The notes under the pieces were generated by a model. The model ran no database searches. It was not told the DNA's origin and was given only the letters and a program-made list of their open reading frames with translations. This document shows positions 1 through 64,000 of a stretch of 64,000 nt of DNA, piece by piece; positions within the stretch are counted from its first letter, which is position 1; each line of letters begins with the position of its first letter. The stretch covers positions 2,108,001 to 2,172,000 of the forward strand of contig NZ_SADE01000001.1 in NCBI RefSeq assembly GCF_004005845.1, in the 5' to 3' direction. This DNA comes from Hwanghaeella grinnelliae (lineage in GTDB: Bacteria > Pseudomonadota > Alphaproteobacteria > UBA8366 > Aestuariispiraceae). Made by a program: the position numbers and the translations under genes.

Positions 1-4
1 GCGG

Positions 5-232
5 TCAAAACCCGACTTTTGACCAAACCCGTTCGTGGATGGTGTAGGCGACGGTTTGCACCAACGGTTCAACGATGCCGATCCCCAATGCGACCCGCCA
101 ATCACCGGTCAAAACGTAAGCCACCGTGATGGCAACCGTCAGGTGCATGGCGCTGTAACTGCCGGTTTTTGCGATTTGACGCGCCAATTTGGGCCCGACA
201 CTGTTGTTCATGTAAGAAATGGCGGCTGACAT
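5..232 (-). CDS. DUF2061 family small membrane protein
   Basis: This is a 75-residue inner-membrane protein with two hydrophobic stretches (about residues 29-41 and 46-64). It ends in YTIHERVWSK, the His-Glu-Arg-x-Trp type of ending typical of DUF2061 proteins. ATG at 232 was chosen because GAGG lies about 8 bp upstream; the frame is open to 256 but has no ribosome binding site there. The function of the family is unknown. A Fur-like dyad lies about 40 bp upstream (272-286). The gene is divergent from the molybdenum hydroxylase gene. Confidence 0.8.
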   Translation of the reverse strand: MSAAISYMNNSVGPKLARQIAKTGSYSAMHLTVAITVAYVLTGDWRVALGIGIVEPLVQTVAYTIHERVWSKVGF

Positions 233-271
233 TCTTTTTATCCTCATGATACGCAATCCATAATATGTAAT

Positions 272-286
272 TGCGACTTATTCGCA
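272..286. promoter_or_regulatory. possible Fur/Mur-type dyad
   Basis: TGCGACTTATTCGCA is an inverted repeat (TGCGA/TCGCA) and matches a 7-1-7 iron-box layout in 6 of 7 arm positions. It sits about 40 bp upstream of the DUF2061 start. Similar GCGAAT-N-ATTCGC elements occur at Fur-family sites in alphaproteobacteria. This is a motif resemblance only. Confidence 0.3.
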
Positions 287-433
287 TTTAAATAAGCGGA
301 TTTTCAGATTATGTCAAGAATGGACCTGCAGTTATGCACGCAAGTGCCCCTTCCTTTTTCAGCCATCCGCGTTAATCTTTAAGACAGGTCCAAAACTAAC
401 CTCACCACATTTCTGATCCAAAGGGAGTTGGCT

Positions 434-2788
434 ATGCCGGCATTGGACGATCCAGCCATGTCATCCGGAAAATTCGGAATTGGGCAGAACGTGCCCCGCA
501 AGGAAGACCCCACCCTGCTGACAGGGCATGGGAAATATACGGACGACTTGAACCTGGATGGGCAATTATACGCCTATGTCTTCCGCTCACCCTATGCGCA
601 CGCCATCATCAAGAATGTCGATACATCGGCGGCACTGGACAGTCCCGGCGTCAAAATGGTGGTCACCGGGAAAGACTTGGTCGAAGCCGGATACGGCACC
701 CCTCCCTGCGTCGTTCCGCTGAAAAGTACCGACGGAACCGACATGATCAAGACCCCGTGGATGGCGCTGCCCGCCGACCGGATCCGTTATGCTGGCGAAG
801 CGGTGGCCATGGTCATTGCGGAAACCCAAGTGCAGGCCAAAGACGCCGCGGAATTGATCGAGTTGGACGTCGAAGAACTGCCGGCCGTGGTCAATATGGA
901 AACCGCTGCCGCACCGGGTACGGAACAAATCTGGCCGGAATTGACGCCGAACAACACCGCCGTGCATTGGGAAGGCGGCAAGAAGGACGAGACCGAGGAA
1001 GCCTTTGCCAAGGCCGCTCATGTCACCAAGATGCGCCTGAACAACAACCGCCTGGTCGTCGCGCCGATCGAGCCGCGATGCTCGATCGCCGATTACGATT
1101 CGGAAGAAGACCGCTATGTCTTCCATTCCTGCTCCCAAGGCGTGTTCGGCCTGCGCAACAACCTCGCCGAACATGTGTTGAAGGTCGAACCGGAAAAGCT
1201 GCGCGTGCTGACATACAGTGTCGGCGGTTCGTTCGGGATGAAGATTTATGTCTATCCGGAATACCTGCCCCTGCTGCACGCCGCCAAGGCGCTGCGCCGG
1301 CCGGTGAAATGGACGGATGAGCGCAGCGGGTCCTTCATGAGCGACCTGCACGGCCGGGCCATGAAGTTCGACGCGGAACTGGCGCTGGACGAAGACCACA
1401 ATTTCACCGGCGTTCGGGTGAAGGTGGTCGGAGATCTGGGGGCCTATATCTCCTTCGTCGGTCCGATGATGGCCAGCCTGAACATCCTTCGGAACGGCAT
1501 CGGCGCCTATAAGACGCCGACCATGTTCGTCGAATCGGATCTGGTCCTGACGAACAAGACGCCGGTCGCCGCCTATCGTGGCGCCGGACGGCCGGACGGC
1601 AACTACATCATGGAAAACCTGATCGACCAGGCAGCCCGCGATCTTGGCATCGACAAGATTGAATTGCGCCGCAAGAACCTTGTTCCTGCGGATATGATGC
1701 CCTTTACCGCCGGCAACGGCGAAGCCATCGATAGCGGTGACTTCCTGGGTACAATGGAAAAGGCCCTGGAAGTCGGCGACGTCGCCGGTTTCGCAGCGCG
1801 CCGCAAGGACAGCGAATCGCGCGGCAAACTGCGCGGCTTGGGCGTCAGTTCCTTCTGTGAAGTGACCGCCACCCCGGCCAAGGAAATGGGCGGCGTGCGG
1901 TTCGACGACGACGGTGGCGTCACCATCGTCACTGGCACGCTGGACTACGGTCAGGGCCATGCCGGTACCTTCGCGCAAATCCTGAATGACCTGCTGGGCA
2001 TCCCCTTTGAAAAGGTGCGCCTGCTTCAGGGCGACAGTGACCAATTGCTCGCCGGCGGCGGCAGCGGTGGATCACGGTCGGTCATGTCGACCGGTAACGC
2101 GCTGGTGGTCTGTTCCGAACAGATCATCGACAAGGGCAAAAAGCTTGCCGGGCATCTGTTCGAAACCGCCGCGGCGGATATCGAATTCAGTGAAGGCAAT
2201 TTCTCCGTCGTTGGAACGGACCGCGAAATCGGTATCATTGAACTGGATAAGGAATCCAGGAAAATGAGCAACTTGCCGGACGGCCTTGATCCAGGACTTA
2301 CGGTCGAACTGGTCAATGATCTGCCCGATCCCGCCTATCCGAACGGCTGTCATGTCTGTGAAGTGGAAGTCGATCCTGATACCGGCATGGTCAAGCTGGA
2401 CCGCTATTACACCGTCAATGATTTCGGTGTGCTGGTGAACCCGATGCTGGTCGAAGGTCAGGCCCAGGGCGGTGTCGTTCAGGGCATCGGCCAAGTGCTG
2501 TGGGAAGAAGCCGTCTATGACGACGACGGGCAATTGCTGTCCGGGTCCTTCATGGACTATGCGATGCCCCGTGCGAACGACCTGCCGGATATCGGCTTCG
2601 TCTCCAACCCTTCCCGCGCGACGACCAATTCGTTGGGCGTGAAGGGGTGTGGCGAAGGTGGCACCGGCGGCTCCCTGCCCGCTACGTCCTGCGCGGTGCA
2701 GGATGCGCTGCATTCCGGCGGCGCCAAACCGATCGAGATACCGGCAACGCCGGAAAAGGTCTGGCGCGCCCTCAACGCGGCAAGCTGA
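434..2788 (+). CDS. xanthine dehydrogenase/CO dehydrogenase family molybdopterin-binding large subunit (form II CoxL-like)
   Basis: A 784-residue molybdopterin-cytosine-dinucleotide subunit of the molybdenum hydroxylase family, close to the usual length of about 800. The N-terminal a/b hammerhead domain begins after RKEDPTLLTG. The Mo-binding loop reads AYRGAGR (about residue 380), the form II signature; form I CO dehydrogenase would read AYxCSFR. A C-terminal GCGEGGTGG carries the expected catalytic Glu. The start is ATG 434 behind AAGGGAG; an in-frame TTG at 428 abuts the Shine-Dalgarno and is unlikely. No FAD (CoxM) or 2Fe-2S (CoxS) partner lies in the window, so the true substrate (CO, aldehyde or a heterocycle) cannot be told. 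A terminator follows. Confidence 0.88.
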   Translation: MPALDDPAMSSGKFGIGQNVPRKEDPTLLTGHGKYTDDLNLDGQLYAYVFRSPYAHAIIKNVDTSAALDSPGVKMVVTGKDLVEAGYGTPPCVVPLKSTDGTDMIKTPWMALPADRIRYAGEAVAMVIAETQVQAKDAAELIELDVEELPAVVNMETAAAPGTEQIWPELTPNNTAVHWEGGKKDETEEAFAKAAHVTKMRLNNNRLVVAPIEPRCSIADYDSEEDRYVFHSCSQGVFGLRNNLAEHVLKVEPEKLRVLTYSVGGSFGMKIYVYPEYLPLLHAAKALRRPVKWTDERSGSFMSDLHGRAMKFDAELALDEDHNFTGVRVKVVGDLGAYISFVGPMMASLNILRNGIGAYKTPTMFVESDLVLTNKTPVAAYRGAGRPDGNYIMENLIDQAARDLGIDKIELRRKNLVPADMMPFTAGNGEAIDSGDFLGTMEKALEVGDVAGFAARRKDSESRGKLRGLGVSSFCEVTATPAKEMGGVRFDDDGGVTIVTGTLDYGQGHAGTFAQILNDLLGIPFEKVRLLQGDSDQLLAGGGSGGSRSVMSTGNALVVCSEQIIDKGKKLAGHLFETAAADIEFSEGNFSVVGTDREIGIIELDKESRKMSNLPDGLDPGLTVELVNDLPDPAYPNGCHVCEVEVDPDTGMVKLDRYYTVNDFGVLVNPMLVEGQAQGGVVQGIGQVLWEEAVYDDDGQLLSGSFMDYAMPRANDLPDIGFVSNPSRATTNSLGVKGCGEGGTGGSLPATSCAVQDALHSGGAKPIEIPATPEKVWRALNAAS

Positions 2789-2859
2789 TAAGAAATACGC
2801 TCCTCCGGTCCAGCCCCGTCTTGGAAATGGACCGGTGGAGCCTTCTTATTTTCTCAAAG

Positions 2860-2885
2860 CGGCCCTCTGACAGGGCCGTTTTTTT
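2860..2885 (+). terminator. rho-independent terminator after CoxL-like gene
   Basis: A 7-bp stem CGGCCCT/AGGGCCG with a 5-base loop is followed directly by seven T on the plus strand. It ends transcription 70 bp after the CoxL-like stop codon. Confidence 0.85.
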
Positions 2886-2993
2886 GTGCGACACTACAGC
2901 CAATTCAGTCCTATCCTTCCTTTCCGCGTCCAGGCTGCCAAAGCTGGCGGGGCCGTCTCTGTTTCGGAAGGTGTTTTCTATGGGAGTTTTCCG

Positions 2994-4328
2994 ATGAATG
3001 TCATGTCCATGCCGGCCGAGGGCGGCACCAATTCGCTCGAACAATACTGGATGCCCTTCACGGCGAACCGTGATTTCAAGGCCTCGCCGCGCCTGATCAC
3101 GAAGAGCGAGGGCATGTATCTCTGGAACCACCAGGGCGGCAAGCTGATCGACGGGTCGTCCGGCCTGTTCAACGTCGCGGCCGGCCACGGGCGGAAGGAA
3201 ATCGCCGACGCGGTCTATGCCCAGATGATGCAGAACGACTACACCGCGCCGTTCCAGATGAACCATCCATCGGCCTTCGACCTTGCGTCAAAGCTGACGC
3301 ATATCCTGCCCGATCCGTTCAACCATGTCTTCTTCACCAATTCCGGGTCGGAATCGATCGACACGGCGCTGAAGATCGCCATGGCCTATCATCGGGCCAA
3401 CGGTCAGGGCCACCGCATCCGCTTCGTGTCGCGTGAACGCGCCTATCATGGGGTGAACATGGGCGGTGTGTCGCTCAGCGGCATGGTCAAGAACCGCGAA
3501 ACCTTCCCGTCGGTGATGCCGAACATCGTCACCATCCGCCATACCTGGGACCCGGAAGCGGTTTACACCAAGGGTCAGGCCGAGCACGGCGCGGAACTGG
3601 CGGACGACCTGCAGCGCCATTGCGAAACCTATGGCGGCGGCACAATCGCCGCTGTCTTCGTCGAGCCGGTGGCCGGCTCAACTGGTACGCTGGTCCCGCC
3701 GAAGGGTTACCTGCAGCGCCTCCGCGAAATCTGCGACAAGCATGGCATCCTGCTGGTCTTCGATGAGGTCATTACCGGCTTCGGCCGCTTGGGCCACCCC
3801 TTCGCCGCCGACGCTTTCGACGTTACGCCGGACATCATTACGATGGCCAAGGCCCTGACCAATGGGGCGATCCCGATGGGCGCCGTCGCCGTTCGCGATG
3901 AAATCTACGAAACGGTCACGGAAGCCGCGCCGGACGATGCCATCGAATTCTTCCACGGCTATACCTATTCCGGTCATCCGGCGGCCTGCGCGGCCGGTCT
4001 GGCGACCTTGAAGATCTATGAGGACGAAGGCCTGTTCGAACGCGCCGCCGGCCTCAGCGACTACTTCCTGGACGCGATCTGGTCCTTGAAGGATCTGGGC
4101 ATCGTCAAGGATCTGCGCGGCATGGGCTTCATGGCCGGTGTCGAACTGGACCCGATCGAAGGCAAGCCCGGCATCCGCGGCAACAATATGCAGAAGGCCC
4201 TGTTCCACAATGGCTGCCATGTGAAATGGACCGGCGACACGGCCATCGTCGCGCCCAGCCTGATCGCGGAAAAAAGCCATATCGACGAAATCGTCGGCTG
4301 CATCCGCAAGACGCTGGAAGAAGTCTAA
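2994..4328 (+). CDS. class III aminotransferase (omega-amino acid--pyruvate aminotransferase type)
   Basis: A 444-residue PLP-dependent fold type I transaminase. It begins with the SLEQYWMPFTANRDFK segment typical of beta-alanine/omega-amino acid:pyruvate aminotransferases. The phosphate-binding stretch is FTNSGSESIDTALKIA, followed by a VFDEVITGFGR Asp motif and the PLP lysine in TMAKALTNGAIPMGAV. ATG 2994 was chosen because GGGAG lies 7-11 bp upstream and the family N-terminus starts here; the frame is open to 2886. It is flanked by terminators and so monocistronic. Substrate is inferred only (omega-amino acids, beta-alanine or polyamine-derived amines). Confidence 0.9.
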   Translation: MNVMSMPAEGGTNSLEQYWMPFTANRDFKASPRLITKSEGMYLWNHQGGKLIDGSSGLFNVAAGHGRKEIADAVYAQMMQNDYTAPFQMNHPSAFDLASKLTHILPDPFNHVFFTNSGSESIDTALKIAMAYHRANGQGHRIRFVSRERAYHGVNMGGVSLSGMVKNRETFPSVMPNIVTIRHTWDPEAVYTKGQAEHGAELADDLQRHCETYGGGTIAAVFVEPVAGSTGTLVPPKGYLQRLREICDKHGILLVFDEVITGFGRLGHPFAADAFDVTPDIITMAKALTNGAIPMGAVAVRDEIYETVTEAAPDDAIEFFHGYTYSGHPAACAAGLATLKIYEDEGLFERAAGLSDYFLDAIWSLKDLGIVKDLRGMGFMAGVELDPIEGKPGIRGNNMQKALFHNGCHVKWTGDTAIVAPSLIAEKSHIDEIVGCIRKTLEEV

Positions 4329-4348
4329 ACTTCCAGTCGCCCAAAGAT

Positions 4349-4378
4349 AAAAAGGCCCGCCAATCGGCGGGCCTTTTT
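4349..4378. terminator. bidirectional terminator
   Basis: The stem GGCCCGCC/GGCGGGCC has the 4-base loop AATC and is flanked by A-run and T-run (AAAAA before, TTTTT after). It therefore works for the plus-strand aminotransferase and for the convergent minus-strand peroxidase. Confidence 0.88.
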
Positions 4379-4396
4379 CGTTGCGGGCGCGGCCCC

Positions 4397-5578
4397 CTAC
4401 TCTTCCAACAGATGCTCGTAGCGCCTGTCGGTCAGGGTTTTCAGGAAGGCGACGATGGCGTCGATGCGTTTGTCGTCCAGCGCCGGGCCGTGCTCCAACT
4501 CTTCCAAGGACAGGTTTTCCGTGACTTCGGGCGGCCCCCAGGGCTTGCCGGTTTCCGGGTTGATCTGCCCGGCGGCCTTCTTGGTGTTGTACTTGTTGTA
4601 GAACACAACGGTCGTGCGCAGGTCTTCGAAGACGCCGTTATGCATATAAGGTCCGGTCACCGCCACGTTCCGCAGGGTCGGCACCTTGTATTTCCCGTCC
4701 TCAACCGGATCGTCGACGCCGGGATTATCCAACAGGCCCCGGTCGATAAAGCCGGGTTCCTTGCCATTGACCGCGCGCGCCGCCGGATTGGCCGGTATGC
4801 CGATATTGTGAAAACGGTAGTTCGAGAAGGTCTCCTCACGAGATACCTGAGAGGTCTGCAATTGATGGCATTTGTTGCAGTTGGTGAATTGCTGCGAAAA
4901 GAAAAGGACACGGCCCAATTCTTCCTGCTTACTGAGCTTCACCTCGCCGCGCAGGAAACGGTCATATTTCGAATCAAAGGGAGAGAAGAAGGCCGTTTGC
5001 TCAAACGCGGCAATGCTTTCCGCCATGGCATCATAGGCCGCCTCGGCATCGTCCAGAGTGCCCGCACCGTAAATCTTGTTGAAACTCGCGACATAGACCG
5101 GGTTTTCCTTGATCCGCTCCACGACGGTGGCCTCGTCGGGCATTCCCATCTCAATCGGGTTTAGCGGAGGACCGCCCGCCTGCCCTTTCAAATCCGCCTC
5201 CCGTCCATCCAGGAATTGACCGCCGACATAGAACCCGTCCGCGTTCTTATGGAAGACGGGTGAGAAGCGCGCATACGCCGCCGTCGGCGTATTGCGGTCA
5301 CCCAATGAGGCACCGTCGTCGCCAAGCGACACGGAACGCCCCGCCTCGGTCTCCCGCGGGTCGGTAAAGGCGTGTTCAGGATCGTGACAGGTCGCGCAGG
5401 CCATGGTCCGGTTGCGCGACAGGTTTGTGTCGAAGAACAACGACCGCCCCAGGGCTACCTTGCTATCAAATGCGGGGCGGTCAAGTTCGGGGCGTTGTTG
5501 GGAAAAAGCCGTGCCGGCCACGCCGGTGACCAGCATCAGCATCACCACGCCGATACTCAATTGTACGATCTTGTCCAT
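4397..5578 (-). CDS. di-haem cytochrome c peroxidase (CcpA/MauG superfamily)
   Basis: A 393-residue periplasmic protein with an N-terminal signal peptide (about residues 1-26, cleaved near AFSQQ). It has two c-haem motifs, CATCH at 61-65 and CNKCH at 234-238, and the C-terminal PTLRNVAVTGPYMHNG motif typical of bacterial di-haem peroxidases, which reduce H2O2 with electrons from cytochrome c. ATG 5578 was chosen for the upstream GGAAGG and the immediate signal peptide; the frame is open to 5626. A 19-bp near-consensus Fur box lies 76 bp upstream, suggesting iron or oxidative-stress control. A MauG-like maturase role is possible, but no methylamine dehydrogenase genes are near. Confidence 0.9.
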   Translation of the reverse strand: MDKIVQLSIGVVMLMLVTGVAGTAFSQQRPELDRPAFDSKVALGRSLFFDTNLSRNRTMACATCHDPEHAFTDPRETEAGRSVSLGDDGASLGDRNTPTAAYARFSPVFHKNADGFYVGGQFLDGREADLKGQAGGPPLNPIEMGMPDEATVVERIKENPVYVASFNKIYGAGTLDDAEAAYDAMAESIAAFEQTAFFSPFDSKYDRFLRGEVKLSKQEELGRVLFFSQQFTNCNKCHQLQTSQVSREETFSNYRFHNIGIPANPAARAVNGKEPGFIDRGLLDNPGVDDPVEDGKYKVPTLRNVAVTGPYMHNGVFEDLRTTVVFYNKYNTKKAAGQINPETGKPWGPPEVTENLSLEELEHGPALDDKRIDAIVAFLKTLTDRRYEHLLEE

Positions 5579-5653
5579 GTCCTTCCCCCACCCCATCCGC
5601 GATAACGGATGGTAATCTCCACGCAATGCCTAATGGCACGCCGTAGCGTTACC

Positions 5654-5672
5654 GATAATGACACTCATTATC
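5654..5672. promoter_or_regulatory. Fur box upstream of cytochrome c peroxidase
   Basis: GATAATGACACTCATTATC matches the classical 19-bp Fur consensus (GATAATGATAATCATTATC) at 16 of 19 positions. It is a perfect 8-bp inverted repeat around CAC. It lies 76 bp upstream of the peroxidase start and also upstream of the pobA 3' end, so the peroxidase is the only sensible target. Confidence 0.75.
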
Positions 5673-5732
5673 GTTTGCATTGATGAGGATCAAATACTGA
5701 TTGGAGAACCCACCTGCGGCGAACCGTCCCCG

Positions 5733-6920
<1,188 letters not shown>

Positions 6921-6925
6921 TTAAA

Positions 6926-6942
6926 GCGTACAAACGGTACGC
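6926..6942. promoter_or_regulatory. inverted repeat upstream of pobA
   Basis: GCGTAC-AAACG-GTACGC has perfect 6-bp arms, 18 bp upstream of the pobA TTG. It is a candidate operator for a PobR-like regulator, which is not encoded in the window. Confidence 0.35.
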
Positions 6943-6965
6943 CGTGGCACCGCCAGCACTAATTA

Positions 6966-6984
6966 ATGTTGGCATACACAACAT
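6966..6984. promoter_or_regulatory. inverted repeat in pobA/amidase divergent region
   Basis: ATGTTG-GCATACA-CAACAT has 6-bp arms and a 7-base spacer, in the AT-rich part of the 187-bp divergent promoter region. It could bind a dimeric regulator of either gene. Confidence 0.3.
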
Positions 6985-7095
6985 ATTGCAAGAGTCGTCT
7001 GACGGATTATCGGCCTGCAACGCATCAATGCAATTGCAGCGTCCCACCCCGCGTGATTTCCTCATGATATTAGGGTGGTTCTGATGGAGTGGATG

Positions 7096-7977
7096 ATGAA
7101 AGTCACTGTCGCGGCGACGCAAATGGCATGCACCGATGTTGTCGAGGAAAATGTCGCGCGGGCTGAGGCCATGATCCGCAAGGCGGCAGATAACGGCGCC
7201 AATGTTGTGCTGCTGCAGGAACTGTTCGAAGGCCTTTACTTCTGCCAGGACGAATTGCCGGAACACTGCGCCCGGGCGAAACCGGCGGACGGCCATCCGA
7301 CCATCGCGCATTTCCAGAAATTAGCCGCTGAATTGAACATGGTCATTCCCGTCAGCTTCTATGAATTGGCCAACAATGCACGCTTCAATTCCGTCGCCGT
7401 CATCGACGCGGACGGCGCGGTGCTCGGCATCTACAGAAAGAGCCATATTCCACACGGGTCGGGTTATCAGGAAAAGTACTACTTTTCCCCCGGCGATACC
7501 GGGTTCAAGGTTTGGGATACCAAGTTCGGCAAGATCGGCGTCGGCATCTGTTGGGACCAATGGTTTCCCGAAGCCGCCCGTGCCATGGCTCTGATGGGGG
7601 CCGAGATGATCCTGTATCCAACCGCCATCGGATCTGAACTGCAGGATGCCGGTTGGGATTCGTCGGGCCATTGGCGGCGTGTGATGCAAGGACATGCCGG
7701 GGCGAACATCCTGCCCGTCGTCGCCTCTAACCGGATCGGTCGGGAGGACGGCCGCAAGGGCACGCATCTGGACTTTTATGGAACATCCTTCATCGCCGGC
7801 CCGACCGGTGAGATCGTCTGCGACGCGGACCGGGAAACTGAAACGGTGCTCACCGCCACCTTCGACTTGGATGAGGTCCGGAACCTGCGCCATGGCTGGG
7901 GCATCTACCGCGACCGGCGAACGGACCTTTACGGCCCCCTGCTCACCATGGACGGCGCGACCGCGAACGCCCGATAA
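7096..7977 (+). CDS. aguB: N-carbamoylputrescine amidase
   Basis: A 293-residue carbon-nitrogen hydrolase of the nitrilase superfamily. The catalytic triad is visible: Glu in LLQELFEG, Lys in IYRKSHIPHGSGYQEKYYF, Cys in VGICWDQWFPEAAR. The long KSHIP...GYQEKYYF segment is characteristic of AguB, which converts N-carbamoylputrescine to putrescine, CO2 and NH3 in arginine-agmatine polyamine synthesis. ATG 7096 (or 7093) is preceded by GGAG; upstream GTG 7075 is less likely. The usual partner, agmatine deiminase (aguA), is not in the window. It is divergent from pobA. Confidence 0.88.
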   Translation: MKVTVAATQMACTDVVEENVARAEAMIRKAADNGANVVLLQELFEGLYFCQDELPEHCARAKPADGHPTIAHFQKLAAELNMVIPVSFYELANNARFNSVAVIDADGAVLGIYRKSHIPHGSGYQEKYYFSPGDTGFKVWDTKFGKIGVGICWDQWFPEAARAMALMGAEMILYPTAIGSELQDAGWDSSGHWRRVMQGHAGANILPVVASNRIGREDGRKGTHLDFYGTSFIAGPTGEIVCDADRETETVLTATFDLDEVRNLRHGWGIYRDRRTDLYGPLLTMDGATANAR

Positions 7978-7989
7978 CCTGATCCCAGC

Positions 7990-8613
7990 CTAAATCGGTT
8001 TCCGGGCAATGATGAAGACGGCTTTTCCTTTACCCGGCTGCCATTCTTCCTCGATCGCAAAGCCGGCTTCGCGAATGCTCGATAGGAAGTCCGCGCGCGT
8101 GAAAATGGCGAGGACCGGAAACACACCCAAGAATGAACCGACGGGACCGATAATGCGCAGAATGCCCATGCCGTCCCCCAGACATGTGGTGCTGGAAACC
8201 AATACGCCGCCGGGTTTCAGCATGCGGTAGGTCCTGGGGAGCACATTCCGCCAATCCGGCAGAAGATGAAAAATGCTGTGCGCCATGACCACATCGACAG
8301 AACCGTCAGAAACAACCAGGTCATCGACCGCTGCCTGTTCGAACGACACATTTTCGATACCGGCGATGTCGGCCTTCTCGCGCGCGATCTCCAGCATTTT
8401 CGCGGAAAAATCGGTCGCCCGGATATGGTTCACAAAAGGCGCGTGAATAAGGGCCGTGGTTCCGGTACCGCAGCCGATCTCCAGCACTTCAGAGTGTGGT
8501 GTGAAGTGCCGTTGCGTCTCCGTCAGTTTCCGGCGGTAGGCGCTTTCATCCGCGACCTTGTGTTTGGCATATATCGTCGCAAGCTTGTTCCAGAACCGTT
8601 CCGGCCGGACCAT
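7990..8613 (-). CDS. class I SAM-dependent methyltransferase
   Basis: A 207-residue methyltransferase with the SAM-binding glycine loop VLEIGCGTGTTAL, acidic loop ATDFSAKML, and the motif IV-like region VDVVMAHSIFHLLPDW. It has Methyltransf_11/UbiE-type architecture with a hydrophobic segment near residues 148-168 (IIGPVGSFLGVFPVLAIFT). The substrate is unknown. It lies 44 bp downstream of the LysR gene on the same strand and is probably co-transcribed with it. Confidence 0.78.
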   Translation of the reverse strand: MVRPERFWNKLATIYAKHKVADESAYRRKLTETQRHFTPHSEVLEIGCGTGTTALIHAPFVNHIRATDFSAKMLEIAREKADIAGIENVSFEQAAVDDLVVSDGSVDVVMAHSIFHLLPDWRNVLPRTYRMLKPGGVLVSSTTCLGDGMGILRIIGPVGSFLGVFPVLAIFTRADFLSSIREAGFAIEEEWQPGKGKAVFIIARKPI

Positions 8614-8657
8614 GATCCTCTCCGCTTTTCCCAGGAAGTCGCACGCGCGATCCTGTC

Positions 8658-9548
8658 TTAAAGAGCAATCTTGAGAATCTCCCCTTCCCCCGCCTCCTGC
8701 GCGATCCCATCGCGCAGCGCACCCACCGCGTTGGAGGCCGGCTTGGCGGCGAGACGCACCACATAAGCGATGTCCGGCGGCGTCCGAAACACATCGCCGG
8801 AAACCTCTTCCATCGTCGCGGAGAGGTGTTCCTCATTTACGATGGAAACACCCAACCCTGCATCGATACCGGCAAGGATGCCGGCATTGCTGGAACATTC
8901 CAGGACGGTCCGAAACGCTCGGCCCATGGTTCCGGCATTTTCGACCAGCCAGGCTTTATAGAAACAGCGATCATCATAAGCCAGAAAAGGCACGGGCCCG
9001 TCATCGGGCAGATCGAAGTCTTTCGCCTTGGCCCAGCAGAGGCGATGCCGGAACAGCACCGTGTCATCCGGGCGCACATCCTGCGCGAAAACCTGCATCA
9101 CGCCGAGGTCGATGGCCGCATTCTCCACCTCCTCCTGAAGCACTTGGCTTTGCGCGACATGGACCCGAACGGACACATCGGGAAAGACCCGGGCGAAACG
9201 CGCCAATACCTGGGCCAGCCCGCTGCTGGTCATGTCCTCGGTCATGCCCATGCGGATATTACCGGCAAGGGTCCGCCGGCTGAGCGTCGCGGCGGCTTCG
9301 TCATGCAAAGCGAGAATTCGGTTGGCATATCCAAGCAGCCGCTCGCCGGTATCGGTCAGCAAGGGCAGCCCGGACCGCCTGTTCAACAGACGGCAGTCGA
9401 TATGATCTTCCAGGCGCTTGATCTTGTGGCTGATCGCGGATTGGGAGAGCGAGAGATGATGCGCCGCACGGGTCACCCCGCCATGATCCGCGACGGATTT
9501 CAGCGCGCGCAGGGAATCCACATCCAACTTCACCGGTATCGTCGTCAC
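8658..9548 (-). CDS. LysR family transcriptional regulator
   Basis: A 296-residue LysR regulator. The N-terminal winged helix-turn-helix spans about residues 10-68, with GGVTRAAHHLSLSQSAISHKIKRLE. A co-inducer-binding domain follows (GNIRMGMTEDMTSSGLAQVLARF and onwards). It is divergent from the HAD dehalogenase-like gene, whose start is 113 bp away. That AT-rich gap (including ATTAACATGTCATTTTTAAC) is the likely LysR control region. Its ligand is unknown. Confidence 0.88.
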   Translation of the reverse strand: MTTIPVKLDVDSLRALKSVADHGGVTRAAHHLSLSQSAISHKIKRLEDHIDCRLLNRRSGLPLLTDTGERLLGYANRILALHDEAAATLSRRTLAGNIRMGMTEDMTSSGLAQVLARFARVFPDVSVRVHVAQSQVLQEEVENAAIDLGVMQVFAQDVRPDDTVLFRHRLCWAKAKDFDLPDDGPVPFLAYDDRCFYKAWLVENAGTMGRAFRTVLECSSNAGILAGIDAGLGVSIVNEEHLSATMEEVSGDVFRTPPDIAYVVRLAAKPASNAVGALRDGIAQEAGEGEILKIAL

Positions 9549-9661
9549 GCCTTCGACTCCACATGACAGATTTCGATGGAAACTAGATTAACATGTCATT
9601 TTTAACAATGGATGAACTAGGCTAGAAAGAGCGAAGATCATTCAACACAGAGAGCAAGAAC

Positions 9662-10378
9662 ATGGCGCTTACGGACTACAAGGCACTGACATTCGACGTT
9701 TACGGCACGCTGATCGACTGGGAAACCGGCATGGTCAACGGCTTGAAGCCCTTGACCGACAAGGTCGGTGGGTTGACCCGCGACCAGATCCTGGAAGCTC
9801 ATGCCTTCCATGAATCGACCAGCCAGAAGTGGACGCCGTCCAAGACCTACTCCCAGCTGCTGGCAACCGTCTACAAACGCTTGGCGGAAGAATGGGGCAT
9901 CCCTGTCGAATGGGACGAATGCCTAGTCTACGGCGCGTCTGTCGAGCATTGGCCGGCTTTCGAGGACAGCGCAGAGTCACTCGCCTATCTGAAAGATCAC
10001 TACAAACTGGTCGTCCTGTCGAATGTCGACAATGCCAGCTTTGCCCACAGCAACAAGAAGCTCGGCAATCCGTTCCACATGGTCTACACGGCCGAAGACG
10101 TCGGGTCCTACAAGCCCGCGCCCCGCAATTTCGACTATATGCTGGAAAACCTTGCGCGGCTTGGCATCGAGAAGCAGGACATTCTGCATACGGCGGAAAG
10201 CATGTTCCATGACCACGGCCCGGCCAACAAATTCGGCCTCACCAATTGCTGGATCTATCGCCGTCACGACAAGGAAGGCTTCGGCGCGACGATGAATCCG
10301 GGTGAAATGCCCTCGGTCGACATCGTCTTCAACAGCATGGCCGACTTCGTTACCGCCCACAAAGCGGAACTGTCCTAG
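9662..10378 (+). CDS. haloacid dehalogenase type II (HAD superfamily)
   Basis: A 238-residue HAD hydrolase. Motif I is TFDVYGTLIDWE with the nucleophile Asp and the Tyr typical of L-2-haloacid dehalogenases. Motif II is VVLSNVDN, motif III GSYKPAPRNFDYML, and motif IV HTAESMFHDHGPAN. The reaction is hydrolytic removal of halide from 2-haloalkanoic acids, or phosphatase activity of a relative. Start ATG 9662 has GAGAGCAAGAAC upstream. It is divergent from the LysR gene, which may regulate it. Confidence 0.85.
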   Translation: MALTDYKALTFDVYGTLIDWETGMVNGLKPLTDKVGGLTRDQILEAHAFHESTSQKWTPSKTYSQLLATVYKRLAEEWGIPVEWDECLVYGASVEHWPAFEDSAESLAYLKDHYKLVVLSNVDNASFAHSNKKLGNPFHMVYTAEDVGSYKPAPRNFDYMLENLARLGIEKQDILHTAESMFHDHGPANKFGLTNCWIYRRHDKEGFGATMNPGEMPSVDIVFNSMADFVTAHKAELS

Positions 10379-10394
10379 GCTGCGTCCTCGGTAA

Positions 10395-10421
10395 GCCGGC
10401 CGCGGTCAGGACGCGGCCGGC
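10395..10421. terminator. GC-rich hairpin between convergent genes
   Basis: A perfect 10-bp inverted repeat (GCCGGCCGCG/CGCGGCCGGC, 7-base loop) lies between the HAD gene and the convergent HD-GYP gene, overlapping the 3' end of the latter. It has no T-run, so it may act as a pause or mRNA-stabilising element rather than a full intrinsic terminator. Confidence 0.45.
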
Positions 10422-13400
10422 ACCGCCCCGTCATCCATATAGGCTGAGATATCGACCTCATCGATCTGTTCCGGCAGCAGGAACCGGCGCGCATATTCCT
10501 TGTACACGCCATTCCGCAGGAACAGGTCGAACAGGTCCGGATCGATATGCTGATCCTTCTTCATGAAGGACATGATACGGATCGATTCCGTCAGTGTCTT
10601 CGCCGGTTTGTAGGGCCGGTCGGCGGCGGTCAATGCCTCGAAGATATCGGCGATTGCCATGATCCGCGCGGGAATCGACATATCGTCCTTCTTCAATTTA
10701 CGGGGATAGCCCGTGCCGATCATCGTTTCATGATGACCGGCGGCAATCTCCGGAATCCGTTTCAGATGGTCCGGATACGGCAAGCCTTCCAGCATGATGA
10801 TGGTCTGGACGATATGGTCGTTGATGATGAAGCGTTCCTCGGCGGTCAAAGTCCCGCGAGAAATACACAGATTGTAGATTTCACCGTGATTGAAGCGATG
10901 TTCCGGCACATCCATGTCGAACCCGTACGGGTTGTCGCCGAATACGTCCGATGTCTCCCGCCGATGAATGTGTTCAGGCTTGTCGTCCAGCAACTTCTCG
11001 ACCACAGGCAGCGCGGGTTCCGAGAATTCGTCCATCCGTTTCCGTTCTGCGATCGATAATCCCAACCTGTCGCTGAAGTGGCGGGTCCATTCGCGCCGGC
11101 CGATTTGGCGCAGGCGCTCCTTCTTTTCCTCATCCATGAATTCGCCACCGATATTGCACTCCGCCACGAAAGCGAAGTCGTCCATCAATGCGGCATTCTC
11201 TCTTTCGAAAGCATCCCTGTCAGGTTCCTTCCCGTCCAGGGCCGCTTGTAGGAAGGCGATCTTGTTGTCCCGCAACAACACTTCGAACCGAGTCCGGATC
11301 TCGTGCATGCGGTTATAGATCGTCTCCAGTTTCGTCGCCTTATCGACGACATATTCCGGCGTCGTCACCTTGCCGCAATCATGCAGCCAGGCCGCGATAC
11401 GGAACTCACGCCATTCGTCTTCATTGGCGAACTTGAACTCGGACAACGGGCCGTCAGACTCGGACTCAGCGGACCGCGCAAGCATCATCGCCAATTCCGG
11501 TACACGACGGCAGTGCCCGCCGGTATAGGGCGACTTCGCGTCAATCGCCGCCGCCATCAACTCAATAAAACTATCCAACAATTCTTTCTGCGACTGGATC
11601 AGGTTCTTATTGTCCAGGGCGACTGCGGCCTGGGATGCCAAAGCTTCCACAAAGTTTACGACTTCAACATCGAACGGCCCGACTTCGCCGGTTTCCGGGT
11701 TCTTGGCATTGATCAACTGCAACACGCCGATGACGTTTTTGCCACGTGGTTTCAGAGGGACCGTCAAGAAGGATGTGGAGTGGTATCCGTTCTGCTCGTC
11801 GACGCGTTTGGTGCCGGAGAAATCGAAATTTTCATTGTTATAGGCATCATCGATCAGCACGGTCTCACCGACCAAAGCGCAATGGCTCGCCACATTCCTG
11901 TGGTTGGGTTCCTTCGATTCCGGGTCCCACAAGGGTACCGGCACCAAGCCGACAGGCGGTCCATCATGCCCCCCGATATCGATCCCCATGCTGTCATTCT
12001 TCATGTTCTCGAAATGAAGCGCATCGTCCTTTAACATGTACAAAGTCGCGCCATCTGCTTGCGCGAGTTCCTTGGCCACATCGAGTACCGCGTCGATCAA
12101 TCGCGTTTCGGAATGTTCCCCGCCCAAGGCGATACCGCGTTCGACAAGCCGTTCCAGCTTTGTCTGGGTTTGCATCAAATCCCGGGTCCGCTCCTGGACC
12201 ATGGATTCAAGACGCACAGCTTCCGTTTTTTGAGCCTCGATAAAACCGCTGACCTGTTTAGCGACCTCCGAAAAAGTCCGCGCGATATCGCCCAACTCAT
12301 CGCTGCGTCCGGTGCCGGGGATCGGCCCGTCGACCCGGCGCGTCACGCCGAAATCCAAAAAGGCGTTGCGAATCCTGGACAAGGGTTTGGTGACCGAGCG
12401 CGCCGCAAAGAACCCAATCGCGACTACGACCGCCGTAGTGACGACGACAATCGCAAAGGTCATGTTCCGCAATTGAATTACCGGCGCCATCACCTCAACA
12501 GCGCCTATTTCCGACAACAACGCCCAGCGGGCGCCCCGGAAGGTGAAGGGTGAATAGGCGGACAGGACATCGTGGCCTTTGTAGTCATAAGCGAACATGA
12601 CGCCACTCTCGCCGGCAAGCGCGCGTTCCGATGTGGTCGTATTGACCGAGACTTTGAGGATTGAGGAATCCTCGTCAAACCGGGAGTCGGTTCGCATCAA
12701 GCGATCCGAACCGACGACATAGGTCTCGCCCGTCTCCCCCATTCCAGCCGTCACTTGCATAATCTCGTTGAGGCGGATGATCGGCATTTGCAGGGCAATC
12801 ACCCCAAGGAACTTCCCACCGTCAAAAACCGGTTCCGACAGAAAACTTGCGGGCGCGCCGCCGATCGGGGCATAGGACTGGAAATCGGTAAACTGCGCGG
12901 TGACGTTCGGCGGGGTGGAGAGCGCGCCCGAAATCGTCCCGGCCAGCGCCGTATTTTTCCAGCGCCCGGTGATCAGGTTGGTTCCGAATTCCGCGTGTTT
13001 GGATGATGTGTAGACGACGTCCCCTTGCGGGCTGATCAGGAAGACATCGTAATACCCCTTCAATTCATGAAGCAGTTTCAGCCAAGGATGGAACCGGTCA
13101 TGGGTCTGCTTATAGGCCGATACGTTTTCGGGCAGATCTTCCGGGTTTTCCACATCACCGTTGGGATTGTCGACTTTGTAAACAGTCCTCAACAACGCTT
13201 CCGTCCGGTCGCTTGAAATGCCCAGCCCGGCGAAGGATCTGTTCAATTCTCTCAGCGCATCGCTCACAACCGGACTGCGGGCAATCAGCTCCACATCCTC
13301 TTCCACACCTTTGAGATAGGTGGAAAATGCCGCCGAACGCGATTCACTGATCGAGACGAGCTTCGCGGCCGTCACGTCTTCCAGGGCATCTGCGGATCGT

Positions 13401-13483
13401 TTGTAGGCCCCGATTCCCACGGCCACCGAACAGGCTGTGGCACAGACGGCAACCAAGGCTGGCAGTTTGAAGGCAATACTCAT
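10406..13483 (-). CDS. Cache-HAMP-GAF-HD-GYP-like sensor phosphohydrolase
   Basis: A 1025-residue membrane receptor. TM1 is at about 7-27, a periplasmic Cache-type sensor at about 30-335, TM2 at about 341-362, HAMP at about 364-418, a coiled linker at about 418-450, GAF at about 455-625, and an HD hydrolase domain from about 636. The metal motif HDCGK is at 701-705, and HHETMIGTGYP at 917-927. HD-GYP enzymes hydrolyse cyclic di-GMP. Two things are odd: the Asp in the usual HHExxDGxGYP is Ile here, and about 175 extra residues separate HDxGK from the next helix, where canonical proteins have far fewer. Activity is therefore uncertain. It appears monocistronic. Confidence 0.88.
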   Translation of the reverse strand: MSIAFKLPALVAVCATACSVAVGIGAYKRSADALEDVTAAKLVSISESRSAAFSTYLKGVEEDVELIARSPVVSDALRELNRSFAGLGISSDRTEALLRTVYKVDNPNGDVENPEDLPENVSAYKQTHDRFHPWLKLLHELKGYYDVFLISPQGDVVYTSSKHAEFGTNLITGRWKNTALAGTISGALSTPPNVTAQFTDFQSYAPIGGAPASFLSEPVFDGGKFLGVIALQMPIIRLNEIMQVTAGMGETGETYVVGSDRLMRTDSRFDEDSSILKVSVNTTTSERALAGESGVMFAYDYKGHDVLSAYSPFTFRGARWALLSEIGAVEVMAPVIQLRNMTFAIVVVTTAVVVAIGFFAARSVTKPLSRIRNAFLDFGVTRRVDGPIPGTGRSDELGDIARTFSEVAKQVSGFIEAQKTEAVRLESMVQERTRDLMQTQTKLERLVERGIALGGEHSETRLIDAVLDVAKELAQADGATLYMLKDDALHFENMKNDSMGIDIGGHDGPPVGLVPVPLWDPESKEPNHRNVASHCALVGETVLIDDAYNNENFDFSGTKRVDEQNGYHSTSFLTVPLKPRGKNVIGVLQLINAKNPETGEVGPFDVEVVNFVEALASQAAVALDNKNLIQSQKELLDSFIELMAAAIDAKSPYTGGHCRRVPELAMMLARSAESESDGPLSEFKFANEDEWREFRIAAWLHDCGKVTTPEYVVDKATKLETIYNRMHEIRTRFEVLLRDNKIAFLQAALDGKEPDRDAFERENAALMDDFAFVAECNIGGEFMDEEKKERLRQIGRREWTRHFSDRLGLSIAERKRMDEFSEPALPVVEKLLDDKPEHIHRRETSDVFGDNPYGFDMDVPEHRFNHGEIYNLCISRGTLTAEERFIINDHIVQTIIMLEGLPYPDHLKRIPEIAAGHHETMIGTGYPRKLKKDDMSIPARIMAIADIFEALTAADRPYKPAKTLTESIRIMSFMKKDQHIDPDLFDLFLRNGVYKEYARRFLLPEQIDEVDISAYMDDGAVPAAS

Positions 13484-13644
13484 GTCACGGTCCTACGCAA
13501 AAAGGGGATTTGCTGAAGACACCGGTTGCGTAACCGGTTGATCCCTGGCTCTAACCGGCCATTGAAGGACCATCTGACAGAAATTATCCGTATTATTCTT
13601 GAGTGTATAGAGGGTGAACGCCGCCATACCTTTCCCACAGAAAT

Positions 13645-13678
13645 GCAAAACGGCCCCTCGGTTTCCCGGGAGGCCGTC
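13645..13678 (-). terminator. intrinsic terminator of the 59-residue gene
   Basis: Read on the minus strand, the stem ACGGCC(T)CC...GG(G)GCCGT is followed by TTTTGCATT. It lies 27 bp after the stop of the small gene at 13705-13884 and separates it from the HD-GYP gene. Confidence 0.7.
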
Positions 13679-13704
13679 CATAGACGCTCAATTGTCGCGT
13701 TGCG

Positions 13705-13884
13705 TTACCGCACGCTGACAACCGACGGCGCGCCAAACATTTCTTCGATAATATATTTGGCATGCGCGATCATGGTCTGGCTTTCGTCGCTATCGACGAC
13801 GAATTGGCTCGATCCGTTGCCGTTCGAATACGACACGAAGTGATGCAGACCGAATTTAATCAGGAAGTTGGATTCAACAGACAT
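13705..13884 (-). CDS. small uncharacterised protein, 59 residues
   Basis: The reading frame from ATG 13884 to TAA 13705 encodes 59 residues, beginning MSVESNFLIKFGLHHFVSYS and ending APSVVSVR. Coding potential is supported by codon use like the neighbours (GAC/GAA, ATC, GCG), an AAGAAG-type Shine-Dalgarno about 8 bp upstream, and its own intrinsic terminator 27 bp downstream. It is soluble and acidic, with a predicted helix in the second half (SQTMIAHAKYIIEEMFG) and a Gly/Asn/Ser-rich turn in the middle. I do not recognise the family. It sits downstream of cspA on the same strand, but cspA has its own terminator. Confidence 0.65.
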   Translation of the reverse strand: MSVESNFLIKFGLHHFVSYSNGNGSSQFVVDSDESQTMIAHAKYIIEEMFGAPSVVSVR

Positions 13885-13932
13885 AATTTTCTTCTTTTTA
13901 TGAATTGTATAGGTCGATTTTTTGTATTTTTG

Positions 13933-13983
13933 GGCCGGTTTTCACGGCCAAAAACGGAAATAGGCGGTCAAAGACCGCCTATT
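13933..13983 (-). terminator. cspA terminator (double hairpin)
   Basis: A perfect 11-bp inverted repeat (13959-13969 and 13973-13983, 3-base loop) is followed on the minus strand by TCCGTTTTT. A second hairpin GGCCG/CGGCC follows at 13933-13949. It ends the cspA transcript 34 bp after the stop codon. Confidence 0.82.
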
Positions 13984-14016
13984 CCGATCTCACATACCTA
14001 GATTGGTATGCGAAAG

Positions 14017-14226
14017 TCAGTCGTCAAGCTGCAGGTTTTCAGCGGACATCTTGCCGTCACGACCCGAAACCAGTTCGAACGTCACGCGCTGACCGTCGGA
14101 CAGGCTGGAAATGCCGGCGCGCTCAAGAGCGCTGATGTGAACGAAGGCGTCCTTCGAACCATCTTCCGGTTGAATGAAGCCGAAACCCTTGGTCGGGTTG
14201 AACCACTTAACGGTACCTTTGGTCAT
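14017..14226 (-). CDS. cspA: CspA-family cold shock protein
   Basis: A 69-residue OB-fold nucleic-acid-binding protein. RNP1 (KGFGFI) and RNP2 (AFVHIS) are present, with the usual [18 protein letters not shown] start. It acts as an RNA chaperone or antiterminator in the cytoplasm. It has a good AGGAAA ribosome binding site. A probable promoter at 14371-14398 implies a leader of about 140 nt, as is common for cold-inducible csp mRNAs. A strong terminator follows. Confidence 0.95.
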
Positions 14227-14370
14227 GATTTTTTCCTTTCACGACAATTTATTTTCGTTCCGCCGCCGAATGCAGCGGAGCTTTGAAACGCTTGAATTGT
14301 CGGAGAGGAAACGTGATCGACCGCGTTAGCGGGTAGCATGAGTTCTGCAGCGACTTCGAAACGTGAGTGA

Positions 14371-14398
14371 GTTATAGGGGTTTCCTGAAACAAAGCAA
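14371..14398 (-). promoter_or_regulatory. probable cspA promoter
   Basis: On the minus strand TTGCTT and TATAAC are separated by 16 bp, a good sigma-70-like pair. Transcription would start near 14364, giving a cspA leader of about 138 nt. The 300-bp gap 14227-14522 holds this promoter and leader and no convincing ORF. Confidence 0.5.
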
Positions 14399-14522
14399 GG
14401 TAAATCGTAGGGCCCACGCCGTGACGTCCTTTGCCGACACGATTTCGAGCGCCCCTGCCCTTGGCCTGTAAGCCCGGGAAATCAAAGGAAAATCGGGTTC
14501 AGGCACTTTCGGCCGGTTAGCG

Positions 14523-14993
14523 TCAGTTTGCCGCAAATGCGATCAATCGCCCAAGCACCAGTGCGCCCAACCATGCTGTTAGGGAAATCGCACCGATACG
14601 GCGCAGAGCCCCCCTTGGAGCGTCTTCAAGTGTCCAACCATGACGGCGATGGGCGAGGATTGCGGATACCGTGCCAATCGCAATCAAAACCAGCTTGAAC
14701 GGCAATAGTGGATGGGCGGCATAATCCACGGCCCTTGTGGCGAAAAGTAAAATCCCCGTCAGCACCGCCAGGACCAATCCGGAGCCGGCGGTCACGGCCA
14801 GAATGCGCACCACAGCAGCCCGCGCGGCGTCCGGCCAGAACCCTAGAAGACGCAGGGACAGCGGCACGGCGCCGCCGACCAGAAGCGCAATCCCAAGCAC
14901 GTGGCCGGTATTGACGGCTGCGTAGCTCCAGCGGGAAAACCTCAGGGCCTCGACCGGCGGCAAACTCTCCAACGCGGTGAGAAATTCCTCCAC
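14523..14993 (-). CDS. DUF6644-like four-helix membrane protein
   Basis: A 156-residue integral membrane protein with four hydrophobic segments (about residues 28-52, 62-86, 95-114 and 131-153). Conserved-looking His and Arg lie near the first and third helices (NTGHVLGIALL, AHRRHGW). It resembles the DUF6644/CopD-like small haem- or copper-associated membrane families. It follows the DUF6152 gene by 13 bp on the same strand, and the pair probably forms an operon. The role is not known. Confidence 0.7.
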   Translation of the reverse strand: MEEFLTALESLPPVEALRFSRWSYAAVNTGHVLGIALLVGGAVPLSLRLLGFWPDAARAAVVRILAVTAGSGLVLAVLTGILLFATRAVDYAAHPLLPFKLVLIAIGTVSAILAHRRHGWTLEDAPRGALRRIGAISLTAWLGALVLGRLIAFAAN

Positions 14994-15006
14994 CGCCCAA
15001 TTCCAA

Positions 15007-15378
15007 CTAGCTGCGGTTGGGATAAAGCGCGTGTTCCCTACCCTCTATCAAGATCCTTTCGGCCTTCATCAGCTTGTCGTCGATATTCGCCGATGGTTCG
15101 CCGATGATCGTTAACTCCACGCCGGGGGAAAGGTCGTCGGGCGTCAGACCCGCTTGTTCGTTGCGCCAGGGCTGTCCGACTTCCACGGTCCAAATTTCCC
15201 CTTCCGCATCGACCGTCAGCACCCCGTGCGGATTGCCGAGCTTGGCCGTCTTGATGAGTCCGGTCAGTTCGATATTGCCGCCCGTCGTCCAGGACCAGCC
15301 ATGGTGAGCCCAGGCAACGCCGCTAACCAGACCGAATACAAGCACGGTGAAACCCAAAGCTGTTGCGATACGGCGCAT
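15007..15378 (-). CDS. DUF6152 family exported protein
   Basis: A 123-residue secreted protein. The signal peptide MRRIATALGFTVLVFGLVSG ends before AHHGWSW, and the mature protein starts with the AHHG motif that typifies DUF6152. The rest is a small beta-rich domain (GLIKTAKLGNPHGVLTVDAEG, then GQPWRNEQAGLTPDDL). ATG 15378 was chosen for GAGGAG 6 bp upstream; the frame is open to 15408. The mature N-terminal His-His suggests copper or other metal binding, which is inference. It is first gene of an operon with the DUF6644-like protein. Confidence 0.78.
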   Translation of the reverse strand: MRRIATALGFTVLVFGLVSGVAWAHHGWSWTTGGNIELTGLIKTAKLGNPHGVLTVDAEGEIWTVEVGQPWRNEQAGLTPDDLSPGVELTIIGEPSANIDDKLMKAERILIEGREHALYPNRS

Positions 15379-15598
15379 GGCGAACTCCTCTTCCTCGATC
15401 ATTCTCACAAGTGAATTCCTGCAAAGATATGGAGCGCCATGCCCACAAGAAAAGCCTCCCCCCTGACATCTCTTGCGAGCATGAGTGAATACAGGGGCTT
15501 GCAGTCTGGAATTCGCCCCGTTCGTTCATATCTGAATAGCATCCCGCGCCGAACCGTTTGGCGCGCCGCGACTTGGAGGACTGGAGGAAAATCTCGAC

Positions 15599-16327
15599 AT
15601 GAATGTAAACGCGATCCTGAACAACGTAATGGGGACGGCCGGTGCCGGCATCGATAAGGCGGTCCAGGGCGCACGCTCCGGCGGAATGCCGTCGGGCCTC
15701 CTCGGTGGCGCGGCTGCCGGTGGCTTGGCCGCCCTGTTGTTGAGCAACAAGAAGGCGCGAAAAATGGGCGGCAAGGCCCTCACCTATGGCGGCATGGCGG
15801 CGATCGGAGGTTTGGCCTACAAGGCGTGGCGCGATCATAAAGAAGACCAGACTCGAACCCAGCCGGCGCAGCGTTCAGCGCACGCCGCCGCAATTTATCA
15901 ACAGACCGCCGCCAACACACCCGCGCCCCCTGCGGGCAGCATCTTCGACCTGGCCAATCAGCCAAGCACATCACAGGGCGAGGACATGCGCCTGGTCGTC
16001 ATCCGGGCAATGATCAGCGCGGCCAAAGCGGACGGTCATATAGACGCGGATGAACGGACCCGTATCGAAGGGCAGATCAAAGCCCTTCAAATCGGCCAGG
16101 ACGAACAACAGTTCCTGATCGATCAGCTGAACGCCCCCAGCGACCCGATCGCAATCGCACGGCTTTCGGGCAGCCTGGAACAGGCGACCGAGATATACGC
16201 CGCATCCGCCTTGGCCGTGGATGTGGATACGCCTGAGGAACGCCGCTACCTGGAGCGCCTGGCCGACGGGCTGCATCTGCCGGAGGATCTACGTCAGCGC
16301 TTGGATGAGGAAACCGCGATCCGCTAG
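15599..16327 (+). CDS. DUF533/TerB-like protein
   Basis: A 242-residue protein. The N-terminus has a Gly/Ala-rich hydrophobic segment (SGLLGGAAAGGLAALLLS, about residues 34-51), then a second hydrophobic stretch. A variable Gln/Pro-rich linker follows (about 80-115). The C-terminal TerB-like helical domain starts at LVVIRAMISAAKADGHIDADE (about 130). This layout matches DUF533 (YebE-type) proteins, whose function is unknown, with distant similarity to tellurite-resistance TerB. A GGAGGAAAA Shine-Dalgarno precedes ATG 15599. Confidence 0.85.
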   Translation: MNVNAILNNVMGTAGAGIDKAVQGARSGGMPSGLLGGAAAGGLAALLLSNKKARKMGGKALTYGGMAAIGGLAYKAWRDHKEDQTRTQPAQRSAHAAAIYQQTAANTPAPPAGSIFDLANQPSTSQGEDMRLVVIRAMISAAKADGHIDADERTRIEGQIKALQIGQDEQQFLIDQLNAPSDPIAIARLSGSLEQATEIYAASALAVDVDTPEERRYLERLADGLHLPEDLRQRLDEETAIR

Positions 16328-16344
16328 ACACCGAAAGGCGCAGG

Positions 16345-16371
16345 AAAAAGGCCCTGCCAAACGGCAGGGCC
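16345..16371 (-). terminator. acnB terminator
   Basis: The stem AGGCCCTGCC/GGCAGGGCCT has the 4-base loop AAAC. On the minus strand it is followed by TTTTTCC, so it serves aconitase B, which ends at 16439. On the plus strand the T-run is missing. Confidence 0.8.
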
Positions 16372-16438
16372 TCGTCCATTCTCGGTTGTTCCCATGTTTG
16401 ACGGGTCGGTGATCCCGACCCGGCGTCGGAAACCGACC

Positions 16439-19201
16439 CTAAGCGCGCGGCGGCGCGAACTTCGTCAGATTGATTCCTTCAACGGCGGTCTTGTATTCGT
16501 CGATGCTCGGCGTGCGGCCAAGGATCGTTGAAAGAACGACGACCGGAGTCGAGGCCAAAAGGGATTCCCCTTTCTTCTCGTCGGAGTCTTCCACCACACG
16601 TCCCTGGAACAGACGTGTTGAGGTCGCCATGACCGTGTCGCCCTTCTCCGCCTTTTCCTGGTTGCCCATGCACAGATTGCAGCCGGGGCGTTCCAGATAA
16701 AGGATGTTTTGGTACTTCGTGCGGGCTTCGCTCTTTGGCGCGCTGTCGTCGAATTCGAAACCGGCATATTTCTGCAGAATTTCCCAATCGCCATCCGCCT
16801 TCAGCTCATCGACGATGTTGTATGTCGGCGGCGCGACGACGAGCGGCGCCTTGAACTCGATCTTGCCGTTCGCTTTTTCCATGTTCCGGAACATCTGGGC
16901 GATGATGTTCATATCGCCCTTGTGAACCATGCAGGACCCAACGAAGCCGAGGTCGACCTTCTTGTTCGCCCCGTAATAGGAAATCGGCCGGATCGTGTCA
17001 TGCGTGTAGCGTTTGGACGCGTCGATGTTCTGGACATCGGGGTCGGCGATCATGGGTTCGTCGATGGCGTCCAGGTCGACGACGACCTCCGCGAAATACT
17101 TGGCGTTATCGTCGGGCGTCAGGGCCGGCTTCTCACCGGATTTGATTTCCGCGATGCGCTTGTCCGCTTTGGCGATCAGCCCCTTCAGCATCTGGGCGTC
17201 GTTATCCATGCCCTTGTCGATCATGACCTGAATGCGGTGCTTAGAGATTTCAAGCGACTCGATAAGGGTGTCGTCGTTGGAAATACAGATGGACGCTTTC
17301 GCCTTCATTTCGGCCGTCCAATCCGTGAAGGTGAAGGCCTGGTCGGCAAGCAGGGTGCCGATATGAACCTCGATCACCCGCCCTTGGAACACGTTGTCCC
17401 CGAATTGGGCCAGCATTTGCGCCTGCGTCGCATGGACCACATCACGGAAGTCCATATGCGTACCCATTTTCCCCTTGAAGGTGACCTTCACCGATTCAGG
17501 GATAGGCATCGTCGCTTCGCCGGTTGCCAGGGCAAGCGCGACGGTGCCCGAGTCAGCGCCGAAGGCAACGCCCTTGGACATGCGCGTGTGGGAGTCACCG
17601 CCGATGATAATGGCCCAGTCATCCACCGTAATGTCGTTCAAGACCTTGTGGATGACATCCGTCATCGGGTGATAGACACCCTTCGGGTCACGCGCCGTGA
17701 TCAGGCCGAACTTGTTCATGAAGGCCATCAGCTTGGGCGTGTTGGCCTGGGCCTTCTTGTCCCATACGGACGCCGTATGACAGCCTGATTGGTAAGCCCC
17801 GTCCACGGAGGGTGAAATCACCATCGCGGCCATGGCCTCCAATTCCTGCACCGTCATCGGGCCGGTCGTATCCTGGGAGCCGACGATATTCACCTTCACG
17901 CGCGCGTCGGAACCCGCATGCAGGACAGTCCCCGCGCTGACGCCGACGGCATTGTTGTTGAAGATCTTTTCGACCGCGGTCAGGCCCTGCCCCGCTACGG
18001 AGACTTCTTTCGACGCGGCGAAAACGGGGGCCGGTTCAACGCCGAGCGTTTCAGCGGCGATGGTCTGCAGCTTCTTGCCGAAGACAATCGCATAGGAACC
18101 GCCGGCCTTCATGAATTCCTTTTTTTGCGGGGTGAAGGATGACGCGATATTCGCAAGCTCATCCTTTCCTTCCGCATCGCGAAGCTTCATGTCCTTCGTA
18201 TCGATTTTCAGGACGGTTCCGGTTTCGACCGAATACTTCTGTTCCAGAACCGGGTTGCCGTCATTGTTCAGGATCGGATTGCCGTCCTGATCCAATTTCT
18301 TGACCCAGTTCTTCAGATCGATGCCAATGCCGCCGGTAACGCCAACAGTCGTGAGAAAAATGGGGGATATGCCGTTCGTTCCAGCAACGATCGGGGCATA
18401 GTTCACAAAGGGAATGTATGGGCTTGCCGGCTTGCCGGTCCACAAGGCGACGTTATTCACCCCCGACATACGCGAGGATCCGACCCCCATCGTCCCCTTT
18501 TCGGCGATCAGCATGACGCGCTTGTCGGGATGCTGCTGCTGCAGCGCCCGAATTTCCGCCTGCGCTTCCTCGGAAATCATGCACTTGCCGTGCAATTCAC
18601 GGTCAGCACGGGAATGCGCCTGGTTGCCGGGAGACAGCAGGTCGGTGGAAATGTCGCCTTCCGCCGCGATGTAGGTGACGACTTCGATCTCGTCATCCAC
18701 ATCGGGCAGGTTCGTGAAGAACTCAGCCTTGGCATAGCTTTGAAGGATATCCTTCGCCACACCGTTCCCCGCCTCATAGGCCGCCTTGAGCCGGTCTGTA
18801 TCCGCTTCGTAGAGATAAACTTGGGTTTTCAGGACATCCGCCGCCTGCTTGGCGATTGTCGGATCATTGCCCAAGGCCAGATCGATCAGCACTTCGACCG
18901 AGGCCCCACCGCGCATGTGCGACAACAGCTCGAAAGCGAATGTCGGCGTGATTTCCTTGACCGACACTTCCCCGAGAATGATCTTTTTCAGGAACTTCGC
19001 TTTTACGCCCGCGGCACTCGTCGTGCCGGGAACCGTATTGTAAATCAGGAAGTTGACGCAGTCGTCCCTATGCTCGGAACCGGCATCCAGGATGTGCGCG
19101 ATGATCTCTTCCAGGAGGGCGCCATCCTCGATCGGCTTGGCGTGCAGGTCTTGAGCTTTGCGGCTCTCAATTTCTTCCAGATATTCCGTATACAAGCTCA
19201 T
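16439..19201 (-). CDS. acnB: bifunctional aconitate hydratase 2/2-methylisocitrate dehydratase
   Basis: A 920-residue aconitase B, interconverting citrate and isocitrate in the TCA cycle. An N-terminal HEAT-like domain is followed by the swivelling domain (LMIAEKGTMGVGSSRMSGVN). The core follows with VGSQDTTGPMTVQELE, SGCHTASVWDKK, GGDSHTRMSKGV, and the 4Fe-4S ligands in FVGSCMVHKGDMN and PGCNLCMGNQ. ATG 19201 is preceded by GGGGAC; the frame is open to 19252. It is longer than E. coli AcnB (865) and carries extra segments, e.g. LDQDGNPILNNDGNPVLEQ. AcnB rather than AcnA is unusual for an alphaproteobacterium. Confidence 0.93.
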   Translation of the reverse strand: MSLYTEYLEEIESRKAQDLHAKPIEDGALLEEIIAHILDAGSEHRDDCVNFLIYNTVPGTTSAAGVKAKFLKKIILGEVSVKEITPTFAFELLSHMRGGASVEVLIDLALGNDPTIAKQAADVLKTQVYLYEADTDRLKAAYEAGNGVAKDILQSYAKAEFFTNLPDVDDEIEVVTYIAAEGDISTDLLSPGNQAHSRADRELHGKCMISEEAQAEIRALQQQHPDKRVMLIAEKGTMGVGSSRMSGVNNVALWTGKPASPYIPFVNYAPIVAGTNGISPIFLTTVGVTGGIGIDLKNWVKKLDQDGNPILNNDGNPVLEQKYSVETGTVLKIDTKDMKLRDAEGKDELANIASSFTPQKKEFMKAGGSYAIVFGKKLQTIAAETLGVEPAPVFAASKEVSVAGQGLTAVEKIFNNNAVGVSAGTVLHAGSDARVKVNIVGSQDTTGPMTVQELEAMAAMVISPSVDGAYQSGCHTASVWDKKAQANTPKLMAFMNKFGLITARDPKGVYHPMTDVIHKVLNDITVDDWAIIIGGDSHTRMSKGVAFGADSGTVALALATGEATMPIPESVKVTFKGKMGTHMDFRDVVHATQAQMLAQFGDNVFQGRVIEVHIGTLLADQAFTFTDWTAEMKAKASICISNDDTLIESLEISKHRIQVMIDKGMDNDAQMLKGLIAKADKRIAEIKSGEKPALTPDDNAKYFAEVVVDLDAIDEPMIADPDVQNIDASKRYTHDTIRPISYYGANKKVDLGFVGSCMVHKGDMNIIAQMFRNMEKANGKIEFKAPLVVAPPTYNIVDELKADGDWEILQKYAGFEFDDSAPKSEARTKYQNILYLERPGCNLCMGNQEKAEKGDTVMATSTRLFQGRVVEDSDEKKGESLLASTPVVVLSTILGRTPSIDEYKTAVEGINLTKFAPPRA

Positions 19202-19791
19202 GACGTCCCCGGCGATTTTGATGTTCCAGTTAGCTTTGCCGCCGGGCCGCAACAGCTTTCGGCAATCCGGCTAAAAGCTTTCTCTTGAATAGGTCCTGAA
19301 TTGGTAGTTCAGCCGGGGTCGTGGCGCAAGTTGATTGTGGCTATTAACCGCTTGATATAAGGGCAATCGTGGCTGGCAGACAGTCACAAGAAAGAGAAGG
19401 ATTCGCCAAATGGCAGGGCATTTCCATATCCCCACCGAATTGAAAACGATCAACAACCCAATTAACAAAATTCTCGTATCTAATTGATCTTAATATTAAT
19501 GTTTTAAAGGACTACAATTAAAAATCGCTTTTCGGCTATTTCTGCCGCTTCCTTGTCCTTTGGCCGTGCAGTTTGGGACGCTGACTTGTTTCTAGCGTTA
19601 AATAGTCTTGATGACTTAACGAGTATAACGTGACCTGCCGCCGAACTCCCCTCCGCCCAATCTTGGTTCACAATGCTGGCATCCGAAATTTTATAAATCC
19701 ACCTTAAATTGATTGATTAGCAAATTTGATTTAAGGTTGTACCTAGTTCAGCGTTCTCTACATTTGGAATTAGTTGGGGGGGAGATTTCCT
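19202..19791. other. AT-rich intergenic region with a 9-bp inverted repeat
   Basis: These 590 bp separate the divergent acnB and lipoprotein genes and are clearly AT-richer than the surroundings. ACCTTAAAT (19701-19709) and ATTTAAGGT (19729-19737) form a perfect 9-bp inverted repeat 55 bp upstream of the lipoprotein start and may be an operator. On the minus strand, TTGATC-N17-GATATG near 19427-19455 is a possible acnB promoter. No ORF with a convincing ribosome binding site was seen. Confidence 0.4.
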
Positions 19792-21468
19792 ATGGCTGCG
19801 CGAGCTACACTTTTGACGACAATCGCTTTGTTGGCTGGATGCACAAGTGGCGTGGTTTCGACCCCCATAGACACGGCAAAAACCACGGGAGGCAACGAGC
19901 TAGAGGTAGGAAACATACCCCATGGCATCGTGTATCATCTTCCGGCCCGGGAAATAGCGGTTGAAGCGCTTTATCGACTGAACTCCTGCCCAAATATTTC
20001 GACTGCGCAAGAGACAGCGATCCGCACTCGAATAGAATCCTTGGCAAATACGTTCAGCGTACTCGGACAAAAAGTCTCAACCGTCGATAGAGACGGGACA
20101 TATGACGAAGTTCGGGAGTCCATTCGACGCAATAGCGAAGAAATTACATCAATCGCCAAACAAATCGAAACCCTTCTGCAACAGACATTGGTTGTCACAG
20201 TGTCAGGCATCGAAGCGTCCCAACATTCTGTACCCGATTATCTCGCTGGAACCTTTGTCATCGAGACGCGGGAACTGACAACATGGCTAAAGGAAGTGTC
20301 GGAAGCGAAGGTTGTTGTCGAAAACGGTTTGCTTCGTTCGGTAGCCTATGAAGCGAAAGACAAAACACGTGACGTGATCGCAGGGATTAGTGGATTGGCA
20401 TTTCGTATCGCCTCTCAAACCGCGACTATGGCCGTTCCGGGCGGTCAGGCTGCACAAGGAATCGCCAACATTCGAGACAGCGGCGCAATCCAAGCCCTCA
20501 ACGCCGGACTCGGTGAGCAAGGAATTTTCATTATACTGCAGGGCGAGCTCGACGATCTCCGCCAGTCACTGGATAACGCCATTGCCGACTTGGATTACTG
20601 CAATCCGGCAACGATGACAGCGCTGGCTGGAGAGGCGGCACTGAAGGACCAAGTCAAAACCGCGAAGACCGAAGTCGCAAAGGCCAATGCCGCCTATCAG
20701 GCCGCGCTCAAACCAAGCGACGGTACAGCGCCCAACGCGGACGCCGTGAAAGTCGCAAAAGCCCGGCTCGAGGAAGCTCAAAAAAGGCTATCGGCAGAAA
20801 CAGCAAAACTCGCCAAACTTATCGCCGCCAATTTAACCGCCAAAATCAACCGACGCTTCCTCCCTCAGAGGACGGCTTTGTCATTCGACGTCAAACCAAC
20901 GACCGACATACTCCAGAAGTGGTTTAATTCGAACCGTTTTCTATCGACCGGAACTTCATTGGTATCGGCTATGACTATGTTACAGGTCACCGTTGAGCCG
21001 ATTCCCGATTCCAATATTGGTGATGTCAATAAGGCTCCAACCTTCAATGGCATCTACTACCGCGTTCCCAGGCCCGCCAAGCTATTGATTTCAAGGTTGG
21101 GAAACGCGTCCGACGTATTGCAAGGCGCGACGCCGGCATATGTGCCGGCAGCAAACCCGGAGTCCGTTCTCTTCCATCAGTTCGGCGTTCTCGCGGCGCT
21201 GGAGATCGAGAACGGTATCTTCCAGGAGAACAAATACGTGGTTTCGTTTACTGAAGATGGCCTGCTGCACTCTTTCGAATATCAAGAAAAGAGTGCTCGC
21301 GCGCTGGGTGCCGTTGACACAGCAGAAGACGTTCTCGACGCTAAGGACGATGCGGCTATCAATGCAGTCGACCGAGAAACAAAACTACTAGAGGCCGAGA
21401 GAAAAAGGCTTGAGGAATTGAAAAAACTGCAAGATGCGGAAAATGCGCTAATAGAAACCGACGAATAA
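19792..21468 (+). CDS. uncharacterised lipoprotein with coiled-coil segments
   Basis: A 558-residue predicted lipoprotein. The signal peptide MAARATLLTTIALLAGC has a lipobox with the lipidated Cys at residue 17 and no Asp at +2, favouring the outer membrane. A central region looks alpha/beta. A helical coiled-coil section follows (KTEVAKANAAYQAALK, KARLEEAQKRLSAETAKLAK), then a beta-rich part and a charged C-terminal heptad tail (AERKRLEELKKLQDAENAL). ATG 19792 has GGGGGGAG upstream. Codon use is AT-richer than neighbours, which suggests horizontal acquisition. I do not recognise a family. Confidence 0.78.
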   Translation: MAARATLLTTIALLAGCTSGVVSTPIDTAKTTGGNELEVGNIPHGIVYHLPAREIAVEALYRLNSCPNISTAQETAIRTRIESLANTFSVLGQKVSTVDRDGTYDEVRESIRRNSEEITSIAKQIETLLQQTLVVTVSGIEASQHSVPDYLAGTFVIETRELTTWLKEVSEAKVVVENGLLRSVAYEAKDKTRDVIAGISGLAFRIASQTATMAVPGGQAAQGIANIRDSGAIQALNAGLGEQGIFIILQGELDDLRQSLDNAIADLDYCNPATMTALAGEAALKDQVKTAKTEVAKANAAYQAALKPSDGTAPNADAVKVAKARLEEAQKRLSAETAKLAKLIAANLTAKINRRFLPQRTALSFDVKPTTDILQKWFNSNRFLSTGTSLVSAMTMLQVTVEPIPDSNIGDVNKAPTFNGIYYRVPRPAKLLISRLGNASDVLQGATPAYVPAANPESVLFHQFGVLAALEIENGIFQENKYVVSFTEDGLLHSFEYQEKSARALGAVDTAEDVLDAKDDAAINAVDRETKLLEAERKRLEELKKLQDAENALIETDE

Positions 21469-21631
21469 TTTAGGCCGCAGCCACATTTTTCTTCTGATAT
21501 CGGTACAACTCGAAGCGAACTCCAAAGGAAGTGGTCTAATTTGTCTATGGGTAAAACAAGCCAGCGACAGTTGGCGTATCAGAAACGAAATACGTTCCTG
21601 TTTGCGCAGTGAGTTCGCCTGTGGACCAGCA

Positions 21632-21671
21632 TAAGAAAAGCGGCGTTCCCAAATCCTGAGAACGCCGCTTT
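21632..21671 (-). terminator. rpsI terminator
   Basis: A perfect 11-bp inverted repeat AAAGCGGCGTT/AACGCCGCTTT with a 13-base loop is followed on the minus strand by TTCTT. It lies 29 bp after the rpsI stop codon. The 21469-21631 stretch otherwise shows nothing recognisable. Confidence 0.72.
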
Positions 21672-21699
21672 GATTTTTCCGCCGAAATTATTGTGGCGA

Positions 21700-22215
21700 T
21701 TAACGCTTCGAGAACTGGAAGCTGCGGCGGGCTTTCGCGCGGCCGTATTTCTTACGTTCGACGACACGGCTGTCACGGGTCAGGAACCCGCCCGATTTCA
21801 GGGTCGGACGCAAGGTCGGTTCGAAGTTGACCAAGGCCTTGGAAATGCCGTGGCGCACCGCACCGGCCTGGCCGCTGAGGCCGCCACCGGTAACCGTCGC
21901 CATTACGTCGTACTGATCGGAACGCTCGGCCCGTTCAAAGGGCTGACGCACCATCATCTGCAGCACGGGGCGACCGAAATACGCGGCCACTTCCTTGCCG
22001 TTGACCGTCATGCGGCCCGAACCCGGCTTGATCCAAACGCGAGCAATCGCGTTCTTCCGCTTGCCGGTTGCATAGGCGCGGCCCTGCGCGTCGATCTGCG
22101 GTTCCGCCGGGGCGCTGGTCTCAGCCGCCGCGGCAACCACGTCCGCCCCGCCGGCGCCCTGAAGGGCTTCACCGAGTTGGGACAGATCATTCACCGTCTG
22201 GTTTTCATCAGCCAT
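21700..22215 (-). CDS. rpsI: 30S ribosomal protein S9
   Basis: 171 residues. The conserved S9 core runs from [18 protein letters not shown] (about residue 48) to the invariant C-terminus [11 protein letters not shown], which reaches the P-site tRNA. The first 45 residues are an Ala/Glu-rich extension typical of alphaproteobacterial S9. It lies 2 bp downstream of rplM, the usual operon, and is followed by its own terminator. Confidence 0.97.
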
Positions 22216-22217
22216 GA

Positions 22218-22682
22218 CTAGAAGCTCCGGACATTCTTGCTGTTGCGGGAAGCGAGATCGAGCACCGCGGGCTGCTGCGCCTCATGGGGGTGTTCCCCAC
22301 CGGCGTAGACGCGCAGGTTGCTCATCTGCTGACGGCCGAGCGGTCCGCGCGGAACCATCCGTTCCACCGCCTTCTGAACAACCCGTTCCGGATTCTTGCC
22401 GGAAAGGATTTCACCGGCGGAACGGCTCTTGATGCCGCCCGGGAAACCGGTGTGCCAGTAGAAGCGCTTGTCGGCCAGCTTGTTGCCGGTCAGCTTCACC
22501 TTCTCCGCATTGATAACGATCACATTGTCGCCGCAATCGACATGCGGCGTATAACCGGGCTTGTGCTTGCCACGCAGGATCTTCGCGATCTCAGCGGCCA
22601 TGCGTCCCAGCACCATACCGTTGGCATCGACAACGAACCACTTCTTGTCGACTTCCGCCGGCTTCATCGAATAGGTCTTCAT
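22218..22682 (-). CDS. rplM: 50S ribosomal protein L13
   Basis: 154 residues, normal for L13. Diagnostic segments are [20 protein letters not shown], the nucleotide-free Rossmann-like core ([12 protein letters not shown]), [12 protein letters not shown] and [12 protein letters not shown]. It assembles early into the large ribosomal subunit. First gene of the rplM-rpsI operon; the 180 bp upstream must hold the promoter. Confidence 0.97.
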
Positions 22683-22995
22683 ATCTAACTCGCCTTATCG
22701 ATCCGCTTTGGGTCAAAAGTTAAAGCCGTCCGGCCCTGACATCGTCAGGCAGCCGGTTCGGCCGAATTCTGTTCTCAAGTCAATTCCAAGCGGCCCCGAA
22801 TACCTGCTAGGCTGACCACCCTTACCCATTCGGGCGGAGCGGCCGGTTCGGCTCATACTTGCGTCTTTGTTGAGAGCGCGCGGTTTGTACGGCGGCACCG
22901 GTTTGAGGTCAAGCGTTTTTACGAAAAAAAGGCGCATAAAAACAGTAAGTTACAGTTGCGGTATTATTTTACCGCACTTGGGAGGGTCTGAAAAC

Positions 22996-23832
22996 ATGGG
23001 CAAAATGGAAATTCAGCAGCTAACTCCCGCAATCGGCGCAGAAATTCGGAATTTCGACCTGTCCAAGCCCCTTTCGAACGCCGAATGGAAAGATGTCCAT
23101 GACGCTTTCATGACCCACCAAGTCCTGGTGTTCCGGGATCAATCCATGACCGCGGATTCCATGGTCGATCTGGCCCACCGTTTCGGCCGCATCGGCACCT
23201 ATCCGTTCCTAAAAAGTCTGGCAGGCCATCTGGAAATCACCGAAGTGATCAAGGAAGCCGACGAGAAGATCAATTTCGGCGGGCTTTGGCATACGGATAC
23301 GAGTTATCTGGAAACACCGCCGATGGGGTCCCTGCTATATGCGCAAGAAGTTCCGCCGGTCGGGGGCGATACTTTGTTCGCCAATATGTATCTGGCGTTT
23401 GAGACGCTCTCCCCCGCGTTGCAGGACTGGCTGCGCGGCCTCAAGGTGGTGAACCGGTCGGACAAAGCGGCCGCGGCAGCGACGCGTGTGGAACAGATCG
23501 GACGGATCGGGGCGGCGGAAGACGCCAAGCCGGTTTACGAAGCGGTCCATCCCCTGGTCCGGACCCACCCCGTCACGGGCCGCCCTTCCCTATATGCCCA
23601 TATCGGCCACAGTGTCCGTTTCGAGGGTATGACCGAGGAGGAAAGCGCGCCACTGCTAAGCTATTTGTTCCAGCACCAGATAAAACCGGAATTCCAGTGC
23701 CGTGTCGCCTGGCAGTCGGGCACCCTGACCGTTTGGGACAACCGCTGCACGCTCCATAACGCTATGAACGACTATCACGGCCACCGGCGGCATATGTGGC
23801 GTATCACGATTGAGGGCGATCGCCCCAAATGA
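22996..23832 (+). CDS. TauD/TfdA family Fe(II)/2-oxoglutarate dioxygenase
   Basis: A 278-residue dioxygenase. The iron triad is visible as HTD in LWHTDTSYLE and the distal His in CTLHNAMNDY. The 2-oxoglutarate-binding Arg lies in HRRHMWRITI. The N-terminus IQQLTPAIGAEIRNFDLSKPL is typical of taurine/alpha-ketoglutarate dioxygenases. ATG 22996 has GGAGGG upstream; the frame is open to 22867. The substrate is unknown (taurine, alkyl sulfates, 2,4-D-like acids). It stands alone. Confidence 0.88.
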   Translation: MGKMEIQQLTPAIGAEIRNFDLSKPLSNAEWKDVHDAFMTHQVLVFRDQSMTADSMVDLAHRFGRIGTYPFLKSLAGHLEITEVIKEADEKINFGGLWHTDTSYLETPPMGSLLYAQEVPPVGGDTLFANMYLAFETLSPALQDWLRGLKVVNRSDKAAAAATRVEQIGRIGAAEDAKPVYEAVHPLVRTHPVTGRPSLYAHIGHSVRFEGMTEEESAPLLSYLFQHQIKPEFQCRVAWQSGTLTVWDNRCTLHNAMNDYHGHRRHMWRITIEGDRPK

Positions 23833-24000
23833 TACCTTCGTTCGGCAGCCGTGCCTGTCTTAACGATCCGGCCAAATCCGCCTCATATGAGCATTCCAAG
23901 GCCGTTGTCTTGTAATGTTTCCTTTAAACCTGCGATAGTCGCATCAGGATCTTAAGTCACGCAGATCAAGCGGGCTAACGGGTAAAGGGCGAGCACCGAA

Positions 24001-24723
24001 ATGGATATCAAAGAAGAAGACATTCTCGGCGCCAGCATCAAGACCCACTGGTACTACGTTTCCAAGGGTTTGGCCGTTCGCGCGATGATCGGCGACCAAC
24101 CTGTCGGTCAGACATTGGACGTCGGCGCGGGTTCCGGCGTGTTTACCCGCCAACTGATCGATTGCGGTCTCTCATCCGGCGGGGTCTGTGTCGACCCGTA
24201 TTACCCCCGCGAACACACCGAATCCTATGGCGGATCGGAAATTAGCTTCGTTCACACGGTGGATTCCGTTCCGCAGCGCCTGGTGCTGATGATGGATGTG
24301 CTGGAGCATGTGGACGACGATGTTGGGATGTTGCGCGAATACGTGGACAAGATGACCAGTGGAAGCCGTGTTCTGATTACGGTTCCGGCCTTCCAATTCC
24401 TGTGGTCCGGCCACGACGTCTTCCTTGAACACAAACGCCGCTACACACTTCAACAGATCAGCGACGTGGCTGCCGCGGCGGGCCTGCAGGTCAGTCAGCA
24501 ACGATACTTTTTCGGCCTGCTATTCCCGGTCGCCGCCCTGTTGCGCTTATTTGACCGGCTGCGTGTGGCTGCCGGCCAGGTCGAGGCAAAGAGCCACCTG
24601 AAAGCCGCCTCGGGTTTTACCAATAGCGGTTTGATCCGCATTCACGATGTGGAACGGAAAACGCTGTTCCCAATCAACAGGCTCTGCGGTCTGTCCGCCT
24701 TTTGCCTCGCCACCAAGCCCTGA
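24001..24723 (+). CDS. class I SAM-dependent methyltransferase
   Basis: 240 residues. The SAM loop TLDVGAGSGVFTRQL (about residues 38-52) and DVLEHVDDDVGMLREY, a Methyltransf_11/23-type post-motif, are visible. The later VPAFQFLWSGHDVFLEHKRRYT resembles methyltransferases of polysaccharide or lipid modification loci. A hydrophobic FGLLFPVAALLRLFDRL segment (about 170-186) suggests membrane contact. ATG 24001 is preceded by AAGGGCGAG. The substrate is unknown. It converges with the PhyH-like gene 26 bp away. Confidence 0.75.
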   Translation: MDIKEEDILGASIKTHWYYVSKGLAVRAMIGDQPVGQTLDVGAGSGVFTRQLIDCGLSSGGVCVDPYYPREHTESYGGSEISFVHTVDSVPQRLVLMMDVLEHVDDDVGMLREYVDKMTSGSRVLITVPAFQFLWSGHDVFLEHKRRYTLQQISDVAAAAGLQVSQQRYFFGLLFPVAALLRLFDRLRVAAGQVEAKSHLKAASGFTNSGLIRIHDVERKTLFPINRLCGLSAFCLATKP

Positions 24724-24749
24724 TCCGTCAGCCGAGGTAACCCGTCCTT

Positions 24750-25568
24750 CTACCCCCGCATGACCGGGAAAAGGTCGCTGTCCATGACGTCCCCCGGCGC
24801 TAGCGTGCATTCCGGAAACTCAACAAATGGCGGCGACATCGTCCCCTTTCGGACAACGAAGCGCGCGTCGTCGCCCGTCCACCGGAACGATACGGCGCGA
24901 CGGCGGGTATCGGACGCACTGTTGCCGGGGGCACCATGGACGGTCCGGAAATGGAAAGCGACACAATCGCCGACCTCAAGGCCGAAGGACAGTATTTCAT
25001 GTTTGTCCCTCTCGGCCTCGAAATCAGGAATCGGTTCGAAGCCTTCGTCCTCCCGATCATAATCGACCCCGGTGAACCGAGTCGGGGTGAACCAGCGATT
25101 CCATTTGTGCGATCCCTTGATGAATTCCACGCCGCGTTCCTTCGGCACGGGATCCAAGGGAACCCACAGGCTGACATTGTCATCGCCATTGACGCAGTAA
25201 TAGGGCTGATCGTGATGCCAGGGCGTGCGTTCCGCCGTGCCCGGTTCCTTCACCACCACATGTTCGTGGAACAGGTTCACCTTCTTGGATCCCATCAGGG
25301 CCATTGCGATATCGGCGGCCGGGGAGTTACGGGCGAAATCTTCATATTCCGGGATCCGCGACCAATTGCAGTAATCGCCGAAGAAATGGCCCGATGCCCC
25401 TTCCGGCGTGTATTCGCGGCGGTATTTGCCAGGCTCGGCGATGTTCCGCTCCAGCCCCTTGGTCAGGACCTTGATCCATTCCGGCGAGAAGGCGTTCCGA
25501 ACGACAACGACACCGTCTTCCTTAAAGCGTTGCGAGAGTTCCCGATCGACGTTTTGCACAGCAGCCAT
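24750..25568 (-). CDS. phytanoyl-CoA dioxygenase (PhyH) family protein
   Basis: A 272-residue Fe(II)/2-oxoglutarate oxygenase. The iron ligands are HxD in PWHHDQPYYC and the distal His in TVHGAPGNSASDTRRRAVSFRW, where an Arg would bind 2-oxoglutarate. PhyH-type enzymes hydroxylate small carboxylates and natural-product precursors; the substrate here is unknown. The start ATG 25568 has a good CGGGGG-like site about 8 bp upstream. It shows no operon partner. Confidence 0.85.
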   Translation of the reverse strand: MAAVQNVDRELSQRFKEDGVVVVRNAFSPEWIKVLTKGLERNIAEPGKYRREYTPEGASGHFFGDYCNWSRIPEYEDFARNSPAADIAMALMGSKKVNLFHEHVVVKEPGTAERTPWHHDQPYYCVNGDDNVSLWVPLDPVPKERGVEFIKGSHKWNRWFTPTRFTGVDYDREDEGFEPIPDFEAERDKHEILSFGLEVGDCVAFHFRTVHGAPGNSASDTRRRAVSFRWTGDDARFVVRKGTMSPPFVEFPECTLAPGDVMDSDLFPVMRG

Positions 25569-25751
25569 ACCCAGTAATCCCCCGTAATCCTAAGCCATCC
25601 CAAAAAACCGATCCGTCGGCGCATGCCGATCCGGCTTGGGTCATGGTACCCCCACGCCCGATCCGGTCAATCGGTCAGATGACGGTTTCGTCGTTATCCC
25701 TGACGGCATCCTTGCCGGCGCCCGTGCCGCCTGGAAAGAAAAAGCGCGCCG

Positions 25752-25786
25752 AAAGAAAAAGGCGCCCGGCCTTTCGGCCGGACGCC
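25752..25786 (-). terminator. terminator of the VPLPA-CTERM gene
   Basis: An 11-bp stem GGCGCCCGGCC/GGCCGGACGCC (one mismatch, 4-base loop) is followed on the minus strand by TTTTTCTTTC. It lies 67 bp after the CTERM gene stop. A hairpin of similar sequence and T-run lies downstream of the truncated copy (28511-28546). Confidence 0.78.
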
Positions 25787-25852
25787 CATCACCCGGGAGG
25801 ACAGTTTGGAGGACCGTTCCGGATAAACTCTAAAAAACCTTCGACAGGAATC

Positions 25853-26521
25853 TTATGATCTTCTTCGACGCCTGCCAATGAAACCGAGCGCCGCAAGCGC
25901 CGTGGCGGCCAGCGGCAGCGCCGCCGGGACCGGCACGGTGGAGACCGTGAAATCGACGGTCAGGGCCGGGAAAACCGAAGTATTGCCGCTGTCGATACTG
26001 ACGAAGTTGCCGCTGGCGAAACTGTCTGTTTCGACACTCAGGGTCAGCAAATCTCCCGCCAGAGCCGACAGTACCGGCAAGGTGCTGCTGAAGTCGCGCG
26101 AAATCAGCAGGCCGGCATTCTCCGGATCGTCGATCGTGGAATCGACAACTTGGGTCTTTGATGCGGTGAAATCGGCGGCGTCTATCGTGCCGTCACCGTT
26201 ATAGGCGAAGACGTCGTAAACCGCCGGCAGAAAAGGCCCGATAATCGGTGAGGTCAGAGTCATCGTCAGATTGACGCTGTTGATCACCGCTGCGTCTGGA
26301 ATGGCGGAGAGATCGAATTCCAGGAAAATGCGGCGCTCCAAGCCCCCCGATTGCGTGAAGGACAGGACTGTATCCGTCGTGTCGATACTGGTACCGCCGA
26401 AGAGTTGGACATCGCCGTCGGCGGTTGGAGTGAACCCCAATACGGTCGCCGCGGCCGGCCCTGCGCCTGCGCCTGCGATCATGGCAATCGCCGCCGCAAT
26501 AGACATCAAATGCCTTCGCAT
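25853..26521 (-). CDS. VPLPA-CTERM-type sorted surface protein (DNRLRE-like domain)
   Basis: 222 residues. The signal peptide MRRHLMSIAAAIAMIAGAGA is followed by a beta-rich domain (FTPTADGDVQLFGGTSIDTT, then IFLEFDLSAIPDAAVINSV) like the DNRLRE family of secreted proteins. The C-terminus has VPVPAALPLAATAL, a hydrophobic helix and the basic tail GRRRRRS: the VPLPA variant of the PEP-CTERM exosortase signal. It should be exported, cleaved near the sorting motif and placed on the cell surface. ATG 26521 has GGAGG upstream. A 15-bp palindrome lies 38 bp upstream. No exosortase is in the window. A truncated paralogue lies at 28642-28887. Confidence 0.85.
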   Translation of the reverse strand: MRRHLMSIAAAIAMIAGAGAGPAAATVLGFTPTADGDVQLFGGTSIDTTDTVLSFTQSGGLERRIFLEFDLSAIPDAAVINSVNLTMTLTSPIIGPFLPAVYDVFAYNGDGTIDAADFTASKTQVVDSTIDDPENAGLLISRDFSSTLPVLSALAGDLLTLSVETDSFASGNFVSIDSGNTSVFPALTVDFTVSTVPVPAALPLAATALAALGFIGRRRRRS

Positions 26522-26558
26522 GAATGAAAACCTCCGAGTTTGTGTTTTCACCCGCCCC

Positions 26559-26573
26559 AATAACAACGTTATT
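26559..26573. promoter_or_regulatory. 15-bp palindrome upstream of CTERM gene (copy A)
   Basis: AATAAC-AAC-GTTATT is a perfect 6-3-6 palindrome 38 bp upstream of the CTERM start, followed by TTACCAATTTT. The same element (AATAAC-N3-GTTATT) recurs twice upstream of the truncated paralogue, once also followed by a T-rich run and ACCAATTTT. Confidence 0.55.
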
Positions 26574-26805
26574 TTACCAATTTTCATATTACAAGAATAC
26601 CGCCTCATTTTTTGTATAAGTTTTGTCAACCGCTGTGCAACGCGCGGGTATTGGGAAAAATGAACCCAATTCGCGCCGGGTCATTTCCCAGGCCCCTTGG
26701 CGCCTCCCAGTCCCCCAAGCACCGGTCCTGTACAACGCTGGCGCCGGATCAGACCAGCGCCTGAAAGTCATGTGGACATAGCCCCCCTCGGCTCTTGCAC
26801 CTTGC

Positions 26806-26829
26806 AATGTAAAACGATCGTTTTACATT
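26806..26829. promoter_or_regulatory. 24-bp perfect palindrome, probable TetR operator
   Basis: A perfect 24-bp palindrome with half-site AATGTAAAACGA lies 29 bp upstream of the TetR start. Size, symmetry and position fit an autoregulatory TetR-family operator, controlling the tetR-MFS transcript. Confidence 0.8.
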
Positions 26830-26857
26830 ATGCCCATGGATGCAGGAGCAGGTTCCC

Positions 26858-27382
26858 ATGGATATGACTAGCAAACTTACCGCCGTCGCCGAGCGGCTCT
26901 TCGACCGGCACGGCTACATGGCCACCGGCATGGACCGGCTGACGGAGGCTGCGGGGGTCTCGAGCCGCACGCTCTACAAGCACGTCGGCAGCAAGACCGA
27001 GCTTATGGCCCGCGTCCTGACCGAGCGGGACCGGCGCTTCATGGCCCGGATCGAGGTGCGGAGCGTCGACGCCCTGTTTGCCGCGCTCGAGGACTGGGTC
27101 CGGGTGGAGGGATGTCGTGGCTGCCTGTTCCTTCGCACGCGCGCTGAAACCGGGGGCGACACGCCGGAGATTGCCGAAGCGGTTTCACTGCACAAGGAGG
27201 CACTTCAACAACGGATCCGCGAGGTCGTCGCAATGGACCTGGGACGCGAAGACCTCGCGCTCGCAGAGCAGGTGCTGGTCCTCTTCGAGGGCGCGACCCA
27301 CGCGGCTGTCTATCGCGGAGCGCAAACCGTCTCAGCGGCAAGGGCAGCGGCGTTCACCTTGCTGGAAAGGGCGCGCCCATGA
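26858..27382 (+). CDS. TetR/AcrR family transcriptional regulator
   Basis: 174 residues. The N-terminal helix-turn-helix contains GVSSRTLYKHVGSKTELMARVL (about residues 29-50); the C-terminal helical ligand domain begins near DALFAALEDWVRV. ATG 26858 was preferred because CAGGAG lies about 10 bp upstream; ATG 26840 gives six more residues. It overlaps the MFS gene by 4 bp (ATGA), so it is likely the local repressor of that transporter, acting at the palindrome 26806-26829. Leu CTC is more frequent here than in neighbouring genes, hinting at acquisition with the transporter. Confidence 0.9.
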   Translation: MDMTSKLTAVAERLFDRHGYMATGMDRLTEAAGVSSRTLYKHVGSKTELMARVLTERDRRFMARIEVRSVDALFAALEDWVRVEGCRGCLFLRTRAETGGDTPEIAEAVSLHKEALQQRIREVVAMDLGREDLALAEQVLVLFEGATHAAVYRGAQTVSAARAAAFTLLERARP

Positions 27383-28554
27383 GCCCGGCCCTTCGCATCG
27401 GCGCGACGGGCTTCGCGCTCATTGCGGTCTGTTACGGTTTTGCCCGCTTCGCCTTCGGCCTGTTCCTGCCGCAGATCGACAACGAACTGGGCATTGGCAC
27501 GTCCCTCAGCGGGATGATCTCGGGTGGCTCATTCGCCGGCTACTGCGTCGCCATTGTCGCATCGGCCATCTTGACCGAACGGTTCGGCGCGCGCGCCGTC
27601 GCGGTTGGGGCGGCCCTCGTTGCGTCAATCGGCATGGCGGGCATCGCGCTTGCGACGTCGCCACTGATCCTAGCCATTGCCGTTTTGGTCGCCGGATCGA
27701 GCACAGGCCTAGCCTCGCCGCCCATGGCCGCCGCGGTCGCGGCAGCCGTCAGCAAAGGACGGCAGGACCTGACGAACACGGTCATCAATGCCGGTGTGAG
27801 CGCGGGTGTCGCGCTGTCGGGGCCCATCGCGTTGGTCATCACGGGGCAATGGAGATTGGCCTTTGGCGCTTTCGCAGCCGTGGTTCTGGTGTTGGCCATC
27901 GCCGCCGCGATCTCGCTTCCTGCCGCGTCGGGCAACGGCCGCGCCGGTGGTCTGCCCCCGATGACAGGGCCGGTTCTAAGACTGATCTCCGCATCCTTCC
28001 TGATGGGGGCCTCGAGCACGGCGCTCTGGTCCTTCGGCGGCCAAATCGTCGCGAACCAGCTGGACTGGGGAACGACCGGAACTGGCCTTCTTTGGACCTG
28101 CATCGGCGCCGGCGGACTTGTTGGAGCCTTGGCAGGAACGCTCGTCGGAAAGTTCGGTCTCGACCACGTTCATGGGGCGTTTTTAGGTCTGATGGCGGCC
28201 AGCATCCTGTCCGTCGGTATGGGCCTTGGTCCCGTCCCCACGCTGGTTGGCGGTGCCGTTTTCGGCGCGGCCTACGTGATGCTGACGGGTGTTTACCTCA
28301 TTTGGGGCACCCATGCCGTATCCGACCGGCCTGCAACAGGGCTCATGGTCGGCTTCTTGACCATCGCCGTTGGGCAGACCGTCGGCGCACCGATTTTCGG
28401 ATTGTTGATGGCGGGTCCGGGCGTCGATTTTGCGGTGATTTTTTTCGCCGTTGTCGCCCTGTTCGCCGGGGCATTTCCGAAAGGTACTCTTTTACTGGGG
28501 GATAATTTGGAAAAGAAAAGGCGCCAAGCCATACGGCAAGGCGCCCAGTATTGA
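27379..28554 (+). CDS. MFS transporter, drug-efflux or YbfB-like
   Basis: 391 residues with about 12 hydrophobic segments in two halves. The first begins ALRIGATGFALIAVCYGFARFAFG; the second half begins after the loop near residue 190. The inter-helix motif after TM2 reads TERFGARA. It is translationally coupled to TetR (ATGA overlap), the classical regulator-exporter pair, so it probably exports a compound sensed by TetR. Oddly, the last 17 or so codons (NLEKKRRQAIRQGAQY) run through a hairpin that looks like a terminator for the opposite strand. The ancestral protein may have ended earlier. Confidence 0.88.
   Translation: MSPALRIGATGFALIAVCYGFARFAFGLFLPQIDNELGIGTSLSGMISGGSFAGYCVAIVASAILTERFGARAVAVGAALVASIGMAGIALATSPLILAIAVLVAGSSTGLASPPMAAAVAAAVSKGRQDLTNTVINAGVSAGVALSGPIALVITGQWRLAFGAFAAVVLVLAIAAAISLPAASGNGRAGGLPPMTGPVLRLISASFLMGASSTALWSFGGQIVANQLDWGTTGTGLLWTCIGAGGLVGALAGTLVGKFGLDHVHGAFLGLMAASILSVGMGLGPVPTLVGGAVFGAAYVMLTGVYLIWGTHAVSDRPATGLMVGFLTIAVGQTVGAPIFGLLMAGPGVDFAVIFFAVVALFAGAFPKGTLLLGDNLEKKRRQAIRQGAQY
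28511..28546 (-). terminator. terminator-like hairpin inside the MFS 3' end
   Basis: On the minus strand the hairpin GGCGCC...GGCGCC (outer 6-bp arms, inner GCC/GGC) is followed by TTTTCTTTTCC. It lies 96 bp after the stop of the truncated CTERM paralogue, matching the layout of the intact copy. It overlaps the final codons of the MFS gene. Confidence 0.6.
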
Positions 28555-28641
28555 ACAGGAAAGCAGGGAGAGAGAAACCAAATTAAACGCTAAACGTCGT
28601 CGATCCGGTCAACCGCGCGGTCAACGACGCCCGGCCATGGG

Positions 28642-28887
28642 TCAAACCGAAGCGATCGATCCTTTTTGACCTTTCGTGCGCGGGCAATGCCGCTTCTGAA
28701 GGTATCCGCTTTCCACTCCGCCGGATTCGGCGAAGGACAGCGCGCCCTTCGGTGTGTCGGTGTCGGAACAGCCGATCATATGAACATCTTGATCCGCCGC
28801 GGGGGTAAACGGCGTCATGGTCACTACGGAAGCCGCGCCGGCGGCCAATACCGCAGCAAGCCCCAGGGCAGTAGTGAATTTTCGCAT
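28642..28887 (-). pseudogene. truncated paralogue of the VPLPA-CTERM protein
   Basis: 81 residues: a signal peptide (MRKFTTALGLAAVLAAGAAS) followed by TPFTPAADQDVHMIGCSDTD and GALSFAESGGVES. These align with TPTADGDVQLFGGTSIDTT and VLSFTQSGGLERR of the intact CTERM protein at 25853-26521. The frame then ends in QKGSIASV, without the rest of the DNRLRE-like domain or any CTERM signal. It keeps a ribosome binding site (GGAG), two copies of the upstream palindrome and a terminator. It is either a decayed copy or a small secreted derivative; expression cannot be excluded. Confidence 0.6.
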
Positions 28888-28928
28888 AGTGCAATTCTCC
28901 GGGTCAGTCGTGAAATGTCGACTTAGTG

Positions 28929-28943
28929 AATAACAGTGTTATA
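28929..28943. promoter_or_regulatory. palindrome upstream of truncated CTERM gene (copy B1)
   Basis: AATAAC-AGT-GTTATA differs from a perfect 6-3-6 palindrome only in the last base. It lies 42 bp upstream of the start, nearly the same position as copy A (38 bp) at the intact gene. Confidence 0.5.
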
Positions 28944-28958
28944 CGGTATTCGGAGAAG

Positions 28959-28973
28959 AATAACAATGTTATT
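28959..28973. promoter_or_regulatory. palindrome upstream of truncated CTERM gene (copy B2)
   Basis: AATAAC-AAT-GTTATT is a perfect 6-3-6 palindrome exactly 30 bp from copy B1. It is followed by TTTTGACCAATTTT, which parallels TTACCAATTTT after copy A, so the promoter regions of the two genes are themselves paralogous. Confidence 0.5.
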
Positions 28974-29161
28974 TTTTGACCAATTTTGAAGAAGGCTGCA
29001 TCCCTGCCCCAGATTGGAATCAGGCGTCCGATGGAGACGGTCGTTTCTTGCGTGAAATATCGGACGATAGAAGACGGAACCACAGGCCCCGGGACCGCAG
29101 AACAGGGCAAATCGCTCAAATCGGAAGGCAAACAGACCCGGAACCGGGCCTATCTGGCCCC

Positions 29162-29614
29162 TTACTGCGGCGGAATGGAATAAGTCGCCGTCACATGGGC
29201 GCACATGCGATCGTCCCCTTCAGGATGGATCGACATGTCCCCGACCGCCAAACGCTTGCCGAGTTTGATCAGCCTTGCGTCGCAAAGCAGGTCCTTCTCC
29301 GCCGGTTTGTGCAGGAAATTGATGTTGAGATTCGTGGTCACCGCCAGGGCGACGGGCCCGATCGCGCCCATCAACCCGACATACATGCCGTAATCCGCCA
29401 GCGCCATCATGGCAGGGCCGGAAATCGTCCCGCCCGGCCGTACAAAATTGTAATCATATGGCAAACGCACCCGGGCCCAGCCAAAACCGATCTCATCCAC
29501 CTTGAAGCCGTACAGGGCAACGAAGGGGGCCAGTTCGCCGACCAGTTCGTCCAGTTCGGCAATAGTCAGTTTCGGGGTCTGGTTCGGGTCGAACGGGGCT
29601 TGGGGTGCGGGCAT
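29162..29614 (-). CDS. PaaI family hotdog thioesterase
   Basis: 150 residues with a hotdog fold. Family features are the RPGGTISGPAMMALADYGMYVGLMG helix region and VTTNLNINFLHKPAEKDLLCDARL. It probably hydrolyses an acyl- or aryl-CoA. It is divergent from the enoyl-CoA hydratase gene (75 bp between starts), a neighbourhood often conserved in alphaproteobacteria near rplM-rpsI. Confidence 0.85.
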   Translation of the reverse strand: MPAPQAPFDPNQTPKLTIAELDELVGELAPFVALYGFKVDEIGFGWARVRLPYDYNFVRPGGTISGPAMMALADYGMYVGLMGAIGPVALAVTTNLNINFLHKPAEKDLLCDARLIKLGKRLAVGDMSIHPEGDDRMCAHVTATYSIPPQ

Positions 29615-29688
29615 GGATTGGATATTCTCCCAAACAGGATATCAACTGGGAAGCGTGCCGAAGCGCGCCGATAGCGAGGGTGAGAAAG

Positions 29689-30492
29689 ATGACCGCAGTT
29701 GCCGCTTCTGTCGAGGCCGAGCCCATGGTCCTCCGCGAGGACCGGGACGGCGTTTCACGCCTGACCCTCAACCGGCCGTCTGCCTATAACGCCTTTTCCC
29801 TGGGGTTGATGGACGCGCTGACCGAGTGCCTGCGAGAGATCGATCTGGATCACGGCATCAAGGTGGTCGTGATCGAAGGGTCCGGAAAAGGCTTCTGCGC
29901 CGGGCATGACCTGAAGGAAATGAAGGCCAATCCCGACCGCGCCTTTCGCGCCAAGACCTTCGAGACCTGTTCGAAGATGATGATGACCGTAACCCAGCTG
30001 CGCCAGCCGGTGATCGCGAAGGTGCATGGCATCGCGACCGCCGCCGGGTGCCAGATGGTTGCGACCTGCGATTTGGCCGTCGCCGCCGATACCGCGCGGT
30101 TCGGCACGCCGGGCGTCAATATCGGCTTGTTCTGCTCGACGCCGATGGTGGCCTTGTCCCGTGCCGTGCAGCGCAAGCAGGCGATGGAAATGCTGCTGAC
30201 CGGCGATATGATCCAGGCCGACAAGGCGGTCGAGTTCGGACTGATCAACAAGGCGGTGCCGGAAGAAGATCTGGAACGGGAAACCGCAGCGCTGGCGGAC
30301 AAGATCGCGACCAAGTCCGGCCTTGTCCTTAAGACCGGCAAGGAAGCCTTCCACCACCAGATCGATATGACCCTGTCGGACGCCTATGCCTATTGCGCTG
30401 AAGTCATGACGGACAATATGGCATTCGACGATGCGGAAGAAGGCATCGCCGCTTTTATCGAAAAACGCAAACCCGTCTGGAAGGACAGTTAA
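29689..30492 (+). CDS. enoyl-CoA hydratase/isomerase family protein
   Basis: 267 residues, crotonase fold. The oxyanion-hole segments are GKGFCAGHDLKEMKANPDR and KVHGIATAAGCQMVATCDLAVA. The usual first catalytic Glu position is occupied in a region reading AAGCQMV, where many hydratases have AxGgG(C/A)E. Gln there suggests the ECHDC3-type subgroup rather than a classical hydratase. ATG 29689 has GAGGGTGAG upstream; the frame is open to 29605. The next gene starts 4 bp after the stop. Confidence 0.85.
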   Translation: MTAVAASVEAEPMVLREDRDGVSRLTLNRPSAYNAFSLGLMDALTECLREIDLDHGIKVVVIEGSGKGFCAGHDLKEMKANPDRAFRAKTFETCSKMMMTVTQLRQPVIAKVHGIATAAGCQMVATCDLAVAADTARFGTPGVNIGLFCSTPMVALSRAVQRKQAMEMLLTGDMIQADKAVEFGLINKAVPEEDLERETAALADKIATKSGLVLKTGKEAFHHQIDMTLSDAYAYCAEVMTDNMAFDDAEEGIAAFIEKRKPVWKDS

Positions 30493-30496
30493 TCTT

Positions 30497-31048
30497 ATGA
30501 GTCTCGCTGCCGATCTCCTCGCCCAGCTCAAATCCGGAGCCAAGCCGATCCTGCCGACCGACCGGGACCATGAAGCGGATTTCTATTCCGATGCCTTCGT
30601 CCGGGACATCATGCGTGGCTGCAAGGTGATCGCGATGGTGGGCGCCAGCGCCAATTGGAACCGGCCCAGCTACTTCGCCATGAAATATCTTCAGCAGAAG
30701 GGCTACCGGGTCATTCCCGTCAATCCGGGCCAGGCGGGCAACAAGATCCTGGGGGAAACGGTCTATGCGAAACTGGCCGATATCCCTGAAAAGATCGATA
30801 TGGTCGATGTCTTCCGCAATAGCGAGGCGGCGGGCGCGTTGGTGGACGAGGCAATCGCCACCGGCGCTTCCGTCTTCTGGCTGCAACTGGGCGTCATCAA
30901 CCATGACGCGGCCCAACGCGCCGAGCAGGCCGGAATGCGGGTGATCATGAACCGCTGCCCGAAAATCGAATATGCGCGGCTTTCCGGGGAATTGAGTTGG
31001 AACGGCATCAACAGCCGAGTGATCAGCGCCAAGAAACGCGGCTTGTAG
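30497..31048 (+). CDS. CoA-binding domain protein (YccU type)
   Basis: 183 residues with a single CoA_binding Rossmann domain: VIAMVGASANWNRPSYFAMKYL, GYRVIPVNPG, VDVFRNSEAAGALVDEAI, FWLQLGVIN and VIMNRCPKIEY. It is related to the alpha subunit of succinyl-CoA ligase without its catalytic part. Co-transcribed with the enoyl-CoA hydratase (4-bp gap). The function is unknown; it binds CoA or an acyl-CoA. Confidence 0.85.
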   Translation: MSLAADLLAQLKSGAKPILPTDRDHEADFYSDAFVRDIMRGCKVIAMVGASANWNRPSYFAMKYLQQKGYRVIPVNPGQAGNKILGETVYAKLADIPEKIDMVDVFRNSEAAGALVDEAIATGASVFWLQLGVINHDAAQRAEQAGMRVIMNRCPKIEYARLSGELSWNGINSRVISAKKRGL

Positions 31049-31093
31049 GGTGCGAAGGCCCCGTTAGAGCGGGTCCCACTAGAGCAGGCCCCT

Positions 31094-31399
31094 CTAAAGC
31101 AGACAAAGCACGCCGTAGCAGCGTCCCAGGCCCAGTTCAAAGACGCCCCAGAGGATACCGTCCAATATGACGCAGGCGAGCAGGAAGAGCAGCACGGCCC
31201 GCCAGGTTATACGCGTCCCCAGCATCGGTTTGTTCAGCCAGGCCATGGGCGTGGATTGTCGCGCCTGGGCGCGTTCGGCCATGCCGGCGACGTTTACCTC
31301 GCGTTCCGGCGTCGTCGCCGCGCCCTTCAAGGCGGCAGAGGCCGACGCGGCGGCCTTGGTCTTCTTGCGGCCCTTTCGGGATTTGCCGGATTGCGCCAT
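31094..31399 (-). CDS. small hypothetical membrane protein
   Basis: 101 residues. A strongly basic, Ala/Lys-rich N-terminus (GKSRKGRKKTKAAASASAAL), then one C-terminal hydrophobic helix (WRAVLLFLLACVILDGILWGVF, about 66-87) and a Cys-containing tail. No family recognised. Codon pattern fits coding on this strand. It faces the FemAB-like gene, whose chosen start is 37 bp away. Confidence 0.55.
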   Translation of the reverse strand: MAQSGKSRKGRKKTKAAASASAALKGAATTPEREVNVAGMAERAQARQSTPMAWLNKPMLGTRITWRAVLLFLLACVILDGILWGVFELGLGRCYGVLCLL

Positions 31400-31435
31400 G
31401 TCTGCCTTTCATCCCCGTGCCGGGTGTGCGCCGCG

Positions 31436-32365
31436 ATGACCGGGCGGCGCGACCTTACCCTTCAATTCGATGAGATAACCGAGTCCGTCTGGACGCGCCA
31501 CCTGGAACGGGTGCCACGGTCCAACCTGTTCCAGGACTGGGACTTCGGGGAGGCGATGGCGAGAACCGAAGGCCAGACGCCTTTCCGAGCCGTAATCCGG
31601 GCAGGCACGCTGGAACTGGGTATCGTTCAGGGGTTTCATGAGCGTATCTTCGGTATCCTCACCTTCACCCGAATCCTGCGCGGCCCCCTCTTCTTCCAAT
31701 CCACGCCGCCAGAAATTCATGCCATTGCCATCAAAAAGGTGAAGCGCGTCTTCCCGGTCTCTAAACTGCACTGGTCCACGGTGATGCCGGAGATCGCGCC
31801 CTCACCCACCTGGGACGAGGCTGCATCGTCCCGGTCCCTCCACAGGATAATGGATGGCTATGAAAGTGCCTGGCTCAACTTAACCAAACCCGAAGAGGCC
31901 CTTCGCGCCGGACTGAACCAGAAATGGCGGAACCAACTTGTCCAGGCGGAAAAAGCGGGACTGACCGTCGAGGAAGGCGGCGATCCCGCTTGGCTGCTGG
32001 CGGCTTACGAAGATCAGCGCCGCAACCGCCGCTATAAGGGGCCATCCGCGGCTTTGCTCGGTGTCCTGCCGCGCAGCAAGATGCTCACGCTGCACTGCTT
32101 GGGGGCTGACGGTGTTGCGATGGCCGGCGTGCTGTTCATCCGGCATGGGTTGGACGCGACCTATCAGGTCGGCTGGACCGGGGAAGAAGGCCGCACGGCC
32201 AACGCGCATAACCTGCTGCTGTGGGAAGGCGTCAAACGCCTGAAGGTCGAAGGCGTGCGCGGGTTGGACTTGGGCGGGATCGATGCGGAGAAAATGCCGG
32301 GAATCGCCCATTTCAAACAGGGATTGGGCGGCGAGGCTTTTCACTGCGCCGGTGTCTACTTATAA
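31436..32365 (+). CDS. FemAB-like GNAT acyltransferase
   Basis: 309 residues, with the GNAT/FemAB architecture: an N-terminal domain (SNLFQDWDFGEAMARTEG) and a second domain with LNQKWRNQLVQAEKAGLTVEEGG and GLDLGGIDAEKMPGIAHFKQGLGG. That last stretch is the usual FemAB/PEP-CTERM-FemAB-type ending. Members transfer amino-acyl or acyl groups to cell-wall or lipid targets. ATG 31436 was chosen; the frame is open to 31256 but overlaps the opposite small gene. hisI follows 28 bp downstream. Confidence 0.8.
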   Translation: MTGRRDLTLQFDEITESVWTRHLERVPRSNLFQDWDFGEAMARTEGQTPFRAVIRAGTLELGIVQGFHERIFGILTFTRILRGPLFFQSTPPEIHAIAIKKVKRVFPVSKLHWSTVMPEIAPSPTWDEAASSRSLHRIMDGYESAWLNLTKPEEALRAGLNQKWRNQLVQAEKAGLTVEEGGDPAWLLAAYEDQRRNRRYKGPSAALLGVLPRSKMLTLHCLGADGVAMAGVLFIRHGLDATYQVGWTGEEGRTANAHNLLLWEGVKRLKVEGVRGLDLGGIDAEKMPGIAHFKQGLGGEAFHCAGVYL

Positions 32366-32393
32366 GCACCCCACCGAATACCGGGAGGCGACC

Positions 32394-32795
32394 ATGCGCG
32401 ATCAGACGACATTGCAGAAGAAGGATATCGAGGAAGGCAACCTCCTTGCCCCGAAATTCGATGAGAACGGATTGATCCCCGTCGTAGCCCAGCATGCCGA
32501 TACGGGCGAAATCCTGATGCTGGCCTATGCAAATGCGGAAGCGCTGCAAAAGACGGTGGAAACCCGCCTCGCTCATTACTACAGCCGCAGCCGCAAGTCG
32601 CTTTGGCTGAAAGGCGAGACCAGCGGTCAGACACAGGAAGTCGCCGATATTCTGATCGATTGCGACCAGGACGCCGTGGTCCTGAAGGTCCGCCCGCAAG
32701 GCGACGGCGGCTGCTGCCATGTGGGCTATCGCAGCTGCTTTTTCCGCAGTGTCGAGGACGAAGACACCCTTTGGTTCAACGCGCAAAAACTCTGA
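32394..32795 (+). CDS. hisI: phosphoribosyl-AMP cyclohydrolase
   Basis: 133 residues, a stand-alone HisI. It opens the purine ring of phosphoribosyl-AMP in histidine synthesis. Diagnostic segments are MLAYANAEAL, YYSRSRKSLWLKGETSGQ, and the zinc/magnesium-binding D-x-D region plus Cys in DCDQDAVVLKV and GCCHVGYRSCFFR. ATG 32394 has CGGGAGG upstream. No other his genes are adjacent. Confidence 0.95.
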   Translation: MRDQTTLQKKDIEEGNLLAPKFDENGLIPVVAQHADTGEILMLAYANAEALQKTVETRLAHYYSRSRKSLWLKGETSGQTQEVADILIDCDQDAVVLKVRPQGDGGCCHVGYRSCFFRSVEDEDTLWFNAQKL

Positions 32796-32816
32796 AACGC
32801 GCGTCAGAATCGGTGT

Positions 32817-33125
32817 TCAGGACTCAATGACCTTGAAATGGCGGCCCAGGGACTGGGCCACCAGGGTCAATATCCCGGCGATCAGAAGGTTCGCGACGAA
32901 GGGCACCACCGCGTTGCATCCGCTGTGAATGGCAAACTCGGTCGCCCAGGATTGATCCGAGACATAGGCGCGGCACGCCGCGTCCCAATCGAACACCTCG
33001 AAATAGAGGTAGGTATCGAGCGCAAAGACCAACACGAGCACACCGATCCAATAGATGTGCAATTGGTGGTGATAGCCCCGCATGGAAAGTCGTTCGAACG
33101 CGTTCGGTGGTCTCTTTTCGGCCAT
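32817..33125 (-). CDS. hypothetical two-helix membrane protein
   Basis: 102 residues with two hydrophobic helices (IYWIGVLVLVFALDTYLYFEVF, about 25-46, and AVVPFVANLLIAGILTLVA, about 72-90). Between them lies a short Cys-containing loop (ACRAYVSDQSW...SGCNAV). ATG 33125 fits the membrane topology but lacks a clear ribosome binding site. No family recognised. It lies 34 bp downstream of the MFS gene on the same strand. Confidence 0.6.
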   Translation of the reverse strand: MAEKRPPNAFERLSMRGYHHQLHIYWIGVLVLVFALDTYLYFEVFDWDAACRAYVSDQSWATEFAIHSGCNAVVPFVANLLIAGILTLVAQSLGRHFKVIES

Positions 33126-33159
33126 GGCGGAAGAATAGCACCCTTCGCCCGAATTGTCC

Positions 33160-34368
33160 CTACTCCGCCGGCACCGTTTCGCCCTCGAACTTGGCCGGCC
33201 GGTCGGACGGCAGGAACAGGACAACAACAACCGCGAGAACGGACATCGCCGCCAGCCCCAGGATCAGCCATTCGAAGCTGCCGGTCGCCTCCCGCACCCA
33301 GGAAATCAATTTCACGCCCAGGGGCGCCGCACCGAAGGCCAGGATGAACTTGATGCCGAAGGCCAAGCCCTGGTGCCGTTCAGGCGTGTATTGGGACAGC
33401 AGCATGTTTTCCGATGGCAGCGCGCTGTTGTTTAGAACCACCATGAAGGTCGCCGCGGTCAGCAGCATGACGTCGCCCGTCAGCGCAACGATCGTCAGCA
33501 AGGGTATCTGTCCCATCCAGCAGATCACATAGACCATCTTCTTAGAATGATGATCGGCCATATGGCCGCCGACCACCTGCATCGCCGCACCGGCCACATA
33601 GACGGCCGCAACCATGGCGCCGACCAGGGCCAGATTGCCGCCGACCAGACCGATCAAGCCTTCCTCGAACAATTTCGGCATGGCCGCCTGCATGGTGCTG
33701 TAGAGCAAGCCGATGGCGAACATCGGGAACAGCAGCAGACAAAAGGCCTTCAAGTTGCCGTTGCCCATGGCAGGGTTGTTTTTCCGCGCCGACTTTTCGC
33801 CTTCGCTGATCCGTCCCGTCGCCACACACCACAGCATCACCGCGCCAGTGCCGGCGCAGAGGATGCCCGGCAGCAGGAAAGCTTCCCGCCAGGAGAAGAA
33901 CTCCAGAATCAACCCGGTAATGCCGCCCGCCGCCGCCGCGCCGAGCCCGCCGAAAATGCCGTTCACCGCCAGTTTCTTACCCGTAGACCCATCCGAATTG
34001 CGGATCAGCCAGGAAATGCCGACCGGATGATAGATCGCGCCGAACAGGCCGATCATCGCCAGGAAACCGGTCAGGACCAAATCCTGCTCTGCAAAAGCGC
34101 AGGCGGCCGTCGCCGCCCCCATGCCCAGAAACATGATCACCATCATGCCCGGCGCGCTCCAGATATCCGCCAAGCGCCCCGCCGGCAGCGAGGCCGCGCC
34201 GATCAGGATGGAGGCCGGCAGCCACAGTTCGATCAGGTCATGAAAAGGACGGTCCCAATCCGCCGCCATCGCGATGACGATGGTGAAGTACATCGCCGCG
34301 AAATAATGGAAATAGAAATGCCCGATGCAGGAGAAGATCAGGGACAATCTGGCGCTGGACGCAGACAT
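33160..34368 (-). CDS. MFS transporter (fosmidomycin-resistance-like)
   Basis: 402 residues with about 12 transmembrane segments. The first half contains ASLPAGRLADIW (an MFS loop motif) and AIYHPVGISWLIRN, the latter like Fsr/fosmidomycin-resistance exporters. The second half starts after a basic loop (ISEGEKSARKNNPAMGNG). The substrate is unknown. A small membrane protein gene follows downstream on the same strand. Confidence 0.85.
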   Translation of the reverse strand: MSASSARLSLIFSCIGHFYFHYFAAMYFTIVIAMAADWDRPFHDLIELWLPASILIGAASLPAGRLADIWSAPGMMVIMFLGMGAATAACAFAEQDLVLTGFLAMIGLFGAIYHPVGISWLIRNSDGSTGKKLAVNGIFGGLGAAAAGGITGLILEFFSWREAFLLPGILCAGTGAVMLWCVATGRISEGEKSARKNNPAMGNGNLKAFCLLLFPMFAIGLLYSTMQAAMPKLFEEGLIGLVGGNLALVGAMVAAVYVAGAAMQVVGGHMADHHSKKMVYVICWMGQIPLLTIVALTGDVMLLTAATFMVVLNNSALPSENMLLSQYTPERHQGLAFGIKFILAFGAAPLGVKLISWVREATGSFEWLILGLAAMSVLAVVVVLFLPSDRPAKFEGETVPAE

Positions 34369-34418
34369 GGCGCTCTCTCGATGTCTTGAATGGCCGGACT
34401 ATGATCCCGCCCGCGCCG

Positions 34419-35162
34419 TCAAACAACCAAGCGATGTTTCACAAGTGTATTGTACGGGTCCAAACAGGCTTCATAGACCGGTTTCAGCCTGTCCGGCACC
34501 ACCGCTTCCTTTTCAGTATAGGGCATGAAGCCGGTGGATGCGTTAACGGAGGCGTACCAATGCGCGCCCCAGACCCCATCGCTGTCGCGCGGCCCGTCCG
34601 GCCAATTCAGCATCGCCGCGTCGAAGGGAATACCGACCCTGGCGCACAGCGCCGACAACATCCCTTCGGGATTCTTCAGCACATCCGCAGACTCCAGGAC
34701 CGGCGGCGCGCTGCCCAGCATGTCGCAGACTCGGTCGAACAACTCGATTTGCCGGTGATAACCCAGATCCGCCGCCGTCACCTCTTCCCGTTTCGCCGCA
34801 TAGGACGCGACGACGAATGCCGGGTCGCGGATCAGGAAGCAATTCGCCATCCCGTCCGTCCAATTCAACCCATAATGCGGCAGCATGTGATGGGTCATGT
34901 GCTTCTGATACCAGACGGGTTTTCCGTCCGGCACAGAACCGGTCACGTGGCGCACCACATTGCGCCAGTCGGTGGGCTGAGAGGCGATCACCGCACCGCG
35001 CATCGGATGGTCCAGGCCGGTCTCGTAGAGATAGGCGGCATAGAAGGGTTCGTCCGAGACCGCACAGTCGGCCCGGTTTTCGAACGAGCGCATCATCGCC
35101 GTCGAGATGTTGCGCGGGCCGGACCACATGGCGATCCGGATCGGGGCGTTCTCGTCGCTCAT
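34419..35162 (-). CDS. sulfotransferase-like P-loop protein
   Basis: 247 residues. The N-terminal PAPS-binding-like loop IAMWSGPRNISTAMMRSF is followed by the DEPFYAAYL and WYQKHMTHHMLP segments, and LIRDPAFVVASYAAKR, the 3'-phosphate-binding-like motif. This pattern belongs to a sulfotransferase-family branch often annotated as HAD or branched-chain aminotransferase-associated. The gene directly follows the class IV aminotransferase (45 bp), suggesting a joint pathway. The sulfate acceptor is unknown. Confidence 0.72.
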   Translation of the reverse strand: MSDENAPIRIAMWSGPRNISTAMMRSFENRADCAVSDEPFYAAYLYETGLDHPMRGAVIASQPTDWRNVVRHVTGSVPDGKPVWYQKHMTHHMLPHYGLNWTDGMANCFLIRDPAFVVASYAAKREEVTAADLGYHRQIELFDRVCDMLGSAPPVLESADVLKNPEGMLSALCARVGIPFDAAMLNWPDGPRDSDGVWGAHWYASVNASTGFMPYTEKEAVVPDRLKPVYEACLDPYNTLVKHRLVV

Positions 35163-35207
35163 TCCCAGTATCCCTCGTTCACCGAACTCAAACTTCGGAC
35201 CACGCCG

Positions 35208-36131
35208 CTAGTCGGCCGGACATTCCTGCTGGATCAAATCGGCGTAGAGCGACTGAAGCCGCGCCGTCATCTGACCCCGTCCGCCATCACCGATCTGCCG
35301 ACCGTCGACCGTGCCCACCGGCATGACGCCGGCGAACGTCCCTGTCACAAAGGCCTCCTCCGCGCCGTAGACTTCGGTCAGGCTGAAATCCTTCTGATAG
35401 ACGGGAACGGCGTTCCGGTGCGCCAATTCGATGATGTTACCCCGCGTGATGCCCTTCAGGCAGTACTTGCCGGTAGAGGTCCAAAGCTCACCCTTGCGGA
35501 CGATGAAGAAATGCGTCGAATTGCAGGTCGCGACAAAGCCGTGCGGGTCCAGCATCAACGCTTCATCCGCGCCGGCCTTGTCCGCCTGAATGCAGGCGGC
35601 GATGCAATTCAGCTTACTCAAGCTGTTCCACATCGGGTCCTGCACATCCGGCGCGCCGCGACGGACATGGGCGGTGAACAGCGACATCGGCCGTTCCTTG
35701 GCGGTCGGATGGGCTTCCTTCCATTCCGGGATAATCACGACCGTCGCGCCACCGACATTGGCCTTCGGGCTTTGATAGGGGGTGCTCTTCAAGCCGCGGC
35801 TGACGACCAGTCGGATATGAACGCCCGAATGCATGCCGTTGGCTGCGCAGGTGTCCATGATTTTCTTGGCCAATTCCGCCGGCGCCATACCGATATCGAG
35901 GTCAATGGCCTTTGCGCCTTCATAAAGACGGTCCAGATGCTCTTCCAGGAAGGCCAACTTGTTGTTGTGCAGGCGGATCCCTTCCCAAACGCCGTCCCCC
36001 AAGAGGAAACCGGAATCGAAGACGGAGACAACCGCCTCAGCGCGGGGAACAATCCGCCCGTTCACATAGATCCGGACCGTTTCGTTGCGCGGATCCTCAT
36101 GATGGGCATGGCTGCCCGTTTCCATGTTCAT
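35208..36131 (-). CDS. class IV PLP aminotransferase (BCAT/D-amino acid aminotransferase family)
   Basis: 307 residues of PLP fold type IV. FLLGDGVWEGIRLHNNKLAFLEEHLDRL marks the substrate-side N-domain. SLSKLNCIAACIQA holds the PLP lysine. EALMLDPHGFVATCNSTHFFIV is the (E/D)xxL...G.V.E..-like C-domain strand, and GITRGNIIELA is the phosphate clamp. ATG 36131 has GGAGG upstream. It transaminates a branched-chain or D-amino acid. Same strand as, and 45 bp upstream of, the sulfotransferase-like gene. Confidence 0.85.
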   Translation of the reverse strand: MNMETGSHAHHEDPRNETVRIYVNGRIVPRAEAVVSVFDSGFLLGDGVWEGIRLHNNKLAFLEEHLDRLYEGAKAIDLDIGMAPAELAKKIMDTCAANGMHSGVHIRLVVSRGLKSTPYQSPKANVGGATVVIIPEWKEAHPTAKERPMSLFTAHVRRGAPDVQDPMWNSLSKLNCIAACIQADKAGADEALMLDPHGFVATCNSTHFFIVRKGELWTSTGKYCLKGITRGNIIELAHRNAVPVYQKDFSLTEVYGAEEAFVTGTFAGVMPVGTVDGRQIGDGGRGQMTARLQSLYADLIQQECPAD

Positions 36132-36193
36132 GTCGCCTCCAAACACCGATGGGCGCAAACCGGCACCCTACCCCACTCCAACACTACGCGCCG

Positions 36194-37153
36194 TCAGGCG
36201 TTGAAATCCAGGTTCCAGACGCGATAGCGGGCCGGGTCGTCTTGCCAGCGTTCGCGGACCTTTACAAAAAGATAGAGATGAACCGGACAGCCGAGCAACT
36301 CGACCAGTTCCTCGCGCGCTGATTTACCGATGACCTTCACGCGTTGGCCGCCCTTGCCCAGGATGATGGCCTTTTGGCTGTCGCGGGCGACATAGATGGT
36401 CTGCTCGATCTTCACCCCGCCGTCATTCGTCGGCTCCCACAACTCGGTCTCGACCGTGGTCGCATAGGGTAGTTCCTGGTGGACGTTGAGGAACAGCTTC
36501 TCACGCGTCACTTCCGCAGCCAACAGCATCTGTGGCATGTCGGAAAGCTGGTCTTCCGGAAACATCCAGGGGCCCGGCGAAACATTGGCCGCCAAATGGT
36601 CCAGCAAATCCTGCGCGCCGTAGCCCTTCAGGGCCGAAATCATGAACGTGTCCGTAAAGGCGCCGGATTCGTTCAACGTGGCTGCCAGTTCCAGCAGCTT
36701 TTCACGCTTCACCAGATCGATCTTGTTCAGGGCCAGCACGGCTTTCGCCTTGCGTTGCACAAGACCATCCAGGATCGCCTGGTTTTCCGCGTTCAATCCG
36801 ACCGACGCATCGATCAGGAAGACCGTTTGATCGGCCTCGTCCACGCCCATCCAGGCGGCGCCGACCATTGCGCGATCCAGGCGGCGTTTCGGCTGGAAAA
36901 TCCCGGGCGTATCGATGAAGACGATCTGCGCCTGCCCCTTCATCGCGATGCCCATGACGCGGGTCCGGGTCGTTTGGACCTTATGAGTGACGATCGACAC
37001 TTTCGCGCCGACCAGCAGGTTGACCAGGGTAGACTTCCCCGCATTCGGCGCACCGATTACGGCAACAAAACCACACCGGGTTTCTCCGCCGTTCGGGTCG
37101 CTGGGGTCGTCTGGGCCACCGGACTTGCCGGATTTGGTGTTATGGGTGGTCAT
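36194..37153 (-). CDS. era: GTPase Era
   Basis: 319 residues, last gene of the acpS-lepB-rnc-era operon. G1 GAPNAGKST, G3 DTPG, G4 NKID and a C-terminal KH domain with ILGKGGQRVKVIGKSARE are present. It binds the 3' end of 16S rRNA and assists 30S assembly. Its start overlaps the rnc stop by 4 bp (ATGA), indicating translational coupling. The 24-residue N-terminal tail (THNTKSGKSGGPDDPSDP) is longer than in E. coli. Confidence 0.96.
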   Translation of the reverse strand: MTTHNTKSGKSGGPDDPSDPNGGETRCGFVAVIGAPNAGKSTLVNLLVGAKVSIVTHKVQTTRTRVMGIAMKGQAQIVFIDTPGIFQPKRRLDRAMVGAAWMGVDEADQTVFLIDASVGLNAENQAILDGLVQRKAKAVLALNKIDLVKREKLLELAATLNESGAFTDTFMISALKGYGAQDLLDHLAANVSPGPWMFPEDQLSDMPQMLLAAEVTREKLFLNVHQELPYATTVETELWEPTNDGGVKIEQTIYVARDSQKAIILGKGGQRVKVIGKSAREELVELLGCPVHLYLFVKVRERWQDDPARYRVWNLDFNA

Positions 37154-37851
37154 TCTGCTTTCTTCAACTCCGCCAGCAAGGCCGTTGCGGCCGCTTGTTC
37201 CGCCGCCCGCTTGGACCGTCCCGTCGCGCTTCTGGATGTCCCGTCCTTCACCTTCGCGGCAATCGTGAATACCGGTGCGTGGTCGGGGCCGCTGCGTTCG
37301 ACGATTTCATATGTCGGCAAGGGCTGTCCGCGCCCCTGCAACCATTCCTGCAGACTGGTCTTCGCGTCACGCGGCGGTTCAAGCTCGCGCTCCAGGAACG
37401 GACGCCAAAGTGGCTCGACAAAGCGCTGGGCCGCCCCCAATCCACCAATACGATAGATCGCCGCGATTATGGCTTCGCATACATCGCTGGTGATGGCACT
37501 GTTCTGACGCCCGCCCGATGTCTCCTCACCCGCCGACATCAGGATATAGGCCGGCAGGCCGATCTGGGTAGCGACCTCGGCCAATGTCTCTTTACGGACA
37601 AGGCCTGCATGCCGCTTCGCGATGGGGCCTTCGTCCTCCTGCGGGAACGCCTTCAACAGCATTTCGGCAACGATCAGGCCCAGAACGCGGTCGCCCAGAA
37701 ATTCCAGACGTTCATAGCTGGTGCCGGCGCCGATCAAACTGCGATGCGTCAACGCCCGCCGCAGCAGGTCCTTGTCCGCATCGGTCAAATCCGTGTCGCC
37801 GAGCTGAAGCGCGGCAATCAGGGTGGCGTCGATCGGTTTAGTTGATCCCAT
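37150..37851 (-). CDS. rnc: ribonuclease III
   Basis: 233 residues. The RNase III signature ERLEFLGDRVLGLIVAEML carries the Mg-binding acidic residues; a double-stranded RNA-binding domain follows (SLQEWLQGRGQPLPTYEIVE, then AEQAAATALL). It cuts structured RNA in rRNA and mRNA processing. ATG 37851 overlaps the lepB stop by 14 bp; an in-frame ATG at 37866 is an alternative. Translationally coupled to era downstream. Confidence 0.95.
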   Translation of the reverse strand: MGSTKPIDATLIAALQLGDTDLTDADKDLLRRALTHRSLIGAGTSYERLEFLGDRVLGLIVAEMLLKAFPQEDEGPIAKRHAGLVRKETLAEVATQIGLPAYILMSAGEETSGGRQNSAITSDVCEAIIAAIYRIGGLGAAQRFVEPLWRPFLERELEPPRDAKTSLQEWLQGRGQPLPTYEIVERSGPDHAPVFTIAAKVKDGTSRSATGRSKRAAEQAAATALLAELKKAE

Positions 37852-38554
37852 TGAGCAGACGTCCATACCGGATCGCGAACGGCCAGTTCCAGATTTCCCA
37901 GACCTCCGCGCTGCCGTCGGTCGAGAAGAAAAGCCTTTCCGCGCGGCCAATCAGGTTTTCCGCGGGTACGAAGCCGACCTGGCTCAACACGCGGCTATCC
38001 TGCGAGTTGTCGCGGTTGTCGCCCATCATGAAATAATGACCTTCAGGCACCGTATAGACCCGCGTATTGTCCAGATGCCAATTGTCGCCGCGTTCCTCGA
38101 TAATCCTATGCTTCACCCCATTCGGCAGGGTTTCCTCATATTGGCGGATATGTTTCTCCGCCACCGTGCCCCTGTTGACGACATAATCTTCCATACGGCG
38201 GCGCTCAACGGCTTTGCCATTGATGTGGAGGATACCGCCCGTCACCTGGATCTTGTCGCCCGGCAGGCCGATGACGCGTTTGATATAATCGATCTTGGTA
38301 TCCGTGGGCAGGCGGAACACAGCGACATCGCCGCGCTCCGGCTCATCACCCAAAATCCGCCCTGAAAAAGGAATCAGGCCCAGGGGAAAGGAATACTGGC
38401 TGTAGCCGTAGGAAAATTTCGAGACGAACAGATAGTCCCCGATTAACAACGTCGGGATCATCGAACCGGACGGAATATTGAACGGCTCGAACGCGAAAGT
38501 CCGCACGCCAAGTGCGATCGCAAGCGCGAACACGAGGGTTTTGAACAACTCCAT
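37838..38554 (-). CDS. lepB: signal peptidase I
   Basis: 238 residues. The N-terminal membrane anchor (residues 5-21) precedes the catalytic Ser31 in PSGSMIPTLL and Lys92 in YIKRVIGLPGD. GDNRDNSQDSR is the conserved box E. It cleaves signal peptides on the periplasmic side of the inner membrane. It sits in the canonical acpS-lepB-rnc-era order and is 173 bp downstream of acpS. Confidence 0.96.
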   Translation of the reverse strand: MELFKTLVFALAIALGVRTFAFEPFNIPSGSMIPTLLIGDYLFVSKFSYGYSQYSFPLGLIPFSGRILGDEPERGDVAVFRLPTDTKIDYIKRVIGLPGDKIQVTGGILHINGKAVERRRMEDYVVNRGTVAEKHIRQYEETLPNGVKHRIIEERGDNWHLDNTRVYTVPEGHYFMMGDNRDNSQDSRVLSQVGFVPAENLIGRAERLFFSTDGSAEVWEIWNWPFAIRYGRLLNGIN

Positions 38555-38727
38555 GAAATGCGGCCTCTCTTCACCTCAATCAATCCGCGCCGCAACCTGC
38601 CTCTTTCGGCGGTGCATCGCGAAAATTCCATCCCGGCGCGGGATAAGGCCCGGCGCGTCGCCGCAAGTCAAGGCGGCGGCGGGTCACACCGGGCAAGCCG
38701 GACACCAGCCTAGGGTTCCGGCGGCCC

Positions 38728-39153
38728 TCAGGGGTCCGTCGGATCGGGCCAATCCAGCGGTACGGCGGACAGGATCACCACCGCCTGGGCCAATCCCGAC
38801 TCGTCGGTGAGACTGACATTCGCAAGCGATTTGAACCCGGCCGGGGTCAAGCCCAACAGCCGTTCGCGCGCCCCGCCGGTAATGTTCAGGGTCGGCTTGC
38901 CCGATGGCAGCGGCACGACTTCCATGTCGCGCCAGAACACGCCTTTTCGGAATCCTGTGCCGAGCGCCTTGGAACAGGCCTCTTTCGCGGCGAACATCTG
39001 CGCGTACCGGTCAGCGCGGCGCGCCGGCCGCCGTTCCGCGCGCATCCGTTCCTGATCGGTATAGAGCCGGTGTGTGAACCGCTCACCAAATTGTTCCAAC
39101 GTGTCGCGGATACGGCCGATATCGCAAAGGTCGGTTCCCAATCCAATGATCAT
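38728..39153 (-). CDS. acpS: holo-[acyl-carrier-protein] synthase
   Basis: 141 residues. IGLGTDLCDIGRI is the N-terminal Mg-binding motif; FAAKEACSKALGTGF is the second catalytic segment. It transfers 4'-phosphopantetheine from CoA to acyl carrier protein. Its start overlaps the DUF2062 gene stop by 4 bp. In many alphaproteobacteria pdxJ precedes acpS; here it does not. Confidence 0.95.
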   Translation of the reverse strand: MIIGLGTDLCDIGRIRDTLEQFGERFTHRLYTDQERMRAERRPARRADRYAQMFAAKEACSKALGTGFRKGVFWRDMEVVPLPSGKPTLNITGGARERLLGLTPAGFKSLANVSLTDESGLAQAVVILSAVPLDWPDPTDP

Positions 39154-39716
39154 ACCGCAGCCCCCGTCCCACCTTCGGAAATGTCCCGATTTTTCTTGGC
39201 CGCGATACGCGCGCGGCGGATCAACTGATACTTGGCCACCATCGCCCGCAAGGGAAAGAAGAAGGCCGCCCAGACGACCAGAGCCGTCGGCACCCCGCCA
39301 ACCATCATCGGCACGAAAATCGCCCAGAAATTATCGGCCAGGTAGGACAGGCTCAAATGTTGGTAATTCAGCTCAATCGCGTCCCGGCCCAGAATCCAAA
39401 CACCCAGCGTGTAGATCCAGGCCCAAATGAAGGGAAAGGTCCAGGGATTGCCGACCAGGGTCCCCAGCGCCGCCGCCAGGACACTGCCCCGGGTCAGCCA
39501 AGCCCCGATGGCCGACCCAATAATGTGCAGCCCCATGAACGGCGTGCAAGATATCGCGGCGCCCCAGGCAAACCCGGCGGCAATGGAATACGGCGTACCC
39601 GGCAGGCGCCCGACGCGATGCTTGAAATAATCCGCGCTGCGCCGCCACCCGATCGTCGGCCAGACGGCCTCCCGCACATGGTGGTGAACCTGTCGCTTAC
39701 GGCGGCGTTTGAACAT
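39150..39716 (-). CDS. DUF2062 domain membrane protein
   Basis: 188 residues. A basic N-terminus (MFKRRRKRQVHHHVREAVWP) precedes the DUF2062 core with GTPYSIAAGFAWGAAISCTPFMGLH, LVGNPWTFPFIWAW and a third hydrophobic segment (FVPMMVGGVPTALVVWAAFFF). The NP-x-T loop is typical. Function unknown; often linked to glycosyltransferases or envelope genes. Coupled to acpS by an ATGA overlap. Confidence 0.85.
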   Translation of the reverse strand: MFKRRRKRQVHHHVREAVWPTIGWRRSADYFKHRVGRLPGTPYSIAAGFAWGAAISCTPFMGLHIIGSAIGAWLTRGSVLAAALGTLVGNPWTFPFIWAWIYTLGVWILGRDAIELNYQHLSLSYLADNFWAIFVPMMVGGVPTALVVWAAFFFPLRAMVAKYQLIRRARIAAKKNRDISEGGTGAAV

Positions 39717-39837
39717 GAACGGGAAACCCGTGCGCTTAGTGGAATATGTCAGACATTGAAATTGGCCTGTCGCGCTTTACGACGCAAGCGCAGCATGGAT
39801 TATTGTGGCTGTAGCGGATAGCCCAACCACCCCTTTC

Positions 39838-40440
39838 TCACCACATCCGGCCGGCGGCGTATTCCGGGTAGCCTTCGTCATAGGCGACGGCGTCGAAGTC
39901 TTCCTTCATTTCCTTGACGAACTGCCCGGCACTGGGCACCGCGGGTTTCTCCGTCACCGGGGTCCATAATTGCGACCGCATGATCGCCTTGGCGCATTGG
40001 AAATACATCTCGCCAATCGTGACCGCGATAACGGTCTTGGGCAGTTTGTCCTTCTTCGCGAATGTGACGCGGATATCCTCATCCGCGGTCAGCGCCGCTT
40101 GGCCGTTGATGCGCACGACATTGTCGCAGCCCGGCACCATGAACATCAAGCTGACCCGCCCGTCGCGAACGATATTGCGCAAGCTGTCGATCCGGTTGTT
40201 GCCGCGCCAATCGGGCAACCAGACGGTCTGTTCGTCGACGATCCTGACCACCGGCCCATCCTCGCCGCGCGGGCTGGCATCGGTCCCTTCCGGCCCGACG
40301 GTGGAGATCACCAGGAAGCGCGACGCCTCGATCCATTGCCGATACAGCGGCGTCATCTTTTTCGCGACCTTGGTCAGCGACGCCGGCACGGGTTCATCGT
40401 AAAGAGCGTCGAGAGCGTCCAGGCTGTCGATGGTCTGCAT
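39838..40440 (-). CDS. PPOX-class FMN-dependent flavoprotein (MSMEG_1061 type)
   Basis: 200 residues with the pyridoxamine 5'-phosphate oxidase-like split barrel: RFLVISTVGPEGTDASPRGED, TVWLPDWRGNNRIDSLRNI and MFMVPGCDNVVRINGQA. The C-terminal ECAK-like helix segment reads YFQCAKAIMRSQLW. It probably binds FMN or F420 and is not PdxH itself. It lies 27 bp after rsh on the same strand, in the place where pdxJ is often found. Confidence 0.85.
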   Translation of the reverse strand: MQTIDSLDALDALYDEPVPASLTKVAKKMTPLYRQWIEASRFLVISTVGPEGTDASPRGEDGPVVRIVDEQTVWLPDWRGNNRIDSLRNIVRDGRVSLMFMVPGCDNVVRINGQAALTADEDIRVTFAKKDKLPKTVIAVTIGEMYFQCAKAIMRSQLWTPVTEKPAVPSAGQFVKEMKEDFDAVAYDEGYPEYAAGRMW

Positions 40441-40467
40441 GGTTTTCCCCTTAGGCGTGGCGGAATG

Positions 40468-42630
40468 TTAGCTGAAGGCCCGGTCCACGGAATTGACGAC
40501 CGGCGTGGCGCGGAGCGCGGCCATAATGTTGCTGAGCTGGCGGACCCCGGTAACTTCGATATCGAGCAGCATCTCGTAGAAATCTTCGCCGCGATTGGTG
40601 AATTTCAGATTGAAGATATTGCCGCCGCTGCGGCCGATAACGCTGGAAATCGTCCCCAAACTGCCCGGTTCGTTGGCGATCACCGCATGGACGCGCCCCA
40701 TGAAGCCCTGCGGTTCCTCCGCATCCGTGTCCCAGCTGACATCGAGCCAGCGGTCCGGCGAATCCGCGAAATCTTCCAGCGTGCTGCAGTTGATCGTGTG
40801 GATGGTCACCCCGCGGCCGGTGGTGACGATGCCGACGATCCGGTCGCCCGGCAATGGATGGCAGCAGCGCGCGTAATGGATCGCCATGCCTTTGATCAAC
40901 CCTTTCACCGGCACGCTGTGACGGTGGGGATCCTTGGCTTTCTGCGTCGGCGGGATCTGCTGTTTCTTTTGTTCCAGCTCCTGCGCCTGTTCAGCCTTGG
41001 CGCCCGGATAGACCGCATAGAGAACATCGCGCCCGGTGATCCTGCCCTCGCCCACCGCGACATAGAGGTCGTCGACCGTATCGACCTTGAATTTCGCGGT
41101 CACCCCACGCAGGGCCTTTTCGGTCAGGTCGTAATCGCCCTGTCGGAAGGTGCTGTCCAACACCTCGCGGCCGAGGCCGAAATACTGGTCGCGCTGTTTG
41201 GAACGAACGAAGCGGCGAATGGCGGACCGCGCCTTGCCGGTAACGATAAAGGCTTCCCAGGCGGGTGACGGCGTCTGCGCCTTGGAGGTGATGATTTCGA
41301 CCTGATCCCCGTTGCGCAATTCGGTCCGCAGCGGTTTGATCCGGCCGTTGATCTTGGCGCCCACGGTGCGGTTGCCCACATCGGTATGGACAGCATAGGC
41401 GAAATCGACCGGCGTCGAGCCGCGCGGCATGGCGTGCAGATCGCCCTTCGGCGTGAAGACGAACACCTGATCGGCGAACATCTCCATCTTGGTGTTTTCC
41501 AGAAAGTCGTCCGGCCCGGACGCGTTGGACAGGATATCCAGCATGTCGCGCATCCAGCGATATTGCCGCCCTTCGCGCGCCGGTGCCTCCGACCCGTTGG
41601 CCTTATAGCGCCAATGCGCGGCGACGCCCAATTCCGCCACGTCATGCATTTCTTGGGTCCGGATCTGAACCTCGATCCGGGTGTTCTCCGGCCCGATCAC
41701 GCCCGTATGCAGGGATTGGTATCCGTTCGGCTTCGGCAGCGAAATATAGTCCTTGAACCGGCCCGGCGTGACCGTATAGCGGCCGTGAATACAGCCCAAT
41801 GCGCGGTAGCAATCGCCGAGATTTTCGACGATGACCCGGAAGGCAACGATATCGGAAAGTTGTTCAAAACCAATATTTTGTCGCTGCATCTTGCGCCAAA
41901 TTGAGAATGGCGACTTCTCCCGTCCCAGAACGGTCGCCTCAATCTCGTTCGCCTCAAGCAAGGTCTGCAATTCTGCGACCACCTTACCGATGGTGTCGCC
42001 GCTTTCCTCATGAAGGTAATGCAGGCGGTTGACGATGGAACTGCGCGCGTCCGGGTTCAATTCCGCGAAGGCGAGATCTTCCAGTTCGTCCTTCCAGTCC
42101 CTGATGCCGATACGCTCGGTCAGCGGGACATAGATTTCCATGGTCTCAAGCGCGATGCGGCGGCGCTTCTCCTCTTTCGAGATGAAGTGCAGCGTGCGCA
42201 TGTTGTGGAGGCGGTCGGCCAGTTTCACGACCAGAACGCGGATGTCCTGAGACATGGCCAGCACCAGCTTGCGGAAATTCTCCGCCTGCTTGGTCCGGCT
42301 GGACTGCAATTCCAACTGGGTCAGCTTGGTGACGCCGTCGACCAGGCCCGCCACTTCGGGACCGAAAGTGTCCTGAATGATCTCCAGCGTGGCATCGGTA
42401 TCTTCGACCGTGTCGTGCAGCAGGCCGGTGACGATGGAAGATGCGTCGAGGCGCTTCTCGCTCAGCAACCCGGCGACTTCGACCGGGTGGGAAAAGTAGG
42501 GATCGCCCGATGCCCGGGTTTGCGTCCCATGCGCCTTCATCGCAAAAACATAGGCGCGGTTGAGGAGGCCCTCATCCGCGCCCGGATCGTAGTGCTTTAC
42601 ACGCTCCACCAGTTCATACTGACGCAACAT
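40468..42630 (-). CDS. rsh: bifunctional (p)ppGpp synthetase/hydrolase
   Basis: 720 residues. The N-terminal HD domain has FSHPVEVAGLL and HDTVEDT (72-78), so the hydrolase is intact. The synthetase domain contains CIHGRYTVTPGRFKDYISLP, KPNGYQSLHTGV and RIEVQIRT. TGS (FVFTPKGDLHAMPRGSTPVD) and a C-terminal ACT domain (about 645-720) follow. It makes and degrades the stringent-response alarmone in response to amino-acid, carbon or lipid stress. It follows rpoZ, with a terminator-like hairpin between. Confidence 0.96.
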   Translation of the reverse strand: MLRQYELVERVKHYDPGADEGLLNRAYVFAMKAHGTQTRASGDPYFSHPVEVAGLLSEKRLDASSIVTGLLHDTVEDTDATLEIIQDTFGPEVAGLVDGVTKLTQLELQSSRTKQAENFRKLVLAMSQDIRVLVVKLADRLHNMRTLHFISKEEKRRRIALETMEIYVPLTERIGIRDWKDELEDLAFAELNPDARSSIVNRLHYLHEESGDTIGKVVAELQTLLEANEIEATVLGREKSPFSIWRKMQRQNIGFEQLSDIVAFRVIVENLGDCYRALGCIHGRYTVTPGRFKDYISLPKPNGYQSLHTGVIGPENTRIEVQIRTQEMHDVAELGVAAHWRYKANGSEAPAREGRQYRWMRDMLDILSNASGPDDFLENTKMEMFADQVFVFTPKGDLHAMPRGSTPVDFAYAVHTDVGNRTVGAKINGRIKPLRTELRNGDQVEIITSKAQTPSPAWEAFIVTGKARSAIRRFVRSKQRDQYFGLGREVLDSTFRQGDYDLTEKALRGVTAKFKVDTVDDLYVAVGEGRITGRDVLYAVYPGAKAEQAQELEQKKQQIPPTQKAKDPHRHSVPVKGLIKGMAIHYARCCHPLPGDRIVGIVTTGRGVTIHTINCSTLEDFADSPDRWLDVSWDTDAEEPQGFMGRVHAVIANEPGSLGTISSVIGRSGGNIFNLKFTNRGEDFYEMLLDIEVTGVRQLSNIMAALRATPVVNSVDRAFS

Positions 42631-42686
42631 GTTTCTTTACACCCCTTTATCGGGGAAAGGGGCCGGTTGAAGACCGGCCCGTACCA

Positions 42687-42710
42687 GAAAAAACCGCCCC
42701 GCGAGCGGGT
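42687..42710 (-). terminator. terminator after rpoZ
   Basis: On the minus strand CCCGC-TC-GCGGG is followed by GCGGTTTTTT. It lies about 16 bp after the rpoZ stop and may limit readthrough into rsh; a second hairpin (GGGCCGGT/ACCGGCCC) follows at about 42660-42680. Confidence 0.55.
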
Positions 42711-42725
42711 TGCGAAAGGGATCGC

Positions 42726-43118
42726 TTAGTCTTCAAAGAAGCCCGGCTCCATATCCTCGAACGCCGGCATGTCGGGCAGAGCCCGCGCGAAGGGCGACAT
42801 CGGCTCCGGCTCCGGCTCTTCCACCGGCTTGTCTTCCAGCGTGCCGTTCGACATCTGCTCCATCATATCGACTTCTTCCGGCTCATCGACATCGACATGG
42901 CGCTGCATGTTGCGGATCAACTGGTCCTGCAACTCAGCCAGGGGAACGGTTTCATCGGCGATTTCGCGCAGCGACACGACCGGGTTCTTATCGTTGTCGC
43001 GGTCGACCGTGATCGATGCGCCGGTCGCGATATCACGGCTGCGCTGAGCCGCGACCAAGACCAGGTCGAAACGGTTCGGAATTCTTTCTACACAATCTTC
43101 AACGGTAACGCGCGCCAT
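42726..43118 (-). CDS. rpoZ: DNA-directed RNA polymerase omega subunit
   Basis: 130 residues. The N-terminal [30 protein letters not shown] is the omega signature, and [14 protein letters not shown] follows. The C-terminal half is an acidic, Pro/Glu-rich tail ([13 protein letters not shown]) typical of alphaproteobacterial omega. ATG 43118 is set by homology; the frame is open to 43226 without a better start. Confidence 0.95.
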
Positions 43119-43589
43119 GCCAAAACGTCCTTCAATCTTGCTTTCGTCGCCATCGTCGGCGGTGTGTCGACCTTGGGCCCAACTGAACCGGGAGCCCCGC
43201 CACGCCGCACGAGTAAAGACCGACACCCAACAACATAGTGGGCCCGGTCTGAACTTTCCAACCGAACGACAGGAGTTTTCGGTAAATTTTTGAGGCGCGA
43301 AATATACGGTCGATGCGCGGGCAATGCAACATCAAGACGCGTCGTGCCCCGGCCGAAAGGGTCAAGGTCGCCGCATTCCCGCTAAAAAGCCTCATATCGG
43401 GCGCATTCGGGCCTAATAACGTCGTTGTCTTTTGCCAATAGTTGCGCATCGACACTTGATACTTACTTGTCGGACTTAAATTCTAGCTGTAAGAAATTCC
43501 GCTTGGTCGGACTTGATCACGATAAAAAACACTAAGTCATTCGGGTACAAGTCATTTTCGAAGTTTTTGAGTTTTTGGGGGCTCACATT
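43119..43589. other. divergent intergenic region rpoZ / NYN-domain gene
   Basis: These 471 bp contain the two divergent promoters. The 3' half (from about 43430) is AT-rich. TTGATA near 43459 and TTGATC near 43515 are possible -35 elements for the plus-strand gene. I see no RNA gene and no convincing ORF. Confidence 0.35.
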
Positions 43590-44279
43590 ATGGATATGGG
43601 GTTTTACAAGGAAGAGCGAGTCGCTCTGTTCATTGACGGTGCTAATCTTTATTCCGCTGCACGGACATTGGGATTCGATATCGATTACAAGAAGCTGCTG
43701 GACCAGTTTCGCGGCGAATGCCAGATGGTCCGCGCGTTTTATTACACCGCCTTGTTTGAAGAGCAGGAATATTCGCCGATCCGTCCGCTTGTCGACTGGC
43801 TGGACTACAACGGCTACACGCTGGTTACCAAACCGGCCAAGGAATACACCGACGCCCAGGGCCGCCGTAAGGTAAAAGGCAATATGGATATCGAACTGGC
43901 GATCGATGTTCTGGAAATGGCCGAACATATGGATCATGTCGTGTTGTTCTCCGGCGACGGCGATTTCCGCCGCCTGGCCGAGGCCGTTCAACGCAAAGGC
44001 CTACGCGTCACCGTCGTCAGCACCATCAAGACCTCGCCGCCGATGGTCGCCGACGAACTGCGTCGGCAATGCGACAACTTCATCGAATTGTCGGAACTGT
44101 CCAAACTGGTCGCGCGCAATTTCCATGACGGGGCCCGCCCGGCGCCCCGGCCGCGGAAGGAAAACTTCAAATCCGCCGAATACCGCGACGATGCCGAGGA
44201 CGACCTCGAAGAAGATTACGAAGACGACTATGAAGAAGAGTTCGACGACGACGACGAAGCGGTCGTAGAGCGCGTCTAA
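43590..44279 (+). CDS. NYN-domain (LabA/DUF88) ribonuclease-like protein
   Basis: 229 residues. The NYN/PIN-like domain starts with VALFIDGANLYSAARTLG (catalytic Asp), has KGNMDIELAIDVLEMAE and VVLFSGDGDFRRLAEAVQ (second Asp cluster), and VSTIKTSPPMVADELRRQCD. The C-terminus is a striking acidic tail of Asp/Glu with spaced Tyr (EEDYEDDYEEEFDDDDE). It is probably a metal-dependent RNase or RNA-binding protein. ATG 43590 is preceded by GGGGG; TTG 43575 gives five more residues. Divergent from rpoZ, a neighbourhood common in alphaproteobacteria. Confidence 0.85.
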   Translation: MDMGFYKEERVALFIDGANLYSAARTLGFDIDYKKLLDQFRGECQMVRAFYYTALFEEQEYSPIRPLVDWLDYNGYTLVTKPAKEYTDAQGRRKVKGNMDIELAIDVLEMAEHMDHVVLFSGDGDFRRLAEAVQRKGLRVTVVSTIKTSPPMVADELRRQCDNFIELSELSKLVARNFHDGARPAPRPRKENFKSAEYRDDAEDDLEEDYEDDYEEEFDDDDEAVVERV

Positions 44280-44335
44280 ACAGGCACGCGCGCCCCTCAC
44301 CTCACTCCTTTCAGGTCGTCCAACCGGGAAACGCC

Positions 44336-44986
44336 GTGACGGAAGAATTTTCAGTTCCGGAACAGACTTGCGCGCTTTGCCCCAGGCTGGCCGCCTTCCG
44401 AGCGGACAACCGGGCGGCCCATCCCGATTGGCATAACGGACCGGTGGACAGTTTTGGACCGCTTGGCGCGGAACTTCTGGTCATCGGCCTGGCCCCCGGC
44501 CTGCAGGGCGCGAACAAGACCGGCCGGCCCTTCACGGGTGATTACGCGGGCGATCTGCTCTATGCCACGTTGTCCGGTCATGGATACGCGAAGGGCACAT
44601 ACGACAAGCACCGCGGTGACGGGCTGGAACTGGTCAATGCGCGGATCACCAATGCGGTGCGCTGCGTCCCGCCACAGAACAAGCCGATTGGGTCGGAAGT
44701 TTCCAATTGCCTGCCCTTCCTGGCGCGCGAGATCGCGGCTATGCCGAACCTGAAAGCCATGCTGTGCCTGGGCCTTCTGTCACATAATGCGACGTTGCGG
44801 GGATTGGGGTTCAAGCAATCCGCCTTCAAATTCGGCCATGGCAGCGTTCACGATCTACCCGATACCGGCGCAGTCCTTGTCGATAGCTATCATTGCTCCC
44901 GCTACAACACGAATACCGGCCGCTTGACCGTGGAAATGTTCGATGCCGTTTTCGATACGCTGGACGGAATTCTTGCCGGGGCCTGA
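44336..44986 (+). CDS. family 5 uracil-DNA glycosylase (UDGb)
   Basis: 216 residues with a GTG start. An N-terminal Cys pair CALCP and later Cys residues (NAVRCVPPQN, VSNCLPFL) fit the 4Fe-4S cluster of family 4/5 UDGs. Motif A is GLAPGLQGANKTGRPFTGD; motif B is HCSRYNTNTGRLT, as in UDGb. It removes uracil and related deaminated bases from DNA. It follows the NYN-domain gene by 57 bp and probably shares its transcript. Confidence 0.9.
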   Translation: MTEEFSVPEQTCALCPRLAAFRADNRAAHPDWHNGPVDSFGPLGAELLVIGLAPGLQGANKTGRPFTGDYAGDLLYATLSGHGYAKGTYDKHRGDGLELVNARITNAVRCVPPQNKPIGSEVSNCLPFLAREIAAMPNLKAMLCLGLLSHNATLRGLGFKQSAFKFGHGSVHDLPDTGAVLVDSYHCSRYNTNTGRLTVEMFDAVFDTLDGILAGA

Positions 44987-45034
44987 CGTCTCGCCCAGGA
45001 TGGTCCGCGCAGTGCTACCCGACCGGACCCCTTC

Positions 45035-45481
45035 ATGATCAAAACCGCCATTGTTCTTGCCGTCATTGTCCTGGTTGCCGGGGCTTTCATACTGCGGGCG
45101 ATGCGCGCCATGAAGGCCCAGATCGAAAGCGACGCGGACGAGGCCGACGATTGGACGGGCGCGAAACGCTTCGGCGGCAAATTCGAGGGCGATGCCGGCG
45201 GGGTTTCCGAAACCAACCGCCCCCCGCCGGAAGATGAAATCCGCCGGACATGGACGCCGATCCGCGCACCGGTGAACGGCGCGCTTTCGAAACCGGGCGG
45301 CACGGCCACAATCCCGGTCAGCGACGCGCAGCTGCGCAAATACGCCGATTGGTGCGACCGGCGCTGCACCGGCGCTTGGCTGATCGTGCTTCCTGTATCC
45401 GGCCCCGCCACACTATGGTTCCGAAACCGGGCGGACGCGGAAGCCTTCGCCCGGGTCTGGCATCCGCTTGCCGGAACCTGA
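45035..45481 (+). CDS. hypothetical membrane-anchored protein
   Basis: 148 residues. One N-terminal transmembrane anchor (TAIVLAVIVLVAGAFILRAM, residues 4-23), a charged linker (DEADDWTGAKRFGGKFEG), and a C-terminal soluble part with CDRRCTGAWLIVLPVSGPA and FRNRADAEAFARVWHPLAG, which may form a small alpha/beta fold. No family recognised. It lies 49 bp after the UDG gene on the same strand. Confidence 0.65.
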   Translation: MIKTAIVLAVIVLVAGAFILRAMRAMKAQIESDADEADDWTGAKRFGGKFEGDAGGVSETNRPPPEDEIRRTWTPIRAPVNGALSKPGGTATIPVSDAQLRKYADWCDRRCTGAWLIVLPVSGPATLWFRNRADAEAFARVWHPLAGT

Positions 45482-45529
45482 AACGAACTGGCAGCAGAAC
45501 CAAATCTCAATTGAATTGGGAGGCAGACC

Positions 45530-45922
45530 ATGACCTTAACCATCTACAATCCAGACACCATCGCAGCGCCCCTTGCCCGCTATTCGCATGCCGTGGAGAT
45601 CCCTAAGGACGCCCGCGCCTTGTTCATTTCCGGCCAGGTCGGCCTGACGCCCGACGGCGCGATGCCGGACAGCGCGGAAGAACAGTCCGAAAATGTCTGG
45701 CTGAACTTGAAGGCGATCCTTGAGAATGCCGGTATGGGGCTGGAGGATCTTGTCCGGGTGAACGCCTATATCACCGACGCGCGTTATGTTGCCGCCTACC
45801 GCACAGGTCGGGACAAGGTGCTGACCGACGGCATCGCACCGGCTTCCACCTTGGTGGTCGTCTCCGGACTGGCCGACCCGAAAATGAAGATCGAGGTTGA
45901 GGCCGTCGCGGCGAAATCTTGA
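45530..45922 (+). CDS. RidA family protein
   Basis: 130 residues of the YjgF/YER057c/UK114 fold. FISGQVGLTPDGAMPDSAEEQ, VRVNAYITD and the C-terminal PASTLVVVSGLADPKMKIEVEAVA are family-typical. RidA proteins hydrolyse reactive enamine/imine intermediates from PLP enzymes; this branch lacks the strict RidA Arg motif at its usual place, so the substrate is uncertain. GGGAGG precedes ATG 45530. Confidence 0.88.
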   Translation: MTLTIYNPDTIAAPLARYSHAVEIPKDARALFISGQVGLTPDGAMPDSAEEQSENVWLNLKAILENAGMGLEDLVRVNAYITDARYVAAYRTGRDKVLTDGIAPASTLVVVSGLADPKMKIEVEAVAAKS

Positions 45923-46030
45923 ACGCTACCCTCTCGGCTAAAACGCCGCGATATTAACCGGTTTGAAAGCATTTCCGGGCTATCTCCCGCTCTCCCGCCA
46001 ATTCGGCAGGCTGATCGAGGAGTTGCCCCC

Positions 46031-46786
46031 ATGCCCCGCAAGATTTCCGCATTTCTTTTGTCCGCCTGCGCCCTGCTGGCGCCCATCGGCGTGCAGGCTG
46101 CCGGGGGCAAGGCCCATTGGGGGTATTCAGGGCACGAAGGTCCCGAGCATTGGGCCGAACTGTCGCCCGGCAATGCGGCCTGCGCGGGCACGTCCCAATC
46201 GCCGATCGACATCATTTCCGCTGCGGCAGTTGCGGCCGGCGGATCAACGCCGGAAGTGGATTGGCACGGTTTCGCGCCCTCGGTCGTGAATAACGGCCAT
46301 ACGATCCAGGTGAATACGGGCGGCCATGGCGGGTCGCTGGTGGCGGGCAGCCGACGCTACGACCTGCTTCAATTCCACTTCCATCACCTGTCCGAGCACA
46401 CAATCGATGGCAAGCACGCGCCGCTCGAAGTCCATTTCGTGCACAAATCCGACTATGGCGACTTGTTCGTGATCGGCGTGATGATCGAAGAAGGCGACGC
46501 CAACCCGGTTCTGGAGGCGGTTTTCGAACATATCCCGGAAGCGGGCCACACCCATGAGGCCACGCATGAGATCGACCCCGCCGATCTGTTGCCCGGCGAC
46601 CATGCGGCCTTTCGCTATCGCGGGTCGCTGACCACCCCGCCCTGCTCCGAGATCGTTACCTGGCATGTGATGGAAGGTGCCGTCACCGCCAGCAAAAGCC
46701 AGATCGAGGCATTCTCGTCCTTGTACTCGGACAATTTCCGCCCGGTCCAGCCCGCCAACAATCGCATGGTCGTGATCAGCGACTAG
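46031..46786 (+). CDS. alpha-class carbonic anhydrase (periplasmic)
   Basis: 251 residues. The signal peptide is cleaved near VQAAGG (about residue 24). The mature enzyme starts HWGYSGHEGPEHWAEL and has TSQSPIDI. The zinc histidines are visible in QFHFHH (116, 118) and LEVHFVH (135), with the proton-shuttle region SEHTIDGK. SLTTPPCSEIVTWHVM is the conserved alpha-CA strand. It interconverts CO2 and bicarbonate in the periplasm. Stand-alone gene converging with the carnitine operon. Confidence 0.93.
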   Translation: MPRKISAFLLSACALLAPIGVQAAGGKAHWGYSGHEGPEHWAELSPGNAACAGTSQSPIDIISAAAVAAGGSTPEVDWHGFAPSVVNNGHTIQVNTGGHGGSLVAGSRRYDLLQFHFHHLSEHTIDGKHAPLEVHFVHKSDYGDLFVIGVMIEEGDANPVLEAVFEHIPEAGHTHEATHEIDPADLLPGDHAAFRYRGSLTTPPCSEIVTWHVMEGAVTASKSQIEAFSSLYSDNFRPVQPANNRMVVISD

Positions 46787-46801
46787 GCTCGGGTCCGCCC
46801 C

Positions 46802-47584
46802 TTACCGCCCCTTCCAGACCGGGTCGCGCTTTTCGGCGAAGGCGATGGCGCCTTCCTTCTGATCTTCGCTGGAATACAGCGTCTTCACCGTCGGTAGTTT
46901 GGACTTGGTCACGAGATCGAAGGCTTCCTGCACCGGCAGGTGGCTCGTCTCGCGCACCACTTCCTTGATCGCCGCGTAGACCAGCGGCGGACCGCTTGCC
47001 AGCAGGTCGGCTTTCGCGCGCGCGACGGTCATCAGGTCGGCCGCCGGCACCACTTCGTTCACCACGCCCCATTGCTTCGCCTCCGCCGCGTCGAAACGGC
47101 GGCCGGTGAACAGCATTTCCATGGCGACATGGTGGGGAATGCGGCGCGGCAGTTTGATCGTCGCCGCATCCGCCAAGGTGCCGGACCGGATTTCCGGCAA
47201 GGCGAACATGGCATGATCGGCGGCGATGATGATGTCCGCGCTGATCATCAATTCGAACCCGCCGCCGAAGGCGATGCCGTTCACCGCCGCGATCACCGGC
47301 TTGTTGAGGTTCGGCAATTCCTGCAAACCGCCGAAGCCGCCGACGCCGTAATACTCGTCCGGCCCCTCACCAGCTGCGGCGGCTTTCAGGTCCCATCCCG
47401 GGCAGAAGAACTTGTCCCCGCCGCCCGTCAGAATGGCGACCCGCAGTTCGGGATCGTCCCGAAACGCCGCAAAGACATCGCCCATTTCGCGGCTGGTCGG
47501 GGCATCGATGGCATTCGCCTTCGGCCGGTCCAGGGTCACTTCCAGCACCGCGCCGCGGCGTTCCACTTTCACGGAGTCGCTCAT
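46802..47584 (-). CDS. caiD: crotonobetainyl-CoA hydratase/carnitinyl-CoA dehydratase
   Basis: 260 residues, crotonase fold, very close in pattern to E. coli CaiD: DRPKANAIDAPTSREMGDVF, FFCPGWDLKAAAAGEGPDE, GGFELMISADIIIAAD, MFALPEIRSG (catalytic Glu) and the identical C-terminus AFAEKRDPVWKGR. It hydrates crotonobetainyl-CoA to L-carnitinyl-CoA, or the reverse. ATG 47584 lies 5 bp after the ligase stop codon. Last gene of the five-gene operon with carnitine dehydrogenase and BKACE, which supports a carnitine or butyrobetaine role. Confidence 0.87.
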   Translation of the reverse strand: MSDSVKVERRGAVLEVTLDRPKANAIDAPTSREMGDVFAAFRDDPELRVAILTGGGDKFFCPGWDLKAAAAGEGPDEYYGVGGFGGLQELPNLNKPVIAAVNGIAFGGGFELMISADIIIAADHAMFALPEIRSGTLADAATIKLPRRIPHHVAMEMLFTGRRFDAAEAKQWGVVNEVVPAADLMTVARAKADLLASGPPLVYAAIKEVVRETSHLPVQEAFDLVTKSKLPTVKTLYSSEDQKEGAIAFAEKRDPVWKGR

Positions 47585-47589
47585 CTTCT

Positions 47590-49707
47590 CTATTCCTCCA
47601 CCCATCGTATCAGGGCGTCCGCGGCAACAGCGCCGTGGCCCCCTTCTTCATCTTGGGGCAAAACCATCAGCGGATTGATATCCACTTCCAAAATCCGGTC
47701 GCCCAAATCCGTGACCATCGCACCGACGCTTTCAACCGCGGAGACCACCGCTTCCCAATCGGCCATGCGCCTGCCGCGATAGCCGCGCAGCAGCGGCGCG
47801 CAGCGCAGCGAATTCAAGGCCTCCTCGATCCGCTCCCGCGTGGCGGGCAACAGGATGATGGCGGCATCGTTCAGCAGTTCGACCAATTCGCCGCCCGCGC
47901 CGACCACCAGATGCGGTCCGAATTGCGGGTCGCGGTTCACGCCAATCAGCAGTTCGGCGACCGACCCGGCCACCATCTTTTCCACCATCACCCGGTCGGC
48001 CAGCGTGAACAGGTGCTCCGCCGCCGCGGCAACGGCATCCCCATCGCCCAGATTGAGTTTTACCGCCCCGGCTTCGGTCTTATGCGCCAGGGTCGCTGAA
48101 ACCGCCTTGGCGACGACCGGGAAGCCCAGAGCCTCCGCCGCGGCGACCGCTTCCGTCGCGGAGGTGACCAGCGATCCTTCCGGGGTCCGCAACCCATAGC
48201 GCCGGGCCAATTGCTTCGACCGCCATTCGTCCAATACCACGGCTTCGCCCACAGGGTCCGGGCCGACTGGCGACGGAAGCCAGTCAGACTGTTTTCCGGC
48301 CCGTGCGGCGGCGGCAATGGCGCCCAATCCTTCTCGCAGCCCCTGCAAGGGGACGACACCGGCTTCCAGGAACCGTGCCGCAGCCTCCGGCGTCATGTTC
48401 TCGGAAATGCTGGCCAGGACGGCGGCCGGGCGGCCGCTGATCCGGGCGGCATCGATATAGGCGTCGATCGCCGGTTCCCAGCCCGATGTGTCGCATTTGG
48501 CCGGATGCGGAAAATCGATGACCAGCACGCCCATATCCACATCCGCCGACAGGGCCGCGCCGAAACAGTCGGTCATCGCCTGGCGGTCTTCCCAGATATA
48601 GGTGTGGTAGTCCAAGGGATTGGCGATTGCCACCTTGTCGCCCAAGACATCGTAAAGGCGGTCATGCACCGCCTGCGAAAAGTCGGGATAAGTCAGCCCC
48701 ATATCCTCGCCCAAATCCGCCATCAGCGAGGCTTCACCGCCGGAACAGCTCATTGAGGCGATCCGGTTCCCCGACAGCGGCGGCACCACGGAAAGCAGTT
48801 TCAGCGTTTCCAGCAAGGTCGACAGGTCGTCCACCCGTGCGATCCCGATGGCGTCGAACAAGGTTTGATACAGCGCATCGGACCCGGCGAGCGACGACGT
48901 GTGGCTCATCGTCGCCTGCGCGCCCTTGTCCGACCGGCCGGCCTTCAAGACCACAATGGGTTTGCCCGCCTGCTTGGCCCGCGCGGCGGCCCGCGCGAAA
49001 GCGGCGATATCGTCGATGCTTTCGGCGATCAGGCCGATACAGGTCACGCGCTCGTCCAAGGCCAGGGCGTCGATATAGGCATCGAAACCCAGATCGGCCT
49101 TGTTGCCGACGCTGATCACATAGGCCAGCGGCACGGTACGCTGCTGCATGGTCAGGCTGATGGAAATATTGCCGCTTTGCGCGACGATGGCAGCGCCGCG
49201 CTCGACCCGGACACCGCCATGCTGGTCCGGCCACAGGGCCGCGCCGTCCAGATAGTTCAGCGCGCCATAGCAGTTCGGCCCGACGAAGGGCATGGCGCCC
49301 GCCGCCGCCAGCAGGTCATCCTGGCGTTTGATCCCGAGGCCGCCGACTTCCTTGAAGCCGGATGCATAACAGACCGTCCCGCCCGTCCCCAGCGCCGACA
49401 GCCGCTCGACGACATCGACCGTGGCGTCCGGCGGGATCGCGACGAAAGCCGCGTCCGGCGCGCCTGGCAGGTCCTCGACCGTTGCGAAACAGGGAATGCC
49501 CGACATATCGGCCCGGCGCGGATTCACCGGCCAGATCTCACCGTCGAACCCGATTTTCAGCGATTGCTCGACGACGGTCGCAGCCTCGTATCCGCCGATA
49601 ACGGCCACCGACCGGGGACGCAACAGGCGGCGCAGACCGTCGATCTTGCCCGCGCGCTCTTGTTCGGCGTCGCCGCCCGATGCCGCGGGGTCCAAATGCC
49701 CATCCAT
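47590..49707 (-). CDS. ADP-forming acyl-CoA synthetase (acetate--CoA ligase family)
   Basis: 705 residues in the NDP-forming order: CoA-binding domain (PRSVAVIGGYEAATVVEQS), succinyl-CoA-ligase-like domain with the phospho-His region MSHTSSLAGSD, and a C-terminal ATP-grasp domain (GFPVVAKAVSATLAHKTEAG). It makes an acyl-CoA from acid, CoA and ATP with ADP and phosphate, reversibly. ATG 49707 has GGGAG upstream; the frame is open to 49824 inside the dehydrogenase gene. Within this operon it probably activates a betaine (gamma-butyrobetaine or crotonobetaine), or runs in reverse on betainyl-CoA to yield ATP. Confidence 0.88.
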   Translation of the reverse strand: MDGHLDPAASGGDAEQERAGKIDGLRRLLRPRSVAVIGGYEAATVVEQSLKIGFDGEIWPVNPRRADMSGIPCFATVEDLPGAPDAAFVAIPPDATVDVVERLSALGTGGTVCYASGFKEVGGLGIKRQDDLLAAAGAMPFVGPNCYGALNYLDGAALWPDQHGGVRVERGAAIVAQSGNISISLTMQQRTVPLAYVISVGNKADLGFDAYIDALALDERVTCIGLIAESIDDIAAFARAAARAKQAGKPIVVLKAGRSDKGAQATMSHTSSLAGSDALYQTLFDAIGIARVDDLSTLLETLKLLSVVPPLSGNRIASMSCSGGEASLMADLGEDMGLTYPDFSQAVHDRLYDVLGDKVAIANPLDYHTYIWEDRQAMTDCFGAALSADVDMGVLVIDFPHPAKCDTSGWEPAIDAYIDAARISGRPAAVLASISENMTPEAAARFLEAGVVPLQGLREGLGAIAAAARAGKQSDWLPSPVGPDPVGEAVVLDEWRSKQLARRYGLRTPEGSLVTSATEAVAAAEALGFPVVAKAVSATLAHKTEAGAVKLNLGDGDAVAAAAEHLFTLADRVMVEKMVAGSVAELLIGVNRDPQFGPHLVVGAGGELVELLNDAAIILLPATRERIEEALNSLRCAPLLRGYRGRRMADWEAVVSAVESVGAMVTDLGDRILEVDINPLMVLPQDEEGGHGAVAADALIRWVEE

Positions 49708-49717
49708 GGACGTCTCC

Positions 49718-50878
49718 CTAACCGCCAAGCGGCCGCAAAAGGGAACGGGAAATAATGTGGCGCTGGATTTCGCTGGTCCCTTCCCAGATCCGCTCCACCC
49801 GCGCATCGCGCCAAATCCGCTCAAGCGGCAGGTCGCTCATCAACCCCATGCCGCCATGGATCTGGATCGCCTCGTCGGCGATGAAGGCCAGGGCTTCGGT
49901 CGCGGCCAGTTTCGCCATCGCCGCATCCATGTCTTCCATGGCGCCCTGTTCGTGTTTCCAGGCGGCTTCCATCACCAACAGTTCAGCCGCGTGCAGGCGC
50001 ATTTTCATATCGGCCAGTTTGAAACTGACACCCTGGAACTTGCTGATCTGCTGCCCGAATTGTTTGCGCTCGACCGCCCAGTCCAGCGACTGTTCCAGCG
50101 CCCGGTGGCAGCGGCCGAGCGACAAGGCCGCGACCTGCAGACGGGTCGCGCCCAGCCAATCGTTCGCGACGTCGAAACCTTGATCGACAACGCCCAGAAC
50201 CTGGGAGGACGGCACGCGGCAATCGTCGAATTCAAGGATGAAATTGTGATAACCGCGATGGGAAACGTTCTTATAGCCCTGGCGCACGGTGAAGCCGGGC
50301 CAGCCCTTGTCGACAAGGAAGGAGGTGATCTTCTTGCGCGGTCCGCGCGGGGTCTCTTCCTCCCCGGTCGCCGCGAACAGAATGACGAAATCGGCCCAAT
50401 CCGCATGGCTGATGAAATGCTTCACGCCATTGATGACGAAATCGTCCCCATCCCGTTCCGCCTTGCAAGACATGGAGCGCACGTCCGATCCGGCGCCGGG
50501 TTCGGTCATCGCCAGGCAATCGACCTTTTCGCCCCGGATACAGGGGAACAAATACTTCTCCCGCTGCTCGCCCTCGCAGGCCTGCAGAATGTTCGACGGC
50601 CGCGCGACCGTGTAATTCAGCGCCATATTGGCCCGGCCCAATTCCCGGTCCAGCAAACACATGGAAACGGTATCCAGGCCGCCGCCGCCCAGTTCCTCCG
50701 GCATATTCGCCGCGTAAAGGCCCAGTTCAATGGACTTTTCGCGGATTTGCGCCGCCAGCTCCGGCCGCAGCGTATCGCTTTCCTCGACCTCTGCTTCGTA
50801 GGGATACAGTTCTTCCTCCACGAAACGGCGGGCCGTCTCGACGATCATGCGATGTTCTTCGCTCAGACTGAAATCCAT
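49718..50878 (-). CDS. acyl-CoA dehydrogenase (putative gamma-butyrobetainyl-CoA dehydrogenase)
   Basis: 386 residues. Signatures are CLAMTEPGAGSDVRSM and QIHGGMGLMSDLPLERIWRDAR, with the catalytic Glu in RIWEGTSEIQRH near the C-terminus. It is a full-length FAD enzyme oxidising acyl-CoA to enoyl-CoA with ETF as acceptor. Located between the carnitine dehydrogenase and the ADP-forming ligase (10-bp gap) and in one operon with CaiD, it most likely makes crotonobetainyl-CoA from gamma-butyrobetainyl-CoA. That substrate is inferred from context. Confidence 0.85.
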   Translation of the reverse strand: MDFSLSEEHRMIVETARRFVEEELYPYEAEVEESDTLRPELAAQIREKSIELGLYAANMPEELGGGGLDTVSMCLLDRELGRANMALNYTVARPSNILQACEGEQREKYLFPCIRGEKVDCLAMTEPGAGSDVRSMSCKAERDGDDFVINGVKHFISHADWADFVILFAATGEEETPRGPRKKITSFLVDKGWPGFTVRQGYKNVSHRGYHNFILEFDDCRVPSSQVLGVVDQGFDVANDWLGATRLQVAALSLGRCHRALEQSLDWAVERKQFGQQISKFQGVSFKLADMKMRLHAAELLVMEAAWKHEQGAMEDMDAAMAKLAATEALAFIADEAIQIHGGMGLMSDLPLERIWRDARVERIWEGTSEIQRHIISRSLLRPLGG

Positions 50879-50904
50879 GACTTCCGCCCCTTGTTCTTGT
50901 TCGG

Positions 50905-51885
50905 TTATTCCGCCGCCATGCGGTCGCGGTTTTCCTTCAATACGCGTCCTGCGCCCTCATTGAAGGTCTCCAGGGCCTGCATGATGGCGATCAGGCAATC
51001 GTCGCGCAGGCGCTCCATCTCCGAGATCGTGGTGCCGGCCAGTTGGTCCTCTGTGCCGGTAACCATCTTGTCGATCAGATCTTCGGTCAGTTCCGGGGCC
51101 TTCAGCTTGGTCCAGGGCAATTCCAGCGCCGGGCCGAACTGGCGCAGCATATGGCGCATCCCCTCGTCCCCGCCGGCCAGCGCGAAGGTCTTGTTGACGC
51201 CCATGAAGGCCCAGCGCAGGCCGGGGCCATAGACGATGGCGTCGTCCAATTCCTCGGTCGTCGCGATGCCTTCGTTGACGATATGCAGGTTTTCCCGCCA
51301 CAGCGCTTCCTGCAAACGATCGGACAGAAAGCCTTCGACCTCATTGCGGACATGCAGCGGATACATGCCGATCTTGGTATAGAAGGACCGCGCGGCTTCG
51401 ATGGTTTCCGGCGCGGTCTTCTTGCCGCCGACCAGTTCCACCAGCGGCAGCAGATAGACCGGGTTGAACGGGTGGCCGACCAGGACGCGTTCCGGATGGG
51501 CGCAATCGGCCTGGAAATCGCTCGGCAACAAGCCGGATGTGGACGATCCGATGAGCACATCCGCTGGGGCGGCGGCATCGATTTCCGCATGTAGCTTGGT
51601 TTTCAGGTCCAGCCGTTCGGGGGCGGATTCCTGGATGAAATCCGCCTTGGACGCGACCTCGGCCACGCTGGCGGCGAAACTCAGCCGGGACAGATCCGCG
51701 CCGGGCGCAAGGCCCAGCTTGGTCAGCGCCGGCCAGGCGTTTTCGACTTTCGCCCGCAGGATCGCTTCCGCGCCGGGGCCCGGGTCGAAGGCAATGACGG
51801 ACAGCCCGTTGGCCAGACAGCGCGCGGCCCAGCCGGCGCCGATCACACCGCCGCCGATCAGCCCCACCGTTTCGATGTTACGCAT
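50905..51885 (-). CDS. lcdH: L-carnitine dehydrogenase (3-hydroxyacyl-CoA dehydrogenase family)
   Basis: 326 residues. The NAD-binding motif VGLIGGGVIGAGWAARCLA and SSTSGLLPSDFQADCAHPER precede HPFNPVYLLPLVELVGGKKT, the family signature, and GPGLRWAFMGVNKTFALAGG, typical of carnitine 3-dehydrogenase. It oxidises L-carnitine to 3-dehydrocarnitine with NAD. It is the single-domain form: no C-terminal betainyl-CoA thioesterase domain, which some rhizobial homologues carry. It follows the BKACE gene, the expected next step, by 50 bp. Confidence 0.86.
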   Translation of the reverse strand: MRNIETVGLIGGGVIGAGWAARCLANGLSVIAFDPGPGAEAILRAKVENAWPALTKLGLAPGADLSRLSFAASVAEVASKADFIQESAPERLDLKTKLHAEIDAAAPADVLIGSSTSGLLPSDFQADCAHPERVLVGHPFNPVYLLPLVELVGGKKTAPETIEAARSFYTKIGMYPLHVRNEVEGFLSDRLQEALWRENLHIVNEGIATTEELDDAIVYGPGLRWAFMGVNKTFALAGGDEGMRHMLRQFGPALELPWTKLKAPELTEDLIDKMVTGTEDQLAGTTISEMERLRDDCLIAIMQALETFNEGAGRVLKENRDRMAAE

Positions 51886-51935
51886 CGTTCTATTCCTTGA
51901 AATAGGACGCGTTTACAGCGCCCTGTAGAGTCATG

Positions 51936-52829
51936 TTAAACTTGCTTGGTAAGACCGAACTTGGCCCGCGCCTGCTCCGGCGTCAGGACGCGTGCGCCCA
52001 TCGCCTCGACGATCGTCCGGGCACGCTCCACCAGTTGGGCATTGGTCGCGAAGACCCCTTTGTCCAGGTAGATATTGTCTTCCAGACCGACACGAACATT
52101 GCCGCCCAGCAGGATCGCCTGGGCCACCATCGGCATCTGCATTCGGCTAATGCCGAAGCCCGACCACATCGCATCTTCCGGCAATTCGTCGCGCATCGCC
52201 TTCATCATGTTGGGCGATGCCTGCGCCCCGAAGGGAATGCCCAGACACAGCTGGAACAGCGGCGGGCTTTTGATCAGGCCCTGGTCGATCAGGTGACGCG
52301 CCATGGCGACGTGGCCGGCGTCGAAAACCTCGATTTCCGGCTTCACGCCATAGGATTCCATGGCTTCGGCCAATTGGGCCAGCATCACCGGCGTGTTGGT
52401 CATGACGTAATTGCCGTAACCGAAATTCATGCTGCCGCAATCCAGCGTGCAGATTTCCGGCCGCAATTGGTCGACATAGGAAACCCGCTCCTGCCAGGGC
52501 GCCATGTCTGTCGCGGCCTTGTCGTAGTTCATCGGATCATCCGGCGGGCCCAGCGTCAGGTCCCCGCCCATCCCGGCGGTCAGGTTGATCACCACATCCG
52601 TGTTGGATTCGCGCACCAGTTCGACCGTCTGCCGAAACAGGTCGGGATCGCGGCTCGGCGCGCCGGTTTCGGGATCGCGGACATGCAGGTGAACCACTGC
52701 GGCGCCGGCCTTGGCGGCCTCGATCGCGCTCTCGGCGATCTGTTTCGGGGTGACCGGAATGGCCGGATGCTTGCCGACCGAATCGCCGGAACCGGTAACG
52801 GCACAAGTGATGACAACGTCGTAGTTCAT
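51936..52829 (-). CDS. BKACE (DUF849) 3-dehydrocarnitine cleavage enzyme
   Basis: 297 residues, beta-keto acid cleavage enzyme family: [57 protein letters not shown] (metal and substrate ligands) and GMGISRMQ-like [13 protein letters not shown] near the C-terminus. In carnitine catabolism the enzyme condenses 3-dehydrocarnitine with acetyl-CoA to give betainyl-CoA and acetoacetate. ATG 52829 has GGGAGG upstream; the frame is open to 52865. First gene of the minus-strand operon, divergent from the CdhR-like regulator. Confidence 0.88.
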
Positions 52830-52970
52830 AACGCCTCCCGCCCAAATTCGATTTGGATCGTTCATAGTGAAATCAGTCCCGCGACTCTAATCACGCGCCT
52901 TGCTCAAGATTGAACAAAAACGCATTATCCTTGTTGAAAAGCGCCAACTCGGTAAACGGGGCGAAATCCG

Positions 52971-53936
52971 ATGCAAGCCTTCCTGGTCCGTCAAGAACCG
53001 GTGCGTCTGGGGCATCTGCTGCTTCCCCGGTTCTCCCAACTCGCGTTGAGTTCCAGCCTGGAGCCCTTCCGGCTGGCGAATACCCAACTGCAACGCCCGG
53101 CCTATAAATGGATGACGCTGTCGGTCGACGGCGGGCCGGTGGAGGCCAGTAACGGGATCTCCAACAATGTCACCGCCTCGATCGCCGATACCGCCATTCT
53201 GGATATGCTTTTCGTCCATGCCAGCTACGCGCCGGAACGCGGCATGTCGCCCGCCGTGCTCTCCTATCTGCGGCGGCAGGCCCGGTTCGGGGCAATCCTG
53301 GTGGGGATCGAAACCGGCGGCTTGGTGCTTGCCCGCGCCGGGGTGCTCGACGGCTACCAGGCGACCAGCCATTGGGAAGTCCTCGACAGCATGGCAGAAA
53401 CCTTTCCCAACGTGTTGGTGAAAAAGGATGTTTTCGTATTCGACCGGGACCGGATCACGGTCGCCGGCGGGGCCGCGGCGATGGATATGGCGATGACCTT
53501 GATCGCCGCCAAACACGGCCCGGCCCTGGCGACCTTCATGGCGGAGGAATTCGTCCTGCCCGGCATCCGGCCGGCCGACGCGCCGCAGCGTTTCGCCGCG
53601 ACCCATGGCGCCGGCAGCCCCAACCTGACCGCCGCCATCGCGATGATGGAACAGAACCTGGAAGCCCCCTTGCCGATCGGCGCCCTGGCCCGCCGGGTCG
53701 GGATTTCGGTGCGTGAACTTGAACGGCTGTTCCGGCGCTGGCTGGAAACCACGCCGGCGGCCTATTACCGGGATTTGCGCCTGCGCCGCGCCCGCGCCCT
53801 GCTGCAACAGACGGAACAGCCGATCACCGAAATCGCGCTCGGCAACGGATTCGCCGACGCGGCCCATTTCAGCCGCGCCTTCAAAGCGCTTTTCGGCCAT
53901 CCGCCGTCACACGAACGTCGAATCCGCACGCTCTAG
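52971..53936 (+). CDS. cdhR: GlxA-family (DJ-1/AraC) regulator of carnitine catabolism
   Basis: 321 residues. The N-terminal DJ-1/PfpI-like domain has FSQLALSSSLEPFRLANTQL and VGIETGGLVLARAGVLDG; the C-terminal AraC domain has two helix-turn-helix units, ALARRVGISVRELERLFRRW and ITEIALGNGFADAAHFSRAF. This architecture and the divergent position next to the BKACE-carnitine dehydrogenase operon match CdhR, an activator induced by carnitine. The 141-bp divergent region should hold its sites. Confidence 0.85.
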   Translation: MQAFLVRQEPVRLGHLLLPRFSQLALSSSLEPFRLANTQLQRPAYKWMTLSVDGGPVEASNGISNNVTASIADTAILDMLFVHASYAPERGMSPAVLSYLRRQARFGAILVGIETGGLVLARAGVLDGYQATSHWEVLDSMAETFPNVLVKKDVFVFDRDRITVAGGAAAMDMAMTLIAAKHGPALATFMAEEFVLPGIRPADAPQRFAATHGAGSPNLTAAIAMMEQNLEAPLPIGALARRVGISVRELERLFRRWLETTPAAYYRDLRLRRARALLQQTEQPITEIALGNGFADAAHFSRAFKALFGHPPSHERRIRTL

Positions 53937-54050
53937 ATCGACGCCTAAAACGGATGCGGTGCGATCGTTGTTCCGGATCGGGATAAGCACTACGATACCT
54001 TTCCCGCGGCTCGAAAGGGCCGGAAAATGCGATACGGAATAGAGGCGAAT

Positions 54051-55985
54051 ATGGCGGAAAAGAGTATCATGAATCTCCTCCCCGGGCCGGTGAACGCGGT
54101 GATCGGCGCATGTCTTTTCGGCGGCGGATCGATCCTGATCGCCAGCATGATTTCAGCCCTGGTCTCGCCCGAACCCTCACAAGACATCGCGGCGGGCGGA
54201 AAAGCCCCGCAAACCGAAGCAGCCGCGCCATTAGAAGGTACCGCCAAGGAAGCCGTCGCGCCGGAACCCCCGACCGCTGAAACGGCCGCCCCCGCACCAA
54301 GCGCCACGCCGGTCGAGGCAGGGAAATACATGATCGCCGCCGCCCATCCCGCAGCCGCCCAGGCCGGCGCGCAGATACTGGAAAACGGCGGCAGCGCGGT
54401 AGATGCGGCGATTGCCGCGCAAATGGTGCTGAATGTTGTCGAACCGCAATCGTCGGGCATCGGCGGCGGGGCCTTCATGCTGCATTGGGACGAGTATAAA
54501 CGCCGTCTCGACAGCTATGACGGCCGCGAAACGGCGCCCGCCAAAATGAAGCCGGATGCCTTCCTAACCGCGGGCGGCGAGCCCAAACGCTTCATGGATG
54601 CCGTGATCGGCGGTGCGTCGGTCGGCGTGCCCGGCCTGCTGAAAATGCTGCATATGGCGCATCAGCGGCACGGAAAGCTGCCCTGGGCTGACCTGTTCCA
54701 GCCTGCCATCCAATTGGCGGAAAACGGTTTTCCCGTCAGTGAGCGGCTCTACAGCCTGCTTGTGCGGACCGAAGGCCTGCGCGGCAATCCGGTCACGAAC
54801 GATTATTTCTACACTTTCACCGGCGCCCCGAAGGCGATCGGCACGATCCTGAAGAATCCGGATCTGGCGGAAACCTTCCGCCTGATCGCGGAGGAAGGGC
54901 CGGATGCTTTCTATGACGGGCCGATCGGCCAGGATATCGTCGACGCGGTTCGCAACGCGCATCGGAACCCCGGCGTCATGACCGCAACCGACCTGGCCGG
55001 CTACGAGGCCAAGCGCCGCGCGAATCTGTGCGGCCGGTACCGCGAGCGGCTGGTCTGCGGCATGGGCCCGCCCTCCTCCGGCGGTTTCACGGTGCTCCAA
55101 GCACTCGCCGTGCTGGACGAGTTTCCCTTGGACGAATACCGGCCGGGCGCCCCCGGCACGATTGCCCTTGTCGGGGAAGCCTCGGCACTGGCCTTCGCGG
55201 ATCGGAACCATTACCTGGCCGATGAGGACTTCGTGGACGTCCCCATCAACGCCTTGTTGGAAAACGCCTATATCCGCGCCCGGGCGGGCTTGGTGGACCG
55301 TGCGATGGGTGAGAAATCCAAGAAGCAGCCCGGCCATCCGCGCGGCAAACAGGCGGCCGCCGATACCTCGCTGGAATTGCCCTCGACCACGCATATCTCG
55401 ATCATCGATGCGGACGGCAACGCGGTTTCCATGACCAGCAGCATCGAATCCGGCTTCGGATCACGGGTGATGGTGCGCGGCTTCCTGCTGAACAATCAGC
55501 TGACCGACTTTTCCTTCCTGGCGGAACGGGACGGCAAACCCATCGCCAACCGGGTCGAGCCCGGCAAACGCCCGCGCAGCTCCATGGCCCCAACCCTGGT
55601 CTTCGACGAGGACCGCGAATTGGAAATGGTCCTGGGCTCCCCCGGCGGCAGCCGCATCATCGGCTATGTCCTGCAATCGATCCTGAACACGGTGGACTGG
55701 GAAATGGACCCGCAAGCTGCCGTCTCGCAGCAACACTATTTGAGCCGTAACAGCGGCGTCGAGGTCGAAGACGGCATGGCCGCCGGCACGGTGGAGCAGT
55801 TGGAAAATCTAGGCTTCACCGTCAAGCAACGGAGCATGACCAGCGGGCTGCACATGATCGTCAAACAGGACGACAAACTGCTGGGCGGCGCGGATCCGCG
55901 GCGCGAGGGCACGGCCATCGGGGAAAGTCAGGTCCTGCCGAACCTGGAAAAGGCTTTCGATTTCATTCAGGCAGGAGCGGACTGA
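54051..55985 (+). CDS. ggt: gamma-glutamyltransferase
   Basis: 644 residues. The N-terminal hydrophobic signal/anchor (about 12-35) is followed by an Ala/Pro/Glu-rich linker (KEAVAPEPPTAETAAPAPSA). Catalytic features are the autoprocessing and nucleophile Thr in SLELPSTTHISIIDADGNAV, plus MTSSIESGFGS and SSMAPTLVFDEDREL, and GSPGGSRIIGY. It hydrolyses or transfers the gamma-glutamyl group of glutathione in the periplasm. ATG 54051 was chosen for GAGG upstream; ATG 54027 would add eight residues. Stand-alone gene. Confidence 0.92.
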   Translation: MAEKSIMNLLPGPVNAVIGACLFGGGSILIASMISALVSPEPSQDIAAGGKAPQTEAAAPLEGTAKEAVAPEPPTAETAAPAPSATPVEAGKYMIAAAHPAAAQAGAQILENGGSAVDAAIAAQMVLNVVEPQSSGIGGGAFMLHWDEYKRRLDSYDGRETAPAKMKPDAFLTAGGEPKRFMDAVIGGASVGVPGLLKMLHMAHQRHGKLPWADLFQPAIQLAENGFPVSERLYSLLVRTEGLRGNPVTNDYFYTFTGAPKAIGTILKNPDLAETFRLIAEEGPDAFYDGPIGQDIVDAVRNAHRNPGVMTATDLAGYEAKRRANLCGRYRERLVCGMGPPSSGGFTVLQALAVLDEFPLDEYRPGAPGTIALVGEASALAFADRNHYLADEDFVDVPINALLENAYIRARAGLVDRAMGEKSKKQPGHPRGKQAAADTSLELPSTTHISIIDADGNAVSMTSSIESGFGSRVMVRGFLLNNQLTDFSFLAERDGKPIANRVEPGKRPRSSMAPTLVFDEDRELEMVLGSPGGSRIIGYVLQSILNTVDWEMDPQAAVSQQHYLSRNSGVEVEDGMAAGTVEQLENLGFTVKQRSMTSGLHMIVKQDDKLLGGADPRREGTAIGESQVLPNLEKAFDFIQAGAD

Positions 55986-56025
55986 GCCGACTTACGCTCG
56001 CCCGGCCAAATTTCTTTTCCGCGCG

Positions 56026-56052
56026 TGTCACAGGACCGCGCCCCGCATCGTC
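56026..56052 (+). promoter_or_regulatory. ECF41-type promoter
   Basis: TGTCACA (56026-56032) and CGTC (56049-56052) are separated by 16 bp. These are the -35 and -10 elements known for ECF41 sigma factors, and the ECF41 gene is the second gene of the operon downstream. The AhpD-like gene starts 52 bp after the CGTC. Confidence 0.8.
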
Positions 56053-56104
56053 ATACCCCCGAAACAGTCGACATCGTAGAGACATCATCGATAGGAGAAG
56101 CAGG

Positions 56105-56560
56105 ATGAAAGCACGCCTGGACTATTTCAAAGCCTCGCCCAAAGTCATGAAAGCCATGGTCGGTCTGGAACAGACCGTGCGCGATAGCGGGCTGGAATAC
56201 AGCCTGATCGAGCTGGTGAAGACGCGCGCCTCGCAGATCAACGGATGTGCCTATTGCATCTATATGCACACAACCGACGCCCGGAAGGCCGGCGAGACGG
56301 AGGAGCGCCTGTACCTGCTGTCCGCATGGCGGGAATCCTCGCTTTATACAGACCGCGAGCGCGCCGCCCTGGCCTGGACCGAATCCCTCACCCTGGTTGC
56401 CGAGACCGGAGCGCCGGACGATGTCTATGAGGGCCTGGATCCGCATTTCACCGATGAGGAGAAAGTGAACCTGACGATGCTGATCGGCGCGATCAATGTC
56501 TGGAATCGGATCTCGGTCGGTTTCCGCGGCCAGCATCCGGCTGCGGCAAATGCAGCCTGA
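56105..56560 (+). CDS. AhpD/carboxymuconolactone decarboxylase family protein
   Basis: 151 residues, all-helical. The redox motif CAYC (48-51) with a following His (CAYCIYMHT) is the AhpD-type active centre, giving peroxidase or disulfide activity. GAINVWNRISVGFRG is the typical C-terminal helix. It has a GGAG site upstream and overlaps the ECF41 sigma gene by 11 bp. CMD-family genes are a standard partner of ECF41 factors, so this is very likely a target of that sigma factor. Confidence 0.9.
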   Translation: MKARLDYFKASPKVMKAMVGLEQTVRDSGLEYSLIELVKTRASQINGCAYCIYMHTTDARKAGETEERLYLLSAWRESSLYTDRERAALAWTESLTLVAETGAPDDVYEGLDPHFTDEEKVNLTMLIGAINVWNRISVGFRGQHPAAANAA

Positions 56561-57470
56561 TATCGTCACCCCGAACCGGGAGGCCGCGTTCGCTACCGAG
56601 CGCGGCCGGCTGATCGGTCTGGCCTATCGCATGCTGGGCACCCGCGCGGATGCCGAGGACGTGGTGCAGGACGCCTGGCTGCGTTGGCGGAAGGTCCCGG
56701 TCATGGATGTGGAGAACCCGGCCGGCTATCTGTCGACCATTGTCACAAGGCTGTGCCTGGACCGGTTGAAACAGGCCCGGCGCCGGCGCGAGTTATATGT
56801 CGGCCCTTGGCTGCCGGAACCGGTCCTGACCGATCCGAGCTATGCGCCCCCCTCGATGGAAACCTTGGACCGCGACGTTTCCTTCGCGCTGATGACCGCG
56901 TTGGAGCGGCTGTCCCCACTGGAACGCGCCGCCTTCATTCTGCACGACATCTTCGAAACGCCTTTCCCTGAAATCGCCGTTCTGCTGGACCGAAGCGAAG
57001 CGGCTTGCCGGCAGCTCGCCAGCCGGGCGCGCGGCAATATCGCCAACAACCGCGCCCGGTTCGAAGCGGAAGCAGGCTCAGCGGATAAATTGGCGGATGC
57101 ATTCTTCGCCGCGGCGCGTGACGGTGACACGGATCTGTTGAAACGCGTGCTTGCCCATGACGCGCAATTGCATACCGATGGCGGCGGCCGCAAGGCAGCG
57201 GCCCTGAACGTCATCAAAAGCGCTGACAAGATCACCAGGTTCTTCGCCGGCCTTGCCCGCAAACCCGCCATCGGCCCGCCGATCCTGACACGACGCGCTT
57301 TGGTCAACGATCTTCCCGCCCTGCTAACGCTGGAGCATGACGGGACGCGGCAAGCCGCGATGGTCGAGATCGTCGACGGCCAAATCAGAACCGTCTATAT
57401 GATCCGCAACCCGGAGAAGCTGGAGCGCCTTTGGGCCGATACCAATCTGGGCGACGTTGAATTTTCGTGA
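56550..57470 (+). CDS. ECF41 family RNA polymerase sigma factor (SigJ-like)
   Basis: 306 residues. Sigma2 spans about 14-80 (AYRMLGTRADAEDVVQDAWL); the ECF41 linker WLPEP is at 87-91; sigma4 is at about 110-168 (PFPEIAVLLDRSEAACRQL). A C-terminal SnoaL-like domain carries DGGG (210-213) and NPEKL (287-291), the ECF41 hallmarks by which the extension controls activity in place of an anti-sigma factor. ATG 56550 overlaps the AhpD gene. The promoter at 56026-56052 indicates autoregulation. Confidence 0.93.
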   Translation: MQPDIVTPNREAAFATERGRLIGLAYRMLGTRADAEDVVQDAWLRWRKVPVMDVENPAGYLSTIVTRLCLDRLKQARRRRELYVGPWLPEPVLTDPSYAPPSMETLDRDVSFALMTALERLSPLERAAFILHDIFETPFPEIAVLLDRSEAACRQLASRARGNIANNRARFEAEAGSADKLADAFFAAARDGDTDLLKRVLAHDAQLHTDGGGRKAAALNVIKSADKITRFFAGLARKPAIGPPILTRRALVNDLPALLTLEHDGTRQAAMVEIVDGQIRTVYMIRNPEKLERLWADTNLGDVEFS

Positions 57471-57473
57471 GGA

Positions 57474-58844
57474 CTAACCGCTTTTCAGCAACAGTTTGCG
57501 CCGCACCCGGACCGTCAGAATGACCGATGACATCCCCATGCCGAACGCCATGCCGAGCCAAATTCCCTGAACGCCCAGACCCGCGGGGAAAGCCAGAAGC
57601 CCCGCCGCCGGAACTCCCAGCAGGGCAAAGCACAGGATGGAGGTGACGGCGGGCGCGCGCGGGTCGTCCAACCCTTGCAGCACACCGGTCAGAACGATGC
57701 GGCCGCTATCGACGACAAGCAGCAAGGATCCGAAAAGCATCAGCGGGGCCGCGAGCGCGATCGTTTCGTCGGCCAACGGCACATCCGCCCCAATGAAGAG
57801 TGGAACCAGTCCATTGCGGCCAAGCCCGATGGCCACGGCGAAAAGGATCATCCCGCCGCCCCCGATGGCAACCGCATTGCGGATCGCCCTGCCCCGCGCC
57901 GCGCCGTGATCCCGCCCATCATTGAAGGCGACACTGATCGCCGCCGCCTCACTGAACCCCAGGGCAAGGGCGATGCCGATCTCGGACAACTGCAGCACGA
58001 TCGAATGCGCCGCCAGGGGAACGGGGCCCAGATAGCCGACAAGTATGGCCACGACCGCGAAAAAGGCCATGGTGGCCGCCTCCAAGACTGCGAAAGGAAC
58101 GGCATAGCGCAACACCGGCTTGATCTGCCGCCATACCGCCAGATGTACCCGCCAAGCGCGCCACAGGCCATCGAAAACGGATATCCGCCAAAGCCAAAGC
58201 CCCAAGGCCAAAGCAGTGAGCAAACCGGTCAAGGCGGTGCTAATCCCCGCCCCCGGCAGTCCAAACGCGGGTATTCCGACCGCGCCGAAGATGAACACAT
58301 AATTGCCCACGAAATTCACCGCCACAGCGGAAACCGACATGGCCAGGACGGCCCGTCCATGACCGTGTGCCGACGCGATGGACCACAACCAGCCATGCAC
58401 AAAGGTGAACGGCAGCGCGAGCGCCAGCCAATGCGCATAGGACCCGGCCAGTTCGGAAAGCAGAGCATCCTGCCCCACAGCCAGCAGAACCGGTTCCATC
58501 GCGGCGATGAAGGCGATGCAAGGCAACATGGCCAACCCCAGCGAAAACGCCGACGCGGCCAAGGCATTCGCGGCCGATGCCGTATCGCCCGCCCCCAGAT
58601 ACCGGGACAGCAGCGGGCCGACGCCGATGGCAAATCCGATCCCCGCAAAGGAGAGCATCAGATAGATCGAACTGGCGAGCGTCGCCGCCGCCAATTCCGG
58701 CGCACCGAGCCGCCCGATCATCGCGACGTCGGTCACGCCAATGGCGATATGCGCCAGATTGGCCAAGCCCAGGGACATGCCCAGGCGGAACAGGTCCGGC
58801 GTCCTTGTGGCTGTGTTGTCGACCGTCTCGACAAGATCAGACAT
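57474..58844 (-). CDS. MATE family efflux transporter
   Basis: 456 residues with 12 predicted helices in two homologous halves. Family features are AHIAIGVTDVAMIGRLGAPELAAATL in TM1-2, and GVPTALVVWA-like repeats with GLPGAGISTALTGL in the middle. It exports cationic compounds in exchange for Na+ or H+. It converges with the ECF41 gene (3-bp gap between stops) with no terminator between. Confidence 0.92.
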   Translation of the reverse strand: MSDLVETVDNTATRTPDLFRLGMSLGLANLAHIAIGVTDVAMIGRLGAPELAAATLASSIYLMLSFAGIGFAIGVGPLLSRYLGAGDTASAANALAASAFSLGLAMLPCIAFIAAMEPVLLAVGQDALLSELAGSYAHWLALALPFTFVHGWLWSIASAHGHGRAVLAMSVSAVAVNFVGNYVFIFGAVGIPAFGLPGAGISTALTGLLTALALGLWLWRISVFDGLWRAWRVHLAVWRQIKPVLRYAVPFAVLEAATMAFFAVVAILVGYLGPVPLAAHSIVLQLSEIGIALALGFSEAAAISVAFNDGRDHGAARGRAIRNAVAIGGGGMILFAVAIGLGRNGLVPLFIGADVPLADETIALAAPLMLFGSLLLVVDSGRIVLTGVLQGLDDPRAPAVTSILCFALLGVPAAGLLAFPAGLGVQGIWLGMAFGMGMSSVILTVRVRRKLLLKSG

Positions 58845-59012
58845 GCCCGGCCATTCCGGAAATCGGCATCAAAACATCCCCCTACGGCGTCCGTCGCCGT
58901 CCCTTTTGTCTGTCGCTTCCCTAAGATGAGCCCGTGAACTGTTGTCCTATGTCAGTACAGCAGCCGAAGGCACCGGGGCAACCGGGCGACCCGATTCCGG
59001 TATACCCAAATT

Positions 59013-59027
59013 ACCGGAAAAGCCGGT
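59013..59027 (-). terminator. weak hairpin after the aspartate dehydrogenase-like gene
   Basis: ACCGG-CTTTT-CCGGT on the minus strand is followed by AATTTGGG, immediately after the stop codon. The stem is only 5 bp and the T-run short. Confidence 0.35.
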
Positions 59028-59852
59028 TCAGCTTCCGATCTTCAGCGGCTGCACGAGGGCCTTCAAGGCCGCGATGGTGCTGAGCGGGGTGAGTTTGCCG
59101 GTGGCCGGGTTCTCTTCCGTGGGGACGCCCGCTATGGACATCTCAAACGACACCTCCGCGGCATCCACCTCGATCACATGGGTGTTTCGGGTCACCCCCG
59201 GATCGGCCCAGATTTCATATTGCGTCTCATCCGGTCCGGCGCCCGCCAACGATAGCGCGACCGCCACATTCACATTCGCTGGGAATTTCTGGGCCGCGTC
59301 GCGGACGGAGCCTTGGTAAAGCCGCAACGGTTCCGACAGGTCGGACAGGTCGATCCCCTGCTCTATCACGAACGGCGCCTTGGCGAGGCCGGCCGGCGGT
59401 TTGCGGGTTCGCATGGTGACCGACCGCAGCGTCCCCTCCGCCGCGGCGCGGACCGCGTCCAAGCCCAGCAGCGCGCCGGTCGGCACGATGATCCGCGCGC
59501 CGGTTTCCGTTGCGAGATCGACAATGTCCCAATTCACGAGCAATTGGGTCACGCTGAGGGGCATCAAGACCTTTCCCGCCTTCACCGTCGGTTCCGCGAC
59601 CGCGCGGAACAGGTCGGGCGGCAGACATTCGACGACCACATCGGCCGCCTCCGCCAGGTCACCGGGCGATAAATAACTGGGTTGATGCGTCAGTCCCGCC
59701 AATTTGGTCCGCGCCGAGCTTTCGCTGGAGGCAGTGGCCGCAACAAGGTCGAGGCCTTGCCCCAAAGTCCGCGCGTCATCGCTATCCAGCCATTCGGCCA
59801 CCTTCAGACCGACAGCCCCCAACCCGGCCAAAGCCACCTTCACCTGTGCCAT
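59028..59852 (-). CDS. aspartate dehydrogenase-like NAD(P) oxidoreductase
   Basis: 274 residues. The N-terminal Rossmann domain has VKVALAGLGAVGLKVAEWL; the middle has VVVECLPPDLFRAVAEPTVKAG and IIVPTGALLGLDAV; the C-terminal domain NVNVAVALSLAGAGPDETQYEI and VTRNTHVIEVDA match the L-aspartate dehydrogenase family. Such enzymes convert aspartate to iminoaspartate for NAD or amino-acid metabolism. ATG 59852 is preceded by GGGGAAACGAGG; the frame is open to 59936. The real substrate may differ, since no nad genes are near. Confidence 0.78.
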   Translation of the reverse strand: MAQVKVALAGLGAVGLKVAEWLDSDDARTLGQGLDLVAATASSESSARTKLAGLTHQPSYLSPGDLAEAADVVVECLPPDLFRAVAEPTVKAGKVLMPLSVTQLLVNWDIVDLATETGARIIVPTGALLGLDAVRAAAEGTLRSVTMRTRKPPAGLAKAPFVIEQGIDLSDLSEPLRLYQGSVRDAAQKFPANVNVAVALSLAGAGPDETQYEIWADPGVTRNTHVIEVDAAEVSFEMSIAGVPTEENPATGKLTPLSTIAALKALVQPLKIGS

Positions 59853-59906
59853 CCTCGTTTCCCCTGTAATCCATTTCGCCGCATGACTGTAATGCTCCGC
59901 ACCAAA

Positions 59907-59943
59907 ACAAGAAACGGGCGATGCCGTCGCCAGCATCGCCCGT
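59907..59943 (-). terminator. terminator of the tetrahaem cytochrome gene
   Basis: A perfect 11-bp inverted repeat ACGGGCGATGC/GCATCGCCCGT with an 8-base loop is followed on the minus strand by TTTCTTGTTTT. It lies 37 bp after the stop at 59980. Confidence 0.8.
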
Positions 59944-59979
59944 CTCGATCAAATTACAAGGTAAGGAGTGTCGTCGTCC

Positions 59980-60852
59980 TTACTTGTATTTAGTCGGCAA
60001 CATCGATCCCACCTGACCGGTGAAATCCTTGCCCTTGATTGCTTCGCCGAATGCCCGGCCCGCCTCGTCGGTGGGGTTGGCAAGCACATCGGCGGCTTCA
60101 GGAATAGCGCTCAGCACTTCCTTGGCCTTGGCGATGCGCTTGTTCTGCGCTTCGACATATTTCGCATTGTCTGTCTTGCTGATGGCATCCGTCGCGCTGA
60201 CCAGCGCCGCCGCCTGACCAACGAGGAAGTAAACCGACTTCTGAGCATCGGTCATTTCCTGGTTGTTCTTCACATCCGGAGGATAGAAGCGGTGACGCAC
60301 GACGCCTTGGCTGTATTCGACCAGTTCAAAGCCCGGGTTCAACGGATGACCGTTTTCAAGCATCGTCGCAGCGGTATCGCCCGGCAGGTTCGGATTGGCC
60401 AAACCATGGCAGGACATGCAGTTCGACGCGATGTCATAAATCATCGACGAATGGATCATACCCTTGGCGATGCCGTCTTGAATCGAGTTCGGGTTCTTCT
60501 TGTCGTTATGGATATCGATCCATTCCTTGGCGGCGCCGTGACAGCTTTCGCAGGACGGGCCCGCTTCGGCTTTGCCATCGATCACCGTGTAGTGGCACAT
60601 GACGCAGGTATCGGACTTCTTCATCCGACGGTCGCCGACGGCCTTAACGATATCTTTCGCCTTCTTGTCCCGGTGGATTTCCTTGAAGGACGAGAAGTGC
60701 GGCGTGCCTTCCCAGACACCATGTTCAGCGGTGTGACACTTCTTACAAGCGTCCGGACCGACATTGTCAGCTGCTGCTGCACCGGCGGTTCCGAATACGG
60801 CGGTAAGGAGAGCCGCCGCAAACGCCGCCCGGAAAATTCTTTGGATCATCAT
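59980..60852 (-). CDS. tetrahaem c-type cytochrome (cytochrome c554-like)
   Basis: 290 residues. The signal peptide is cleaved near AAAADN (about 28). Four c-haem motifs are visible: CKKCH (36-40), CVMCH (83-87), CESCH (101-105) and CMSCH (145-149). The spacing and the HHE/His content (PHFSSFKEIH, KEWIDIHND, GHPLNPGFELVEYSQGVVRHRFYPP) fit the cytochrome c554/NrfA-related multihaem group. The C-terminal third is helical without haems. It is periplasmic and carries electrons. ATG 60852 or 60849 is preceded by GGGG. It has its own promoter and terminator, next to the porin and multihaem genes. Confidence 0.87.
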   Translation of the reverse strand: MMIQRIFRAAFAAALLTAVFGTAGAAAADNVGPDACKKCHTAEHGVWEGTPHFSSFKEIHRDKKAKDIVKAVGDRRMKKSDTCVMCHYTVIDGKAEAGPSCESCHGAAKEWIDIHNDKKNPNSIQDGIAKGMIHSSMIYDIASNCMSCHGLANPNLPGDTAATMLENGHPLNPGFELVEYSQGVVRHRFYPPDVKNNQEMTDAQKSVYFLVGQAAALVSATDAISKTDNAKYVEAQNKRIAKAKEVLSAIPEAADVLANPTDEAGRAFGEAIKGKDFTGQVGSMLPTKYK

Positions 60853-60926
60853 TTGTCCCCGACTGTTGTTGCCTGGGCCCAGTTGGGCATCCACTGTTCG
60901 CCCCGCCGACCATCGGTAGAGCTGGA

Positions 60927-60961
60927 TCACATCACGGAACCACTATAGTGCTCGTGTGTGA
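60927..60961. promoter_or_regulatory. nested dyad upstream of the tetrahaem cytochrome
   Basis: The palindrome CACTATAGTG (60941-60950) is centred inside an outer imperfect repeat TCACATCACG/CGTGTGTGA. It lies 75-109 bp upstream of the start and could be a regulator site; the inner part also resembles a TATAGT -10 box. The rest of 60853-61112 shows nothing recognisable. Confidence 0.3.
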
Positions 60962-61112
60962 CCGTGTTCTTTCGGTTGCCGTAGCCGCGCGGGGAAAAAG
61001 TGACCCGTCGCGCGTCCCCTGACACCGTTATGCTCCAGACTAACGTTTGCCGGAATCCGATGCAAGGAACGACCACGCAATCCTATGTACCTCAGTTCAC
61101 AAAAAACTGAAC

Positions 61113-61150
61113 TAAAAAAAATACGGCCCCCGCTTTAAACGGAGGCCGTA
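61113..61150 (-). terminator. terminator of the beta-barrel protein gene
   Basis: The stem ACGGCCTCCG.../...CGGGGGCCGT on the minus strand is followed by eight T. It lies 62 bp after the stop codon at 61212 and closes the porin transcript before the tetrahaem gene. Confidence 0.82.
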
Positions 61151-61211
61151 ATTTTATTACCCATTTCAACCGGTTACCGGGACATCCCAGTATTCGGCCT
61201 TAAGTTTGAGC

Positions 61212-62771
61212 TTAGAACTTGCGGCGCAGTTCAAGACGGGCGCCACGAATATCTTCGTTGTCCGTCCGCCAACCGTAAATTCCGTCCGCCCGAACAATCC
61301 AGGCCGGAGAAATCGGAAGTTGGTAGCGGAAACCGATGGCATATTCGTCATCCGGCACCGCGCGGTTCGCGCTGAACCCGCCGAGCCGCTGCGACGTCGC
61401 CGCTTCCACAACGATCTGCTGGTGCAAGTCGAATAGATACTGAATACCGATCGCGCCGCCATATGCGTCCTGGGCACTGTCGTTCAGTTTCGGGAAGTTC
61501 GTGATGCCCGGGTTCTCGAAAGTGATACCCGTATTCTTCAGAAGGCCTGTATTGTCCGTCAGCGGTTGCGGACGGTCGAAACCAATGAAGAAGTTGGCAT
61601 AAGGAATCAGTGTCGAGGGAAGATGCGTAATCAACGAATTTTCCACCAACAAGACGAAACCGTCTGCCGTCTGATCCGCACCGTTGTCTCGATCCTGACC
61701 GAAGGTCCAGATCGCACGGGCGCTGTTGGAAAGCCATCTGTTGTAGCGTTTTGAGAACGCGACCGTCAGACTGTTGAAGGACTGATCGTCGAACCCGTCA
61801 TGCCCTTCCAGGCGGCCGTATCCGAATTCCCAGTAACCTTCCATGGCTTCCACAAAACCGGCGACGCCATAAACGTCGAGGTTATGTTTCGCGCGCTTGC
61901 CGTTGCCGTCGAGGATCGCGGGATTTTCAACATTATCCCAGCCACCGAAGAAGGTGAAATCCATGTTGGATATGGTCAAGGCAGGGCTGTTTTTCGCCGG
62001 TATGGTGAACGCCGCCCCGGTGAAGATTTCATCCACCCAGACACCATTCTGGAAAATCATCGGCATCAAGCCGAAAGCGACCGGCAGATCGAAGCCTGCG
62101 TCCTTGCCCATCAGACCTGACGCGATCTGACCAATATCACCTTCGAAGAACAGAGCCTCGATATTGCCGTTGATCTGTTCCTCACCGCCGTCTTCGTCAT
62201 CACCGAAGAATTCGTACCGGGTTGCGTTTCCGTCCCGATCAAACGGTTCAACAAGGGCGTGGATACGCTCGGTCCCCGTGAGCTTGAGGTCGATGTCCAG
62301 GTTGGCGTCGATCGCGATCTGGCCGCGTTCGTCGTTACCATTGTCGTTATATTCGACGGCGGTTTTAACGTCCCCATAGATGGCCAAGGCCGGGAAAACG
62401 AGGTTCCGTTCACCAATAATGTTGATACCGGGTTGGAACGGGCCTTCTGTGTACTGAGGCCGCCCCAATTCAAGCAGCGGACGCGGTGTCGGTGCCGGCC
62501 GCTTTGCCCCATAGATCTCAAACTGAGCCTGCGGGTCGTAGGGCTTGTCCTCATAGCTAGGATCGTCCCCAAAATACTCGGGATCGTGCTCCACCTTCGT
62601 CGCTTCGGGCGGAATGATCGATTCCGTTTTGACCCCTTCCGCGGCCCCCCATGCATCTACCGACAGCAACGACAGGCTTAGTGCCGTTGCCGCCAGCAGG
62701 ACCGACATCGCGGCGCCGTGACGCCCGAAAGATGCATCTGAGACCACCTTACTCTCACCAGTTCTTTTCAT
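61212..62771 (-). CDS. outer-membrane beta-barrel protein (putative porin partner of cytochromes)
   Basis: 519 residues. A signal peptide (hydrophobic core AAMSVLLAATALSLSLLSVDAWG, about 20-42) precedes a Pro/Glu-rich periplasmic leader, then many amphipathic beta-strands (e.g. NIIGERNLVFPALAIYGDV, YWEFGYGRLEGHDG, YGGAIGIQYLFDLHQQ, AYAIGFRYQLPI-like). It ends in the C-terminal Phe (ELRRKF) that outer-membrane barrels use for assembly. It lacks a recognised family. It starts 17 bp after the stop of the partial multihaem-type gene, so the two are co-transcribed. Context suggests a porin-cytochrome unit. Confidence 0.75.
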   Translation of the reverse strand: MKRTGESKVVSDASFGRHGAAMSVLLAATALSLSLLSVDAWGAAEGVKTESIIPPEATKVEHDPEYFGDDPSYEDKPYDPQAQFEIYGAKRPAPTPRPLLELGRPQYTEGPFQPGINIIGERNLVFPALAIYGDVKTAVEYNDNGNDERGQIAIDANLDIDLKLTGTERIHALVEPFDRDGNATRYEFFGDDEDGGEEQINGNIEALFFEGDIGQIASGLMGKDAGFDLPVAFGLMPMIFQNGVWVDEIFTGAAFTIPAKNSPALTISNMDFTFFGGWDNVENPAILDGNGKRAKHNLDVYGVAGFVEAMEGYWEFGYGRLEGHDGFDDQSFNSLTVAFSKRYNRWLSNSARAIWTFGQDRDNGADQTADGFVLLVENSLITHLPSTLIPYANFFIGFDRPQPLTDNTGLLKNTGITFENPGITNFPKLNDSAQDAYGGAIGIQYLFDLHQQIVVEAATSQRLGGFSANRAVPDDEYAIGFRYQLPISPAWIVRADGIYGWRTDNEDIRGARLELRRKF

Positions 62772-62788
62772 TGGATTGCCCCAGACCC

Positions 62789-64000
62789 TTAATTAACGTC
62801 GAATTCAACGGTGTAGGCGTGGAAGTCGAGCATCCATTCATTCATGGACTGCTCCATATCCACGGTCGACCCGACGAACTTCATGAAATAGATCGGCTCG
62901 GCGCGGCTACGCAGGCGAACTGACAACTTATACTTACCCGGTTTGGTCAGCAGTTCACCCGGTACAGAGTAGTCGGCCGTCTTGCTGCCCAGCGGCGGGA
63001 TCGAGCGACCTTCCATGCGAACGAAAGGCGCATGGTTCAGGACCGTCGTCGGCTGCGGTGCCGGGCGGAGGAACGGACGTTGGTCGATATCCAGGTTGAT
63101 CGGCAGATACATCTCCCGGTCAGTCCCCTTGACGTTGGTCGTCAAGAACTTGGTCTGCAAGTTGAATATCTGGTCGTCATACGGAACGGTACCGGCCGCC
63201 ACGTCGAGCGAATGGATATCCGCAAAGTCGCCATTGCTGTCGACATAACCGGATTCCCAAACACGTTTACCATCCGGATCGGTCAGGGCGACGTTCAACC
63301 AGATTTCGGGTTGGGCGCCGAGTGAACCGGACGGCAGGTTATGACCTTCGTCGATGTTGTTGATGACATAGGCGAAGTCCAGATCCGAACCGGCCTTGCG
63401 GCTGCCGTCGAAGAACGGACCGTCGATGCGGCTGCCGTTTTCCATGACCTGCTTGCGCAGTTCACGCTTTTCTTCCAGGGCGGCCAAATTGACCTCGATG
63501 ATGGCCCAAGCGTCTTCACGGTCACCGATATCGAACCAGGCGAACGGGAAGTCAACATTCAGGCTGTCCTTCGCAGCATGCAGATCTGCCCTAAATTCCG
63601 GGGACGCCGCCGGGATCGTCGCGTTCAACGCGGCGAGCTTGTCGGCCAAGTCCGCAACCTGTTCTTCGGTCGGCGGATTCCCCCTGAAGCTTTCGAGCGT
63701 TTCGACAACCGCCGTATAGGCATCGTCAAAACCAGCAGCTGCACCGAGATTGCTTTCCACATTGGACAAGCGTGCCGAAACGGCATCGACCAGGGCAGCA
63801 TCGCCCCCCATGTCAGCGGTCAAGTCACGTACCGTGGCAAGCGCCTCACGGGCTTCGTCGAGGGCTTCGTCGGCTCCGTCGGTATCCAGAATACCGTCCA
63901 CCGGTTCCAACCGTGCGAGCATCCGATCGAGGCCCTTCTCGGTTTCAAAACCGACGGTACCGCGTTCGATATTGCGCTCGATGGCTTCCAGACCGTTGAA
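62789..64000 (-). CDS. C-terminal part of a probable multihaem cytochrome (partial, runs off window)
   Basis: The frame is open without a stop from 62789 to the right edge, so at least 403 codons belong to the C-terminal portion; the N-terminus lies outside. The visible part is an all-helical acidic region followed by a beta-sandwich. That beta domain contains FAYVINNIDEGHNLPSGSLG and ALTDPDGKRVWESGYVDSNG, which resemble the GHxLPSG...G..V..SG C-terminal domain of multihaem cytochromes. No CxxCH occurs in the visible part, so haem content is inferred. Immediately upstream of the beta-barrel gene. Confidence 0.6.
   Translation of the reverse strand, partial: FNGLEAIERNIERGTVGFETEKGLDRMLARLEPVDGILDTDGADEALDEAREALATVRDLTADMGGDAALVDAVSARLSNVESNLGAAAGFDDAYTAVVETLESFRGNPPTEEQVADLADKLAALNATIPAASPEFRADLHAAKDSLNVDFPFAWFDIGDREDAWAIIEVNLAALEEKRELRKQVMENGSRIDGPFFDGSRKAGSDLDFAYVINNIDEGHNLPSGSLGAQPEIWLNVALTDPDGKRVWESGYVDSNGDFADIHSLDVAAGTVPYDDQIFNLQTKFLTTNVKGTDREMYLPINLDIDQRPFLRPAPQPTTVLNHAPFVRMEGRSIPPLGSKTADYSVPGELLTKPGKYKLSVRLRSRAEPIYFMKFVGSTVDMEQSMNEWMLDFHAYTVEFDVN

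Follow-up and report, generated by a model that had tools for sequence, protein, structure and literature searches.

Does the ECF41 sigma factor gene of Hwanghaeella grinnelliae, together with the AhpD-like gene of the carboxymuconolactone decarboxylase (CMD) family that precedes it, form an operon under the control of its own sigma factor, and does this sigma factor have any further targets? The gene pair lies in a stretch of 64,000 nucleotides, here called the window, for which the original prediction had described a TGTCACA-N16-CGTC promoter ahead of an AhpD-like gene that overlaps an ECF41 gene. Both elements are present: the promoter sequence is an exact match (Table 1) and the two genes, which are co-directional, overlap by 11 nt. 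The pair is very probably an ordinary ECF41 sigma factor operon.

Gene arrangement and promoter

Table 1. Features of the CMD/ECF41 unit, in window coordinates
Feature	Position	Strand	Remarks
ECF41-type promoter TGTCACA-N16-CGTC, exact	56026..56052	+	-35 at 56026-56032, -10 at 56049-56052
Probable ribosome-binding site GGAGAA of the CMD gene	56094..56099	+	inferred by reading the sequence
AhpD-like carboxymuconolactone decarboxylase (CMD) family gene, 151 aa	56105..56560	+	
ECF41 sigma factor gene, 306 aa from ATG 56550	56550..57470	+	
WLPEP motif, sigma2-sigma4 linker, residues 87-91	56808..56822	+	
Sigma C-terminal extension, predicted NTF2/SnoaL-like fold	57051..57467	+	AlphaFold2 model, Foldseek, motif counts

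The promoter occupies the 119-nt gap that follows the gamma-glutamyltranspeptidase gene (54027-55985), on the sense strand and with 52 nt between the -10 element and the start of the CMD gene. The most plausible start of the sigma gene is its ATG at 56550; the longest open reading frame (ORF) opens at 56496, a start that would merely add N-terminal length. The MATE transporter gene that follows is convergent, with its end at 57474 right next to the end of the sigma gene. No known anti-sigma gene was found among the neighbours scanned, which are genes for an AraC-type regulator, the gamma-glutamyltranspeptidase, the CMD protein, the MATE transporter and an aspartate-dehydrogenase-like protein. 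The G+C content of the unit (0.59-0.65) is similar to that of its surroundings (0.59-0.67).

The interval between the gamma-glutamyltranspeptidase and the aspartate-dehydrogenase-like genes (55986-59028) looks like a variable site: relatives have different genes there (loci L145 and L147), among them a Crp/Fnr-like ORF plus one more ORF in genome G007, and Lrp- and EamA-like ORFs follow the gamma-glutamyltranspeptidase gene in genome G001 (all names assigned by eye). Further downstream, an ORF with several CxxCH motifs on the minus strand (59980-60930), by eye apparently a multihaem cytochrome, is adjoined by a long ORF (61212-62771) that has the look of an outer-membrane protein.

The sigma factor belongs to the ECF41 group

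The sigma protein has a region 2 (PF04542, Sigma70_r2, E 1.8e-14) and a region 4 (PF08281, r4_2, E 2.9e-13). It scores 349.8 bits against NF007214, the NCBIfam model of the SigJ subfamily, which is over the cut-off of 271, and 303.9 bits against TIGR02957 (SigX4), which is under the cut-off of 323.25. Its best solved relative, both in sequence and in fold, is SigJ of Mycobacterium tuberculosis (PDB 5xe7): residues 13-291 match at E 7.4e-52, and Foldseek returns SigJ at E 8.3e-18 with 35% identity in the Foldseek alignment, followed by SigG1 (E 2.1e-13) and also by ketosteroid-isomerase folds.

Everything after region 4, up to residue 306, is an extension of the type that defines ECF41 proteins (at least about 100 aa long and SnoaL-like in fold). 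The Pfam scan gave no SnoaL match to the C-terminus of the sigma protein; the AlphaFold2 model predicts the domain to be NTF2/SnoaL-like. This model has a mean pLDDT of 77.7 and a pTM of 0.56 and its overall superposition on SigJ is moderate (TM 0.55/0.59, rmsd 6.1); the domain arrangement in the model is not reliable.

Three motifs had been named in the original prediction and all three are in the protein: WLPEP, DGGG (residues 210-213) and NPEKL (residues 287-291). WLPEP is named for ECF41 in PMC3426412, while the names DGGG and NPEKL were adopted from the prediction and agree with our alignment A1, which has 45 rows: the window protein and proteins from 44 hand-picked loci out of 95 related ones (L013, L016 and L021-L024 of the first 15 loci are omitted, four of these six being on the minus strand). 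In this alignment WLPEP is found in 38 of the 45 proteins, window included, and DGGG has an invariant D and an invariant last G, the two middle G being conserved to at least 90%. The last motif reads NPDKL in 32 proteins, and the NPEKL of the window is a minority form (7/45). At two positions conserved to at least 85%, both usually G, the window protein deviates (S224 and D254). Thus sigma2 and sigma4 regions, a SigJ-like profile, the extension, the motifs and the link to a COE gene and the promoter, by which ECF41 proteins are recognised, are found together, and the family identity proposed for the protein agrees in layout, promoter and motifs with the published group (PMC3426412).

The AhpD-like protein

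The CMD protein matches PF02627 (E 2.3e-22) and the AhpD core domain TIGR00778 (E 7.6e-17), both over the cut-off. Residues 36-55 form an E-x11-CxxC-x3-H motif, a spacing that we take to be that of the catalytic motif of AhpD. The protein is probably a redox-stress enzyme that would act through its CxxC as a thiol peroxidase or a disulfide reductase. Its best solved relative, Atu0492 (PDB 2gmy, E 1.1e-53), is listed with only a hypothetical-protein name. Among the matches listed, 60 related loci have a CMD match; the CxxC, which is named for CMD proteins in PMC3426412, is within the matched segment in 59 of them and the full E-x11-CxxC-x3-H in 34, a number that becomes 32 of 35 when only CMD matches with at least 50% identity are counted. 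The H. grinnelliae genome has eight CMD-family matches in all.

The promoter motif recurs at related loci

We compared 95 other loci: 15 from a search of 59 genomes and the best 80 of a longer list, a sample that is no census. Layout labels and a limit of 150 nt were set from the ends of tblastn matches rather than from start codons. Among these matches, CMD stands directly ahead of the sigma gene in 39 of the 95 loci (CMD>ECF>), and in 29 of these 39 the promoter motif is no more than 150 nt away from the CMD match. In seven of the remaining ten (from Bosea, Afipia and a Rhizobiales record) the motif lies further upstream; the three CMD>ECF> loci without a motif (L017, L018 and L022) are more distant. 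L021 likewise has no motif and belongs with the CMD>ECF> loci by its overlap; it was filed as 'other' because its genes overlap, and counting it gives 29/40. In all 18 divergent CMD/ECF loci among the matches listed, the space between the genes contains one motif or more. Of the 38 'other' loci listed, 19 have the motif in the 1.2 kb ahead of the sigma gene and 19 do not; among the latter is L108, which is truncated at the sigma gene and unable to show one. In two 'other' loci (L092 and L105) CMD is downstream of the sigma gene.

Several loci have a more complex arrangement. In Bosea (L042) a second CMD-like ORF precedes CMD and the motif is ahead of this first ORF, and in Afipia (L063) CMD comes after an epimerase-like and another ORF, the motif again preceding both (ORFs named by eye); in L045, L049, L069, L070 and L076 the motif is similarly far away. 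In L082, L085 and some other Methylobacterium/Methylopila loci, three ECF41-type motifs are found on both strands within a few kb, suggesting that a single locus gives rise to more than one transcript under ECF41 control.

The distribution of the sigma gene is patchy: it is found in 15 of the 59 genomes at E <= 1e-30, its own included, and in 5 of the 13 other genomes of its own family. In a tree of the 45 alignment rows, Caenispirillum is the partner of the window protein (100/98), and the two form a group with Fodinicurvata and Marinobacterium (98/92); Caenispirillum and Fodinicurvata are the nearest rows. Patchy distribution and nearest rows together suggest that the sigma gene may have been mobile or may have been lost in places.

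Genome-wide matches to the promoter pattern and the probable size of the regulon

Further copies of TGTCACA-N16-CGTC, for which a genome search had been proposed along with the original prediction, do exist: there are six besides the one at 56026. The resulting seven sites in 5.3 Mb compare with one site for the reversed-pattern control; the bare pattern is therefore not rare and by itself weak evidence. Within the 64-kb window the exact pattern occurs twice, with 0.02 occurrences expected (100 shuffles). The second copy (20193-20219, plus strand) sits in a long ORF for which Pfam gave no match, and is probably fortuitous. The case for the site at 56026 rests on its strand, its position and its recurrence in relatives, not on the pattern alone.

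All seven sites were checked against ORFs, with a Pfam scan of the main ORFs at six loci. Four of the six other sites are inside ORFs, one is close to where an ORF of the L-PSP family begins (L003) and one is ahead of an epmA-like gene (L007). This last site is flanked by an EF-P-like ORF (assigned by eye) and by a gene of the class II tRNA-synthetase family, taken here as epmA. As a conserved target it was rejected: the site is absent from all ten usable epmA-side loci, which come from nine related genomes; an eleventh locus, L143, was left out, as the scanned stretch did not reach its upstream part. Of the seven sites, the one at 56026 alone combines a suitable position with conservation in relatives.

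It is improbable that the sigma factor governs a regulon wider than its own operon through these other sites. The excess over the reversed control and the position of the L007 site next to the epmA-like gene would fit such a regulon, and a title cited in PMC8999054 states that an ECF41 sigma factor of Azospirillum brasilense controls motility and lateral flagella. However, five of the six additional sites are within ORFs or near the L-PSP ORF start, the stricter pattern TGTCAC-N16-TCGTC retains only three sites genome-wide, the epmA-side site is missing from relatives, and single targets were reported for ECF41 factors of two species (Wecke et al. 2012, PMC3426412) and also for that of Sinorhizobium meliloti (PMC6180224). 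A search with NF007214 found this one ECF41 sigma gene and no second one in the genome, which is 97.85% complete. A regulon consisting of the single operon is the best reading of these data.

Proposed control of the operon

Activity, autoregulation and C-terminal control of the sigma factor are inferred by analogy to Rhodobacter sphaeroides, Bacillus licheniformis, S. meliloti and SigJ. The sigma factor would bind RNA polymerase and guide it to the promoter at 56026, and firing of this promoter would lead to expression of the AhpD-like gene and, via co-transcription and probably coupled translation, of the sigma gene too; such autoregulation is expected because co-directional, overlapping genes stand behind the motif. 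The SnoaL-like C-terminal domain would replace an anti-sigma protein and keep the sigma factor mostly inactive, until a cue, probably a small molecule, alters its conformation and sets it free. The freed sigma factor would then cause the operon to amplify itself and the AhpD-like enzyme to be made. Part of the C-terminal domain would be required for activity. This scheme of C-terminal control is based on PMC3426412 and PMC8999054, and the truncation pattern reported for ECF41 is that a shortened C-terminus makes the protein much more active while full removal leaves it inactive (PMC3426412). Promoter, own C-terminal extension and CMD association, listed as known ECF41 facts in the original prediction, correspond to the published ones (PMC3426412). 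No inducing signal for ECF41 is named in the excerpted texts of PMC3426412, PMC6180224 and PMC8999054 or in the openings of ECF41 abstracts.

The SnoaL-like domain might bind the substrate of the AhpD-like enzyme, so that the enzyme would clear the inducer of its own operon and the two genes would form a closed homeostatic loop with no separate sensor; we regard this as a tentative and rather unlikely idea. A role of the CMD protein in signal sensing, as redox partner or as anti-sigma factor and not as a target alone, is very unlikely: tight gene overlap and recurrent co-occurrence with the sigma gene are compatible with it, but co-expression of YdfG had no significant effect on the activity of Ecf41Bli (PMC3426412) and the control of ECF41 factors is described as intramolecular (PMC8999054). 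We almost completely discount a transcription of the operon from another promoter with a fortuitous match at 56026, as strand and distance of the match are right and the motif is similarly placed in most relatives with CMD>ECF> layout, even though the bare pattern is found seven times in the genome. An ordinary ECF41 operon, controlled by the sigma factor through its own C-terminal domain, thus remains the preferred reading.

Comparison with known ECF41 operons

The arrangement is a common one: Wecke et al. 2012 (PMC3426412) found the COE>ECF> layout in 107 of 373 ECF41 loci, with the promoter motif present in 97 of these 107. Two such CMD-ECF41 operons already come with experimental data, so the value of the present unit as a model, put forward in the original prediction, is a question of preference. 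In RSP_0606-ecf41Rsp of R. sphaeroides (PMC3426412), CMD overlaps the ECF41 gene, the promoter is of the TGTCACA/CGTC type and the sigma factor has a C-terminal extension; its untranslated leader is 22/23 bp, whereas the -10 element in H. grinnelliae lies 52 nt before the ATG and the leader is therefore probably longer. In SMb20029-rpoE9 of S. meliloti (PMC6180224), a CxxC CMD gene is upstream of the ECF41 gene and probably co-transcribed with it, the ECF41 motif is at the mapped start site and the operon is the sole target; in the excerpted text of this source, the different host is the one difference seen.

These comparisons show that layout, promoter and domain plan were already known from the published ECF41 group. 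What is added here is the placement in NF007214, SigJ as the best solved relative, the recurrence of the motif in relatives and the genome-wide survey of sites. On its own the operon decides no open question about ECF41 factors. It is one more clean ECF41 operon, and the comparative set of CMD/ECF41 pairs with recurring promoters assembled here could help to infer the cue of the C-terminal domain.

Follow-up and report, generated by a model that had tools for sequence, protein, structure and literature searches.

We report a seven-gene cluster in Hwanghaeella grinnelliae that we consider, with a probability of roughly 0.78, to be a PCC4 cluster of subgroup II encoding a redox chain that spans the cell envelope. 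PCC4 was predicted from gene order by He et al. in 2017 as a porin together with three periplasmic cytochromes of 4, 5 and 10 haems, with no extracellular cytochrome (PMC5566968). Its inner-membrane protein (IMP) is described as having five helices, two WX3HX13H motifs and an SGXXG motif; in subgroup II a PF13247 iron-sulphur gene lies upstream of the IMP gene, and the hosts are mostly marine Alpha-, Gamma- and Zetaproteobacteria and Planctomycetes, including Hyphomicrobium and iron oxidisers (PMC5566968). A search of the literature returned no experiment on any PCC4. Every feature in the text of that description is found in the present cluster (the porin, multihaem cytochromes of 4, 5 and 10 haems, the two WX3HX13H and SGXXG motifs, the PF13247 gene, other redox genes, and no extracellular multihaem cytochrome), in a host that is likewise a marine alphaproteobacterium, and the locus is therefore filed as a PCC4 member by match of description. 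It differs in that an FHA domain is fused to the reductase in the Hwanghaeella species and its sister, and an NAD(P)H-dependent cytoplasmic end and an OprD-like barrel are readings that we add to the published picture.

The original prediction had proposed an electron conduit of a type not matching MtrCAB. The locus is indeed conduit-type and unlike MtrCAB, with no match to the MtrB_PioB family, but it is not new in kind: it agrees with a kind already described in 2017 (PMC5566968), and so it does not represent an unknown type. What is given here is a fuller anatomy of PCC4, a prediction since 2017, now seen complete in a Hwanghaeella-type genome and with its barrel in more than 200 loci over three phyla.

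The window, that is, the whole stretch of 64,000 nucleotides that was analysed (G000:C1:2108001-2172000), lies within a 5.3-Mb alphaproteobacterial genome. The seven genes, P0001 to P0007, share one strand (minus); three of them, including part of P0003, fall inside the window and four lie beyond position 64000. The features, in window coordinates continued past its end where stated, are as follows.

59911..59946, minus strand: terminator-like stem 3' of the tetrahaem gene, 16 pairs and a T-rich tail, the longest stem found
59980..60930, minus strand: tetrahaem c-type cytochrome P0001 of the c554 family, with signal peptide and four CxxCH; likely start M at 60852
61122..61150, minus strand: terminator-like stem 3' of the barrel gene, 13 pairs and T8
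61212..62771, minus strand: outer-membrane beta-barrel P0002, with signal peptide, about 18 predicted strands and a C-terminal Phe
62772..62788: 17-bp gap between the pentahaem stop and the barrel start
62789..64000 in the window, the gene running to extended coordinate 65206, minus strand: pentahaem cytochrome P0003, with five CxxCH and GHNLPSG
65559-67625 (extended coordinates, past the window), minus strand: decahaem cytochrome P0004
67639-68475 (extended coordinates, past the window), minus strand: di-haem b membrane protein P0005
68457-70181 (extended coordinates, past the window), minus strand: cNMP/4Fe-4S protein P0006
70267-72309 (extended coordinates, past the window), minus strand: FHA-FAD/NAD-2Fe2S reductase P0007

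The tetrahaem cytochrome, the Phe-ending barrel and, 17 bp from the latter, the protein with a GHxLPSG-type domain had all been noticed beforehand and are all present on the minus strand, although these make up only three of the seven genes. Terminator-like sites number 15, against 13 expected in shuffles, and a promoter scan gave a signal scarcely above that of shuffled sequence. Among the flanking genes, no functional neighbour recurs beyond the seven.

The cluster encodes three multihaem cytochromes only (4, 5 and 10 haems), none of them predicted to be extracellular, and a search for a lipobox in P0001 and P0003 found none. Once the sequence is extended past 64000, the complete P0003 comprises a signal peptide, five CxxCH motifs, a helical insertion and then a beta-rich C-terminal domain containing GHNLPSG; it is thus a multihaem cytochrome, as had been suspected from its C-terminal part, and not a haem-free protein. 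All five CxxCH motifs are invariant in 23 homologues, and 70 of the 77 homologous pentahaem ORFs retain five haem motifs, most exceptions being cut by contig ends or split. P0001 matches Cytochrome_C554 of Pfam (E=8.9e-9), its relatives keep four further histidines (H78, H141, H195 and H213) besides the four CxxCH, and four haem motifs are found in 51/55 tetrahaem homologues. Relatives of P0004 keep ten haem sites together with eight cysteines in a cytoplasmic head that precedes a single membrane helix (ten haem motifs in 48 of 52 homologues).

Judged by sequence profile, P0003 belongs with the pentahaem c552/PHC superfamily, in which a pentahaem domain is joined to a beta domain. A profile search found cytochrome c552 of Thermochromatium tepidum (5ze8) at E=1.3e-15, the best stretch being the haem domain and the rest weaker, and, less strongly, the selenoprotein cytochrome MccSep (E about 1e-4). 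T. tepidum c552 has the same layout as P0003, its pentahaem domain preceding a beta domain in which a related HxxPxG motif lies, but P0003 carries in addition a helical insertion of ~160 residues. To our knowledge, T. tepidum c552 has no barrel partner. The GHxxPxG-type motif is followed by Sec in MccSep and, in the P0003 family, by Ser (79/84 motifs) or Phe. Foldseek searches with the whole pentahaem model gave nothing under 0.001, the weak matches being mostly Ig-like and the haem domain poorly modelled without haem.

Barrel and pentahaem hardly ever occur apart, whether in Pseudomonadota, Verrucomicrobiota or Planctomycetota, a point that we add to the published account. Of 289 genomes sampled from the class, 24 carry the barrel, 24 the pentahaem and 22 both (Fisher p about 1e-28, kinship among genomes being ignored by the test); where the barrel stands alone, in two genomes, a contig start truncates it. 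Across 84,980 species genomes, 206 barrel loci were found, and the pentahaem adjoins the barrel in 76 of the 80 named loci kept for neighbourhood counts. The carriers are Alpha-, Gamma- and Betaproteobacteria, Verrucomicrobiota and Planctomycetota, nearly all of them uncultured aquatic genomes, and the haem numbers 5, 10 and 4 are nearly invariant across the 80 loci. Given the haem motifs kept in homologues and this co-occurrence, the arrangement is therefore not due to chance.

At the inner membrane, P0005 carries two WX3HX13H motifs (at W75 and W248) and SGXXG (at S117). Exactly four histidines are kept across its relatives (H79, H93, H252 and H266), arranged as two HX13H pairs, a pattern that marks two stacked b haems, and both WX3HX13H motifs are present in 55/57 IMP homologues; by hydropathy, P0005 has four strong helices and its relatives five. 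The gene directly upstream encodes P0006, which matches PF13247 (34.7 bits, cut-off 26.2) and combines cNMP-binding domains with 16 cysteines kept across relatives in four groups of four, as expected for 4x[4Fe-4S]. P0007 has FAD, NAD and plant-type 2Fe-2S motifs, all kept across relatives, as well as an FHA domain. Proteins of the cNMP-FeS type occur in 59 of the 80 named loci and an FNR-type reductase in 50, usually as the gene right after the barrel. This reductase points to NAD(P)H, and not quinone, at the cytoplasmic end, whereas He et al. proposed quinone as the inner partner of PCC4 (PMC5566968); an IMP exchanging electrons with quinone, as in their proposal, could serve instead. From the cyclic-nucleotide-binding and FHA domains, the chain would seem to be regulated through a second messenger and phosphorylation.

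Taken together with the gene content, these motifs lead us to hypothesize the following chain. Electrons from NAD(P)H would enter the FAD and then the 2Fe-2S centre of a membrane-anchored P0007, pass to the four [4Fe-4S] clusters of P0006 with its cyclic-nucleotide-binding domains, and cross the inner membrane through the two b haems of P0005. They would then reach the decahaem P0004, tethered to the inner membrane on the outer side, and be carried by the tetrahaem P0001 as a shuttle to the pentahaem P0003, which may dock from the periplasm on its dedicated barrel, P0002. The genes, their motifs and haem counts, the conserved pairing and the predicted barrel fold are observations, while the order of carriers, the NAD(P)H partner, the docking and the regulation are what we infer from them. 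The chain could run in either direction, for reduction outside or for uptake of electrons.

The sharper question raised by the cluster is what the PCC4 barrel does. P0002, which ends in LRRKF, has no match in Pfam or NCBIfam, in keeping with the earlier remark that it lacks a familiar family signature. Neither PF11854 (MtrB_PioB) nor any OprD/Occ/AlgE family matched its 23 homologues in Pfam, no NCBIfam match repeats among the members, no PF11854 match was found elsewhere in the genome, and searches of the PDB by sequence, single and profile, returned nothing. An AlphaFold2 model built from 23 sequences, with the haem proteins absent (mean pLDDT 79.5, most strands above 85), predicts a barrel of about 18 strands. 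Structure searches (Foldseek, VIA-align) placed the model beside OprD/Occ channels and AlgE (Z 24-27 over 312-348 residues, at ~10% identity), with OccK7/OpdQ at Z 27 (323 aligned residues, rmsd 2.9-3.0) and AlgE at Z 25, and MtrB was absent among the structural matches listed. The free width estimated from simple barrel geometry is ~22 A for 18 strands, against ~36 A for 26 strands, and a barrel of this predicted OprD/AlgE-like form probably leaves too little room for a multihaem plug of the kind that MtrB sheathes.

For the last step at the outer membrane, we lean slightly towards a barrel that acts as a selective channel, through which a small or chelated substrate would reach the pentahaem, over an MtrB-like sheath around a haem wire. 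Stated in full, a soluble anion or a chelated metal would enter through the barrel and be reduced or oxidised by the pentahaem acting as a periplasmic terminal oxidoreductase, a reading to which we give close to even odds. The channel-type fold speaks for it, as do the longest conserved loop (residues 401-435), predicted to face outside, and the Arg and acidic ladders that both point into the lumen; the lumen is not clearly cationic, however, with on average 11.7 positive and 15.9 negative inward residues. A role of this kind has been suggested for ExtI/ExtKL of Geobacter with selenite and tellurite: the gene for the ExtI barrel shares its cluster with genes for a b cytochrome and for cytochromes of 4, 5, 10 and 12 haems, and deletion of extI impairs the reduction of selenite and tellurite but not of Fe(III) citrate (PMC5877670). 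Others have connected the pentahaem family, common to ExtKL and c552, with archaeal cytochrome nanowires as well as with ExtKL (PMC11976967). By analogy only, ExtI/ExtKL would be the best functional precedent for the cluster.

Somewhat less probable, though still a serious contender, is a true trans-outer-membrane conduit, in which the pentahaem, with or without the tetrahaem, would insert into or through the barrel and expose haems at the surface, as in MtrAB or PioAB. The fixed genetic pairing of barrel and pentahaem would suit such a conduit, as would the ~85-residue extension conserved at the mature N-terminus of P0002 and predicted to be periplasmic, and the presence of PCC4 in iron oxidisers (PMC5566968); PioAB and MtoAB likewise function without an extracellular multihaem cytochrome (PMC6344600). 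Eighteen strands are compatible with this role, since the Geobacter conduit protein ExtB is also predicted to have 18 (PMC6148476). Nevertheless, the likeness to 18-strand OprD/Occ/AlgE channels and the narrow free width speak, not decisively, against a cytochrome threaded through the barrel, and the idea of a cytochrome inside it, part of the original prediction, gains no support from the model. The pentahaem moreover bears a large C-terminal beta domain, and a search of the neighbourhood found no recurring redox lipoprotein.

That the barrel is an unrelated solute porin merely lying beside cytochrome genes is very improbable, because its OprD-like fold, which would fit such a role, is set against a pairing with the pentahaem kept over three phyla, even where other genes have moved to the opposite strand; the presence of both in 22 of 24 carrier genomes contradicts it as well.

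A more far-reaching version of the channel reading, which we regard as rather unlikely, makes PCC4 an NAD(P)H-driven line under cyclic-nucleotide and FHA control that ends in a c552/nanowire-related pentahaem at a narrow OprD-like channel, with no sheath-type conduit. If true, it would be a second route by which cytoplasmic reductant is coupled to the exterior of the outer membrane, and one common among bacteria of marine and fresh waters that are not regarded as metal respirers. The NAD(P)H-seeming start and the channel-like barrel yield testable claims on the way in which many ordinary aquatic bacteria would pass electrons through both membranes.

The Geobacter extHIJKLMNOPQS cluster shares with the present one a barrel and a pentahaem without a surface cytochrome, together with a b cytochrome and cytochromes of 4 and 10 haems (PMC5877670, PMC6148476), but differs in its Rieske protein ExtO, 12-haem ExtM and rhodanese ExtH, and in that ExtKL is a predicted selenoprotein. 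P0003 was rejected as an ExtKL equivalog, as it scores 40.3 of 250 bits against model NF040886, far under the curated cut-off, and is without Sec. MtrCAB, PioAB and MtoAB also pair a barrel with a periplasmic multihaem cytochrome, but their barrels have 26 strands (~18 here) and MtrA is a decahaem; membership was rejected on the missing PF11854 and the wrong strand number, and against TIGR03508 (DmsE-type decahaem, MtrA/PioA) the five-haem P0003 scores 25.0 of 192.2 bits. OprD/Occ channels and AlgE share the predicted 18-strand fold, but at ~10% identity and with no family match, and the barrel genes here are linked to cytochromes. Two further candidates were set aside: the verrucomicrobial porin-cytochrome system (PMC5615132), whose periplasmic cytochrome has eight haems, and the Oet/Omb conduits, which have other haem counts and surface lipoproteins.

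Around the nearly constant pair, the remainder of the cluster varies among relatives. The closest named relative is a Hwanghaeella MAG (L069), with a barrel identity of 76%. A search of a plasmid collection for annotated relatives gave no match. Some loci (for example L057, L102 and L125) have little beyond pentahaem and barrel nearby, and in some relatives the other cluster genes lie on the opposite strand or are swapped for an alternative set, which consists of an FHA-fused decahaem, an 800-residue cNMP-FeS protein and a tetrahaem of 430-470 residues and which, in the barrel tree, falls within a single clade (support 99/97).

Three features of the seven-gene PCC4 locus lie in its larger cytochromes and between their genes (L003 being the sequence extended past the window end, with 59000 added to give window coordinates):

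L003:8330-8560, duplicated four-Cys motif at the N-terminus of the decahaem cytochrome P0004, also in homologues
L003:6500-6545, GC-rich hairpin and, after it, a run of T, between the decahaem and pentahaem genes
P0003 residues 380-540, helical insertion separating the pentahaem domain from the beta domain

The cytoplasmic P0004 motif (W.CGR..G.PC..GP...G.C....EC.P) occurs in two copies N-terminal of the membrane helix; it matched no family, and its eight Cys are kept across homologues. This head possibly binds Fe-S or Zn. Because the hairpin and T run lie in about 350 bp of non-coding DNA upstream of the pentahaem-barrel pair, these two genes may form a separate transcription unit in this genome. 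The long form of the P0003 insertion is restricted to a few relatives (L037, L042).

A second PCC4 architecture is found in the loci L093, L096, L108-L110, L112-L114, L127, L133, L138 and L143, whose carriers form a single clade in the barrel tree. In these loci an FHA domain replaces the eight-Cys head of the decahaem cytochrome, the cNMP-FeS protein has 800 residues, the tetrahaem cytochrome is longer, the genes are often on the opposite strand, and FNR is absent. A second, weak match to the barrel's C-terminal part, in the same genome as the barrel (L066:4798-5613), neighbours LolA-like and DUF1329-like genes, with no cytochromes around it.

Beside the cluster, the window carries other genes:

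54027-55985, gamma-glutamyltranspeptidase
56105-57470, two overlapping genes, one carboxymuconolactone-decarboxylase-like, the other for an ECF sigma factor
57474-58844, MATE exporter
59028-59936, aspartate dehydrogenase

No connection to the cluster was seen for the transpeptidase, exporter or dehydrogenase genes; the overlapping pair resembles the known ECF41 arrangement and is ordinary.

The records L093, L080, L133 and L136 are titled Mesoflavibacter, Rhizobium sp. Q54, Klebsiella pneumoniae and Bordetella parapertussis, respectively, and are probably wrongly labelled MAGs. L093 and the genome G011 appear to be one record; G011 belongs to the same family as the window's genome.
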